In this document: positions 1 to 64,000 of the stretch, one piece after another
Numbering within the stretch: position 1 is the stretch's first letter
Layout: each line of letters opens with the position of its first letter
Translations under genes and position numbers: made by a program
Assembly: GCA_038363925.1 (NCBI GenBank)
Contig: JAQQWL010000006.1
Coordinates: forward strand, 2,832,501 to 2,896,500
Length of the DNA: 64,000 nt
Source: Apiospora phragmitis
Lineage: Eukaryota > Ascomycota > Sordariomycetes > Amphisphaeriales > Apiosporaceae
Reading direction: 5' to 3'
Notes under the pieces: model-generated
The model's database searches: none
What the model was told of the DNA's origin: nothing
Seen by the model: only the letters and a program-made list of their open reading frames with translations

Positions 1-838
1 GGGGCTCGGGATCGGCACTTATATGCGCTAACCTGATGGGATCGGATTTGATGCCCACGTCTTTCTAAGCAACTTTATTAACATTAAATCCAATCAAGGT
101 TCGTGTGTATCCAAGTATTCGTTAACATGGTGCCGTCTACCCCGAGATCGCGACATCTTCCCCTCCCCAACTACCTTGGCAGATTCGCAGTAACGGGAGC
201 GTCCGCACGCCATTACGGTGGCTGTGTCCCTTGGAAACTCTGTGCGATGCGTCATCATCCCTCTCCGAGCCTGCCGCCCGACTTTTGCCAATCAGCAGCC
301 AGACGGAGGCACGCTGGCACACTCGCCTCGTTGCGTGTGTCTGAGGCGGCGCTACCTGCACTACTACCTCCCTGCCACAAATTGTCAAGCTGACCTGAAA
401 TGAAATGAATCAAAGGATCTCTCTTGCGTTGCGCCGAGGCTTATGGCAACCACTACCACCACATACCACATCACATCAAGCACCCGTGAATCCCGGGCAT
501 ACTTCATAGCTCTGTTAGCGCGCACTTGATCGTTTTGTGTTTACATTGAGTGAGTACTTAGTTACTAGGAATCTTCTCGACCTGTTGGATCCCGTGCCGT
601 GCCAAGTTGGTTGGCATCTAGACCCTCCTCCAAGAGCCAACTCGAAGACTACCTCGTCCCGGCTTGTTCATTGTCCAGAACCCCACCTTCCAATAAGCCT
701 AGGTTCAATAGTACGTACAGACTACCACTCAGGCCTTGGTCAGTCGTCTTCAGATTTCGATCCTTCACCGCTTGCGATTTTCATCTTTGATTTAGGCCTT
801 TTATATTCTCACTGGCTGGTGGTCAAGTAACGGACATA
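1..838. other. intergenic; 5' region of the LRAT-like gene
   Basis: No convincing gene is seen. Open frames here are short and overlap one another on both strands with no recognisable domain. The last 300 bases are pyrimidine-rich and presumably include the promoter and 5' UTR of the gene starting at 839. Confidence 0.5.
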
Positions 839-1805
839 ATGACCCAGGTGGAGGAGACCGAGGAAGAGAAGGCTCACCGCGAGCGGAAGCGTGACAAGTT
901 CGGCGCATTCCTGTAAGTAGTAAATTGCGACACCCAATCCGAACCACCAAACAAAGCGAAAACCAGTTGTTTGAACTAACCCCGAGGGATACAGCAAAAC
1001 CAGCTACGACAAAGCCGAAGAGGGCACCGTCAAGGGCTTCCTCGAGGGCAAACTCGCGCTGGAAAAGGGCCTGGGCCTGGGCGCCCGGCCCAACGCCGTG
1101 CCGCCCATGGAGGCCGTCGCCCACGGCCCGCACCGCAAGGTCGAGATCGGCTGGCACCCGGTCGCCGGCCTCGCCGGCAAGTGGTTCGCCGAGCAGACGG
1201 GCCTGGGCAAGATGATCACGGAGAAGATCCGGGCGTACCCGGACCCGACGCAGCACTGGGCCGTGCTGGTGGGCGACTACGCGCACCAGCTCTGGATGGA
1301 CGAGCACCTCGACGTCATATACACCAACGAGCGCGTCGACCCGGCCCAGCGCGCCGACGGCACCTGGCACACGTTCGAGGTCGGCGAGACGCGCTTCAAC
1401 GACGAGGCCCTGCGCCAGGCCGCCGAGATGGTCATCCACAACATGCGCGCGCGCCGCCCGGCCTACAACCTCATCAGCAACAACTGCCAGAACTTCGCCG
1501 TCGAGCTACTCGACGTCATCCACGTCGGCGCCCACCGCGAGTTCGGCACCACCTTCGCCATCTACCAGCGCGCGACGGGCAAGGGCAAGATCATGGACCT
1601 CTTCGCCCAGGAGGACGCCGACGACGTCCAGACTGGCGCCGAGGGCCAGCCGCCGGGCGAGGCCCACGCCCAGGCCGTCAATAACGCGCAGAAGGTCATG
1701 GACGACAACACGCAGCAGCTGGACACGCAGCCGGCGACGGATCGGGGTCCGGTGGAGGGGCAGGGTCACGCCAGAAAGCGTTCCTGGTGGCGGAAGTCGG
1801 GGTAG
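839..1805 (+). CDS. LRAT/PPPDE-like (NlpC/P60 superfamily) putative thiol hydrolase, two exons
   Basis: The exons are 839-912 and 995-1805. The intron has a GTAAGT donor at 913 and a CTAAC branch site near 976, and its CAG acceptor ends at 994. Splicing joins CT to C in phase and gives about 294 residues. The start is the first ATG in a frame rich in acidic and charged residues. The core resembles the papain-like fold shared by LRAT and PPPDE proteins: a His in HWAVLVGDYAHQLW and a Cys in SNNCQNFAVELL, in the expected His-before-Cys order. After the core comes a polar tail ending in a basic RKRSWWRKSG-type segment. No signal peptide is obvious. The family includes thiol peptidases, deubiquitinase-like enzymes and acyltransferases, so the substrate cannot be read from the sequence. 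The fold assignment rests on motif spacing only. Confidence 0.75.
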
Positions 1806-2209
1806 TTTGCACCTCACGAGCAAGCATGTGGCCCATTGGGTTCGGGTGCCCACGATAGGTGGTAAAAATGGTTTAATATGGCTGGAAAGGGGGAGGGCGG
1901 TCGGACTGGGCATGGTGTTCTTGGTTTGACCTTCACGTGATGGGATTAAGCGAGCGAGTTTTTGAAATGATACCCATCGATGGCTTGGGTTCGGAGGGAA
2001 TGAGACATTGCATGTCATGGTACGGTGGGCTCCATATCTGCTGCTGGCAGATAATATCATCATATAGATTTGTATTCTTTAATCATGAAGCCCCTTCAGA
2101 GCCTCTGCGTCAGCCGTTCTACCGAAACCCGACATGACGTAGAAGGGTGTTACATTTGTAGGACACAAGTAGTGCTCTTTTGTTCACTATATGCATATCA
2201 AGTATCCAA

Positions 2210-3196
2210 TTAGAACAAGTCATCAATGCTCTTATCCGCATCCTTCTTGATCAAGTCGACCATGCCCTACAACACAAAGGATATTAGTAACGTCGCGAAT
2301 CAGTTGGGAGGAGGAAATGAGAAGAGAGTAAGTAGTCTGGCTCACCTCGGGCATTATCGGCTTTCCGTCTTTACCCTTGACGTAGCGGAACGGCATCTCG
2401 GTGCTCTCCTTGTCGCCGAACTTGAGCTCGGGGTGGTCGAGGTAGGGGATCATGTCCAAGGTGACTGGATCCCCATCTTTCGTTAGTTATGAACGTGGCA
2501 AGTATAAGGGGATGATGGTGGTGGTGGCGGGGATTACTACGTACACTGCTCTTCAACCACCATCCGCGTCACTCGGACCGCGGTATCGGTCGTCATCTGG
2601 ATGGTTCCCAGCCGACGGCCTGTGAACCCTTTCTTGCGGAGCTCCGAGGTGCGATCTAAAGGCCGGAGAGGTCATCATGTCAGTGGACATCGCCCCCATT
2701 CATATCGGCAACCGATATAAGGTCTGTGAGATCAGAACGTACCGCGTGGTGGGTCATCTCCTGTATCATGAGGTTAGCATCTTGGCTCCAATACCTCCCT
2801 CTATCCTTGGACAATGCAAGAAAGTATCACGAGAGAGGAGGGGAGAACAGGAGAAATCAAAGTCAGAAACTTACCCAAGATGCCCCCAAAGAGAAACACG
2901 TCAAAGTCCCGCTTGTCGTCCGGGTTTAAGTCCTCCTCGGCGGCCGGGTCCAGCAGACAGACCCGTTCCTTGCCTTTGCCCTCAGGGTACAATTCCTCGA
3001 CGCCCCGAGTCTCGGCGCGGAAGGCGGACTCCTGCTTGAGCTCCTCGGGGACCTGGAAGCCCTCGGGCAGCGACGAGAGCATGAAGACACCTTTGCAGCC
3101 GGCCGTCTCGCGCGCGATGGCGCGGTACTCGAGGGCCGACCAGGGGCCGAGCTCCGGGTCGAGGTGCTCGACTATGTAGGTCTTTTGCTCAGGCAT
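2210..3196 (-). CDS. sfm1: SFM1-type SPOUT methyltransferase (DUF431), ribosomal protein arginine methyltransferase
   Basis: Five exons on the minus strand: 3196-2875, 2760-2743, 2655-2545, 2464-2346 and 2266-2210. They sum to 627 nt, or 208 residues, close to the yeast Sfm1 length. The protein opens with an IVEHLDPELGPWSALEY-like segment. It carries CLLDP and then GGILG, followed after splicing by DDPPRDRTSELR, MTTDTAVRVTRMVVEEQ, IPYLDHPELKFGDKESTEMP and a GMVDLIKKDADKSIDDLF end. All are hallmarks of Sfm1, which in yeast monomethylates ribosomal protein Rps3 on an arginine using S-adenosylmethionine. The second exon is only 18 nt and encodes the GDDPPR loop. The acceptor of exon 4 could alternatively lie a few codons upstream; the chosen one (AG at 2466/2465) best fits family spacing. 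The gene is transcribed away from its right neighbour's 3' end, and co-regulation is not evident. Confidence 0.93.
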
Positions 3197-4037
3197 TTTG
3201 GTTGGGTCTTTCTTCGGTGTCAGTCACGTCTTTTTCCCTTTTTGGGGAGGGGAGAGGAAAATAGACAAGACAGGCACAAACAAACAACTTGGAGGTCTTC
3301 TATGCCAGACAGTAAGTAATCCAGGTAATCAAGCCAAGGCAGACTGTTGTAAGAGGTGAGTAGGCAGCTTATTATGGGGGGTATTTGACTATAAGAAAAA
3401 GCTCGGGCAGAGTGGGGATGGCGTTTTCAAGTACCTCAAGACCACTGATACCTGTTTTATGCAGTATGGCCACAAGAAGCCCTATAAGTTTGTCTAAGGG
3501 TTAACATAAGAACCCAATGGACTGGGACTTGAAGATGGCCTGGGCCAATTATCCGGTGCTTTTTGTTTTTTACACCCGGTTTTCTCAGCTGTAACCTCAC
3601 TTAATTCATTGGTATCGAGCGTGATTGATGTCCCAGGTGGCTGAAACGAAAGAGTACAAGGCGCCACTGTACGCTTTTGGAGCTATAGCGCAAGCAAAGC
3701 TGAAGCGTCCCGTGGATCTCGATGGACGGCCACGACTGCTGCGGCATATCATTCTCTCGACGGGATTCCTCAAGGGGGTTGGCATCATTAACCCCTTCCA
3801 ACGCAGTGAGTGTTTGTGTCAATTTTGTGTGAGCCCATATCTAGGGGCATAGGCAACTGGAAAGCCACCGATTTTCCTATATTACAACGTCTCCTTCATC
3901 CATGAAATCCGAGAGCCCAGCCCAACCCATTCGCCATGAGATAGTAGTATATCCTTGTTTCCCCCAGAGCGCCGTAAAGTGCTGTTTCGTACCGTATGCG
4001 CCAATACCAGTCGCGATCAGTTCGTCACCTTTGCCAA
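3197..4037. other. intergenic between SFM1 (5' side) and Iec3 (3' side)
   Basis: Contains the promoter of the minus-strand SFM1 gene and the 3' UTR of the Iec3-like gene. Short open frames around 3600-3850 lie on both strands in the same place, lack domains and lack splice support. No RNA gene is seen. Confidence 0.5.
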
Positions 4038-5090
4038 CTACGGGATCGACTTACGACCCCTAGGCGTACTCGAACCCAGGTCTCTGCTCTTACGCTTCTT
4101 GGTGGGTCGACTTGCGCCTCCCTTTGGGCGGTAGCCTGCATCGTCCTCCCTCTTCCGCTTGCCTCTTACGCTACCCATGGACGGGCCATCATACCCAGCC
4201 TCATCTTCATAGTCCATCGTCTCCGCAGGATCCTTACGACTGGCGGTGGATTGGCGCTTGTTGCCGCTCTTGGCAGTGCTCTTACGCTTGCTGCCCACTT
4301 CGATCTTCTCACCGTGGTCGTGGTCTCTCTCCTTCTCCTTGGCCTTATCCTTGTCCTTTTCCTTCTCCAGGTCTTGCAAGAACGTCTTCGGTGCATGCCG
4401 CCTAAGCCAGTTGTAGACACTGGTGGGGTTGCGCAGAGCGAAGTTGGCCGCGGCACCGCTGTGACTGGGGATGCTAGAAGCAGGAGGGGGGATCGCAGGC
4501 TTGGCCTTGAGACCGATGCGTGCATCGAGTTCAGCGATGTAGTTGTCGACATCGTCGGCCTTGAGGAACGAGATCGGGTAGAGCTCAGGGTCTTTGGGCT
4601 CAATTTCTTCCAAGACCTCGGGGAGGTGCTCTACTGTGGCGGCGAATGAATGGTGCGGGACCTCTTCAATCAATCGTCTCAGGGACTTGGTGGGCTTTTG
4701 AGCTGCGACCTCCTCGTCTTCGGTTTCGTCGTCCTCCTCTTCCACGTTCAAGTCTATGCGGCGCTCTGGAGGGATTTGAGGCGACTCGTTGATGCTGATC
4801 AGCATGTCCATCAGACGGCTGCAAGGATGCAATTAGTAAGGTATCCAAAGTGACGATGGGGTTGGCGATGCTCACTCATTCTCAATGGCCAGGCGCTTGG
4901 CAGTCTGTAGAGCCTTTTGCTCCAACTGATGCAGATCCTCGCTCTGCTGCATGCGATTGTCGAACTGCAGGCGCATCTTTCTGTACTTCTTCTTCCAGGA
5001 CTTGTAGGATGGCTTCGCGTGGGCTCTATCAGCATCATCAAGGCTGCGATCCCGATAGCCGGGCTCGGCTTTGATGCTGGTGTCGTCCAT
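4038..5090 (-). CDS. iec3: INO80 chromatin-remodelling complex subunit Iec3-like
   Basis: Two exons on the minus strand, 5090-4876 and 4818-4038, joined through a GTGAGC donor and a TTGCAG acceptor, give 331 residues. The N-terminal 80 residues match the fungal Iec3 domain: a basic SYKSWKKKYRKMRLQFD helix, then a Gln/Glu-rich coiled coil, then AIENDRLMDMLISINES spanning the splice junction. The middle is acidic (EEEDDETEDEE). The rest holds long Lys/Glu and Lys/Arg tracts including KRKS and KKRKS, probable nuclear localisation signals, and ends in a basic RGRKSIP tail. Fission yeast Iec3 is a subunit of the nuclear INO80 nucleosome remodeller. The ATG at 5090 was chosen because the domain begins right after it; in-frame upstream ATGs would add a sequence with no similarity. 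It shares a divergent promoter with MYG1. Confidence 0.87.
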
Positions 5091-5827
5091 GTCGAAGGGC
5101 GACGCGACGTGAATTACGTGGTGGTCGCGATGGTGGTAGTAGGTAGAGGTGTTGGCGAGAAGGAAATAAATGAATTGGGAGTTGGCGTTGGTGTCAGGAT
5201 TGTACACTGCACTTGTTTTGGGTGCGACAGAAGTAAGCAAGGCTGGTTTGGGGATTAGATTAGGTACTGTAGGTAGCTGGTTTGGAAAGTTGAAGGTTCG
5301 AATTGTGACGATAACCGGAAGCGAAATAGATAAGCACTGTTTGTACTGTAGACTGTAGATAGCCAATGTAAAGAAAAGTAAAGAAAAGTCAAGTCAAGTT
5401 TGTATTCTCTCCATCACAGTGATAAGAGTATGTTGTTCGAGCCTTTCGCTCCCGGATGCAGCAGCATTGAATGAGAATGAGTCCATCATTTCAATGTTCC
5501 ATTTGCTAAAAGGCCCATGCCCAGCTACGGTACTCCCAATTTTGGGGGTTGGAGCTTGGAAGCGTGTCGCGTTCTTCCTTCTAAACGGGCTGGGCACTGG
5601 GGGGCGCCATGTTGAGCCGACGCCGACGCTAGAAAGCCAGGTACCCTGAAATCTCATCAACCCCACCATCAACAGCTACTTCTGGGTCAATCTAGCCATC
5701 CCACCTTCTACCACCTACCAATCTATCTCAGTCCTATCCAACAGAGACCGAGACAGAATTAAAAAAAAATTAAAAAAAAAAGCAGAGAGGTCGCCGCCAG
5801 CCAGTACGAAAACCAATTGAAAATTTC
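5091..5827. promoter_or_regulatory. divergent promoter region between Iec3 and MYG1
   Basis: The 737 bases separate two genes transcribed away from each other, so both promoters must lie here. A long A-rich tract broken by TT (about 5760-5781) sits roughly 50 bases upstream of the MYG1 start. It could be a nucleosome-depleting poly(dA) element; that role is inferred. No coding sequence is supported. Confidence 0.5.
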
Positions 5828-6919
5828 ATGCTCCGCAGCTTCCTCAGAATGGCCGAACAAGCATCCAAGCGTCTCAAGACCTCCGGCTCGTCGGGCCTGA
5901 CCATCGGCACCCACAACGGCCACTTCCACGCCGACGAGGCCCTGGCCGTCTACATGCTGCGCCAGCTGCCCGCCTACCGCGACGCCGGCCTGGTGCGGAC
6001 GCGCGACCCGGCCCTGCTGGAGACGTGCCACACCGTCGTCGACGTCGGCGGCGAGTATGACGCCGCCAAGAACCGCTACGACCACCACCAGCGCCCCTTC
6101 GCCACCACCTTCCCGGGCCGCCCGACCAAGCTGAGCAGCGCGGGCCTCGTCTACCTGCACTTCGGCCGCCAGCTGGTGGCGCAGCAGCTGCAGAACAAGC
6201 ACGCCGAGGACAGCGAGGAGGTCAGCCTGCTGTGGAACAAGCTGTACGAGTCCTTCGTCGAGGCCCTCGACGCCCACGACAACGGCATCTCGTCCTACGA
6301 CCCGACCGCCATCGCCGCCGCGGGGCTCGAGAAGCGCTTCGCCGAGGGCGCCTTCACCCTCGGCGCCATGGTCGGCCGCCTGAACCCCAACTGGAACGAC
6401 CCGACGCCCGCGGACCCGGCCGAGGCCCAGGCCGCCGAGGACGCCCGCTTCGTCGAGGCGAGCGAGCGCATCGGCACTGAGTTCGCGCGCGACCTCGAGT
6501 ACTACGCTAAGGCCTGGCTGCCCGCCCGCGAGATCGTGCGCGCCGCCTACAACAAGCGCCTCGAGTACGACCCCGAGGGCCGCGTCATGGTGCTCGAGGG
6601 CCAGAGCGTGCCCTGGAAGGACCACCTTTACACCCTCGAGGACGCCGAGGGCAACCTCGACAAGAAGGTGCTGTACGTGCTGTACGCCGAGAAGCCGGTG
6701 CCCGACGCCAAGTGGAGAATACAGTGTGTGCCCGAGTCCAAGGACTCGTTTCAGAGCAGAAAGCCTTTGCCCGAGCCCTGGAGGGGTGCCAGAGACGAGG
6801 CGCTGGACGGCATCACAGGTATTCCCGGCGGTGTTTTCGTTCACGCTGCTGGCTTCATCGGAGGAAACAAGACCTTCGATGGTGCCAAGGCTATGGCTAT
6901 CAAGGCCCTGACTATGTGA
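5828..6919 (+). CDS. myg1: MYG1 family metal-dependent exonuclease/hydrolase (UPF0160)
   Basis: An intact intronless frame of 363 residues, the normal length for the family. DHH-like metal-binding motifs are plain: THNGHFHADEALAVYMLR near residue 28, DVGGEYD near residue 75 and RYDHHQRPF near residue 84. The C-terminal part has the conserved GGVFVHAAGFIGGNKT segment. MYG1 proteins are conserved in eukaryotes. The human protein is a 3'-5' RNA exonuclease acting in nucleolus and mitochondria, so a similar RNA-processing role is likely here. Two in-frame starts seven codons apart (5828 and 5849) differ by a short MLRSFLR prefix. That prefix looks like the tip of a mitochondrial targeting sequence, whereas the shorter form starts with a Lys/Arg-containing AEQASKRLK segment. 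Codon use is strongly GC-rich at third positions. Confidence 0.95.
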   Translation: MLRSFLRMAEQASKRLKTSGSSGLTIGTHNGHFHADEALAVYMLRQLPAYRDAGLVRTRDPALLETCHTVVDVGGEYDAAKNRYDHHQRPFATTFPGRPTKLSSAGLVYLHFGRQLVAQQLQNKHAEDSEEVSLLWNKLYESFVEALDAHDNGISSYDPTAIAAAGLEKRFAEGAFTLGAMVGRLNPNWNDPTPADPAEAQAAEDARFVEASERIGTEFARDLEYYAKAWLPAREIVRAAYNKRLEYDPEGRVMVLEGQSVPWKDHLYTLEDAEGNLDKKVLYVLYAEKPVPDAKWRIQCVPESKDSFQSRKPLPEPWRGARDEALDGITGIPGGVFVHAAGFIGGNKTFDGAKAMAIKALTM

Positions 6920-7913
6920 TGCTGGGCATCAGCAGGGACCTTCTATATATTGTGGGAGAGTTTGGAATATGGCACTTCATGAAATAAAGGCGATTGCACG
7001 TTAGTCATGATTCACGGCATAGACAAAAAATAAAGAAATGAATAGAAACGATGGTAGCTTATGTTAAGCTGCGAACGATCTTCATATGATCAATCACGTT
7101 GCCAGAACAGAATATTGGCTGTATCTTTGCACATTTTCGAGACATGAGTAGTGTGGCTAAATATCGTGTGGTTTATCGGTAGCATTTGTACCACTAATAA
7201 CATGTACGACGAACGCAAGTAGTAGAGCTCGATAGCTGTCTGGCTGGTGCGCAACGGTATATCGAAACAGGGAGATGACCGCACCCAGCGTCAGCGGCGG
7301 GCACCAACGACGATGGAACACACAAATCGGGTCTTGTGATGAACCCGTAATTCTCATGCCATGATATCAGAGCAAAGGAAACAAAACAAAGCATCAACCC
7401 AGAAAAACGCCATGAGACTGGTTCCCTCGTAGCCTTCGTGAAACGGAACAAATAACAGCTTTCCCCCCTCACCGCCAAAGTATTCCTTATGGCGGATGTT
7501 TAGTGGCCTCCCAAGAGAGTAGACCTCCCCTTGTTGGGATCACTGTACACCATTCCTACCAGAATAGCAATTCAACTCCAGAAGTGAGTGTTTGTGGCCC
7601 GGGAGCCACTTTGAGAGGCGTGGTATGAGAATATCTTTCCGTGTGAGAGATAGATAGATGCCCTCGGAGTCTAGGCGTAGACCACCCGTTTCTCTTTCTC
7701 TCTCTCGATAGTACACCGACTTTTGAGCGCTATTGTTTTAGATTAGCCGAGATCTTGTAGGTGCCTGTCTTCGAACGCCGCGCGTGAAGTCCCAACGTTC
7801 TATGGGGGGGGGGCACCGCCTCTTCTCGGCCCTTTTCTTTATCTTTCTGTATCGGGTCTCTTCTCTTCTTTTAGATGAGGAAGAGGCCAAAAAATGTGCC
7901 TGTCCCTATCTCT
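6920..7913. other. intergenic between convergent MYG1 and Igo1 genes
   Basis: 3' ends of two convergent genes. Nothing coding is supported. There is a run of nine G at about 7804-7812 and some CT-rich simple sequence near 7690-7710. Confidence 0.5.
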
Positions 7914-8678
7914 CTATCTTCGGATCGGGATACCCTGGGGCTCGGCACCGCCTTCTGTAGCCGGGGCCGCCGCCGCCGCCGCTGCGTTCTCCTTCTCCTC
8001 GGCGTCGTCGGCGCTCGTCTCGCGGTTGAGGAAGCTGCTCTCCTTGATGGGGGAGGAGCTGGTGCCCGGGTGGCCCGTCAATGGGGCGCCGGGCCCGCCC
8101 AGGCCGCCGGGCGAGCCCGAGATGCTGCCGTGGTGCTGGGTGTGGCCCGGGTTGGTGCCATTGGGGGAGCTGAGGTGGGGGACGTTCTCGGGGGTGGGGT
8201 GCTGGGTGCCCACGGAGCCCGTGTCGACGCTGTCGCCCTTGCCGGCCTTGGACATGGCGTAGTCGCCCGAGTCGAAGTACTTGCGGTCCTTCAGGTGCTT
8301 GGCGAAGTGGTCCGACTTGGAGGGCAGCTTGCCGTAGAGGCGGAAGAGGCGCTGCTCGTCGGGCGAGAGCGACTGCGGTAGGGCGTGCAACACCATGTCA
8401 GTTACATGATTCTCTCTTGCTCTCTCGAATGCAAGGCAAACAGAAAATGGAGGGTTCGAGTAAGTAGTCTTTTATGCAACCAATAGAACATATGTACTAC
8501 TGGTTTGCCGACTCCAAACTCCTTTGTCCTGCTGTGCTTGCTCTGCTGGGCGTTGGGCGCGGGTTGAGATGGGTAGCGGGCGGATGAGGTGGGGTGGGCT
8601 GATAGCACGCAGCGGGTGAAACGAGCAATTGGGAGAGCTTACCTTGATGTCGATCTTGTTCTTCTGGTGAGGGTTCAT
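7914..8678 (-). CDS. igo1: Endosulfine/ARPP-19 family protein (Igo1-like PP2A-B55 inhibitor)
   Basis: Two exons on the minus strand, 8678-8643 (12 codons) and 8372-7914, with a GTAAGC donor and a CCGCAG acceptor in phase 0, give 164 residues. The spliced N-terminus reads MNPHQKNKIDIK then SLSPDEQRLFRLYGKLPSK. It is followed by the diagnostic endosulfine signature KYFDSGDYAMSKAG, whose central Ser is the site phosphorylated by Greatwall/Rim15 kinase in yeast and animals. The C-terminus is low-complexity Gly/Pro/Ser and then Ala-rich, as in other filamentous fungi. Phosphorylated Igo proteins inhibit PP2A-B55 and promote entry into quiescence and nutrient-stress mRNA protection; this role is inferred from the family. 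The first exon is short, so starting at the second-exon methionine would lose the conserved N-terminus. Confidence 0.93.
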
Positions 8679-11480
8679 GTTGCCGGGTATGGGGGGTCGT
8701 AGCAAGAGAGTGGTAGTGGGAAGGCGGAAATATTTATTTGGTGTTGTTGATGTGCCCAGTTTGGTAACAAGTTTACTGGTAGAATGGGCTTTTGCTGGGT
8801 TTCGTAGGTTTGGGTTCGTCGTTTGAAGTTGCAGGGCTCTGCGACGGGGGGGTTGGAGAGTGGGCAGTGGGCAGTGGGAGCGGGGGATAAAATAATCCAG
8901 GGACAGCCAGCTGTGGTTCGGTACAGTATGCTTGCCCTTTTGCGCACTTAGCCTAGCGTAAAGCGTTGCGTTGCATTGCGCAGGACTGGAACTGACTGAT
9001 CGGCTTGGGTCTATCAATGGATTGATCGATGGATGGAATGTCGCAGTGCTGTCAAGGCAAGGTGGGTGGTGGGATGCGGTGGTGGATTACCCGTGGATTT
9101 TGGATCTCGCGGGCCCAATCAAGGGGGGCTTTCACAGCCTACAGTAGGCTAACTGCGAGGTAAATACTGTAGTGGCAAATAGAAGCCAAAGAGAGGAGAA
9201 GAATGGAGGACGAGGATGAATGGGACGAGGATGATATGTCCTTTCTTTGATCAGGGCAGACGAAATTCACTCGACTATTGTTTGAATTCAAGAGGCCCAG
9301 CTTAAGACTAGAATGTCAGATGCCACGAGATTTGCGAAAGCTTGAGAGAGATGGTGGCTTCTGCTATGAATCTTATTATTTCATGCTGTCTATCAACCTG
9401 AACCTCCTAGTAGAATAGAAAGAGGCAGTGCATGGCATTGATGGAAGGGAAGTCCCATTGGTTTCTATGTAAGTCTCGATTCCTGGAAACTTCCAGGGTT
9501 CAACTGGGAACCAATCGAGCCATCTGGCATGCTTTCCATGCAAGCAGCAGAGCTGGAAAACTAAAGCGCTGTGCTTCATGCGTCTGGTGGAGAGGACCCC
9601 TAATAAGGATGCCGCATGGCTCCTCGTTGTCGTCTTCCATGCTGCTGTTGAGGGAACTCAACTTCCCTCAACCGCCGTGAGCTCATCCCATAGACCACCC
9701 TCATAGACGAAGCATGCAAAATTGGGAGGGCTCACAGTCAGAGCGATTACATCACTGGGAGGTTTGTTAGCCCGCCCAGTCAATCCCCTCGCAGTTCGTC
9801 CACAAGGCAAGCATGTTCCTGTTGTGAAACCTAGCATATCATCGCCGTTGACAGCATCGAAAATCTCGATAGCTACCTGACTAGCTACCTCTAAGCTGTT
9901 CACTACCTGGAGATCAACAGAGCTATTGCAGCCCGACTGATAAATGGCGGGTCAAGAAAAGCATCAAGCAAGCAGCAAAGCTACCTAAGGTACTCACTGG
10001 CCCTGTCGATCCTAGCTTCTTCCTGCCCTTTGCACGAAGCTGGGAATAGCACAAGACCTCTACGGGCTGGCAGGCTTCATTCTGATTTGTGTCTGCTTCT
10101 CAGAATACCACCCAAAAAGTTCACCCTCAGCACATTGACAAGGATTGTGACATGACATAAGGCTACGCAATACCACCCAATTTACGTCCTGATGAACCTT
10201 GCCCTCTTTCATATCTCACAGATGTCTTGGCATCACTGAGTCTAGATCGTCGGGGGCCTGTTCTTTGTCTGGGGGTCTTTTCCACTGCCGGCTTCCCGGC
10301 CGGCATGCCCGCACTGCACCCATCCAGTAATGGGTGAGACTCCAAAGACAAATGCGACTGGCTACCTGGGTGCATGGCAACTGTCGACAATAAAACAGAG
10401 TTCATTAGATTGACGCACTCGGTGCGTATAGGGGGTAGGCTCGGCATCTCCATTGGCAGCAGCTGGTCGGACTCCAACTCCTGGCTGTCAACCTACCACC
10501 TTATCCCCGTCAGATATATAATCCCATACCTCCATGCATAGTAGGTGTGCTACTACCCAGTACGATATCGTCTGACTAAGCGATACTAGCCATGCAAGGA
10601 GGGCTGCACGGCAGATGCAGCTAATTAGTACCTCCCGACAGCTCTTATTTAATGGCTGAATTGCTCAGTCGACATTTCTCGATCATGCGACCCACCGTAG
10701 CTCGAGATATGGCGCCAGAGGCACGCTTTCGGCCGACGCATCAGCTTGTACTAGACATGAAGCCAATTTGAGCCGGGGAAGCTGTCAAGCGTGCTGTTAG
10801 ACGTGTATGTCTTTCCGGATTTCACTTATTACGTCTTCTGATGTGTCAATGTCTCTCTCGTTGTACCCTAAGAGAAAAAAGCAAAGAAACAAAGGCAGCC
10901 GATGTAGTCTTGCTGGCAGCACCTGCCATGGCCAGCACGTATGTGTGTAAGTAGATGTGGGTGCGGAGTCAATCCTCTTCATATACAGCAGAAACAAAAA
11001 CGAAACTGCGGCATCTCTTCGGCTTGGGTAGATGGAGAGACAAACGAGCCCCCGCGATCTGCCACCGGGCTTCCGGGTATGTGCGTGCCGTGCCCATTAC
11101 GTTACCTCGACAGACGTGAAAGTCTAGTATTATTCCACGTAACACAGCCAGCTAGCAAGCACTTACAGCGTCTACCTAAAACCGATACCAATAATAAGTT
11201 GAACGGTTTCACCACACTCGTTGTACCAAGTTACTTGTCATATGAGTCAGGTCGCACCAACCGGTCGCCATGTCCCCGCGGCCGACCCAGCCCGTCCGAC
11301 CAGCCCGGGCCGTCGACATCCAGACGTCCGGTGGCCAGACAGATGGATAGCATGCTTCACCAGAACGTCAGACCAGATCTCTGTGATGGAATTCGTGCTT
11401 CGCGTGTAAGTTCAAGGGTTTGTTGGCTCATTCTCAGATCTATCTTATATTTTCATAAGAACAAATTTAGACATCAACAT
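8679..11480. other. gene-poor intergenic region, Igo1 promoter at left
   Basis: About 2.8 kb with no supported gene. The left 500 bases should hold the Igo1 promoter. Open frames up to 184 codons (10941-11495) occur, but they run into the tRNA gene, have no domain and show no codon bias. No repeats longer than a few units are seen. Confidence 0.5.
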
Positions 11481-11562
11481 GGGGATGTGGTCTAGTGGTA
11501 TGACGTTTCCTTAGCATTAAACTGCATGGAAAAGGTTCTGGGTTCGATTCCCAGCCTCTCCA
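11481..11562 (+). tRNA. tRNA-Ala (AGC) with a 10-nt intron
   Basis: The cloverleaf can be drawn directly. Acceptor strand GGGGATG pairs with CCTCTCC with one T-C mismatch. D stem GTC pairs with GAC. Anticodon stem TTTCC pairs with GGAAA, and T stem CTGGG pairs with CCCAG around the loop TTCGATT, with discriminator A at 11562. The anticodon stem encloses 17 nt. Removing ten bases (11517-11526) at the standard site after position 37 leaves TTAGCAT, giving anticodon AGC. The third base pair is G3-U70, the classic alanine identity element. Box A (TGGTCTAGTGG) and box B (GGTTCGATTCC) are canonical. Confidence 0.93.
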
Positions 11563-11569
11563 CGATTAC

Positions 11570-11574
11570 TTTTT
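11570..11574 (+). terminator. Pol III terminator of tRNA-Ala
   Basis: A run of five T begins eight bases after the discriminator base of the tRNA-Ala gene, the usual RNA polymerase III stop. Confidence 0.75.
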
Positions 11575-12756
11575 GCATTGTGTGAGTGGGCACGTTTTTT
11601 AGCCCCTCCCCACAGTATGCACCCGTCGTCACGGAGCAAAAACAGTGAAGTGAACCTTAAAAATAAAGGGAGCCTGTAAATACCTGTGGTGTTGGTGACG
11701 ATGGCGACACGGCGGCCGTTCTCCGGGAATTGGTGGACTTGCTTTATCGCCGGGAGAGTGACTACCCCTCTATCTATTCTGGAGGAAACTTATAATAATC
11801 ATCTATTTCATCTTTGGAGATTTGGAATGCACGGAAGAGACAAGATGGCATCTGGAGGGAACTCCATTATCCTGCTCCATTGCCATAGCACTCTCTAGAT
11901 ACACAGAGCCGCCCTGTTCAAGCGAAAGACCTCATAAACACAATTACCTAAACGGTCCCTGATCTCCAGACCTTTGAATCAATCGGCCCGTCCCGCGCGA
12001 CAGAGCCGCATCGCCAGTACCGATGCTAACATACCGCTGTGCCTGACTTTTCTTCAAGATTCCGAATTCATGGTCCAGATCTTCTCGGACCATCTTCTTG
12101 AGTGTGGCGGGGCAGCCTGTATGTAATGGGATTTGAAGGGCAAGTAGTACTTATTATGGGTCATATTCCCCAGTCAGCTTTGGCATGCGGAAGGATATAG
12201 CATCTCTAAAAGTATTGACCCCCTTGCTAAGACGAATCTGTTGCAGTGCCGTGCTCCGTGAGCGTGTCTCCGTCTCCCGGGATTCCGACCCCGTTATAAG
12301 GTGTTCAAGATATCCTCATAGTAGAGGACGAAGTAGTTGTGTAACCTACGCTAGGAAATCATCCTTGGATTCCATTTTGTTTTGTGTCCAGTGTCAAGAG
12401 TTATCGTCCAATAAGGCAACCCGAGAGGACGGAAGAAAGAAAGACTGTATAGTAAAAGGGCTAGGCGGGATGGCAATCTGTTCAGCAGTGTAGACGAGTA
12501 GGCTGTTCTCAGTGGCCGTGCACATCTTCAGAAAGCGCCTCGAGTATTTGGACTGATGTGAGAACGCGGGTTGAAAGACGACCCCTTGAAAACAAAGAGA
12601 GCATCAACTTCCGCAAATAGAAAATGTATGGTCCACAACGAAATGAGTGTCTAGGTTACCATTACACCGTCCGTAATGGCAATTTGTTAGTCGCAAGAAA
12701 TACTATAGGAAAAAAACCCAGTAAAGAAAGCTGGGAAGGAACCACTTCATTGCAGC
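11575..12756. other. intergenic between tRNA-Ala and the FTA2-like gene
   Basis: No convincing coding sequence. Short plus-strand open frames at 12185-12493 and 12624-12947 have no domain, and the second overlaps the true first exon of the kinase-like gene in another frame. Confidence 0.5.
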
Positions 12757-14030
12757 ATGGCTGCACTCCCAAAGGCGATGGGGCCAAAGCTGATGCCCTT
12801 TGGGAAAAGCGCGGAGGAAAGATGCCATATCGACTTTATCAAACAACTCGGACAGGGTTTTGCGGGATATGTATGGAAAGTGAGGATAGACGGAGATGTA
12901 TATGCCTTGAAGATGGTAATCTAGTCCCGTTTGCCGTATGGCATTGAGTCCATCTTGCTGACGCTGATCAATTCAAATTCCCTGGCTATGACCCAGATCA
13001 CGATGAGAGGCTCTTACATTTCCGGAGATTCCACAAAGAGCGGGAAGAATGTGGTTACACTGAGCACGATATAAATGCAGAGAAAAGTCAATTCTCGAGA
13101 GAAAGTCGGGCTTATGGGAGGTTGAAGGAGTGCGACAGAGAAGACTTATCCATCATGTGCCATGGGTATATGCAGCTTGATGAGACCCACGAAAAGGAAC
13201 TGGCCAAGAAGGGGACCTACGATTGGAACCGCAGAGATGACGAACAGGAGCCAATCATGGCAATCGTCAAGGAATACATCGACGTCCCGGATAAGGCGCA
13301 GGATGAGGTGCATAACAGGGCACATAATGAACCACCCATGCCAGACACATCCTGGCATTCTGAACATGAGGAAGATGAAGATGAAGTTGAGAGGCGTCTG
13401 GAGGAGTATTGGTTTCAAATGCGCAAACTTTCCTGGCAGAACAAGGAGCATCTCTTCCAGGAGAGCGACATCCCTCAAATGATGGAAGACCTGCACTCGC
13501 TACACAAGCTCGGTATATGGGTCGGAGACATCAAGCCGGATAACTACCTCCATGGCAAGATCATTGACTTCTCGTCCTCGCTGACCATGCCAGCCTTCTC
13601 CATGGATCCTCGCATCCACGGACATTCGTCCAGCACCGGCGGCACCTTCGACAGGGCGGAACTCAACCATATAATTCGGGAGTATTACAAGTGTTGCCGT
13701 CCGGAGAAAGAGAATAAGTACGAGATGGTAATAAAACCCCGCTACCAAACTAGATCCCGGTACCGCCGTCAGTATTCCGCAGCTGTGACGGATCCTGCTT
13801 ACTACGGCCTCTATTCTGACGGTACTCCGCAGCCAGTGAAGAGACGCAAGACGAGCAAGAGCAGAGTTTCGAAAGACGGGGCACAGCCAGGGTCTAACAC
13901 GAAGCAGAATAAGGCAGCGGAGAAGGAAAAAAATGAGAGCAGAAAGGACGGGGACAACGAAAAGGAAGACAAGACGGAAGAGGGGAAGGGGAAAGGGACG
14001 CGTAAGACCAGCGAAATGAAGACGCAATAG
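12757..14030 (+). CDS. FTA2-like (Sim4 subunit type) kinase-fold protein, splice acceptor apparently lost
   Basis: Exon 1 (12757-12915) encodes FIKQLGQGFAGYVWKV and GDVYALKM, a glycine-rich loop and the ATP-binding lysine. Exon 2 (12972-14030) resumes at FKFPGYDPDHDERLLHF and continues to a catalytic-loop-like GIWVGDIKPDNYLHGK and IIDFSSSLTMP. It ends in a Lys/Glu-rich tail, for about 405 residues. This matches the expanded fungal family annotated as kinetochore Sim4 subunit FTA2, which has a degenerate kinase fold (DFS instead of DFG; no HRD His-Arg). The intron has a GTAATC donor and a CTGAC branch site, but ends in CAA at 12969-12971 where CAG is needed. The next in-frame AG (13006-13007) would delete twelve conserved residues. 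The gene is therefore either a recent pseudogene, mis-sequenced, or makes a shortened protein. Base composition is less GC-rich than in the kinase gene that follows. Confidence 0.6.
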
Positions 14031-14619
14031 CAAGATGAAACGGGTCATATGCAATTATATAACCAATGAGGGTTATGATCCCCGATGTATAAGTATATAG
14101 ACAGAATACTACCATGTTTCGTTGTCATTTCACGTGGGATGTAGAAATGATGATATGTTAAACGTCGTCGAGTGGCTCTATAGACACGAGATCCGATGTA
14201 AACACAGTATTAAGTGGATGTCATCTCATATGTGCGGAGTAATTCAGAACTTCGTTTATTCCAACTATTAACATCCAAAGATGAAGTGACTTATGCTCTC
14301 ACTCACCGAGTATCTGATGTCATCCCGGAAGTGCCATGTTTTACGGTCGAGTTCGTACAAAGAGGGCTGACCCGACCATATTCTTAGAGAGAGTCGGCAG
14401 CATTGCTTTGTGTAAGAAATTCGTCAATGAAAAGCTGACTTGAAAACAGTTCTCTTTGGCGTTTCTTTGGGCGAGAAAATTGATTAAAGGAGCTTTCTCG
14501 AGAACATGGAATATATCAAGCTGAAACAGAACAGAAGGGCCCTGGATAATGTCCAATCTCATATACACAAAGACAATTAACCTCACTTAGTGCACAGGAC
14601 AATTGGAAACCGACGAACC
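14031..14619. other. intergenic between the two kinase-like genes
   Basis: AT-richer spacer of about 590 bases. No gene or RNA is seen. A domain-less minus-strand open frame at 14341-14586 is judged a chance frame. Confidence 0.5.
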
Positions 14620-16438
14620 ATGGACCGTCCTTCGAATAATACGCACGATCAGCCGGGCGGTGCCCCGAGCACCTCTACCTCCCTTGACGATGCCGGGGCC
14701 GGCTGTCCACCCCCTTTGCAACGGAGCCGCAAGCCGATGGAGGGGCCAACAACGCCTCTCCGCTGGCGCAGCGGAAGCGGGATAGGGTGTACAAGTCAAT
14801 CAAGGAGATCGAGGCCGAGAAGATCGAGGCGTACCGTGAGGGCGGGTTTCATCCGGTGAAGCGCGGGGACCGGCTGCATGACGACTACGAGGTCGTGGCC
14901 AAGCTGGGCCACGGCGGCTTCGGCACCTTCTGGCTGTGTCAAGAAGGGTATGGGTACAACGGCCACACAGACTGGAAAGCGGTTAAGATCATCGCGGCGA
15001 GCGAGTCACACGAGGACAACCCGGAACTCAACATCATCCGGGAGCTGCGGTCTCCAGGCGTGACGCGCGAGCAGTGGGAGGCGGCCGGCGTCATGCTGCC
15101 GTCGCGGCACTTTTGGCTCAACGGCCCCAACGGCCACCACCTGTGCCTCGTATTCCCCGTCACGGGCCCCAACCTGCGGTCCCAGGCCGAGGCGAGTGCC
15201 GACACGATCCGGGACATCCTGACGCAGGCGGGGAAGTCGCTGCAGTTCCTCCACGGCCACGGCATCTGCCACGGCGACTTCCGGAGCGACAACATCGTGC
15301 TGCACGTCGCCGACGTCGAGAAGCTCAGCAAGAAGGAGATGATGACCCTCCTCGAGGAGCCCCGGACCGAGGCCGTCCGGCTGGCCGACGGGAGCGCGCC
15401 GCCCGAGCGCAGCGGCGCGCCCGCGTACCTCGTCGAGCGGAGCGACATCGGCATCCTGGGTCCCAAGACGCAGACGGCGACGATCGACTTTGGCATTTCG
15501 TACCGCGCGGGCGACCCGCCCGACTTCGTGGGCATCCCGGCGCCATGGGCGGCGCCCGAGTGCTCTTCCGCACGGGCAACACGGGCGAGGCCAGCGACGT
15601 GTGGTCGTTCATCTGCATGATGCAGGAGATCCGCGGCCGGGGCGACTTCTTCAGCGACATCTCGCGGCCGCACTACGTGCTGGACCTCGAGGCCCTGCTG
15701 GGGCCCCTGCCCGACTCCTACCGCCTGGCCTGGAAGCGGGAGCTGCGGCGGGAGGGGGTATCGTTCGGCGACTCGGACGAGGAGGAGCTGGAGGTGCCGG
15801 CGGACGGGACCGCGTCGTCGACGACAAAAGACTTGAAGCCCGTATCCGCGACTGAGGAGGACTTGGACGAGATCAGGCAGGACGCGGCAGAGAGGAGCGG
15901 GTACGCGGATTACCTGCAGGGGATTATAGGGAGCGACCGCGGGTATATACAATATCAACGAGACGTCGACTACGTCCCGACGCCGACGTATGCGCCGTGG
16001 AGATTACCCGAGGAAGAAGTATTCCAGCTTGCTGATCTGTTCCGGAAAGTGCTAAAGTATGACCCCGAGGAGCGCATCAGCATTGAAGAAGTGAGGCAGC
16101 ATGACTGGTTCAAGGGCGAAGGTGAAGGAGAGAAAACAACGAAGGGGACGAAAGGCAAGAGTAATGTTCCCGAGACAGAGGAGGAAGGAGTGGCTGCAGT
16201 CAAGCCTACTAGCCCCCCGAAAACACCAGAGATCATCGATCAGGGGACTACTACAGTAGACGAGGTAAGGTCCAAATCACGCGTGAAGCCGTGCCGCATC
16301 CCGATTCCCGCTAAAGATCCAACAGGGATCGACAAAAAAGCCATCATCATCGCCGCCCAGCAATGGAACCGCGACTTCACCAACGAGAAACGAAAAAGAC
16401 GCTACCGCCCCCAAGTCGTCCTCCAACGCATCAAGTAA
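14620..16438 (+). pseudogene. SRPK-like protein kinase, broken by two apparent single-base deletions
   Basis: The start is tentatively the ATG at 14620, in a frame with a polar N-terminus (MDRPSNNTHDQPGG). The frame must change between 14688 and 14786 to reach KSIKEIEAEKIEAYREGGF, GFHPVKRGDRLHDDYEVV and the glycine loop KLGHGGFGTFWL. The VAIK-like lysine (WKAVKII), a catalytic loop ICHGDFRSDNIVL (HGD instead of HRD, common in fungal SRPK-like kinases), an IDFGIS metal-binding site and an APE-type WAAPEC follow. At about 15561-15566 the frame changes again: PEC is followed in the other frame by LFRTGNTGEASDVWSFICMM. The rest of the C-lobe (DPEERISIEEVRQHDWFKG) continues to 16438. SR-protein kinases phosphorylate splicing factors; this member looks divergent. 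The long intact frames on both sides of each break suggest a recent mutation or a sequencing error rather than an old relic. Confidence 0.7.
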
Positions 16439-17182
16439 AGGGAAGGCAGAAACTTCTGTTTCCTAAGGCAAGGAACCAAGAGCCGATTCCCCCTCCCATA
16501 CGACCCCAACTTCGACCCCAAACCCCAACAACCCCTGGCAGCAGTCCCACCCACTATGATTTTCCGTCCGCAAACCAACAAACCCTCGACACCTGCCTCC
16601 ACCTCCTGAGCATCCTCTTTCTCATAAGCTCCATCTCGTTCATCGTTGTCCTCCTCCTGCCCATACCACTCCCAACGACAACAATAACACCGTCGCCATC
16701 TAGTGACGGCGGCCATCCACTGCGCTTCCCCAACATTATCGCCATCCGCCAAGCTTGGTGTGGTGCCTATGGCTGCGGGAGCGGGATCAACATAGCAGGA
16801 TCAGCGCCACCGATCCCGTGGTTCCGAATCAGGGGCGTCTCGCCGCACTCCGTCTTCTACGAAGGCATTCTCACCGTGCCCAGTAATAAGACTACATCGG
16901 AGAAGGAGAGACAAAGAAGAGGTTCGAGGGTTTACTTGTTATTCCGAGTAAATAGATATAACGCGGCTAGCTGTCGCAAGGTATAATGATTCCACTGGCG
17001 TTTTGTTAGCAGGGCCCATGAGGGAGCCGGTTGTGGTTATACCTGCAGGAAACACGATAGGTACAGGATGTAGATTTCATCAACAAATATATACATATTT
17101 CACCAGGTTGTAAGGGGGAAAAAAGACCCAACCAAGAACTGTAAAGTCAAATCTTATCCTTTAAAACGTTGTTGTGGTATTT
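16439..17182. other. intergenic, convergent 3' ends
   Basis: Lies between the convergent SRPK-like and VPS62-like genes. A plus-strand frame (16363-16986) contains a hydrophobic stretch but overlaps the kinase end and has no recognisable domain, so no gene is called. Confidence 0.45.
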
Positions 17183-18810
17183 CTATCTAAAATTTCTAAC
17201 ATTTCCAATAAACACTGTTCCATCTAACTTCTTCAAGAATGCCAACTGCCCCTTCTTTCCCTCGGAAAGACTGTGTATGATCTTGCACGTCCACAAGAGA
17301 CACATCTTCTCGCGCCCCAGGTTCTTGTGCTTCGGGCCTGTCGGGCCCGTCACATAGTGGTATTGACCGAATAAACGGTATTGCCGGGTATCATCTAGTC
17401 CATATAGCTTGTCTCCCCAAGGTCCCCCGTAATGAAACCAATTCGTCGGCTCGTCGGGGTTCTCCTTGGTGGGTTCGAGCCCCAGGGTATCGTCTTCTTC
17501 CCTTCTTTCGTATAATCGTACCAATAAGATCTAATATTTCGTGCCGGATCCCACAGTGGCCCACGGTCCGTCTGGTCTTTGAGCAGGTTGAACGGCAACA
17601 CATAGGGATGGTCACCAGGCGTGGCGTACATGGCGTGGCTGCCAACCGCGCTATAGATGACGGGCCGCTGTACCTGCGAGGTTTCGTTCTGTCGCTTTTC
17701 TACGGCGTGCCAAGCATATGCCTGGCCACCTTCGTGCTCGCTAAAGAAGACACCCCGCGGCATGCCATGTTCGAAACGTATCATGCAGTGTTCCCAGTCT
17801 CCTACGTGATTGCCAAAGCGCATTCCCAAAACCGTTTGCCCCAGGTTGTAAGCATAGAAGAAGAACCAGAAAGCGTCAACTATGCCTGAACCCTTGTCCA
17901 CCAGGACCAGTGTGGCCGGAGCCTTAGAACGCCCAGACTCATCTGGCTTGTACTGGGGGGTATTAAGCACCGAGCTAGAGTCCCTGCGCGACCAACGAGG
18001 AGCACCCCGCCCACGTTGCCCAAACAAGCCTTGGCGCTTGCGAGGATCAGATATCCTGCGGAGGGGATGTTTGCGATCGACTTCGTACCAAGTTGTACTC
18101 TCGCCGGGCCCCAATTTGGTCTCATCGTGATCCGGCGGAGGCATTGTGTCATCGTCGCCATCGTCTTCATCCTCCGGGAAAGGCGAAGGTATATTTGCAT
18201 GACTATGGAGCCACTCCGGTCGTGACTCTACGTCATCGTTGCTCTTCAAATACACGAAACCTTGCTCTGCATCAAGCCCATGCATGGAATTCAAGGTGAC
18301 TGTCCGCGACATGTTGGCATGCGTGTTGTTTACATAAGGGGACATGTGTCGGACGTGCTCGGCTATATCAGAAGGCCAGAAGTTCTCGCCAGAGTAGAGA
18401 TGGACGAGTGGCGCAAACTTGAGTACATAATCAGGTATTTCCTTCAAGTTGCCCTTCGGCCGCGCTGTTGGCGGGTGGGAGGAAAGGGTATCTTGTAGTT
18501 TCGGGTCGTAACTGTAGTCATTCAATGACCGTAATTCTATATTCCTCAATTCGCCTTGGTTGGGGTCGTCATCGGTGGTGTTCCTCAAAGCCGCAGGATC
18601 CGATCGGATGTGGAGCACACCGCATAGGCTCAGCCAGCGGCAGGCCTGTCGGTCAAGCCAGTAAGGTGAAGTGTCGATCCATAGCTTATTCTGTTCGTTC
18701 TGTTCTTTACTCGGCTTAACGGGATTGAGCGCACGAGGAAGGTATGTGACGACGGCAATCAGAGTCGCGAACGCGACGAATGCGATCGTCACACGTCGAA
18801 TAGTGAACAT
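17183..18810 (-). CDS. vps62: VPS62-like (DUF946) membrane-anchored protein, one frameshift near the 3' end
   Basis: The minus-strand frame from ATG 18810 encodes an N-terminal membrane anchor (about residues 7-25, VTIAFVAFATLIAVVTYLP). It then has the family's IPDYVLKFAPLVHLYSGENF, the DAFWFFFYAYNLG core and VGDWEHCMIRFEHG. PVIYSAVGSHAMYATPGDHP follows, then NIRSYWYDYTKEG. The homologous continuation (LEPTKENPDEPTNWFHYGG, then QYHYVTGPTGPKHKNLG) lies in another frame and stops at 17183. The break is at 17487-17506 in a purine-rich GAAGGGAAGAAG segment and is consistent with one missing base. Uncorrected, the frame ends at 17395 with a foreign tail. Yeast Vps62 and its paralog Tda6 affect vacuolar targeting by an unknown mechanism, so only the family call is firm. 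Confidence 0.75.
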
Positions 18811-21800
18811 CGGTGGGGCAAGGCGTTGACCGGCAGCTCCGGAGAAGCCGCATCAGACGGTGGGAGAGTTGGCGTTGATGATAAAACGTAGAAATGACAG
18901 GTTCCAAAATATTCGATCCAGCGAACGAGCGTAAAGAGAGAGTTTCCAAAGCACTCCTCGGTTGCGATCAAAAGAAAGGTCAGGTTGGGTACGGCCTGAC
19001 GTACAAAGCAAAGCCAACTATGAATGGCTTGGTAGTGTCATCCAGGACAAAAACCAAAGAGCACACTGGGTATGAATGCCAGTAATATGCCTTTCTAAAG
19101 GTATGGGAGGTTCAAAGGAAAGGATCTCCGTCGAGGAGCGGAGGGTCGCTGGGTGTTGCGCCAGTAAGGTAGGTTGAAGAAAAGGGGTTCCGATTCGGAG
19201 GGGGAGAGAAAGGGAAGGGATGGAATGTTGAGGCTGTATTGTATATAGGGAGGTAGGTGGGAGAAAGATGGGATGGTTTGTCTGGCATGTAAGCTACACT
19301 GATGAGTGCAACCTTAGCCGGTCAGTGGGGGCTCGTACGTGGTACTGGGCTGCTTCTGGGCTTCCGGAACCTTTTTGGGGCCTTCTTTGGGGCCTTTTTG
19401 GGAGGTGGCAGGTGGATTAATAGGGGAGACAGTGGCTCAGGTGCCAGCGAAGATCAGGGACTTGCATGCTTAGCAGTGACTTTATCAGGCTGAGCCTGTT
19501 TGCGGGGGTTGGGGCTGGTTTGGCCGGTTCTGACGCGCCGTGGACAAGTACCTCTTTATCGTGCATCCCTCAGACCCTGCGAGTCAACGTTCTAGCTCCC
19601 CTTGAAGGCTTAACCTGCATGGGGCTTGGCAGGCAACCTGACCAACTGGCCCAATTCTATGTATCCAACCACTGATGCCGATTCCCGTAGTCCATGTGGT
19701 CCCTCCGTTGGATGGGAATTGATGATTTGCGCAAAGCCCACCGCCGAATTCCCGAAATAGACTGCCACACTGCCAAAAACCGTCTGCCGTCTGCACAGCT
19801 TAATTATTGCGCACCACAGTAAGCCGACGGGATGGATGTAGTAATAGAAATATGTAGATGGACGTATTCGATGTCGACGGCCCGATAATAACATAGTATA
19901 TAGGTATTTGCATATATGCAGTATAAGTGATAAGTGATAAGGTCCCCGAGTCACGTCAGCTTGTGTCGTTGATAACTTACTGTCAAGGTTGAGTCGTTCG
20001 TACAGATTTGATGCGTTTCGCTCTAATCGCACACCAAGTGCTTGACCGCTCACCCAACTCCAACATGCCACATTGCGACTATGCCGCCATGGTACAGCCG
20101 GTATGACCAAATCAACTGTCGATGGTGGTTACAGCAGTTTTGTGCTTACTTTGATTTGATCATCATTCGATACTTTTGTTGAACACGGCACAGCATATAT
20201 ACTGGCTGGTTTGACTGCATAGGATAGGACACCGCTATACTCAATCGCCCCAGAGTGATGCGACAATCAGGCATTGTACCCCATGTTCCAGTTGACGTTG
20301 GGGTGAATCGCGAGAATGGCGCAAAGCCCCATACGTGCGCGGCATGGGTCTTAATGATGCTTTCCAGCACTTGCCTATATGAAGGCATACCGGTAGTCGT
20401 GTTGTGTTTGAGTTGTCTAGGAGTTTTACGACTTGGCCTGTCCTGATAGTTCCACAGAAGTAGCACCCGCACTCGGAATAATAATGCGACAGACAGGCGC
20501 GATCATCGCACCGCTTCGTCAGCTCCCGTCAACGTAGCCTTTCGGTGCGCTTGACGTATGTATGCCGCCGAGGACGCACAGTTCAACGTTGTGTTCGAGG
20601 ACAGCGGGCATGACTGTCATACTCTTCGAGGCCCGAGGGCTGTGGTGCGCAAACAGTCGCAACCCATCACAACAAACTGTTTATTGTACAGAATAGTTGT
20701 TGCCGGGCGGAGAAGCACCTAAGGTCGAGTAGTTCCATCGATGTGCCAATGTGAGAACAGTGGTTCTCACCTGCCCGGTTGATGTTATGACGTAGGCATG
20801 AGTCGCATGTCGATTTCTCAGGTCGCTCTGGGTCATTGTTAGGTGTCCCTTACCTCAGTAGGTGCATAGCTACATACAAGCACAAATGAATTGTGTTCAT
20901 GCCATAAATATATGTCAGCCATGAAATACGTGGGTATACAGTCTCAGTCGGAAGGGACCCTCTCAGCTTGCGTGGTGCTATAATTGAGCTCTTTGGTGGG
21001 AACAGCTCATCTCTTTGCGTCGCACGTCTAAGCGTATATTAGTGACGATGAGTGCCACGGTTGCAACCTGGGGAAGCTACTTGATAACGGGTCTCGTGCG
21101 GCGCATACGGGCCATGGCTTCCTGAGTAGGAAATACTGCCCGGCCGGTAGGAAATTGGGCGGTCTAGTAGGGTCTTCGTACACGAGTATGATATGAAGTA
21201 GGTAAGCGTCCTTCTCGTTGGGCATTGAGCTGTGAAAAACTTATTGCAACTGGTTGGATGTGACATAATATGCAGAAAAGGCAGTGTCATCTGCGGAGAT
21301 GCTGATAAATCGAAAGGTATAATCGATCAATTGTCCAGTCCAGAAGAATCGCGTGAGGATAGAGGCCCTTTTCAAACCGAGGGTGAGCTGGCTCTTTTTC
21401 CAATTTGTCGATGGCACCTTGGGGTAAATACTGGGGGCGGAGCCCCGGTCTCCCTGCCCTTTCCCAGACAAAAGCTGGATTCAGGTAACTGAAGACGGCG
21501 ACGTTCCCTGGTGGCATTGGTGCGCCTATACACACCCCGGTCCTTAACCACCCTAGACCACGCGATTTCCACAAATCCCCAGGGCTGCGGGACCTAACAC
21601 TCCTGCACCCATCACATGTTCACTCAGTCCGTTACCCGGGGAATGGGGAGACGATGGGGGACTTTCCGCTTTCGGGGGTCACGGTGCCGGATGGGCGACC
21701 GTCGCCTTAAAAAGCTACCATGAGAAGCTCTCGGTGTGGCCTCGCCCTGACGAGTATTGTTCTCCTGTCTCAGTTATCTCGAAAACCGTCCTGCTGCTAG

Positions 21801-21818
21801 TAGGTGAGAACTATCAAG
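18811..21818. other. gene-poor 3-kb region between divergent VPS62-like and sugar transporter genes
   Basis: Both flanking genes are transcribed outward, so their promoters lie at the two ends. In between, open frames are short, present on both strands and domain-free. No tRNA, 5S rRNA or terminal repeat was recognised. Confidence 0.5.
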
Positions 21819-23868
21819 ATGCCTCTCTCGCCCCATACTTATCAGGTAAGCAACCCGGTCACTGATCTTGAGTCCCTATGGGCGGTATGTATGCTAATAG
21901 TAGTGATCAATAGTTTCTCGTCGGCGTGTTCGCATCGGTCGGCTCTATCCTCTATGGATACGATCTCGGAGTCATCGCCGGTGTTGTTGGGAGCCAGGTA
22001 TACAAAGACAGGTTCTCGCCTGGAATGCCTGATGGTGACCCAGTAAGAAATGGTGCTGTAGGTAAGTAACCACGGAATGCAACCTGTCCTGTTATATCCC
22101 AAGACTGCAGCATATATGCTGATACGCGCTATTCGAAGTTTCTCTATTCACCGGCGGCGCCGTCTTCGGGGCCTTCTTTGCTGGTCCCTCTGGCGACTGG
22201 TTCGGTCGACGATGGACCATCTTCATCGGCTCGATATTTTTCATTCTCGGTGGGGGTCTCCAGACGGGTGCCCAGACCTACGAGTACCTCTACGCTGGAC
22301 GAGCCATTGCTGGTCTCGGAGTCGGCTTCTTGACCATGATCATCCCCGTATACCAAGGTGAGATCTGCCATCCGTCGATTCGAGGCCGCGTGACGGGTCT
22401 GCAACAGTTCATGTTGGGCATCGGTGCCTTGGTTGCTACGTGGCTTACTTGGGGCACCAACGTCAACCTACATGACGAGCGGCAGTGGCGGATCCCACTT
22501 GGTATACAGATTATACCTGCCGTCATTTTGGCTGCGCTTATCTTCATGTGAGAAGACTATTTCCAAGCCCCTTTTGAAGGAAGCTCTTGCTGAACCAGTT
22601 CACAGTTTCCCGGAGTCCCCGCGATGGCTCATCGACCACCACCAGGAAGAACTGGGCTTGCACACCCTGGCTAGGCTTCATGCCAATGGAAACACGAACG
22701 ATGCGTGGGTGCAGGCCGAATACGCTCAGATCCAGGTAAGTTACTCTAATCTATACATGTGTGCCTATACATGCATATGCCCAACAGCCTACACGTATAC
22801 AGCCTGGCGGCTAACCTCGAGTCAAAAGGAAACCATAGCCTTTGAGCACGAGCACGAAGCCAAGAGCTACACGGAGCTCTTCACCAAGAAGTCCGCCTTC
22901 CGCCGACTCTTCCTCGCCGTTGCGTTGCAGGCATCGGTACAGATGACCGGCGTTTCGGCCATTCAGTACTTCTCCGTCAACATCTTCAAGCAGATCGGCA
23001 TCTCGCAGGAGAATGCGCTCAAGTACCAGGCCATCAACTCGATTCTGGCTCTGATTGCGCAGATGGCCTGCTTGTTTACAATTGACAGTTCGGCCGAAGA
23101 TGGACGCTCATCACGGGCAATCTCGTGAACTGTATCATGTTCATGATTGCCACCATTTTGCTTGGTCGGTACTCCCACCAAATATAACGAGAGGACTTAT
23201 CGCTGACTTATGAGTAGCCATGTTCCCTCCAGATGCTGAAGGAGGCAATGGGAGCGCTGGTTGGGGTTTCATTATCGTGTAAGCCCTCAAAAGTCTTATG
23301 CGGACTCGCTCCGAAATAGCTGACTTTGACTTAGAACGTGGCTATACAACATTTCATTCTCCTATGCATGCGGGCCGCTCAGCTGGTAAGTGTAGCATGA
23401 ACTCTCTCCTCTCTGTTTCTCAGCTTAGCCAATGCCCCTTTTACTTTTCTTTTTTGAGGGAGGGTTGTAAGCTAACACTTTTCGCTTCCCACCAAACAGG
23501 ATCATCCCCGCCGAGATCTTCGACACGCACACGCGCTCCAAGGGCGTCTCGATCGCGACCATGGTCTCGTTCGCCTTCAACACCATGATCGGCCAGGTGA
23601 CGGATATCGCGATCCAGAACATCGGCGGCTGGCGCTACTTTATCGTCTTCACCGTTTGCAACTTCACCAACGCCGTCTTCTTCTGGCTCGTCCTGCCCGA
23701 GACCAAGCAGGTCCCGCTCGAGGAGATGAACTACCTCTTCACCAACGCGCCCTGGATCGTCGTCGGCGCCGACAAGACCAAGTACCGCGCCGCCTCGGCC
23801 AGGACCTCGAGCGGCGCGCGGCCGAGGTCCGGGAGAAGGGCATCCATGAGGAGGAGTTCCACGAATAA
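21819..23868 (+). CDS. MFS sugar (hexose) transporter, eight exons, two apparent single-base deletions
   Basis: Proposed exons: 21819-21845, 21914-22061, 22139-22547, 22606-22735, 22829-23164, 23218-23278, 23335-23385 and 23500-23868. The junctions are in phase and mostly use GTAAGT-like donors. Sugar-porter landmarks are clear: GSILYGYDLGVIAGVVG in helix 1, GDWFGRRWT, LYAGRAIAGLGVGF, then PVYQGEICHPSIRGR, PESPRWL, GVSAIQYFSVNIF and LPETKQVPLEEMNYLF near the end. Exon 5 loses frame at 23086-23088, where GACAGTTC replaces the expected GACAAGTTC; the other frame reads FGRRWTLITGNLVNCIMFM. A second break at about 23801-23803 (AGGA where AGGGA is expected) separates the helix-12 end from a typical charged tail (DLERRAAEVREKGIHEEE). 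It would import hexoses across the plasma membrane by proton symport or facilitated diffusion; substrate is not predictable. Confidence 0.78.
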
Positions 23869-24269
23869 ATAGGGATGGGGAGAAGGGGTTGTTTGATAAG
23901 TTGGAAGGGAACAGACAGACGCGTACACACCGGTCTATTTGTACATGCATCCTCATCCATATCACATATTACACTATATGTTGACTGCTCCTACGTAGCA
24001 CACCCAACTACTCGGTGAGGGGAATGCGAGACGTACACATTTCGATGTAGATGGTTACTATGAACAAGCAATACGACAATCGCACATCATTGTTTCCAAA
24101 TCATGAAATTTCATCATATAAGCGAATACTCCAAACAGTCTATACATCATAGCTTTCCAGCCGAGTACACTTATTTGTAACACACATCCGCATTTCCATC
24201 ATTTCCATTCCATATCCAATCCCTCCTCACCCTTCTTTCTTTCTCCTCTCTTCCCTTCTTACCACCAGA
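23869..24269. other. convergent 3' intergenic spacer
   Basis: AT-rich spacer between the sugar transporter and isocitrate lyase stop codons. The 3' UTRs of both genes are expected here. No other feature is seen. Confidence 0.5.
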
Positions 24270-26148
24270 TCAATGGAACTGGTCCTCCGTCACGCCCTTG
24301 CCCATGGCGCTGGTACTCGAGATGCCGCCCGTGACCATCTTGAGCAGCTCGTCCGAGTAGGTGGCGCCGCTCCACTTCTGGTGCTTGACGATGTCGACGC
24401 CGTTGTTCATCTCGGGCTCCTGGACGCGCTCGCCGTACGCGCGCATGCCCTGCTCCGCGTACGCCTTGGCGAACTGGTGGCTGATGAGCGCCGTCGTGTG
24501 CAGCCCCGCCAGCGTGATGAACTGCCAGCAGTAGCCCAGCGTCGCCAGCCGCTTGATGTACGTCTCCTGCTCGTCGCGCGGCATCGCCGTCTTCCAGTTG
24601 AAGGAGGGCGAAAGGTTGTAAGCCAGCCTTTAAGAGAGAAAAATGTTAGTTTTCATGGCGGAGTTCGGGCAATAGGGATCCGGGGTGAAATGTAAGAGAA
24701 ATGGGGGCAGTCAGGGTTAAAAGAAACTCACTTCTTCTCGGGCCAAACAGCATGCACGCCCTTCGCGAACTCCTCGGCCTGCTTGAAGTCGGGCAGCTTG
24801 CTCTCCATCCAGATGGCGTCGGCGTAAGGTGCGTACGCAACGGCGCGGTTGATGGCGCAGTCGCAGCCGCCCTTGAGGCGGTAGTAGCCCTCGCGGGTGC
24901 GGGGCGCGTCCCAGTCGAAGTAGACGTCGACGCCCGTGATGCCGCGGGCGATGTTGCGGGCCTCGGAGTTGCTCTTGCCCTTGGACTCGGCCATGTAACG
25001 GGCAATGAGCCCTTCCTTGTCGGCGTGGCCGCCAGCGTTGATGGTGTCGACGACGGCGTCGTCGAAGCGCTTCAGGCCCGCCTGCTTCAACCAGCTATCC
25101 TCGATGGTCTGGAGCTGTTCGCCGTTCTTGCCCTCGCGCTCCGCGGCCACCATGAGGTCGTTCAGGGGCTGGAGGCTTGGGTTGGTCGTGCCCATGATAA
25201 AGGCGTGGTCGCGCGGGTCTATAGTGGTGGTGATCAGAGTCGCGGCCTCGGCGTCGGTGCGGGCCACGGCCAGCAGGTCGGTGCCCATGATGTCAGCCTG
25301 GGCCCGGATGGCCACCAACCGGTTAATGTGCTCGCTGATGGGCACCAGCACTTTCCCGGCCATGTGCCCACACTTCTTAGTGCCCGGAGCCTGGTCCTCA
25401 ATGTGGATGCCCGCAGCCCCGGACTCGACGAAGAGCTTGGTCAGCTTCATGACAGCCGTCAGGCCGCCGTGGCCTGTGTCGGCGTCGGCGATGATGGGGC
25501 GGAGGTAGTCGATGTTTGCTAGGTTGGCACGAGCGGACTTGGGGGCGCTGACGCGCTCGTTCCGCTGTTTCCGGTCGTGGAACATCTGGGCCTGGAACAA
25601 GTGCTTCACCTTGTTCGGTACTGTGGTCTTTTCGGGGTTTGTGTTAGCTTTTTGTGTCGTTATATCTGTATGTATACTCTGGCATATGGAAAGCACTCAC
25701 ATACGGATAATCGGCCAGATCTGGGCCGGGCTCGTCGGTCGAAGATGCGGTTGAAGAGGATTGCCAGCCAGAGACGTAGACGGTATCCAGATACTTTGCC
25801 ATCTGTGTGAGCATGGTAGGTTCTAAGCAGCCGTAGGTATAGCTGGCATCGCGGTTCTTGTTCTTGTCAGTACACACTGAAGCATGCTACATCGGTGGTC
25901 AGATGAGTGCTCACCTGGAAACGTCCCTCCAAAATCTTCCAGAGCTTTTTAGACTGAGCATTGCTCGGGTACTCGACCTTCAAGTGGCCCCTTTTCGAGA
26001 CAATCTGCTCGGCTGTGAAAGGTCTCTTGGTGTGTCTCCATCTTGAGTCTGTCCACCACTTCTGGACCTCCTCGACTTCCTTCCTGAACAGCTCGTCTTC
26101 GATATTGGGGTCAACCGCATTGTTGATCATGTTGTTGGGCGTCGCCAT
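24270..26148 (-). CDS. icl1: Isocitrate lyase (glyoxylate cycle)
   Basis: Four exons on the minus strand (26148-25915, 25856-25701, 25627-24732, 24627-24270) give 547 residues, the normal fungal length, with all junctions in phase. The enzyme cleaves isocitrate to succinate and glyoxylate, letting the fungus grow on acetate or fatty acids. The catalytic motif [13 protein letters not shown], the Mg-binding [11 protein letters not shown] and the substrate segments [16 protein letters not shown] and [19 protein letters not shown] are all present. It is distinguished from methylisocitrate lyase by near-identity to fungal isocitrate lyases across these blocks. The C-terminus is GVTEDQFH, so there is no SKL-type peroxisomal signal. 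The alternative acceptor six bases upstream of exon 2 would add two residues. Carbon-catabolite control is expected for the family, but no operator was identified here. Confidence 0.96.
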
Positions 26149-27782
26149 GATGGGCAAGTGTGTTTTTGAATATCCAATTGAGGGAAATAAGGTGCTAGCA
26201 AAAGCTTCTTCTTCTGCTGCTGCTTCTTCTGGCCTGACTAAGGATCCAGTGATATATATATATCTGAAGTGGATATACAAGCTACGTTAAGCTAATAGAG
26301 GGCGAGAGAGGATGGATATCTGAGGTAGAGAGCCACACGGGTATGAAGAGGAGAGGAAAGCAAGTAAAGTCTATCAGATAGAAGATGGAAAGCAGCAATT
26401 ATCAACTTTGAGAACGGGCAAGAGTTTCATATGTATGCAGCTATATGACTCCCTTTGCTGTCATGGCATGGCGCATGCTCGGTCAAGATCCGAGTGAGTC
26501 TCGGGAAGGGTCGGTCGAGCGGCTCCATGGCCCAAAGGCAATGCCGCATCAGTAGTTTCAGATGACTTACCGTACTTAGCAGGAACCGGTACATACGAGT
26601 ACTCTCTATATTACCCAAGGGCCAAGGGCCTTCGCCTCGGCGTCTGTCACCAAGCCACGGCTGCTGGAGGTTCGGCCCAAAGGGTGTTAGTCAGGATCAA
26701 GAGTTGCCGTCATTGGCCGGAATGCCGAGCCCAAACTTACAGGCCCAGACCACCGCTAAAGTTCCATAACCCGCTAAATTCATCAACCAACCGGCCCGCA
26801 TTGGCATTTGACAGTGGCCATGACGCAGTTATGGAGTGATGGCCTAGAATTGTTCTACATGTATTCAAATATTGCCATGCTGGAAGTAAAAGTAGTTATC
26901 TCATGCAATTATCATTGGAATCTGTTGACATGCACGTATTCACTTTACTAGACAGTTTCAATTGGCTCTTATATTAAATCAATCAATTCAATGGTTGGCA
27001 GGTGGTTGATTTGTTATGTTAGTTCATGCAAGTTGGTTGGTCTCGTGTATGTAGCCCCATAGGTAAACATCATCCTGACATGTGAAGGTTTAGGCGGTCG
27101 CCAAATACCATCCCTACTTTACTGTACATAGCTGTACTTGTAGCTTCGAGATGCGATTCAGCAGAGATGTCAGCAGATTTTGTTTCAAACATCAGTCAGA
27201 ACCTCGGCTTTAGAGATATTCTGGAGAAGGTCTGCCGGACGACTTGTGCAGGGAACTGACCGATCGCTCGTCACATGCGCCTGGTTGGTTACGTCTGCCC
27301 AGGAACAACACATATTTCTGGCTCTGGCTCTCCATTGAAAAAGACTTCAAAGCACTTAACCGAGTCAAGATGCAAGAATACTCACATATATTAGAAGATG
27401 TTGGAACGCATGTATGTAAGAAGCAAATTCCTCAGTATGGGACTCAAGCACAGCTCATCTACCTATACTATATGGGCCGACTTAGCGCTCTCCTTTCCAT
27501 CTTCTCCGGCGTATCCTCTCCCGTGAGGCCCCACCACCGCCTGTCGGGATTATGACGTGCGTGCCGCAGAAAAGGACAAGTGACTGATGTTGTCATTCGA
27601 CAATATTAAGTGTACTTTTTCAATACGTTCTCAGGCCCACGTCTTCAGCTTTAGCGAAGGTGAAAATCTACACTTACAAGAGAGAGAAACGCCCGGTTGC
27701 AGACTACAGATGTCTGGTCCTGTGTGCCCTCTAATGCTGTTGATTGTTCTGCTTCTTCTTCTTTTCTTTCGTTGGCAGTTTA
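26149..27782. other. isocitrate lyase promoter and trehalase 3' region
   Basis: About 1.6 kb. The left part is the upstream region of the minus-strand isocitrate lyase gene. The right part is the 3' side of the trehalase gene. No additional gene is supported; a frame at 27244-27555 has no domain. Confidence 0.5.
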
Positions 27783-30235
27783 TTATACCAAGTCCGACAG
27801 AATCTTCTCCTCCTTGAGCTGCTGCGCCTTCTCGTAAGAATCCCAAGGAGTCAAGGTACCAAGTGCTCGCTTCATCTCGGTGTTGACGAACCCAAGGCCG
27901 TAGACGTAGCTGGCGTTAACCCATCCAAATCTGACAATAGTTAGTTGGTAACAGTAAATCGACAAAATGACAAGGATTATACATACCCTTCCTTGGCAAC
28001 GCCCTTGAAATCCGATCCTTGGTTACCATACTCGGCATCAACCCTGTGGGGATCAACCGGGCGGGTCACGTCGTATTTCTCGACGACCACGCCGTTGAAG
28101 TCGAAGAAAGCCTTGGTGACCATGAATAGCCATCGGTATGCCAATCGCTGAGCAAGATCTTGGTAGCCGTACCGATAGAGGCCAGTCCAAGCTAGCATCT
28201 GCTGCGGCGCCCAGCCATAGGGGTAATCCCACTGTCGGTTGGGCCTTTCCAAACTGACAGCGCCTCGAGACTCTTCTGTACCCGAAAGAAGACCACCATA
28301 GGCTTCAAACTTGGGTACAGCATTCTTCACCACCTTAGCAGCCCTGTCAGGGTCGGGCACACCCGCCCAGAGAGGCCAGAATGTTGTGCAAGTCTCGTAT
28401 GTGCACTGCTCCTGCTTGTGCGTGTCGTAATCGAAGTACATGCCCTTCTCATTGTTCCACAGATACTTGTGAATGGCAGCACGGCGTCTCTTCCATCTAC
28501 GATCCCAGGTCGCCGATGTCTCGATTTGGCCAGGCTTCATTGGTCCATCGCACCACTCGGCTGGGATTTCAAGTTTGTCCCCAAAGACTTGGCGGATGAT
28601 GCGAGCGATATCCATCTCGTACTTGTAGATCAACGAGTTCAAGTCAACCGTGGCAAGGTCTGCGCACACGCGCTCGAGACGGTAAGATGTATCGTGACCA
28701 GACTCCCGAACCGCTCGATCATGGAGGAAGTAATCGTCAAGTTCCGGCTCTGAGACTTCCTGATGATTGTAGGCTCGGACGAACTCCTTGAACGACATAC
28801 CGTGCTTCTTTGCATATGGTTCCAGGATATGAACGAAATGAGAAGCCTCGGTTTCCGGGAGGGACACCACGACCCTCAGGGCGATATCGTGACAGGCCAG
28901 TCTTGGGGTCCAACCGCGGTTCCGACATCCAAACGCAATAGTATTCCTTGATTGCAGCCAAGAAAGCAGTACGGAGAAACTCCATGGCGCCGGGTTCGTG
29001 TTTGATCTTCTCATAGACCCGAAGAGTCATGTCGGTCAGGAAAGGAGGCTGAGAGCGACAGAGATAATACGATCGAGTCGCATTAAGGATCTTGCCATAG
29101 TGCCGAATGCAGAAACAAAAGTTCTGGACCATGGACTTGGCAAGATGTACCTTGTCGTTGACCAGCAAACCAAGAGACTCCATGTAGCTGTCCCAGCCGT
29201 ACAGCTCGTTGAAGCGACCTCCGGGGACGACGAAGGGGAGACCGCGCAAGGTCTTCTCCCCAGTCTTGGGGTCGACGTAGTCTTCCATGGCTACTGCGAG
29301 CAGACCAGGTTTGTCATTCATGTGCACCACCATCTCAGGCGTGATCTTCGCTGGGAGCTCGACGACATCCAACCGCATCTCGGGGCGGTCACGTGCCACC
29401 TTTTGGTAGAACTCCAATTGCGCGGGGGCTCCTGGTGGGACGTAGATTCTTGGGCGAGGGTCGTCTGTCCAATCTTTGGGATCCTTGGCAGCGATCTCAA
29501 CGGTAGATGCATCGATTCGGCGAGTCAAGCGCTCCCAGAACTGATCCTTGATGAGGCGTGAAAGTCGGTTCACAGGGTTCTCGTTCAGTCTTCCGATATC
29601 GAGAATGACCTGTTTGCGTCCGAACTCCTTGGCCATATATAGCTCTTGCAAAAGGTTCGAGAGCATGTAGGTGCCCCGGATATCAAACCGATTGTGTCCT
29701 CCCGAAGCTGCTGTTCGCAGCGAAATAACCTTCGGGCCGGAGTCTTCGATTGTGATTTGCATGTTATTGTCGGTATCCTCCTGAGCCTGTAAACTCTCGA
29801 GGGTATGGTCGACATCGACTAGGAAATTGACGCTGGTGCGGCCGGCTAGACTCATCTAAAAAATTGCGAGTAAGTAACACGGCTATTTTGCTTGGGAATG
29901 GGAAACAAATGTCTCGTACCGTGGCTACCTCGTCGGTGAGGCTCTACCAAGCCTAAGCGTTCCATCTGCTGCTCCAAGCCATTCTGGTTGCCAGTCAGCT
30001 ACAGTGCCTCCACATTGCAGGCCAACCGCCGCGGAGTAAGACTTACTTGAGAGTATGTGCGAGCTCTCGCATGGTGGCGGCCGGAATCGCGTGCTTCAGT
30101 GGAGTAGTATGTTTTGGCATCTTCGTAAACAGAAGCTTCGTCAATAGAGCTGAAGCTGCCGTCCTGTCGGCGCTGTCGAATAGGTGGTGCCGCCGGAAGG
30201 GGCATCAGCAAATCGTCTTTCGTAGGAGGCGCCAT
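27783..30235 (-). CDS. nth1: Neutral trehalase (GH37), one frameshift and one unresolved 5' splice junction
   Basis: Minus strand: exon 1 30235-30047, exon 2 from 29983 to about 29920, exon 3 29855-27987, exon 4 27930-27783 (GTATGT donor, GTCAG acceptor). Cytosolic neutral trehalase hydrolyses trehalose to two glucose during recovery from stress and spore germination. Supporting motifs are the calcium-binding [50 protein letters not shown] and a [15 protein letters not shown] end. Exon 2 encodes HRRGSH, a likely PKA site of the kind that activates neutral trehalases. The frame breaks at about 28854-28863: GVPP is followed in the next frame by ETEASHF, consistent with one extra base in CTCCCGG. 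Both good donors of exon 2 leave phase 1 while exon 3 (ATGAGTCTAGCC) needs phase 0, so that junction also hides an indel or a weak donor (GTAGAG at 29947). Confidence 0.85.
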
Positions 30236-32764
30236 TCGTGCGGTTGAGCGCGATAGTATGGAGAAATCAGGAAACGGCGGTCGAATGCGTAAAGTGGTAG
30301 AGTGGTACTATTGCGAGCTTCGGACGTGGATCGGAGCTGCTTATGTTGTGGGGGATGAAATGATGGCGGCGTAGAGACCAGCTCCCATGTCAGTCTCAAC
30401 AGCGGACTGGTTGGGTGAGATGATACGACCGGAATTAGGTCTGCGCTTTAGCCGATACAGAAATGCGGTCTAAGTCCGGAATCTCTCCGAGGAGTGGTGC
30501 AGACAGCGAGGCAGTAGTACTTTAAAGGTCGTACCGTAGAGTAGAGATGGGAGGGAGTCGAAGGTCGAAGGTCGAGGACCTGAACAAAGAAAGCTGACCG
30601 CCACCCCACGTTGGAAGGAGGGCACACTTGGATCAGACCGGAGGTGATAATCTTGAGACAAGACAACGTAAGATAGCGGGAAGGAGCTAGGTTTATGTAT
30701 ACTGGGGGTAACTCAAGAAGGTAGGAGGTATGTTTACGAGGACAGGATATTCGAGAGCGACCAGTCTCGGAGGTGAACAATCTACAATTCACGATAAATT
30801 GCTGGATTGGTGTGTTGAGGGGTTGGTGAGTGATAGGTTTGGGGAGCACGCAGAAGAATTTTGAAGCATTCTTTTCATGCTCACGATGGATGGGAGGAGG
30901 ATGATATCATCGCGGTACATGGCTGAGTAGCAAATTCGCTATCATTCCCACGACTACCACTACGTGACCTCCACTAAATGACGCTAGCAGTGGGTTTTGC
31001 GGTTTGCTCGAGGTAGGAAGGAAATCGGAAATCTCTCATCATGCTTGGTCACATTTCAGGGTCTTTACTTGCTCTTGCTGCTTGTGGTCCTGCGGCGTTC
31101 CCTGCTGGCACTACACCTTCTGAGCACCATGGAAACATCGGCTGGCTGGCAGGGGAGAGGGCAGCATCCTACAGCCCAATGGTACCTGGAATTTCCCAAC
31201 TAGCACAATTATTGCCCGACTGCTGTGATCCGCCCACGTCCTGCTACGAACTTTGCAACTCGAAACAGCCGTCACGAGGCCCTCAATCTCATAGCAAGCT
31301 TTATTCACTTGTCTGTCGGTGGTAGTTTTTTGTGTTGGATTGCTAATAACATTTCCCATTCGTGTCACATTGGAACCCCGACTGCTGAGGCTACGCCTGC
31401 GCAATGACAAGTGTTACCCCACCACAACGGGCTTGGTTGTCTGGTCGCGCCAATGGTAATCACCATGTTATACATGAGCACACCCTCAGGTCTCGGGAGT
31501 CGCTATCTAGTGGTCTACAGTTATCGTGCGGCTTAAATCAGGCACATGCTACCCAAGATCGCTTCACTCTCTGAGTGTGATCTCGCACCTACATTGCATG
31601 CCGCCTAGCTACGTGCTACGTGACTAGGTCAGTGGGTGGCCACGAAATCGCCCACACACGGCAGGGCCTATCTCGGTGCTTGAGGCGGCTATTCTATCCA
31701 TCTTGCTGGCGGTCCTACGGGCTACGAGTCCCGTGAACACCGTCCTGCATACAACATCAAACGTACGTTTAGTTGGCTACATACATGGCCAACACTTCGG
31801 TGGTCTGAGGCTGCGGTCTGGGCTTCGGGCTACAGGGGTGAAAGTAGTCGAGATGTTTTGCCAGCCTTTGGTCTGCCGAAGACCTATCGTGTTATACGTA
31901 AGAGTATAGAGGGAACCTGGTGTGACTGGCAATACTTGGCTAGATATTCTAGGAGGCTATCCCCCTTGTCCCCCTTTTGGAATAAGAAGGACCTCTTGAC
32001 ATTGATAGCTACGTGCGCATGTACTCATGTGCGAGAATGCACGCATCGTAGGTATATATATAGGCAGATAGGCCAATAAGCTCGACGCAAGCGGCAGAAT
32101 TATTAATAAGATAGCCAGGGAAACAGTGCTTGCTCCACGACACCTTTCATGTTTATAGACGAATCGCCAGTGTGCAGTTGCTAGTAGGAACCGTATCTAG
32201 TAGCTACCCACCTGTTATACTGTATGGCGATTCTAAAGAGAACGGACTCCCTGCTGCCATAGCAACGTGAGAACTCGCCATCTCTCTTGGACTAGGTAGA
32301 GCGATACACCTGTTCCTTTCTCTCAAGGCTGCTTACTACCTTACCGAAGATACCTACTAGCAACGCGCCGGAGCGTTGCTGCTTTGGGTATGTGTTCTAA
32401 CGTCCCGGAAGCACCCCAGTCACTACCAGCTGCCGCCAGCTATCCCGTCGCCAGCTATTCCGCCGATGGCCAGTTACCCCATGACTGACTGTGTGGGTTC
32501 TCTCTGCTAGAACTAATGAGTCCTTCCGATAAACGTGAAGCGTCTCTTACATTGGACTTTACCTACCCACTGCCTAGCTATCTGATTGGGTGATGAAGCC
32601 AGCATAACTTGCCTTTTCAGTTAGGCAAAAGGATCAAATATATATATATATATCAGCTCCATCCAGCCCTTCCGCAGCTACGCCATCCCTCCGTCATGAA
32701 TGGCATATGGTATTAGCAAAAAGAAAGCATCGTCCCTCTCGGAGACAGAGGGAACAAGAAAAAC
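30236..32764. other. gene desert left of tRNA-Arg; trehalase promoter at left end
   Basis: The first several hundred bases are the upstream region of neutral trehalase. The remainder has only short, domain-free frames. A dinucleotide TA repeat of eight units lies at 32638-32653. No transposon ends were recognised. Confidence 0.5.
32638..32653. repeat. (AT)8 microsatellite
   Basis: Perfect alternating AT run of 16 bases, about 110 bases downstream of the tRNA-Arg terminator. Confidence 0.9.
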
Positions 32765-32770
32765 AAAAAA
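32765..32770 (-). terminator. Pol III terminator of tRNA-Arg
   Basis: Six consecutive T on the minus strand begin five bases after the discriminator base of the tRNA-Arg gene, followed by one G and three more T. This supports RNA polymerase III transcription of the interrupted tRNA. Confidence 0.85.
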
Positions 32771-32795
32771 TGAAGCGACCCAGACGGGATTCGAA

Positions 32796-32852
32796 CTGAA
32801 TGTGGGTGTTAGTATTTGGAGCAATTGAGCCAATTAGAATGGTGGAACATAC
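32796..32852 (-). other. 57-nt spliceosomal-type intron within the tRNA-Arg gene
   Basis: The 5' splice site is GTATGT at 32852-32847. The branch site TACTAAC lies about 13-19 bases before the 3' end, and the acceptor TTCAG ends at 32796. All three match fungal mRNA intron consensus and typical spacing. Removal restores the T stem-loop GCGGG-TTCGAAT-CCCGT exactly. No bulge-helix-bulge motif for the tRNA endonuclease is evident at its ends by eye. Confidence 0.8.
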
Positions 32853-32868
32853 CCCGCAATCTTCAGAG

Positions 32869-32885
32869 TGAAGGAAATCGGTGAA
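32869..32885 (-). other. 17-nt canonical tRNA intron (position 37/38)
   Basis: Lies between G37 and C38. It contains CCGA, complementary to the anticodon-loop TCGG, the anticodon-intron pairing usual for nuclear tRNA introns cut by the Sen endonuclease. Confidence 0.85.
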
Positions 32886-32921
32886 CCGAAATCTGACGCG
32901 ATACCATTTCGCCACCAGGCC

Positions 32922-35819
32922 GAGTTGTTGGATGACCAATTGATGTTGGAAAGGATCTTTATTTGAGTATATCGTTGTGCGTTTCTGTGGCATATCCACT
33001 CTCAACTGGTGCTTTTCTTGATTGGCGGGGCAGAGGTCGCTAGAGTCCGCTAGCAGGTATTCACGTGCTCGGCCTTAAAAAGACTGAGCAGCCAATTAAT
33101 TGGGGCTGTAGGCAGTTTACACTACTGTCTGCGTTACCGGAAGCGTGCAACTGTGATACAACGATTTGTGCTACTACCTTGAGAAGGACTACCTCTAGCA
33201 GTAGGTGAAGATGTAATTCTGAGGCACTTGGTGATTGACTCGCGAAGACCGGTCAAGCCGACTCAAGCTATTCTCTGTCAATGACGTTCCGCCTGACTCG
33301 GAATAGAAATCCGCTGGTGCCCCCGCACCTATTCCCTACGACTTGACCACTCTGGTAAGCTAAGAATACCGCAGAGAATTTTGGTATGTAGACTCGAGGA
33401 TAATACTGGAGAACTGGACTGGAGCTAAGGATTCCAGATCCTGTCGTACGGCTCTGTCGGGTAGCAACCTCTCTACCTGGGCACATATGCCGACCAACCA
33501 GCCCTTGGTATGCGGCGTGGCCCAGCACATTGGCGCTCTGAAAGACGTGCCATGGCGTTCTACCTGCAGCAATAGATACACAGTATGCAATGCACCCTGC
33601 AATAGTTCTCTTCCAAATTATTCCCATACATGCATGGACGATAAGGAGACATCATTGTTCATGTAGTCGAAGCGAACCCAGGCAAGTCCTTCCAGCTCTC
33701 CAGAAGGCCGCCGCATCGACGTCAGAGTAGGTAGATGACTTGGTCTCGAGTAAGTGTGCCGGAGCAGAGCCCGCGATTTGGTATGTCTACAAAAAGCAAG
33801 AGCCGGTGCCAAGCTGGAAATTTTCACGGGAAATCTCTGAACTTCGAACTGGACGCAAGGGAGGGGCCTTAGCTGGCGCGCGGGCGGGCTCTGGCCGGCG
33901 CTGGTCCCTCATTGCGGATAACCAGAAGAAAAAAAAACGCCTCCAGAGCCGCAGCTGAGTGGGCGAACATTTATTAGTATTGAGATGCGCCCCGGCAGTT
34001 TCGAAGTGCCTCCTAGCACAATCCACAGCTGTCAAGGTCGCGCCTCTCTAATCTTGCTAAGCTTGCGATCCGGCAGCTCGGCGCTCTGAGCAGTCCAAGC
34101 GGAGTCGGGGCCGATGGAGATAGACTTCGATATGTACCACTAAAATCGTCCGATCCTGGCTGTTCATCCCAGCAGTGGAAAAGCCCCCGAACTCTGTTAT
34201 GTACCAGTAGTCCGGCACTAGGTTAGCCAGGATCCAGGAACCGCCGCCAGTCCACCTAACAAACCTGAAAATCCACAAACCACAAACCTACCTGATATAC
34301 ACTGCAAGGACTGCAGCACCATACCTACCGTGACAAGAGTCGACCTCAAATGGCATTGAATGCTTGGGTACAGACAGGAGGGAGCTTATCTCCGTGTCTG
34401 CAGAAGGGCCAGACTGCAACGATGAAAATAAGGAAACAGGAACAGGAAGAGAAAAAGGAACCACGTATTCATCGGCTGACAGATGCGCTGGCAAAGAAAC
34501 CTGCTGTTTGCCCTGAGATGAGAAGGCAAAACGCTTTGTTCGATCCGCCACTAACACAAAAGCAAAATCGAGTACCAGTCGGGTCGTCTCGAGTCTCGGC
34601 AGCAAGCCTCCTTCCTTTTTCTCTTAGCGACCACCTCGCGGGCGGCCGCTATCGACATCCCGCTATTTTTAGCTCCTCGTGGTCCGAAGTCTAGGGCACT
34701 GGACAATGGCATTCTCTTATCAATAATTATTGGGCTTTGTCCGCCCTTCTACTCTAGACCGGATTGGACCGGCGCCTCTGTTATGTACGACCTCGCATGC
34801 ACTCGACGTCGTATTCCTGCAGTGGTGGTGTATCTAGGTATCCCCTCCCTAAGTCGGTATGGGCCGAGTCCAGATCCACCAACACTTCTTCGCTTAGCCC
34901 ATCCACCGTCTGCTCGCTCATTGCCAGACGGCCTACCAGGCTTTTCACGGCGATTCTCTCGACGAGCTCAATTTCGCGCCGGGCTCTTAGTATAATCAGT
35001 AGGCTTCATCTCTTCTAGCCTGGGCACATTTGTAAAGATGGCGAGGGATGTCCTGAGCTGAAGCAAGGAACCACCGGAACGGGCGAAGATACTCGAGCCT
35101 GATAGTAGTTGTTGCACCACCTTTTCAGGTGTGCCAATATATGCCATATCCCCTGGCCCAAACTCGATGAACGTGCCAGGGGCCCCGGCGATTACCCATG
35201 TAGCGCATCTGCAGGGCTGCCTCGTAATTTACACAATCGTTGGTGGTTGGCTCGGCCGATTACCACGTACAGTCGAGTCGCCCGTCTACCACAGCCAAAG
35301 AAGTCGAGGGCAAAGATGCAACCGCTTCAGCAGACTGGCTCGCTCATACCTACCTGGAACCGAAACGTGTACATACATACATCTGCATGTCAGATCATGT
35401 GGGGTTCGCCCAGAAATCCAACCCGCCACTCTCGCAGTTATCGTTCGTGGTGGTTAGGCCTTTTCGTGATGGCCGGGCTTTTGTGACTTATCGCAGCCAG
35501 TGTCTGAGCAACGACCGATCCCCTACTATCTCCCATGGCTACCCACACACACATACACCAATAGACTATACTGCGGCTGGAGCTAATCCGGAGTCATGGC
35601 GCTCTAGACAAACGCGCTGCCACTAGAGCGAACATATCCCATCATCACTGTGGTTCACGTTCCTGGAGCTAAGCCTGCGGTGTCTGTCCTAGGTTATTTC
35701 CTCTCCATCCCTCCCACCCGGCATCCAGTTTTCACTTTCCCGTTTTCTCTCCCACCCGAGAAACCATCTTCGACGAGTAGGAGGATTGTCACTCGCTTCA
35801 CTTCACCACTCGTGTCAAG
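32922..35819. other. gene desert between tRNA-Arg and the GT2 gene
   Basis: About 2.9 kb with short frames on both strands and no domains. The right end (about 35650-35819) is pyrimidine-rich and is presumably the GT2 promoter and 5' UTR. Confidence 0.5.
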
Positions 35820-38670
35820 ATGGGGATCAAGTCGTACTTTGCCCCCGGGCAAAGTAATAAGGAAGACGAGAAGAAGGGCCATGGCAAGAAGCCGTCGACC
35901 ACGGTCGGCCTCAAGGAGCTAACACCGGCCAAGCATGGAGCACCCGTCCCGAACCCGACGCCTGGTCTCACCACGCCCAAGAGCCCGTACGGCTCTCGTC
36001 CCGGGTCGGTCTACTCGTCCCACCGCGCGTCCTACTTCCCGCAGGGTGACTTTCGAAACCAGCCCGATAGCCTGGCAGACGTCAAGGCAGATGTCATGTG
36101 CAGTTGGCTGTACCAGTCGCAGTTGGAGAGGCAGTATGCCACCGGCATGCTCCCAGGAGAAGGTGCTGTCCTGAAGAAGGGCAAGAACGATTTCGCCTGC
36201 TGCCCACCCCAGCTGCGAGATATACCAAATGGTCTATTGGAGTCGGCTATGGAGCTGAATGTTCGAGTAAGTTGCCGCATCCACAAATCTCAGGAACAGG
36301 TCACTCACATAACATGCAGTGCGCCATGACTGTGAACACCAGAGTCATCGGCGTGATCTTAGGCTCTCGGAGAACGACGTACGGTTACATCCCAATTTCA
36401 GATAACCTCCAACTACAAGTGCTCCCATCCATGCGCGATCTTCCCAGATGCCAGAAGCACCACTTTGCCGCGTTCATCCAGGATCTCCAGATTCTTGTAG
36501 TCTGGGACGATGAGCCGAAGAAGGTACTGGCGCGTGCAGACCACCTCGAGCGCCAGCTGATGAAGATGATCTGGGGCACTGGCGAAGAGGAGGACGTCGA
36601 ACCAGAAGAAAAAGATGAGAAGGATGGTGTCGAGGTCGGCGTCTCAGCAGTCGATCTCGAAGCCGCTCTCGACGATGAACAAAGGAGGGTCAAGCTCATG
36701 AACCCTTTCATGGTAGCCTGTACCGTGGCGCTCTGTTTATCGTGTGTCGGTATAGGTTACCGAGCCCTCTCCCTGGAGATCTCCACGGATGGCAACTTCA
36801 TCCGCCTACTCGTTCTTATCTACGTTCCCATCTCGATCTTCATCTCCTTCTTCTTCTTCGGCGCCATCGTCGGCGGCTTGTTCCAGATGTTCGGGCCCAT
36901 CTCGCAGGTTGATAAGAACTCCCTGAACTACTCTGGTAAGCCCCCCAAGCGCCTAGACCGCAACTTCCACAACATTCCGCACATCACCATTCAGATGCCC
37001 GTCTACAAGGAGGGCCTGAATGCAGTCATCAAGCCCACCGTCCAGTCTGTCAAGCAGGCCATCTCCACGTTCGAAATGCAGGGCGGTTCTGCCAACATCT
37101 TCATCAATGATGACGGTATGCAGCTCATATCCGAAGAAGACGCGGTGGCGCGACGGGAATTCTACGAGGAAAACAACATCGGCTGGGTCTCCCGACCGAA
37201 GCACAACCCCAAGCCCGAGGACGGGACCAAGCCGTTCCTGCGTCGTGGCAAGTTCAAGAAGGCCTCCAACATGAACTACGCCATGATGGTCAGCAATCGC
37301 GTAGAAGACAAACTGTTACAAGTCTCTCGAGGCTCGCACTGGACCCAGTCCGACGAAAACGCCGCCTACGAGAAGTGTCTCGCTGGAGTCTTGGCAGAAG
37401 ACGACAACCGTACGTGGTCCGAGGGCAACATCCGCATCGGCGACTACATTCTGATTATCGACTCCGATACCCGTGTCCCGGCCGACTGCCTCCTCGACGC
37501 CGTGAGCGAGATGGAACAGTCGCCCGAGGTGGCCATCCTACAGTATACGTCCGGTGTTATGCGCGTTACCACGTCCTTCTTCGAAGGTGGCGTGACCTGG
37601 TTCACCAACCTGATTTACTCGGCCATTACCTTCGTCGTGGCCAACGGTGATGCCTGCCCCTTTGTCGGCCATAACGCCATTCTTCGTTGGTCCGCTATCC
37701 AGGACGCCGCCTCGTATTTCGACGAAGACGGCTACGAGAAGTTCTGGTCCGAGTCTCATGTGTCCGAGGATTTCGACATGTCTCTGCGTCTCCAGGTCGC
37801 CGGGTATATCATGCGCTTCGGCGCCTACACGGGCACCGGGTTCGAAGAAGGTGTCTCCTTGACCGTCTACGACGAACTGGCCCGATGGGAGAAGTACGCC
37901 TACGGTTGCAACGAGTTGGTTTTCAATCCTTTCAAGTACTGGATCACCCGTGGGCCCATCACCCCTCTATTCCGGAAGTTCCTTGGGTCCAACATCCACT
38001 TTCCCAAGAAGCTTACTATCATGGCCTACATCGGTACTTATTATGCCATCGGTGCCGCTTGGGTCATGACGCTCGTGAACTACTTCCTGACTGGCTGGTT
38101 CTTTGGTCTGTACGACAAGTGGTATCTCGATTCCTTCGCCATTTACATCTCGCTCGTTGTTGTCTTCTCGCTCTTCGGAAACGTTTCCCTGGCCGTCCTA
38201 CGCTACCGTCTCAACCAACAAAGTCTTCTTTCAGCCTGTAAGTACATCTTATGGGCCTCTCTATCTTGCGACTGTTTCGCGACACTTTGCTAACACACTA
38301 TTCCCCTACAGTGTTTGAGAATTTCAAGTGGCTTCCTCTCATGACCATCTTCTTGGGCGGCATCTCGCTGCACGTGTCGCAGGCGCTGCTCTCGCACTTC
38401 TTCTCCATCGACATGACGTGGGGCGCCACGGCGAAGGAGGTCGAGGAGGTCAACTTCGTCGAGGAGATCCCGCGGCTGCTCAAGCGGTTCAAGGGCACCT
38501 TCGTCTTCTGCATCCTGCTGACGGCGCTCATCATCTGCGCGTACCACGTCTTCCCCTACAACTGGCAGATCAAGACGTTCGCCTCCATCTTCCCCGTGGC
38601 CAACCTCGTCATCTGCCACTTCCTGCTGCCCGTCGCCCTGAACCCTGCGCTCATGGTGTTCAACTGGTAA
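35820..38670 (+). CDS. Family-2 membrane glycosyltransferase (fungal GT2, ZtGT2-like)
   Basis: Three exons (35820-36266, 36320-38237, 38312-38670) give 907 residues. Two membrane helices lie at about residues 276-300 and 311-335. A cytosolic GT-A domain follows with QMPVYKEGL near 370, INDDGMQ near 410, the DxD motif IIDSDTR near 527, CPFVGHNAILRW near 594 and the catalytic SEDFDMSLRLQ near 630. At least four more helices follow, ending PVALNPALMVFNW. This processive GT2 architecture resembles hyaluronan, cellulose and chitin synthases. It lacks the chitin synthase QRRRW signature; WITRG occupies the equivalent place. It best fits the fungal GT2 group reported to be needed for hyphal growth on solid surfaces in plant pathogens; the polymer made is unknown. 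The N-terminal 150 residues are basic and Ser/Pro-rich. The frame is intact. Confidence 0.88.
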
Positions 38671-39473
38671 ATGCAGAGTGTGTTGTGGCTGTAGTAGATG
38701 AGAAGAGAGCTCACTCCTTCTATCATCTGGTAATGAAGTACATAAAGTATTATAATGTTTAACTCGGTTGCATGGTGTTAATGGATAGAACGGGATATAC
38801 ATAGATGTGAAACGATTTGCTGGGCAGCCGGGGTGTATATGTTGTCATCAGGGGATGAAAATGGACGGGCTTGCACAGACTCGGTGAGCTGTGTGCACTG
38901 TGGTATGCTTCTTCGGTCAATCTTTGCCGTCGCTTCTACACATTTTTAAGTAGGCACTCAATCATTTAACGCTTCGAATGGCATTTAATCTAAAAGAAGA
39001 AAGTAACACTATACACTTGACACTTCTGCTTCATGTGACACGAGAACGAATGCCTTTGCCCTGTTGTAATCAGTGCGCAGTACGGGGTATTACCTAAGGT
39101 ATACCACTATACTCGGTCTCGGTACTTACGGATAGTAGAAACCTGGAAGGGTTTCCTTCGGTCCACCCACATCTGCAGGTAGCGGAAGATCAGCACCGAT
39201 CAGCTAGTGCTACCTACTTACGCTACTTACGTACCTGTAAGGAGGGGCAAACCGTCGACAGCCTCGAAACAAGCAAGAATCTCATCTCGAGTTTGCTGCT
39301 CCGTAGTGTAACTCTGCCGTATGCCATCTGAAGGACGGAGCAAATCTGAAGTAGCCTCATTTGGATGTGGTGATAGCATTAAAACAAGAAAAGAATAGAA
39401 AAGGGCCAAGCCTTCTTATCTTGATATCATTGTTCGGTTTTCTTTGCATGCGACACACCCTCACCCTCCCACC
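38671..39473. other. intergenic between GT2 and the F-box-like gene
   Basis: About 800 bases holding the GT2 3' UTR and the promoter of the next plus-strand gene. No further feature is supported. Confidence 0.5.
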
Positions 39474-41480
39474 ATGGCTATCTTCGTGGACTTGGACGAA
39501 GAGGACGAGCCAACGAGCCCCGAGAGCCACCTGAACCACAACGGCTTCCACGAACTTCCTCCCGTTACCGCGACGGGGCCCAAGTCACGGGCTCGCACTC
39601 AGGACGGCGACAATGGCAGCAGCAGCGCCCTCGATAGCTCCCTCCCCACCACCTCTACATCTACATCATCCCAGCAGCCCCCGCCGACGACGCCAACGAT
39701 CCCTTTCAGGAACGGAATGACGGAGGCTCTCGGATGCTATCCGTAGGCTCATCCTCTCCTCTCCTCCTGCTGTTCTGAGCAATGCGGCTTGGGGCATACG
39801 TTCTGCTATACATAACTTCCAGATCTCTCTCTCCGTCGCTTATAGGGAAAAAAAATGAAGGACAAGAAGAAAAAAAATGGAATAAGAAGAAGAAGCTTTT
39901 GTTGATCCTTTTAATAGAAAGCTAACAGCTGGGAACTCTCATTGCAGTATCGCCATGGCCGTGGCGTCGTTGCTCGACCTCAACGCGCTGGACAACGTCT
40001 CGCGGACCTGCCGCGGCGTGCGGCAGGGCCTCCTGCAGTACCGCAGCTCCCTGGTCACCCACACCCTGCACTGCGTCAACGAGGACGTCGTGGTTGACCC
40101 CGAGGACACGTTCCGCTACCGCGCGCGCGCCGGCAACTGGTTCTACATGCAGGAGATGGGCGGCGACCGGTACAACGGCAAGAGCGGGAGCTGCGCGCGG
40201 GACATGGTGGCCGAATGCCGAAGGTGTGCCAAGGTGGTTTGTCGGGTAAGCTTTTCTCTTGTCTCCTGCTGTATCCTTTCCCCTCTCGCCCTCTCCTTTT
40301 CCCCGTGGCGCTCAGAAAGTGCTCCTATTAGGGGGAAGAATTAGAAGGGAGATAGAAGGGGAGTCTGGTCTTGTTTATGGCGGTACACTCACACAAGATG
40401 AAAACACCTGTAGAACTGCGCAATCAAGCCGCCAGCTCCGATTGTGCTACGGGATCGACACCGACGCTTGTGTATCCCCTGCACCAAAGCACCGCTTGGC
40501 ACTCTCGCAAAGCCGCCATTGTTGCCTGAGACGCCCCTCGATGCGGATCTCATGAAGAACGCGATCTGCACGTGTCAGACCGAAGGCGTCTGGCTGTGCC
40601 ATCCATGTGGACGAAGCATCCGCGGTACGGATCATGATTATCAGTCGTACGTCAAACCCCCCTTTTCCCGTCGGCTCCCTTCCCCTTTTGCATGCGCGCA
40701 TGTCAACACTACACACCTAATTAATTTCCCAAAATGGGGGAAGGAAAATGCATCGTAGTGGTGCATTCATACACCCCACCTAACAACGGAAGAAAAAGAA
40801 AATGCTGATTTGTGTTATTAATGTATAGCATCTGGCGTTGGCGCAACCAATACGGCGAGGTCCTAGGCGGCCTCGGGACCGGTATTGGCGACGGGGACCG
40901 CGGCGTCATCTGCGGCCGCGACTGGGAGTGCGTGGCCGCGAAAGAGCGCGAGCAGGAGACCGACTGCGACGCCGAGGACGCGCGCGAGCGGTCCCATTGC
41001 AACACGCCTCCGCCGTGGATAGCCACGGTGACGGCCTCCGCGACCACAGTCTCGTCTCTGCCCTCGTCATCGTCGGGGGCGGCCTCCACGAGCGCGGCTG
41101 CTCTCCGTCCTCCCTCCTCCGCCTCCAATTCCAGCAGCTCGGGCGGCGGCGAGGGCGCTGGGCAGCAGCAGCAACCACCGTACTCGTCTTCCCCGCTGGG
41201 GCCGGGCTACGTCCGCCACGAGATCGAGGGCATCGGCGGCGTGGTCAAGACCAAGCGCCTCACCATGGTCAAGGTCGGCGCCTGCGTCCCGGAGTGGGAG
41301 GATGAGAAGAACCGCGGCGAGATCCTCGGCCGCGAGGTCAAGGGGATTGCGCGGAGTTGGTGCGGCTGGTGCTGGCGGGTGATTCCCGGTAAACAGGATA
41401 TCGTGAAAGCAGCAGCGGCTCGACACTGCTCCAGCTCCAGTGGCACGGCGCCAATCTCGGGAGAGTTGGCTGTCCGCTAG
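39474..41480 (+). CDS. F-box-like, cysteine-rich conserved fungal protein
   Basis: Four exons (39474-39742, 39948-40245, 40414-40646, 40829-41480) give 483 residues with all junctions in phase; the first donor (GTAGGC) is the weakest. Residues 1-85 are acidic then Ser/Thr/Pro-rich. An F-box-like helix set follows (ASLLDLNALDNVSRTCRGVR, then QGLLQYRSSL), suggesting a substrate adaptor of an SCF ubiquitin ligase. Downstream are paired cysteines (ECRRC, CRNC spanning a splice site, LCIPC, ICTC, LCHPC) that could bind zinc. After that come a WRWRNQYGEV segment, a low-complexity Ser/Gly/Gln tract, a conserved-looking ETKRLTMVKVGA-type region (actual VVKTKRLTMVKVGACVPEW) and WCGWCWRV near the end. 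This layout is familiar from uncharacterised Sordariomycete proteins; the target is unknown. Confidence 0.75.
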
Positions 41481-42374
41481 GGTTTCGTTGGAGGGTTTTA
41501 CGTTCCAAGGTATTACATTACAGACAGTCGTAATCAGTTGCATATAGTGAGAGGAAGTAAAGCCCTAGGGGTAACTCTACGGCAAGACGAGACGATGCAT
41601 GATGGGTACGGTAGGAAATCGTGAGTGCAGTAGACTAACTGCTGATACTATTCTGGTGAATACAATACCTCAGCTCTCTGAGAACAAGGCGGGGACAATA
41701 TGAAAATTCGGGGTTTTGGCGAATAGGCTGGCTATGTCGCCCTTGCCATTGGAAGATACGGACTGGACAGCATCCATCATTTGGATGTGATAGGATGTAC
41801 GAAGCACACTGATTGCATGATAGCTAAGTCTAATGCAGTATACTTGGGAAACAAACTCAATTATCCCGAAATGAGACCGTCATGCATGTTTGTTGTTGAT
41901 TATATGTTTATACAATGTTTCTCTGCTCTGGTGTACAAGATTGTAGTAGCTAGTGGTAGAAGGGAGATTCAGTTCAGTGAAACCGCCCCTTTCCCCATCT
42001 CTCTATTTGATGGTGCTACCTTCAACGCCATAGATTTGGCTGTGCCAGATGCTTGCGGATCAGTGGATGGTGGCCCGCGCACCCCTTTCCATAGGGATTG
42101 TGCGGGCCTCCCCATACGTCCACCTCCTGGTTTCGCTGATGTACAATGCCGTCTCTCTTCCCGTACAGCTTGCTGTTGTCTCCATTCACCAAGACACTCA
42201 TAACCCCTCTCGATAAAAGCCCGTTCTCATAGGCTGGACCTTGGCTTATAACGTTCCTTAAGCACTCAGCTGCCTGGAGGCCCGCCCTTCCAGGACACCA
42301 TGGTCAAGCCAATTCGGGTAAAGTGGTCTTCAATCCATTGTGTGGCTGTTATTACTCGAACTAGGACTGCTGCA
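41481..42374. other. convergent 3' intergenic spacer
   Basis: Lies between the F-box-like gene and MRPL20. A plus-strand frame at 41781-42203 has no domain and no splice support, so no gene is called. Confidence 0.5.
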
Positions 42375-43025
42375 CTATAGTTCACCCCGCAGCAGTAAAG
42401 TGCGTCTCTTCTTGCGGTCCTCGCGAGCTAGTGAACGAGAAGGTCCCCAGCGCGCCTTGATGGCCTCTTTCCGCTCCCGCTCCCTCGCCTGGTGCTCGGC
42501 GCTGGCCTTGCAGCAGATCATGACGAACAGTTTCGAGCACTCGAACCGCTCGGCCAGCCGCACCACGCTCCACTTCATGGGGTCGGACGCCCGCAGCGCC
42601 CGCATCTCGGCCACCTGCTCCCGGGTCACATTGTACTTGGGCACCGGCACCTGGTGCTTCTCCTCCAACGCGGGGACCTCTCGCTTTTCTGTTGTTTCTG
42701 TGGCTGGTACGGTTGTCGGGTTCGAAACCGCCGCGGTGGCCGCGAGGCCGGTCGAGCCACGCAGCAGGCTCGAGAGCTGGGCTTGCCGCCGCGGGTCCGA
42801 GGGCGGGAGAAACTTGAAGGGCGTGTGATAGACGCTCGGCGCGGCGCTTGGCGGGTTGTAGGTGATGTGGTCGGCCTCGGCGCCGGAGACGAGGAAAGAG
42901 GGGTGCGGCGGGAGCTTCAGGGCCTTCTTGGTGCGCCGGGTCGAGGATGCGAGACGCGTTTGGCCGGCGCGGCTGCAGCTGTTGAGGAGCGTCGTCAATG
43001 GACGCAGAACAGGTCGAGCTTCCAT
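42375..43025 (-). CDS. mrpl20: Mitochondrial large-subunit ribosomal protein MRPL20 (mL58 family)
   Basis: An intact, intronless minus-strand frame of 216 residues from ATG 43025. The first 35 residues are Arg/Ser/Leu-rich without acids apart from one Glu at position 2, a typical mitochondrial presequence. The mature part has LPPHPSFLV, then YHTPFKFLPPSDPRR, then the conserved C-terminal block MRALRASDPMKWSVVRLAER, CSKLFVMICCKAS and KARWGPSRSLAREDRKKRR, ending LLRGEL. This matches fungal MRPL20, a protein of the mitochondrial 54S subunit. An in-frame ATG at 43145 would add 40 residues. It is rejected because the targeting sequence begins at 43025, but transcript data would be needed to be sure. 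Confidence 0.9.
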   Translation of the reverse strand: MEARPVLRPLTTLLNSCSRAGQTRLASSTRRTKKALKLPPHPSFLVSGAEADHITYNPPSAAPSVYHTPFKFLPPSDPRRQAQLSSLLRGSTGLAATAAVSNPTTVPATETTEKREVPALEEKHQVPVPKYNVTREQVAEMRALRASDPMKWSVVRLAERFECSKLFVMICCKASAEHQARERERKEAIKARWGPSRSLAREDRKKRRTLLLRGEL

Positions 43026-46000
43026 TCTGATGTTTTTTTCTGTCTCTCTCGGGAGAGACTCGGTCAGGGTTGGAAGAGAAGGGCGCGCCGGCGAGGACGC
43101 TCTTCGAACAGTGAAGTGGAGGAAGGAAGCAGAAGGCCCGAACAAAATAGAGCTGCGAACGAAAGGAATTGATGGGTGAGGCAGAGGTAGGGCGTGCCAA
43201 AAGCGATGACTCGGTTAATCGTGATCCTACAGCCTTCTGTCTCTTATTCGGTTGTTGCTTCCCTAAAGCTTCCACGCAATCTCTACATGCAGGGCATTCG
43301 GTGGCGATAGCTTCAACCATTCGTGTCTTTCGGGGTGGAATTGAAATTTCCACGGAGCTTTGACGGCCCGGCCAGCAGGTTAGATGGGGGGCGTTGGCAC
43401 GTGCTCCCCAAAAAGCTTCCCTTGCCGGCACCTGCCAAATGGAGTTGCTAGCATCGTTTTCATTGGCTGATACTTACATAATCTCGCAGACTGCGGGTGG
43501 GCAAGATTGTACAGACCCATTACTTACATGCAATCCTGACCTTCAAAGCCGGCCTCGTTTGATAACAAAGTTCTCTTGCTTTCCAACACGGAGAGCGAAT
43601 TGCTGCTGTTTCGGAAAACACGGTAATCGACTGGCTATTCTCGCTCTGAGTGATTAACACGAAGCTCCCCAGAGCTGGCTTCCAGCGCAGAGGAAGACAC
43701 TCTCTATCACTGTGTTATTATACACGGCACCCTGATCGGTTGAGCCAGAGGTACATATAATAAGCCCGATCCAGAAATACACCAGTGTGAGTTTTGGTCA
43801 CGATAGTCTGCAAAGGATGTCTGCGCTATCTAAACCTCGTGGTTTAGTCCTTGAAGGTACAGATGTGTTTTGAGGAGGCAGCACTTATATTAGAAGACAT
43901 ATGGCTAATCCGTTTATAACGAGGCGTTGTCAGGCCTTAATGTAACTTAATCCATACCGATATAGAGCCCTGCTCACATCTCTATTGCCCACGGGTGTTA
44001 TTTTGTTGATATACTCTCGCCATGATATAAAGTGTCGACGCCTATATTCACTATACATGCCGTGTCCGTACCTAATGTGTAATCAGGATCAACAAGTAAT
44101 AAGTTTCGCACCAGGCAAATAGCATGCTCCCAGCCGGCCTCAATGCCGTATTGGTACCAGCAGCATTAGTAATGTATTTCAGTACGTATATAATACCGTA
44201 TAGAATGATAAGAATGATAACAATGACAAAACGTACAATGTAATTACCAGTAAGAGTATGTTTGAGGTAATGGCCAATTTTCTGAACGGTGCGCATCATG
44301 ATATTCTTGCTGTCTGCTCTCAATTGATCGAGATTGGGAATCGGCATTCAGATTCAATGACTGATAAGAGACTTACAGCGACAGCCCTAACGAATAATAC
44401 TCGAGTCTCTTCGGGGGTTGTAAATGTGCGTCGAGACGCTTTGGCGGGTCTTCGATTTCGATAACAACACACGAAACTCAACATTGCACAGCCTGCACTC
44501 ACTGGCATTCGGTAAGACCATCCAGTATGAACCTCTATTTCCCCACGTGCTACAAATGCCTTTTCCGGGCAAAGTTTTTTTTTCTTTCCTTCTCGATGTG
44601 TTGCATTTATGGCCAATCGAGACTGATGATCGGACGTGGCAGGGCTCATGACCAACCTGAATCGTATGCCCAAGAAAGCCGAGCCCGGTATCACGCGAAG
44701 AGAAGGGGAAAAGGCGATTTGGCAGCTTCACGTAGATTTCGCTTCCGCCACGAGATCCAGGAGAGATTGGCAAGCTATGACTCACAATTGGAAGAAGCTA
44801 CGATGCCCCTGTGATCGTATGTCTTACAATTGGACATGTTCAGCAGCAATTAGATGGTTTTCAGGTCTTGTTTCTGAAAATAACCGCCCCACTGGTCGAG
44901 ACTGGGAAAATGAACCCCTCTTTCCAGATCTGCCCGCCCGTGCTCTGTGACGTAACCCCTTGCCCTATCTCGGTGGATTGCCTTGGGGTGTGCCAATCTT
45001 CATGTGCGGAATGCCGCTCGCCTGAACTAATCTGGACATGTACTTTACGCGGGGGTTGTGAGGTAGGCAACAAGTATCGTCGGCTTCCAAGTTACGAGGT
45101 GATGTGGTGCAACTCGATGGTGGCTACGCTTGAGTTGCTGTTCATGACGTTGTCAGTCAGCAGATGCATCGAAATGGAATGGTTCTATTTCGGGTTCTTC
45201 ATTAAGCTTTCGCGAATGAGTAAGCAGGCAGTCGGTTGCCCCAGCAGACACGTACCTGATAGATAATCAACCTGAGACCAAAGTCGGTGCTCTCCCCCTT
45301 TTCTCGATCAATGCCTCGCGAGTGAAACATGTAGATGACGACTTGGGTGATCAATGCCTGACGGGCAAGCCTCTTTAATTAGAGTTTCAGTGGATGTTGG
45401 CATCGATCCTGCTTTCGTTTGTTTCTGCGGGCCCCGTCGTTGATCTTCAGGGTATCCCGCTCCGCCTTGCCTAGCCAGCACGGTCATGCTACATATGCTC
45501 ACCATTCCCGACGGGCAAGGCAAGTCATTGCCAATCCAACCAGCAGGGGGCGGCTGTGCAGGCGGAAGATGGAGATAGATAGTCATGCATCAATCGCAGG
45601 AACAGGCAGTTCTGCAGGCAGTTGGCCAAACCTTCTCCGTGGCTTACGTCGTAGTTGGACGGAAGGATGGGTCACAGATCATTCCACTGACACATCAGTG
45701 ATGTTTCCCTGTGCCCTGAGATGCCCTACCGTATCCGTACAACATCGGAAAAGCGCCTGACAGCTCGAGGGGCTATGCGTGCTGGCAATTCCTAGGTTAT
45801 CTGTGCAACACTGACAGCGGGGTTCTTGGCATTGCATTGACTTATGCTACTCAATGCGAGGATGGGTGGAGGTGGTGGTGGTGGTGATCATTAATGAGAA
45901 AAAGTATTGTCCACTCATGAGGAGAGGACAGAGACCCTTTTTCCAGCCCAACCGTGTTCCTTGGTTGTCTCCGGGACTGGCCAACAACCTTAGAGAAGAT

Positions 46001-47502
46001 GGTCTTGGAAAAATGGGCAATTCAGCTTGGAAACGGCCACTCCCTCTTATCTCTGACTGGCTGAAAGAGGCAAAAAGAGGGCTTGATTGACAGACGGGGT
46101 CTTATTAAGTACTACTCCTTGAACTATCCATACCTGCCTGGTACGATCAATCGCAAAACACCCTGTTCAGACAGGCTGGCATCAGATGTATCGAGTAGGC
46201 ACATACGTCAGGCAAGCCATGTAGTACGCGTATGTAGCCCAAACCCTCCAAGTATATAGCACCTGGCGATCCCAAGATCTGCCGGCCACTTAGAAGGGGT
46301 AGCATATATCGATTCTCGATTGTCTAGCCAACACCCATACTTGTCTTTGCCCATCAGATTAGCAATTACGCTCTTTGGCGATTACCTGGTCGGCACTTTC
46401 ACAGCCCGAGACCGATTCCCATTATTTGCTACTGCACAGAAGTAACCTTTCAGACGGAAAGGTCTGTGGAAGTCTTACCGGCAGAACACCCCCAATTACT
46501 CCGTGCTTGGATCCTGTTTGTTGCTCCTACGAAGAGGAGCAAGAACAAACAATTATATTATATTGTGTTGAGCCAGTCGCAAGCTTGGAGCACCGACAAG
46601 CAATAACACAAAAGACGAGACGCTGCCCTTTCCCTACCGCGGTTACCAGGAGCAACTTGACAGTGCATTGTCGCGATCTCTGCTTTTGTTCGACTACCAG
46701 TTCTTTTTTGCTGGGCAGATTGATCCCAACCAGTCAGCCCGTCGGCATTGATCTGTGTACTGTACCTGCCTGCGCCTTCTTGGCCAAGAAGGAACCAACA
46801 GACTCGACGAAAGTGGCTTGGAAGGACTGCCCGCGCATTATTGCGTCTTCATCCCGCATTGCAGTGCATGAAGTCATTTAAAAAAGAGCGCAGTGCTTTT
46901 TGGGCCAGTTTGTCTGCTTAGGTAGCTTTTTGCTCTCAGCCCATTCTCCAATCGCAAGTTGGCACTCATCCGGGTTGGTGGTTAGCAGTTCCAGTAAGTG
47001 AGGTCCCTCCAAGATTACCCTTCGTTTTTGAAACGCAGACCACCCCCGACAAATTGTCTCATTATCATCCTACTGCCAGCCAACTCGGACTCGGCTGCCC
47101 TCGTGATTGATCCCCTTCTTTGTCCTGTCCTGTCGCCTTCTCATCCTTAATCTCGCGTCCGGGATTTGTTCCAGAAACAGGCCTCTGGTCCGCAACGCAT
47201 TGCTTACTCGTGTGCCGATGTCCTTGCTCCTCTTGCTGCTCCCGGTCTAGGCGTTTCTTCCTGCTTCCCCCACAATTGGCCGTTTCCCTGATAGTGGGAC
47301 GACCGTCACTCTCCCTCCGCCTTGTTTTCTGCTGCCCACTGATCGATGTCGCCTGTCGCCTACGCCGTTCATTTATAACCACGAGCTTACTAACTTAACA
47401 ACTGTAGCTCCGCGCTATACTTCCTACTACTGTTCCTAACCTCCCCTGATTTGGATCCTGTCACCATTACGAATACACTCCAACTCAAAACTACACGCCA
47501 TC
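43026..47502. other. gene-poor region of about 4.5 kb
   Basis: MRPL20 promoter at left, and a pyrimidine-rich promoter/5' UTR of the Ser/Pro-rich gene at right (about 46950-47500). Two frames were inspected: a 91-codon minus-strand frame at 44072-44347 with one hydrophobic helix, and a 168-codon plus-strand frame at 46375-46881. Neither has a recognisable domain. No RNA gene or transposon end was found. Confidence 0.5.
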
Positions 47503-48595
47503 ATGAGTCTTGCTCCGGCACCCGAAATACAGAAGGGCCCCGTCGCGGGTTCCATGTCCCCTCCAACCCTCAACGCAAAGGGCACCGAACGCGACTCCGC
47601 CAACAGCGAATCTACCACTAAGAAGAAGCGAAGTTTGTTTGGTTTCGGCAAGAAGAAGACGGACGAAAAAGCAGCGCCCTCGAATACCACCAAGACGACT
47701 TCGCAACCAGAGGCAGGTCTCCCCAGTCCCCCGCTCGGTGGGGATTTGTCTCACCTCTCCTCTGCTCGGTCGATGACAACGTCCCCTTATCCAATGGATG
47801 TATCACATAGAGCACCCTCCTCCCCCGGCCGGGGCATGTCCTCGTCTCCCCGGGTGGCCTCGCCTGCGACATCTCAGATCTTCGAGCGAGACGTACAAGA
47901 GACCTCAGTGGCCATGCCCAACTCACCAGCCATTCCGTCACACATTCAAGTGGAGAACCACATCCCCCCAGCGCTTGATGCGACTTCGGAGGCCATCACG
48001 GATGACCACCTCAACCCTGACAGTGTCGAGATCGTTACACACACTTCGCATCAGCCCGCTTCTGTCACCGTAACAGGAACAGGCCCCTACGACACGCAGA
48101 GCACGCAGAGCACTTCTTGGGTCGACGAATTACAATCCTTGGCCGAGAAAGATGAAGCAGCCTCCAATTACGGGTCCCTGGACTCTACGGACATACGCCG
48201 ATTGAGTTTCATCTCTTTCGCTGATGTCGTCCAAGCAGAGCAAGGAAACAGCAATGTAGCTGCTAGTAGTCGGGAGTCTATGCGAATTCCTGGCCTGACT
48301 TCTCTTTCGTCGGCCGCAATCAACCGCTCCCCCTCGCCCATCAGATCGCCCATCTCTTCTCATGCCGAGACATCACCACCTACCAGTAAATCTGGGTCGA
48401 TCAAAGGGCTCGACATGTCGCCGAGCAGAAAGCCTCTGGGCAGCCCCTTCGTCCGGTCACCATACCCTCAGTGGCGCGACTAGTAACGATCTGAACATCG
48501 AGACCATGTCCCAAGCTTTGAGGCGTACTGGTAGCACAGACTTGAGCAATGCTCGCAGTCCCCCCATCAGCCCCATCGACGGCCCGTCCCGTTAG
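47503..48595 (+). CDS. Ser/Pro-rich conserved fungal protein, one frameshift near the 3' end
   Basis: The frame from ATG 47503 encodes a disordered Ser/Thr/Pro-rich protein with a basic KKKRSLFGFGKKK patch near residue 42. More conserved-looking blocks follow: SQIFERDVQETSVAMPNSP, then IPPALDATSEAITDDHLNPD with SVEIVTHTSHQPASVTVTG, then DIRRLSFISFADVVQAEQ. It stops at 48483 with a foreign YPQWRD end. The next frame continues GATSNDLNIETMSQALRRTG and STDLSNARSPPISPIDG to 48595, which looks like the true C-terminus. An extra base in the CCC at about 48459-48470 would explain the break. With that correction the protein is about 364 residues. I recognise the motif set from uncharacterised Pezizomycotina proteins but can assign no function. 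The RRLS and RRTGS sites could be PKA-type phosphorylation targets. Confidence 0.7.
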
Positions 48596-51500
48596 ATGCG
48601 GGCACGATCATCCGGGGGTCCTTCACTGAGCCCTGGATCCTGGAGAGGAAGTGCCACGGGGTCGCGTAGTGAAGTCATCTGAACCTGAAACTTGGCCTGT
48701 GGCTCTTTAGAGGTCGCAGAACATGGCTTGCTCACTTCTGAGGTTTTTTTGGAAGTGTCTGCATCATGGATATCTTCCAGTTCGGTGGCGGGAGAGGCGA
48801 GTGCAATTTTGGAGGTGGGCAGGGCGAGGTATTTGGTGGCCCATTGACCTTATGATGAATACCTTTGGGCGGCTGAAATCTGTTGATGTTAAGATTCAGA
48901 AAGATATTCTTTCAGCAAAGCAGGCTTACCACTGGGATGTTTTGGCGTTTATGATTGGTACACACGGTTACGTGAGGTGATGAAGGAGCAGGGGTGAGAG
49001 GAGAGACGACCTAGGAAGGTCTGGCTGACTTCATTTTTTATTCAGATATATTCCCCATTGAGCGTTCAACTGAGAGAGAAAGCGATATTAGGATTTTTGG
49101 TCAGGGGGACGAACAGGCATCCAAAGGTTCCTTAGGGTGGTTTGTGGGCACATAGGCAATAGGCATAGTGTAACTGAACTCGGAAGGAGAAGTTGCATAT
49201 GCATTTCATTTTACCCTCGAGTTTCCCCATGTGATTGTGAATTGTGGCGAGTCTAAGTTCACACGTAATTGATAGGGCCATTCACTACTCCTCTACTTGA
49301 GTATCAAGTCTTGTAGCCATGGATAAGACCATGCTGGATCTGGTGAGGGAGGTTGACCAACTGAACGAGCCCGAATATCAAGTACTGTCTGATGCCGTAC
49401 TCGGAACATCTAGATCAGCTCGTCTACTGTCCCTCTGTACTTAGCTTGCCATTGCCAAGCATGCCGTTGCGCCCAGGTCATCGAGTCAGGGCTTGGATTC
49501 GGTGGCCATGGTTGCGTGCCCCTTTTCAAAGTAGTCAACAGACTAAGATGCGGTGGTCTGCCTCGGAGGACGACGGGGCTTGCAGTTTCAGTACTGCTGC
49601 ACATGGTGAAAGCAAAGTTCGGGATCATGGAGAGAGTCAGTAACTGACAAACATCCATGCAGTGCATCCTTTCTTTTTCTCGTCAGCCCCTTTAGTCGTT
49701 ATTGATTCACGTTTGGCTGACATGGGGTACATAAATTACAGCTCTTAGGAAAACCACGAAAGTGAACTGTTCCTGGGGAACATCTTTCTGTCATGAAAAC
49801 CTGGGAGTAAAAAAAGAATAACAAAATAAAAGCTTAGCATGAGGTCTTGGCTGTTTTTGCTACTCGAAAGTAGTGCCGGACGCTTCCAATTACATAACCC
49901 GAATGAATATAAACTATATACTCTCGGTATAAAAGTTCGATCTATTTGTGACGTCTATACACTGAATCTAGCTTGTTAGCTGGTACGAGCATAGAGAAGT
50001 AACAACTATGATCACGCGGGCTAGAATGATCATGGGCCAGTTTGGGACACTCGTCGTCTGTGTAACTGAGTAGGTGTTTCGAAAGATCGCGGTTTGGTTC
50101 GATATATTGGTCAACAGACCTTTATCTGGACGAGGCCAGGCGGCAGGAAACAAGTCCGGTTTCCCCTTGTTAGTATGCTGCCCGAGTAACAGGGCTAGTG
50201 CAGGCGAATGGCATCTGATTTATGCCCGCATGTTATCATGTATACCTAAATAAGAAAAATAGGGGTGGCAAGATAGGAGCCAAATCATTCCGGGGGTTAG
50301 TAATGCGCATTCGGTTGTGTTCATATGAACTTGGAATTCAGCTCTAAAAATTGCTACCTATTGTCACACAATTGTATCCCTATGATATAGTGGTCATAGA
50401 GTAACATAACGTCTTCTAAAACCTCTTCATGTTTTCAGAAATACAGAAGGCTTAACGAGTGAAGTATTCTGGTAAGGTTCGATGGCCAGCAAAGGACGTG
50501 GTGCCACGCACACTATCTGCAGTATATATATATATGCAAGAGCAGCCTCCAATGAGACGTCTGGGCCGCCGGCTTACAGGATGGTTCTGACATCTGCGCT
50601 GATGTATGGCGTGAGCATATTGCCCTTCAGAGTTGTAGTGAGCATGAGAATGCATTCGCGTACTTCAAGTTATTGTCACCCACATTACTTTACAATATGT
50701 GAGAGTCATACACAAACATATAAAGTGTAGGAGCCCATTAGGATACCCAGCATAATGATTACACCCTGTACAGTGAGTATCATCCCTAGGACTACCTATA
50801 TCCACTTGAGGGTAAGTATTTTGATACGGTCAATATATGTCACTCAGGAGTCATACATGCGGTGAGCGAGATGCAATATGTGAGAGCCCGATAAACCTCG
50901 CCAGTCGGCTGCCGTAACGGTTACTAATAGTTTTTATGGTTAGCTCGGTGTCCGTTTCCCCGTGATGCCCGCCAGGAGTACCGGGGTTGAACGGCACCGA
51001 AAGATAAGCTTCCCCTGTTGCAGTTGATTCGCGGATGCATGAGACGCAGCAGGGTTGGCATCCATGAGCCACGCTGCCAGGCACAGAACGAGGCAGAGCC
51101 TCTCATCTCGGCTAGATTAAGGGGATCCGGTCACTTGCAGGAGGAGCAGCCCAAGCCACAAAGTGATCAATAACATTTGCCATATAGGCTGGTGATCCTG
51201 ATGGTTAAGCAGGTACTCGTTGCATCCCTTTTCAAAACGAAGTTTTGCCACAGATTCGCGTATTGCTGCTCTCGAGCTAGGTCGTAAAGTCGGAACCAAT
51301 CATGTATGTTGGACTTGATATCGAGACCTGCCTCGAGCTCTCTTCAACATGTATTTATGACAGTGTGCCTGGCTGCAAACCATGAGCTTCCCTCGCCGGC
51401 TGACCGGGTGCCGGGAACTGCAGGGCAAGGCAGTGTATTTCTAAAATACATGTGCGTGGCAGAATCGGGACAGAACTGCCGGCGGAGAAAAAGAAATTCA

Positions 51501-54500
51501 TGACCACTGGGAAGATACTTCCTACATACATCTATACAGGGAGCAAGCATATTTTTGGGGGATCGGCGTGGCGTATAGTAAGCAATTACCAAACTCCTGG
51601 CACTCTGGCAAATGACCCAACGATGCCGCATTACTGCAGGGGAGGCACTCAGCCGGCATGCCGAATTGGTGGTCAGCTATCTAGGCTAGGCGTGCAGGCA
51701 AGGGCAGAAGGGTTGGGTCACGTTACGGGATATTCGACCAGGGGGGGTCTTTTTTGGCGTTTTGGCCGGGCAGAGAATGTTTGCTGCTTATGGAGTACCC
51801 AGCATATCAAAAGGATGTACTCCGTACGGGTGATTGTTTGTTTCGGGTAGTTTTTTTTCTCATTCACATGATCGGGGCAGTGTCAAGGAGATTGGATTTC
51901 CCAGATGGGACGTTTCTTTCTTTCTTTTCTTGGGTACGAGCATATCATTATTCATTCATTCATGGATCAGGGGGTGACCGACGACGATACGGCTGGGGTC
52001 CAGACTTTGAGGCCCCTTCGTTCGTGCGTGCAACAAGGGCTTTTTTTTCATTTTGGGGGAGTACTTGGTCGATCAAGTCGTCTGGTGTGATTGCAGGTCG
52101 ACGTCTGAAAAAGAAAGAAAACTTCCGAGAGTGGTAAAACGAGAATGATATATGACGAAGCTGAGAGGCTTCTGACAAGTTCAACGCCCGCCTACCTCGA
52201 GATTCGGGTTCAATGGTACTTACACATCGATGCCTACCTCGATGCAGTGGCATTTTCATTCATCGATCCATTCATAGCCCACCATTGCCTATACATATAC
52301 ATATAATAACACAAGTTGTGGAAAAGAACGGCAGTGGCGTGGAAGTACATGCTGGGGTCGGCCGAACAAACCGCACCGCCATCCTTCCAGCCTTCCATGG
52401 GACTTGCTTGAAGGTAAGTCGGACTTCGCTGGGGGAGTTTACTTCCTTTAGCTGGAAAGTTAAAGCTGATGAGAGCCTGTACGGGGTAGGAGGAAGTATA
52501 TCTTGTTATTAGTCATTTGAATGAGTACGGGATAATCATTTATAAGTACATATTAAAAAGAGACAGACATCCTTAACCCAATAAGCAGCGTTTTTCGGTG
52601 GAAGCGTCTCTCATCTCCGTTGATGCCGTGTATAGCCAGCCTATCCCAGGACCGTGGCCGTTTTTGTTTTGGATTCATCAGAACCTCATCCCATTCATAG
52701 GGGATGCACGGGGCACGAGACGATCCAAGGGAGCAAAACGACATTTTTGTTGGTGTCAATGTTTTCTCAAGAAGATGGTGACATGGTGGCATGGTGGCAT
52801 GGTCCTGCTGGTGGGACCCTATCATGGGCCTCGGAGAATTGATTGAAAGGTTGCCAGTCTTCAATTCTGAGGTGGGACTGACCCGACACGGGGGACAAGG
52901 TTGCCCGCTGGTCCAATCACGGGCAAAGAAACAGGCCCACGAGGATCACGTTTACTGTGGTAGTATCACACGTGTACAGTGGTTGATTACAAAATCATGG
53001 CATGGCCCTCGCTGCTCGCATCCATGTAGGACAAGAGGGGGAAGGAGGAATAGACTAGTAAGAGGGAAAAAAGGAAAAAGTAGATAGTCGGGAATGGTTA
53101 CGCCATCTGGCACGCTGGTACCTTTCGCCAGCCCAATAGTTGATCCTGTCAAGCCATGAAGGACCACCAGACTCGTAAGACCAATCAAAGAACAAGTGCA
53201 CGCACCTCCGGCCGTCATTCTCGAGTCCTTCGAGAAGGAAAAGGACAAGCCAACGTGCGTTGCGTGGCGAGCGACGGGGTCACATTCCAGGCTAAGCCAG
53301 CGTCCCAATACGTTGAGCTTATTGGTCCCGGGAGTTCTAATTTCGTATTTCTAATTGATCGATTGGGAAAAGAGAGTCCGAACGATGTTACAAGCCGGGG
53401 CTTCGATCTCATCATTCCTGCTCCATCAGCGCACGCACGGCAATCAGACAGACTCTGACTCTGACGCACAGCGTGCCATTGTAGCAGGCAGGCAGGGTAT
53501 GGTGACCCGAAAGATGACAAGGGCCGTGTAGAGGACGTGGAGGATATGACACCTAGCACCTAGGCAATAGGGGCAGGATCAAGGGGAATGGAACGTTCTT
53601 GCGTATCCTCCTTGATTCCCATGTATCAACGGATGGACTTCCAACATATGGACGAACATATGAAATTATTTCCCCAGGAAACTTGAAAGTCCAGTACCGG
53701 ACCCGAATTTTGTTCGCATCTTCATCCTTCCTATCCTTCTAACTACGTGAGTAAGGATTGAATATGCTGTCGATTTGCCTACGAGTGCTCAGATGTGGCA
53801 TGTTCACTTGCTATGCAAAGGACGGTTGGTTCAGTCATGAGCGTCGAGGTCTATTGCCTGGGGCGTTGTCTGTGTCCATGTTAGGGATCGAGGTACTCCG
53901 TACCTACCTACATACCTCCTTCCTCCCTCTGGGAGGCATGTAACTGTAATACACCTAATTACGTCCATGTCTGTTGTTTGATTGATCCTGGTCCGCCGAC
54001 GAGCTGAGATCCCGAAAAAGAACAAGCCCGTTCCAAATGAGTCGGTCAATGCAACCTCGCTCCAGCAGCAGCAGCAGTAAATACATGAGTCCATTTGAAC
54101 ATTGTTCATTGTCGTGTTCTGTTTTTCTTTTGTAGTCAAAGTGCACTTGTACCTACACCCACACACATATCAGCAACATAGCAATCGCTGGGCCATCCAT
54201 CTCCACCTTAAGCAGCATCGGGCGAATCGAACTTCTGCGCTGCAGCACCCACACAATCGGCGTATCCAGAAGCCCCAATTCGTCGCCTCAACAGCACTCA
54301 GGCTGGGGCCAGGCCAGGCAACTTGAGAAAAAGAAGGGGCAGCGTTTCCCGCAATCCAAAGCCGCAGCTCCGTTAAGTCATCCAATCGACACACTACGGT
54401 CTCGTCCATTGGGGATCCTGTCAGTCAGTCGAGCCCAGGCTCTCTCGTTCAGGCAGGGCATCTCATCTCTTCGACTGCACCATAATATCTATACCTACAT

Positions 54501-55339
54501 ACTTGTAGAAGAAGGAGCAGATTACAGCAGCAGTCCTGCAACACCTGAATTACATTACATTCAATACATACGCACACGCATACAAACCTACCGAGATCAG
54601 CTCTCTCGCCCAACAAACGAATAGGCATCGAACGACTGGGACCCGAGGTGGCCCCCCCGCGCGCGACAACCACCTCCTCTATTAATCTCTTGCTCTAACC
54701 TAGCCCAGCAACCAATCCGGTTCCCCGACAAGACAGGCATACCCTTCGTTCTTCCATCGGCCATCTTGCACGCTTGTCATACGTCCACTTTTGAGTACCG
54801 GCGCTGCCGTTTGATTATTCTCTCCATGCCGGAATATCGGACTGGGATGGCCAATGACCAGTAGCAATATACCATACAGCCGGAGATGTGATAAATGCAT
54901 CGAATATACCCCCAGGCGCTGATTTTTTTTCTTCTGGAACACGTCTCGATTTCTTCTTATCCTAGAAAGCGCTGCGCTGCGGATCGAGGGAAACGGCCCC
55001 AGAAAAACGCAAGCAAGTTATCATTGACCGACAGAAAACATCGCTGCATCCCAAGCCCGCCGAACTTCTAGAATGATAAAACTCTCGATGGGACCGGCTG
55101 CTGTTAGAGAATATCGCCCTCAACAGATTTGGCTACGACTTATGACCCGGCGCCGACGCATGCAGCACTCGAAACGAATCGCATCGCCGATCTTACTCCC
55201 CCCAAAACAACATCGCTAATAGAAGCTGAACGACCACTTCGTGCATACACACACTCCGTTCATAATCATACCGAAAACCTGTCTACATGCAATTGCGAAC
55301 ACGACATAAGCCCCTACTATCTCCTGGCCCTTTGGTCCC
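48596..55339. other. gene desert of about 6.7 kb before the RasGAP gene
   Basis: Only short, mutually overlapping frames on both strands. AT-rich around 49.7-50.5 kb. Small local repeats include GGTGACATGGTGGCATGGTGG-like triplets at about 52781-52801 and (CAG)4-5 at about 54061-54076. The last 400 bases contain short upstream ORFs before the RasGAP start. No tRNA, rRNA or complete transposon is recognised. Confidence 0.45.
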
Positions 55340-58300
55340 ATGCAAATCTGCGAGCGCGCCCAATGCACACCATCCACCTCGATTGCTGGTGTACACTTTC
55401 AGGCCGACAACGGAATTATGAGAAGCCTCCTTCCTCCGGGAATGGACGGACGAACACACAACGGCGGCGGCGCGGTTGTTGCCAACAGCAGCAGCAGTAA
55501 CCAAGATGGTAGCAGACCGCCTTTGCGAGAGGCAGACAGGTCGCAAGCTTCCGCCGGCTCGGCGCGCGCCAGCAACGATACAGGAAGGGAACGCGAACGG
55601 GAAAGAAGTAGCACTATGCAAGGCTCCAGTTTCATACCCATTGTTCACTCGCAGAATACCATCCGAACCGTTACACCAGAGCCCGTAGAGAAAAATGGCC
55701 ATGCTGTGAACCTGGACACTGCGGCAGCTCAGGCATCACAGGGTTCCCGGGGTTACGGCACCACGTCCCCTCAAACTTCTCCCCGGTCTATGCCTGGCGG
55801 AGAGACAAGGCGCCAGGGCATCGTATTTAACGATGCCTTTGGCGATTCTTACGACGACTCGGAAGCGAGCCCTCCCACGCAGTCGAAATCCGCGGTCCGG
55901 CCCCGCACACATACCATGGATGGGTCGCGCGCGTTACACCAGCAGTCGAACACCACGTCGTCAGACAACCGACACCGTGTGGGCTCCTTCTCATCGACGG
56001 GTTCTACGCAGCTTGCCGACCCTGAAGGTCGCCCAGCGGCGGCAATGGAGTCGGTGGGATATCCATCCATTGCGCCGGTACGATCGCCAGCAGACCTCAA
56101 AATTTCGATTTCCGGAAAGGACAAGAGATCGGTAAACAAGCGCCTAATAAAACGTGCATCCTCACGCCCTACTTCACCTCTGATTTCGCCGCCACCTTCC
56201 GTGGATTCGTTACCGCTTCCAATACCCACAGATGATGCAAATAAGGTTTTATTGCTAATGAAGACATTGTGCGGTCGGATGAAAGGCCAAGTGGAATATC
56301 AGAGCGAACCCAGCGGCCCGTGGCACGCTGGCGTTTGTTATATAGATGAGGAGCGAGGCAGTTTATTATTTGATCCAGGCCAGAATGGGCCCTTTCTCAT
56401 TCCCATTGTTGGCGATCTCCGTGGCTGCCGAGTCCTTCCTGTCGAGGCGCCTGATGGAACCGGCAAATGCCTCGAGTTGTCGACCCAGAAAATGGGCATT
56501 GAGTTGCTACTCAAACCTGTGGTGCCGGCCGAAGTGGATTTCTGGCTAGCCGCGCTGCTTTGCTGGCAGCAATTGCGGCCGAGTGGCGTGCGCTTCCCGA
56601 ATGGCCGGGGCACCAGCTCGCCATCAGCTACTGCCGGGCGACCAGAGATGCGACGCCGAGGGTCATCTACCACCGGGTCCGGGTCCTCGAAAGATGCAGC
56701 CATCATCAAGGTCGGCAAGGTCATGTTATGGGACAAGGGAGTCGCGACTTCGCCACGAGCGATCGTGAAGAGACCTTCCACCCGAGACTTGCGAGGATCT
56801 GTCACTGCTTGGAGGCGGGTGTCCTGCATACTCCAAGACAACGGCGAGTTCAAGCTGATGACAGAAAACGATGTTTCTGTTCTATCCATCATCGAACTGT
56901 CACAGCTATCTCGCTGCGCCGTGCAACAACTCGACAAATCAGTTCTTGATGAAGATTATTGCATAGCGATATTCCCCATTTACTCTGCCACATCCAAGCA
57001 ACTATCAATATTCAGGCCAGTGTATATAGCATTGGACACGAGGGTGCTTTTTGAGGTCTGGTTCGTTTTACTTCGAGCATTCGCGGTGCCAGATCTGTAT
57101 GGATTGGAGGCGGATTCTCAGGGGGCGGTGGATATCACCGACTTCGAGAACGAATTCGATGGCCAGATGTTCAGACTCGAGAAGACGATACAAGTGAGAG
57201 TCACCGAGGCCAAGCTCAAGAAAGCCGTTACACCGCCAGAATTGACTGAGCGACAAGCACGGCAAGATCGGGATGCCCTTATTGGCAATTACCTGGCAGA
57301 GGTCATCCTGGACGGCGAGGTTCGTGCGCGGACGACTACGCAGCCGGACACGAAGAACCCATTCTGGAGAGAAGCCGCTCAGTTCACGGAGGTTTCCTCG
57401 GTGTTGCCATACCTCTCAGTGGTCTTGAAACGGGTTGATGGTAACCTCGAGAGCTTCAGTCACCAGCTTCAGGCATCGTTAGGACTCCCAAAGACAGGCA
57501 ATCTTACCGAGGTTATGTGCGGAGCTGTTGATATATCCTTGGACAAGTTAGAGCGCGGTAAGGACCATGAGCAGTGGCTGCCCATACAAGACGAGAGGAA
57601 CGAACCGATTGGTACTATGTTTGTCAAAGTCAACCATGACGAGCTGGTGGTTCTGATGGCCAAAGATTACAAGCCATTGTCGGCTCTGCTGCACAAGTTC
57701 AGTATCGGTTTGACAGGCCAGATTGCTGCGGCAATGCCTCAACAACTGCGCCGATTGGCCGAGATTTTCCTCAACATCTTTCAGGTTTCCAATAGCTCCG
57801 TCGAATGGCTTCTAGCTCTTGTGGAAGAAGAGATCGACGGCGTCAGTGGCCAGAACAGCATGAAGAAGATGCGCTTCAGTCGCCGCATGAAATCGAACGA
57901 GTCGACAGGCTCTTCGAGTGACCGAGAAGCTCTTGTTCGGGATATGGGCAAGACCCTTGCTGGCGAAGCCAACCTCCTTTTCCGCGGCAATTCGCTTCTG
58001 ACCCAGGCATTGGAATTCCACATGCGTCGTCTGGGCAAGGAATATCTTGAAGACGTACTGAGCGACAAGATATTCGAGATCAACGAGATCAACCCCGACT
58101 GCGAAGTAGATCCGAGTAGGATAACACATGGCGACGAGCTCGACCAGCACTGGGCGCAGCTGGTGCAGATCACTACTGAAGTGTGGGAGTGCATCGCGGA
58201 ATCGGCAAATCGATTGCCTGCCGAACTACGGCAAATCCTGAAATATGTCCGGGCCGTAGCCGAGGATCGCTATGGAGACTTTCTGCGAACTGTCACCTAT

Positions 58301-59317
58301 ACCAGCGTGTCGGGCTTCCTTTTCCTGCGCTTCATCTGCCCGGCCATTCTCAATCCCAAGCTCTTTGGACTTCTCCGAGACAATCCGAGGCATCGAGCCC
58401 AACGAACGCTCACCCTCGTAGCCAAGGGGTTACAGGCACTAGGCAATCTCTCTACGTTTGGACGGAAAGAGGGCTGGATGGAGCCGATGAACAAGTTTCT
58501 CAACACCCAACGACAGCCATTCAAGGAGTTCGTTGACCAGATCTGTTCCATCTCCACGGAGCGAGCTGCCACAGCCTCGCTCCCCGCCACCTACATGGCT
58601 CCCGTCACTATCCTCGGGCGTCTTTCTCCGATTGCGAGAGAAGGGTTCCCTGCCCTGCCCTACCTGATTGACCACCCTCGGAACTTCTCTGCGCTGGTCA
58701 AGCTGTGGCTGGAGTCGCATCACCCCACCGACGCTGAAAGCAACACGTTTACGGGGGAGCTGGCCGAATTCCATGAGCTCTGTGTCATGCTCCAGAAGCG
58801 ATCCGACGATTGTTTGAGCAAAGTCGAGGCTCTTCGGGCTGCCGAGGACCAGTCCATCATGACGGATGATTTCGCCGAAAGCCTCGAGAAATCTTCCTTC
58901 ATCGAATCGGCCAGTCTTTCTCAGATCCATTCGCCGGCCTGGGTGGACAATGATCCGTACCGGGCGCCAGGGTCTTCGGGCAGTGACCAGGAAGGTTCGA
59001 GCGAGCGGTCTCTCTTCCGGGAGCTCAAGTTTGGCAGCGGTCGACACGGGCCAGAGAGCTCATCATCGCGCCAAGCATCAGACAACTCGGAGGTGAGCTT
59101 GTCGCATCATCTGAGCGGAACACTCCGACGGAACGGGAAGCTTCCTCGGAACCTGTTTGGGCTGATCGGCAGCAAGAAGTCCAAGGGTGAGGGTACACCG
59201 ACGTCGAGCCCCAACACCATCCGAGAGAAACACCGTGAGGACAAGGACAAAGGGTTTCTGCGGGGCATCTCGGAGGGCTGGCAGAAGGAGAGCGGCGGGG
59301 ATCACTCGAGGCACTAG
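55340..59317 (+). CDS. bud2: Ras-type GTPase-activating protein, Bud2-like (PH-like, C2, RasGAP)
   Basis: A single intact exon of 1325 residues. Residues 1-290 are disordered and Ser-rich. A PH-like region at about 302-415 (GRMKGQVEYQSEPSGPWHAG) precedes a second PH-like domain at about 456-585 (KVGKVMLWDKG to LFEVWFVLLRAFAVP). A C2-like domain lies at about 609-760. The RasGAP domain at about 870-1080 has the arginine-finger segment NLLFRGNSLLTQALEFHMRR and the FLR motif GFLFLRFICPAILNPKLFG. The C-terminus is polar. The C2 plus RasGAP order fits Bud2/Cla2, the GAP for the polarity GTPase Rsr1/Bud1, rather than the Ira neurofibromin type, which is much longer. It would act at the cortex in polarised growth. 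The ATG at 55340 is the first in frame; a second at 55418 (MRSLLPPG) is also plausible, since the first segment is Cys-rich and unlike the rest. Confidence 0.88.
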   Translation: MQICERAQCTPSTSIAGVHFQADNGIMRSLLPPGMDGRTHNGGGAVVANSSSSNQDGSRPPLREADRSQASAGSARASNDTGRERERERSSTMQGSSFIPIVHSQNTIRTVTPEPVEKNGHAVNLDTAAAQASQGSRGYGTTSPQTSPRSMPGGETRRQGIVFNDAFGDSYDDSEASPPTQSKSAVRPRTHTMDGSRALHQQSNTTSSDNRHRVGSFSSTGSTQLADPEGRPAAAMESVGYPSIAPVRSPADLKISISGKDKRSVNKRLIKRASSRPTSPLISPPPSVDSLPLPIPTDDANKVLLLMKTLCGRMKGQVEYQSEPSGPWHAGVCYIDEERGSLLFDPGQNGPFLIPIVGDLRGCRVLPVEAPDGTGKCLELSTQKMGIELLLKPVVPAEVDFWLAALLCWQQLRPSGVRFPNGRGTSSPSATAGRPEMRRRGSSTTGSGSSKDAAIIKVGKVMLWDKGVATSPRAIVKRPSTRDLRGSVTAWRRVSCILQDNGEFKLMTENDVSVLSIIELSQLSRCAVQQLDKSVLDEDYCIAIFPIYSATSKQLSIFRPVYIALDTRVLFEVWFVLLRAFAVPDLYGLEADSQGAVDITDFENEFDGQMFRLEKTIQVRVTEAKLKKAVTPPELTERQARQDRDALIGNYLAEVILDGEVRARTTTQPDTKNPFWREAAQFTEVSSVLPYLSVVLKRVDGNLESFSHQLQASLGLPKTGNLTEVMCGAVDISLDKLERGKDHEQWLPIQDERNEPIGTMFVKVNHDELVVLMAKDYKPLSALLHKFSIGLTGQIAAAMPQQLRRLAEIFLNIFQVSNSSVEWLLALVEEEIDGVSGQNSMKKMRFSRRMKSNESTGSSSDREALVRDMGKTLAGEANLLFRGNSLLTQALEFHMRRLGKEYLEDVLSDKIFEINEINPDCEVDPSRITHGDELDQHWAQLVQITTEVWECIAESANRLPAELRQILKYVRAVAEDRYGDFLRTVTYTSVSGFLFLRFICPAILNPKLFGLLRDNPRHRAQRTLTLVAKGLQALGNLSTFGRKEGWMEPMNKFLNTQRQPFKEFVDQICSISTERAATASLPATYMAPVTILGRLSPIAREGFPALPYLIDHPRNFSALVKLWLESHHPTDAESNTFTGELAEFHELCVMLQKRSDDCLSKVEALRAAEDQSIMTDDFAESLEKSSFIESASLSQIHSPAWVDNDPYRAPGSSGSDQEGSSERSLFRELKFGSGRHGPESSSSRQASDNSEVSLSHHLSGTLRRNGKLPRNLFGLIGSKKSKGEGTPTSSPNTIREKHREDKDKGFLRGISEGWQKESGGDHSRH

Positions 59318-60310
59318 TACTGTCTCGAGGTACCGGGCTACCACAACCACAAAGCGTCTGGTCGCATAGGCCGGGTGGGCGACGGAAACGTCCTCCGGAA
59401 ACGGAGAGGTCAGCCACCACAACAGTGCATTTCGGGCAGCGGCGGAGTTATGGAGGTGATGGCCAGGCCATCATCAGCGTAGAAAAAAAGAAGAAGACGA
59501 CAACGAAGACGAGGATTATGTTGTTATTACGGATATATCTGACGATGAGAAGTAATGCAGCCATGCAGAGCTACATACTATACCTACTCCTACTACTACT
59601 GCACATGGGTCACTTCATTTGGTGTACGAAGAAGCGATGAAAGGACTGGAGTTGGTGATGTTATTATACTACTGTTGGTTGGATACGGGTGAGTGTGTGT
59701 GAGCGTTAGAGCAGCATCATACAAGTGTTGGAGATACAATACCCTTGCTATGTCTATACTACTACCTATTATATGTCTTTATCTTTGGATGTCTTTGCCG
59801 TTTTTATTTCCCATGATATGTGCAGGAACTTACAGGTGATGGATGAGTGGAATGCTGAGTAGGCCTGTCTTCGGTGGGCCAGGTACATACCTACATAGCA
59901 GGTCGGGTTACCCCTCGCTTCCTCCCAATTCCTTGGATTCCCTGGGAAGGCGGGGTCCCCTAGAAGCTTCTATGCAGCTTCACCAGCTACTAGAATCCGA
60001 ATGCGATTAAAAATCTGGCGTCCAATCCCATTGATTGCTTCAATTGGATTGTTGATCGGAAGATTTGTTTATTTGCTTTGCTTGGGTTGTAGACTTCTTG
60101 AAAAAGAACAATTGCAATTGGTCCGCACATTCTCAACCCGCCTTGGAATTCCTTTCCTTCTACGTGCTGCTTCACTTCTAGATACCCCTGCAGTACTTAC
60201 CTACCTCTTCACACACACATCGACTTGGCCGTTCTTCCTTCAACCGCCCTAACCCGCACCAAGACGCACTCACTCGCTACCACCCTAGGTAAATTAACCG
60301 AGCAAGCAAC
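59318..60310. other. intergenic between RasGAP and Cyp40
   Basis: RasGAP 3' UTR and cyclophilin promoter. A short (CTA)n-like tract lies at about 59583-59600. No gene is supported. Confidence 0.5.
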
Positions 60311-61494
60311 ATGGCCGACGACCAGGTAAAGCGCAGCAAGGTCTTCTTCGACATCACCATCGGCAAGAAGGCCGCCGGCCGCGTCACCTTCGAGCTCTAC
60401 GATGACATCGTCCCCAAGACGGCCGAGAACTTCCGCGCCCTCTGCACCGGCGAGAAGGGCCTGGGTAAGAGCAGCAAGCCCCTCCACTACAAGGGCAGCA
60501 TCTTCCACCGCGTCATCAAGCAGTTCATGATCCAGGGCGGCGACTTCACCGAGGGCAACGGCACCGGCGGCGAGAGCATCTACGGCGCCAAGTTCGACGA
60601 CGAGAACTTTGAGAAGAAGCACGACCGTCCCTTCCTGCTGAGCATGGCCAATGCCGGTCCCGGTAAGTTGCACTTCCAATAAGTATAGAAACTCGAAACT
60701 CGGGCTAACCTTCTCGCGAAATAACAGGCACCAACGGCTCCCAGTTCTTTGTCACCACCGTGGCCACCCCCCACCTCGACAACAAGCACGTCGTCTTTGG
60801 CGAGGTCCGCAGCGGCAAGTCCGTCATCCGCCAGGTCGAAAACCTGCGAACAGAGGGCGGCGACAAGCCCACCCAGGACGCCGTCATCGCCGACTGTGGT
60901 GAGCTTACCGGCGCTGCCGCCGAGGCTGTGGGCGCGGATTCCAAGGCCGCCGATGCCCTGGGCGATGCCTACGAGGACTTCCCCGAGGACATGGACGAGA
61001 AGCTGGACGCTGTCAAGATCCTCGAGATTGCCGCCAACTGCAAGGAGTACGGCAACAAGGCTTTCAAGGGCGGTGACGCCACCCTGGCCCTGGACAAGTA
61101 CCAGAAGGGCCTGCGCTACCTGAACGAGGAGCCCGACCTGGACGACGCTCCCGCCGACACCAAGCCCAAGATGGACGCGCTGCGCTTCACCCTCAACAGC
61201 AACTCGGCCATGATGAACATCAAGCTGGAGTCCTGGGCGGATGCCGAGCAGGCCGCCTCCGCCGCGCTGGCGGTCTCGGGTATCAGCGACGCCGAGAAGG
61301 CCAAGGCGCTGTACCGCCGCGGTGTGGCCCTGATCAAGATGAAGGATGAGGACTCGGCCATCCAGTCCCTCGAGGCGGCCAAGAAACTGGTGCCCGGTGA
61401 CGCCGCCATCAACAAGGAACTCGACGCAGTCAAGAAGGCGGCCGCAGACCGGTTGAAGAAGGAAAAGGCGGCTTACAAGAAGTTCTTCGCTTAA
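60311..61494 (+). CDS. cpr6: Cyclophilin-40 type peptidyl-prolyl cis-trans isomerase with TPR domain
   Basis: Two exons, 60311-60662 and 60728-61494, joined in phase (GTAAGT donor, AACAG acceptor) within [12 protein letters not shown], give 372 residues. The N-terminal cyclophilin domain (about 8-175) carries the active-site residues in [38 protein letters not shown] and HVVFGEV. The C-terminal half (about 215-370) holds three TPR repeats ([60 protein letters not shown]). The protein ends in a Lys-rich [12 protein letters not shown] tail. This is the Cyp40/Cpr6 class, an Hsp90 co-chaperone that binds the Hsp90 C-terminal MEEVD through its TPRs and catalyses prolyl isomerisation in the cytosol. 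Strong GC-ending codon bias suggests high expression. The start context CAACATGG is favourable. Confidence 0.96.
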
Positions 61495-62766
61495 GCGGGA
61501 GGAGCTGGTGGTGGTGGAATACTACGCCATGTGGTCACTATTTTGTCTCCCCATGAGGTCAGATATGAAAAGTGATAACAGACGAGGACCTGGTCAAGAC
61601 CGCAGACGAAATAGACATGCCCTCTAGCGGCAACAGCGAAGGCAATCCAGTCTATCGCATATACCGTTGATGATAGATCCATGATAAACGACGAGAGAGA
61701 AAAATGAATGGAACGAAATCATGAAATACCTCAATCCATGTCTGATATATGTGGCATTTCATATAATCTGGTACTGTGATTTGTGTTTATGTTACGCCCT
61801 CGAGCGAGAGATATCAAGCCAATGAATGCTGAGCCTCGATTTTTAAGTAATCGTCCATTAGCAGCCATTCCTTCATTTTCCGACGGATAAGTCGGCTTCG
61901 TCTTCGTCTTCGTCTTCTTCTTCTTTATGCCCCCGCGCGCAGCGAAGGTTCACAATGAAAAATTATGTTGTATGTACACGCAGTACACATAGTGCAGACA
62001 TCAAAAATTACACCACCTGCGGCCCCCCAAATGGGGAGAGACAGCGCTCGCCCAGCTCACGATGTGCCATGTGGTCTGGAAGCCAGCGGGACCTACGCGG
62101 AATGCCCTCTTGAACGGGGTAGGTCCTTGGAATTAGTAAGTATGAGGAAAGGAAAGAGGGAGAAGAGAAGAAGAGAGGATGAGGGAAGGGAAGTACTTAT
62201 AGGGGGCCCTTACTTGGGGTTTACTTTGAGGGTTTGTAAGGCGGACAAAGGACTAACGCTGCATGCGACTTTCTTTCCTTTGTAGAGGGATGTAGATATG
62301 GTGGTTTGTGTTTTGTTGGGCTTTGTCGAACACGGACGGCATTCTTGTATGGGTGAGCTGAGGGAGCAGATGCTGGTTCTTTGTCACGTTGGCTGTCGTA
62401 GGAATGCTCTTTCATTGTCATCGTATGGCACCACTAATCGAGTATGATGCCGGAAACAGCACCAAAGCTGAACTCCCTCGGATCGCAACAGAGAGACGAC
62501 TGGGCATACGAGTAATTAATGATGATGGTGGGCCTCTTCTTGAATACAGTTCGCAGGTTTCTCTATAGTCCATTGCATTATAGTATAAGTCGCGGATAGC
62601 TCCACGGCAGAAGCACCTGACCGTATAGTCGAATAAGTAGTTTTATCTAATCCAATGTATGGTACAGTATTGAGTCCGAGGGGAGAGAACCCATCCAGCT
62701 GTTTGTACAATGCCATATACCCATGAACCCGACATATAAATACACAACACATCCGTTTCGCTATCA
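61495..62766. other. intergenic, convergent 3' ends of Cyp40 and the PPR-like gene
   Basis: Contains a CTTCGT-type hexamer tract and purine-rich simple sequence around 62140-62190. No coding frame is supported. Confidence 0.5.
61896..61926. repeat. (CTTCGT)n microsatellite
   Basis: About four tandem copies of CTTCGT decaying into CTT repeats, in the 3' intergenic region. Confidence 0.8.
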
Positions 62767-64000
62767 TCATCCATCATATCGTTCGTTGTCCGAGGAGGGC
62801 GCAGGCAAACGTAAGATCTCGTCCTGGTAAACCCGCGGCCTCATTGCTATGTCCACCATGAAGCTATTCCTGGCAGCCGGCGTCATAATCTCGCCCGCTT
62901 TCAGCGCGACGTGTACTTTGCGGTCCATCTCGTAAGCCTCCAGCAGCTTCGACGCTAGACCTGCAGACGGCTCGTACACCAGAGCCAGGGCGGCATAGTG
63001 CTTGGCAATCCTAGAGCTGCTCAATTGGTTGCCGGGTTTTCGTCGCAGGGCCCGGATCTCGTCCTTGCCGAATATGACATCTTCCCATGTCTTCAGGAAT
63101 ACCCGGCGGCCAGCCAGGTCGCGGTCCTCCTTCAACAGGGGGTTGAGTTTGCTTCTCATGTGGGAGCTGGTCTGTTTCGCAAAGGAGGCATAACGCCAAA
63201 TGACACGAAGCTGGTTGGGACCGCGGTTCTTCCATGCTATCTGGAAGAGGAGCTCGAATGTGACTTCGTCTGGATGTATCGTAGCCCATCGCTCTTGCAT
63301 TGACCGAATCGTGGCTACATGAGCCTGAACATTACGGCCATGTGTAATCATGGTATTCATCGAAACCGCATCAGGTCTGACTCGGCCCGATGCTGCGGCG
63401 TAGTCTAATAGATCGTTGCAAAGATCCAGCCTGCTGTTTTTTCCGAGAACTTTCAGCAAACGGTTGAGCGTGGTTGTGGTCAACCATTCCGGGCCATGGA
63501 GTTGATCCTGGTCCAATACGAACTGTTCCATGCTCGACAGATTCCGGAAACATGACTGAAGCTTGAAGGGGGCCATGTGGCTACCAACTTGGACAAGCGT
63601 TGACTGGATACGGGCGAGGCCCTTTCTTTCCATTTTGGCAACGATCGCCTGCTTTGCCTGGACATCCTGAACGAGATGCAGTAATTCTAGCCATGTTCTG
63701 CTATCAGGGTGATACCCTTTTCGCAACATGAGCTTCACCGTCGAACTGAATCCGTCAAGGTCCCCCGCTTTCGCACAGCCATTGAGGAACAGATTGCAAG
63801 TTTGTGTGTCCATTGGGACCTTTTGGACTTCGGCTTGGTCGAAAATAGTGCGAGCGGCCGGACGTAGAGAGAGGCCCCCCTTTTGCAGGAATGCGAGGGC
63901 GAGGTGGAGAGCATTGGTAGAGATGCGCGACTTTGTTTCTTCTGATTGGAAAAGTTCCACCAGCATCAAGGCCACAGTTTCCTGGTGTTTAGGGGTATCT
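62767..64000 (-). CDS. PPR-like mitochondrial RNA-binding protein (C-terminal part, runs off the window)
   Basis: The minus-strand frame is open from the right edge to the stop at 62767, about 410 residues without a stop or obvious intron. The 5' end lies beyond 64000: the frame upstream of the ATG at 63975 is still open (DTPKHQETVA). Helical-repeat segments of pentatricopeptide type are visible: PMDTQTCNLFLNGCAKAGDL with the following KLMLRKGYHPDSRTW, then LTTTTLNRLLKVLGK and RPDAVSMNTMITHGRN. The C-terminus (PRVYQDEILRLPAPSSDNE) is polar. Fungal PPR proteins bind organellar transcripts in mitochondria, acting in RNA stability, processing or translation; which transcript cannot be told. No targeting signal can be judged because the start is missing. 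Confidence 0.75.
   Translation of the reverse strand, partial: DTPKHQETVALMLVELFQSEETKSRISTNALHLALAFLQKGGLSLRPAARTIFDQAEVQKVPMDTQTCNLFLNGCAKAGDLDGFSSTVKLMLRKGYHPDSRTWLELLHLVQDVQAKQAIVAKMERKGLARIQSTLVQVGSHMAPFKLQSCFRNLSSMEQFVLDQDQLHGPEWLTTTTLNRLLKVLGKNSRLDLCNDLLDYAAASGRVRPDAVSMNTMITHGRNVQAHVATIRSMQERWATIHPDEVTFELLFQIAWKNRGPNQLRVIWRYASFAKQTSSHMRSKLNPLLKEDRDLAGRRVFLKTWEDVIFGKDEIRALRRKPGNQLSSSRIAKHYAALALVYEPSAGLASKLLEAYEMDRKVHVALKAGEIMTPAARNSFMVDIAMRPRVYQDEILRLPAPSSDNERYDG

Follow-up and report, generated by a model that had tools for sequence, protein, structure and literature searches.

The tRNA-Arg(TCG) gene on the minus strand of the analyzed window (64,000 nt, corresponding to C6:2832501-2896500 of the 52.67-Mb assembly of 19 contigs that was searched) carries two introns, one of which is probably an ordinary U2-type spliceosomal intron hosted by a Pol III tRNA gene, as one member of a small set. 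We consider that the gene would be transcribed through this insert, that the spliceosome would remove it while Sen would cut the conventional intron at 37/38, and that a normal tRNA-Arg(UCG) would result. Altogether, six interrupted tRNA genes, belonging to four isoacceptors and showing two insertion positions, were found in one genome. The positions of the inserts, their signals, the exact restoration of known tRNAs, the paralogues, the conservation and the parallel with a U6 gene can all be read directly in the DNA. The window gene is composed of the following elements:

32776..32921, minus strand: tRNA-Arg(TCG) gene with two introns, 146 nt (RF00005 30.4 bits; mature RNA equal to the C11 copy)
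32886..32921, minus strand: exon 1, reaching to position 37, with the anticodon TCG inside (from the sequence)
32904..32914, minus strand: A box TGGCGAAATGG, intact (from the sequence; consensus from general knowledge)
32869..32885, minus strand: 17-nt intron at 37/38 of the canonical tRNA-endonuclease type (from copy comparison)
32853..32868, minus strand: exon 2, positions 38-53 (from copy comparison)
32796..32852, minus strand: 57-nt GT-AG intron between 53 and 54 (from Rfam, copy comparison and genome pattern)
32847..32852, minus strand: donor GTATGT (from the sequence)
32808..32814, minus strand: branch site TACTAAC, with 13 nt from the branch A to exon 3 (from the sequence)
32796..32800, minus strand: acceptor TTCAG (from the sequence)
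32787..32797, minus strand: B box AGTTCGAATCC, contiguous in the DNA (from the sequence; consensus from general knowledge)
32776..32795, minus strand: exon 3, positions 54 to 73 (from copy comparison)
32765..32770, minus strand: T6 run, Pol III terminator, 5 nt past the gene end (from the sequence)

A preliminary description of this DNA had claimed the 17-nt intron at 37/38, a 57-nt insertion exactly at 53/54 with a GTATGT donor, a TACTAAC branch site and a TTCAG acceptor, and a T6 Pol III terminator following the gene, all of which we located at the coordinates listed above. RF00005 (gathering score 29) placed the extra length of the gene in two places only, the anticodon loop and the T loop, the latter being aligned with 64 nt, equal to 7+57. 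Removal of both introns yielded a 72-nt RNA with a complete cloverleaf, bearing out the earlier claim that excision restores the T stem-loop, and this spliced RNA is letter-for-letter identical to the uninterrupted Arg(TCG) copy on C11. The terminal AG of the 57-nt intron replaces positions 52-53 in the B box of the window gene, and the 17-nt intron contains a CCGA able to pair with the anticodon region. Judged by its sequence, the locus qualifies as a putative Pol III tRNA gene, as the A box, the B box and a T-run terminator are all present. The splicing signals exceed what chance would give, as gauged from the window itself, where a GTRWGT..RCTAAC..YAG arrangement of intron size starts at 7 of the 128,000 positions on both strands. 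Near the tRNA gene we noted seven stop-to-stop frames of 42-126 aa, the 126-aa frame lying on the minus strand and spanning the tRNA; an overlapping coding gene was set aside.

ARAGORN did not report the gene in its scan of the window, nor did it report either gene when run on cut-outs of both interrupted Arg loci (the C6 window and C1). A second tRNA of the window, located at 11481-11562 on the plus strand, scored 51.9 bits with Rfam and was assigned no amino acid by ARAGORN; it is apparently an Ala(AGC) tRNA with a short anticodon-loop intron.

Using the spliced 72-nt Arg RNA as a query, we found three genes in the genome, the window gene on C6 and the following two:

C1:929255-929400, minus strand: Arg(TCG) copy with a 57-nt insert at 53/54
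C11:7799950-7800038: Arg(TCG) copy with an uninterrupted T arm and the 37/38 intron present

The 53/54 insert is hence carried by two of the three Arg(TCG) copies found. The genes on C6, C1 and C11 give one and the same 72-nt RNA, so that reads of the mature tRNA cannot separate the copies. The 37/38 intron of the window gene is the same in C1 and shows one difference in C11. Between C6 and C1, 5 of the 57 intron sites differ, none of them in the donor, the branch site or the acceptor, compared with 0 of the 72 exon sites (Fisher p 0.015). Comparisons of the flanks yielded no similarity above the shuffled maximum; the approximately 20 nt directly upstream are alike in C6 and C1, with a score within that maximum. 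As far as the sequences tell, the C6/C1 pattern is what one expects for two working genes with an intron drifting outside its signals, and gene conversion could have contributed to the identity of the exons.

To find further cases, the whole genome was searched with patterns and reversed controls. The pattern GGGTRNGT-N20..50-YAGTTCRANNCC, which does not demand a branch site, gave four matches, all of them tRNA genes (two Arg, Pro(TGG) and Pro(AGG)) with a CTAAC before the acceptor, and none in the reversed control. A pattern with TACTAAC beside the T loop gave the two Arg genes only (reversed control 0), and a looser T-loop pattern gave 14 matches (control 27), four of which were the same two Arg, Pro(TGG) and Pro(AGG) tRNAs. 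The other ten were rejected as tRNAs by eye and with Rfam at E up to 1, a weak filter that missed the true Pro(AGG) gene. Allowing for introns further upstream (TACTAAC..YAG..GTTCRANNC) yielded nine matches (control 27), one of which (L104) has five of five T-stem pairs and none of which was recognized as a tRNA, and the 53/54 pattern with longer inserts yielded a single match that by eye is not a tRNA (control 3). The one match to the intron pattern in viral_contigs (L036) belongs to no Rfam family at gathering score and looks like chance. The 57-nt Arg intron itself, used as a query against the whole genome at E up to 10 with very common words skipped, was reported in two copies, both in the Arg genes. 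None of the six interrupted genes is among the 63 RF00005 matches listed for this genome, an incomplete list since the search scores the best candidates only. Eleven of these 63 listed matches are on contig C19 (224.6 kb), which is presumably an unusually large mitochondrial genome.

The two proline genes recovered by the T-loop patterns are:

C6:2113750-2113880: Pro(TGG) gene with an insert at 53/54 (RF00005 32.5 bits)
C11:5946715-5946856: Pro(AGG) gene with an insert at 53/54 (pattern match; no Rfam match)

Of six Pro(AGG) copies found, this one is interrupted at 53/54, and its spliced RNA equals all five uninterrupted Pro(AGG) genes found over 72 nt. With Rfam, the interrupted gene gave no tRNA match at either threshold used (E up to 1 and E up to 10). 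For Pro(TGG) the single copy found is the one interrupted at 53/54, and its acceptor stem contains two U-U mismatches. No second copy appeared at the sensitivity of the genome search, and since that search left the Pro(CGG) genes unreported too, a diverged intact Pro(TGG) gene could exist.

Other tRNAs able to read CCG were sought with a pattern requiring just a CGG anticodon and, 13-43 nt further on, a T arm, with no intron motif in the query. CCG is a common codon, with 27 occurrences among the 100 proline codons counted in two ORFs of the window. The pattern matched 31 times genome-wide (reversed control 35) and contained two tRNAs, the only two matches fully paired in both stems, the other 29 failing T-stem or anticodon-stem pairing. 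A Pro(CGG) gene escapes this pattern if its T arm holds an intron, if positions 52-53 carry other bases or if its 37/38 intron exceeds about 30 nt. The two genes are:

C13:1412594-1412741: Pro(CGG) gene with a D-loop insert and a 37/38 intron; T6 terminator
C15:522588-522743: Pro(CGG) gene with a D-loop insert and a 37/38 intron; first T4 run 37 nt downstream

Both of the Pro(CGG) genes found are interrupted in the D loop, immediately 3' of the A box, by inserts of 52 and 59 nt reading GTAAGT..GCTAAC..AG, besides 37/38 introns of 24-25 nt. The inserts differ in length and body, with GTAAGTTAC and ATGCAGCTAAC kept in both. Their acceptors, AAG and, in the C15 copy, GAG, are less usual than YAG. 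A single exon difference separates the pair, the C15 copy having a changed base at position 20, and no significant similarity extends into their flanks. From its sequence, the C15 gene may be in decay, in which case it could illustrate the loss of such introns. The A-box/donor junction of Pro(CGG) gave no matches in viral_contigs and genome_contigs, which are non-fungal collections and uninformative on relatives.

The existence of one Arg(TCG) and five Pro(AGG) genes without the insert means that the interrupted Arg and Pro(AGG) copies could be silent. An intact Arg(TCG) gene was one half of what the preliminary description had named as marking a decayed copy, and the C11 gene is such an intact gene; the description had further held that borders other than GT/AG would speak against the spliceosome, and GT-AG was found in six of six genes. 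According to the decay explanation, the inserts would sit in dispensable, unused tRNA genes, the exons being intact because of their youth or through gene conversion. We regard this as unlikely. Beyond the intact genes just named, it can draw on the two acceptor mismatches of Pro(TGG) and on the C15 Pro(CGG) gene without a near terminator, and either of these genes may be decaying, given the U-U pairs of the former and the distant T4 run and changed base 20 of the latter. However, the 72 exon bases are all unchanged in the two interrupted Arg copies, alongside the intron differences and dissimilar flanks described above, random inserts would not have GTRWGT, AG borders and a branch site in six of six genes, and both Pro(CGG) genes found carry the intron with no intact donor in sight within the reach of the pattern. 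A tRNA pseudogene is likewise at odds with the Arg genes on C6 and C1, which form a complete cloverleaf after intron removal with their identity kept.

Over the six genes the inserts are 52-59 nt long. The donors are GTATGT (two) and GTAAGT (four), all fitting GTRWGT, and each insert contains a branch site RCTAAC with 10-14 nt following the branch A. Every insert ends in AG, which is part of a YAG in four of the six, namely the 53/54 inserts including that of the window, all of which end in CAG. A suitably placed CTAAC arises in 4–9% of shuffles per intron. Excision restores a known RNA for Arg and Pro(AGG), equal to the intact copies, whereas Pro(TGG) and Pro(CGG) have no intact copy for comparison. 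The Arg copies are a related pair, as are the Pro(CGG) copies, so that the members of each pair are not independent cases. For fungal introns, passages of PMC5832005 give GTRWGT, RCTRAY, a branch-acceptor distance of 6-36 nt and YAG.

Among 22 other tRNA genes, most of which have anticodon-loop inserts, 21 lack a GTRNGT..CTRAY..YAG arrangement. The exception (L049) is a 130-nt tRNA-like gene on the minus strand at C4:2638372-2638501, with 58 nt of the form GTAAGT...CTAAT...CAATAG between positions 33 and 34. After joining, the anticodon reads TTC, and the rest of the molecule most resembles Arg(TCT) (L069). The stretch might mark a third site of insertion, or it might be a long 37/38 intron read wrongly; Rfam takes it for a 37/38 intron.

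All six inserts lie at 53/54 or in the D loop, not at the Sen-typical 37/38. We compared these sites with the A-box and B-box consensus sequences. At the 53/54 site the last AG of the intron stands before TTCGA, so that AGTTCGANNCC is contiguous in the DNA, and at the D-loop site the intron begins after the last base of TGGTCTAGTGG. Of the two insertion points, one borders the A box on its 3' side and the other borders the B box on its 5' side, and neither box is broken. Based on these positions, the tolerated insertion sites would be those leaving both Pol III boxes whole.

Sites other than 37/38 are also known for ectopic introns that the tRNA-splicing endonuclease cuts at a bulge-helix-bulge, as in Cyanidioschyzon and Archaea. 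In C. merolae, according to passages of PMC3978253, tRNA genes can hold one or several introns, 11-69 bp in length and variously placed, which resemble the inserts reported here in their sites other than 37/38 and in the presence of more than one per gene. Those introns, however, form a bulge-helix-bulge, are cut by the endonuclease and often break the A and B boxes according to the same passages (PMC3978253), whereas the inserts here keep the boxes and carry spliceosomal signals. The central helix of the motif in its strict 4-bp form is absent in all six genes (1, 1, 1, 1, 2 and 2 of 4 pairs; strict form only), the mRNA-intron signals present in six of six would be superfluous for that enzyme, and the 37/38 introns of the interrupted genes do not start with GT. 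Cutting of the inserts by the endonuclease thus appears hardly credible.

A different origin is offered by introners, mobile intron-like elements with splice signals, which would have inserted recently, the tRNA location being incidental. Introner-like elements are known in other fungi, and the introns of three isoacceptors share one position, which would fit such an origin. We nevertheless rate it as very improbable, considering that the genome query with the 57-nt intron at E up to 10 reported no copies beyond the two Arg genes and that the Arg, Pro(TGG), Pro(AGG) and Pro(CGG) introns are by eye alike in their signals only. As this explanation concerns origin, it is compatible with spliceosomal removal.

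The spliceosomal-type reading put forward in the preliminary description is strengthened by the second Arg gene, the three further proline isoacceptors and a U6 intron in the same genome. Two U6-like genes lie above the gathering score:

C8:277890-278049: U6 snRNA gene with a 61-nt intron GTAAGT..TACTAAC..CACAG between ACAGAGAAGAT and TAGCATGG
C9:3094216-3094328: U6-like gene without an intron

The intron of the C8 gene adjoins the ACAGAGA region. U6 being a Pol III RNA as well, the mRNA-type intron of the C8 gene makes it plausible that the spliceosome has access to Pol III transcripts in this species.

Tani and Ohshima in 1989 and Canzler et al. in 2016 reportedly described mRNA-type introns in U6 snRNA genes, and Rogers et al. 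in 1993 are said to have described them in fungal nuclear rRNA genes (18S). Like the U6 introns, one of which is found in this genome, the inserts are spliceosomal-type introns in a short structured Pol III RNA. U6, however, is part of the spliceosome, whereas the tRNA host has internal promoter boxes, mostly contains a further intron destined for a different enzyme, and yields an RNA that serves outside the nucleus. The fungal 18S rRNA introns are also of the mRNA type and placed in a structural RNA gene, but in a Pol I transcript, compared with a Pol III tRNA here. Fungal U3 snoRNA introns share GTRWGT, RCTRAC, YAG and a short branch-acceptor distance in the passages of PMC5832005 and differ in the host RNA. 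According to the same passages, frequent interruption by an intron was known up to 2017 for no small structured RNAs other than U3 and U6 (PMC5832005). Spliceosomal-type introns in tRNA genes are unreported as far as we searched, which would make tRNA a new host among structured RNA genes: the literature matches listed, consisting of titles and abstract starts with thin coverage of subscription papers and preprints, contained no report of spliceosomal introns in nuclear tRNA genes, and an earlier report is possible.

For the favored reading of a spliceosomal intron in a Pol III tRNA gene, we infer transcription, spliceosomal removal, the order of the steps and the function of the product as follows. 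With the A and B boxes contiguous in the DNA, Pol III would read through the 57-nt insert from intact internal boxes. The spliceosome would assemble on the near-consensus sites across the short intron and remove it while the RNA is still nuclear and its end processing and export, which require the T arm, are not yet complete. The tRNA endonuclease Sen would take out the 37/38 intron separately, and the end product would be a normal tRNA-Arg(UCG). As both Pro(CGG) genes and the sole Pro(TGG) gene found are interrupted, reading of CCG could depend on mRNA splicing. It is a tentative proposal, about which we are somewhat more doubtful than confident, that the spliceosome is in this way a required tRNA-maturation enzyme and that the pre-tRNAs of Arg(UCG), Pro(AGG) and Pro(CGG) are each cut by two unrelated machines per transcript.

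Textbook accounts assign tRNA introns to a protein endonuclease and mRNA introns to the spliceosome, whose recognition of introns they link to Pol II. Should these six genes indeed be spliced, precursors of Pol III tRNAs would count among the substrates of the spliceosome, the supply of tRNA would be tied to splicing capacity, and introns would be gained at sites set by promoter boxes. Standard tRNA finders miss such genes, as seen with ARAGORN for both interrupted Arg genes and with Rfam for the interrupted Pro(AGG) gene, and tRNA annotations of filamentous fungi could hide further cases.

A protein-coding intron of the same make as the tRNA inserts is present in the neutral trehalase gene of the window, where homology to protein supports an intron of 56 nt with GTATGT..AACTAAC..CAG. 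The trehalase gene also shifts frame at window positions 28836-28858 on the minus strand; the homologous parts overlap there and leave no space for an intron, and the change is either an assembly indel or a true frameshift. Furthermore, over 98% of its length, an MYG1-like protein encoded in the window matches a protein of Apiospora arundinis with 93% identity and one of A. marii with 91%.
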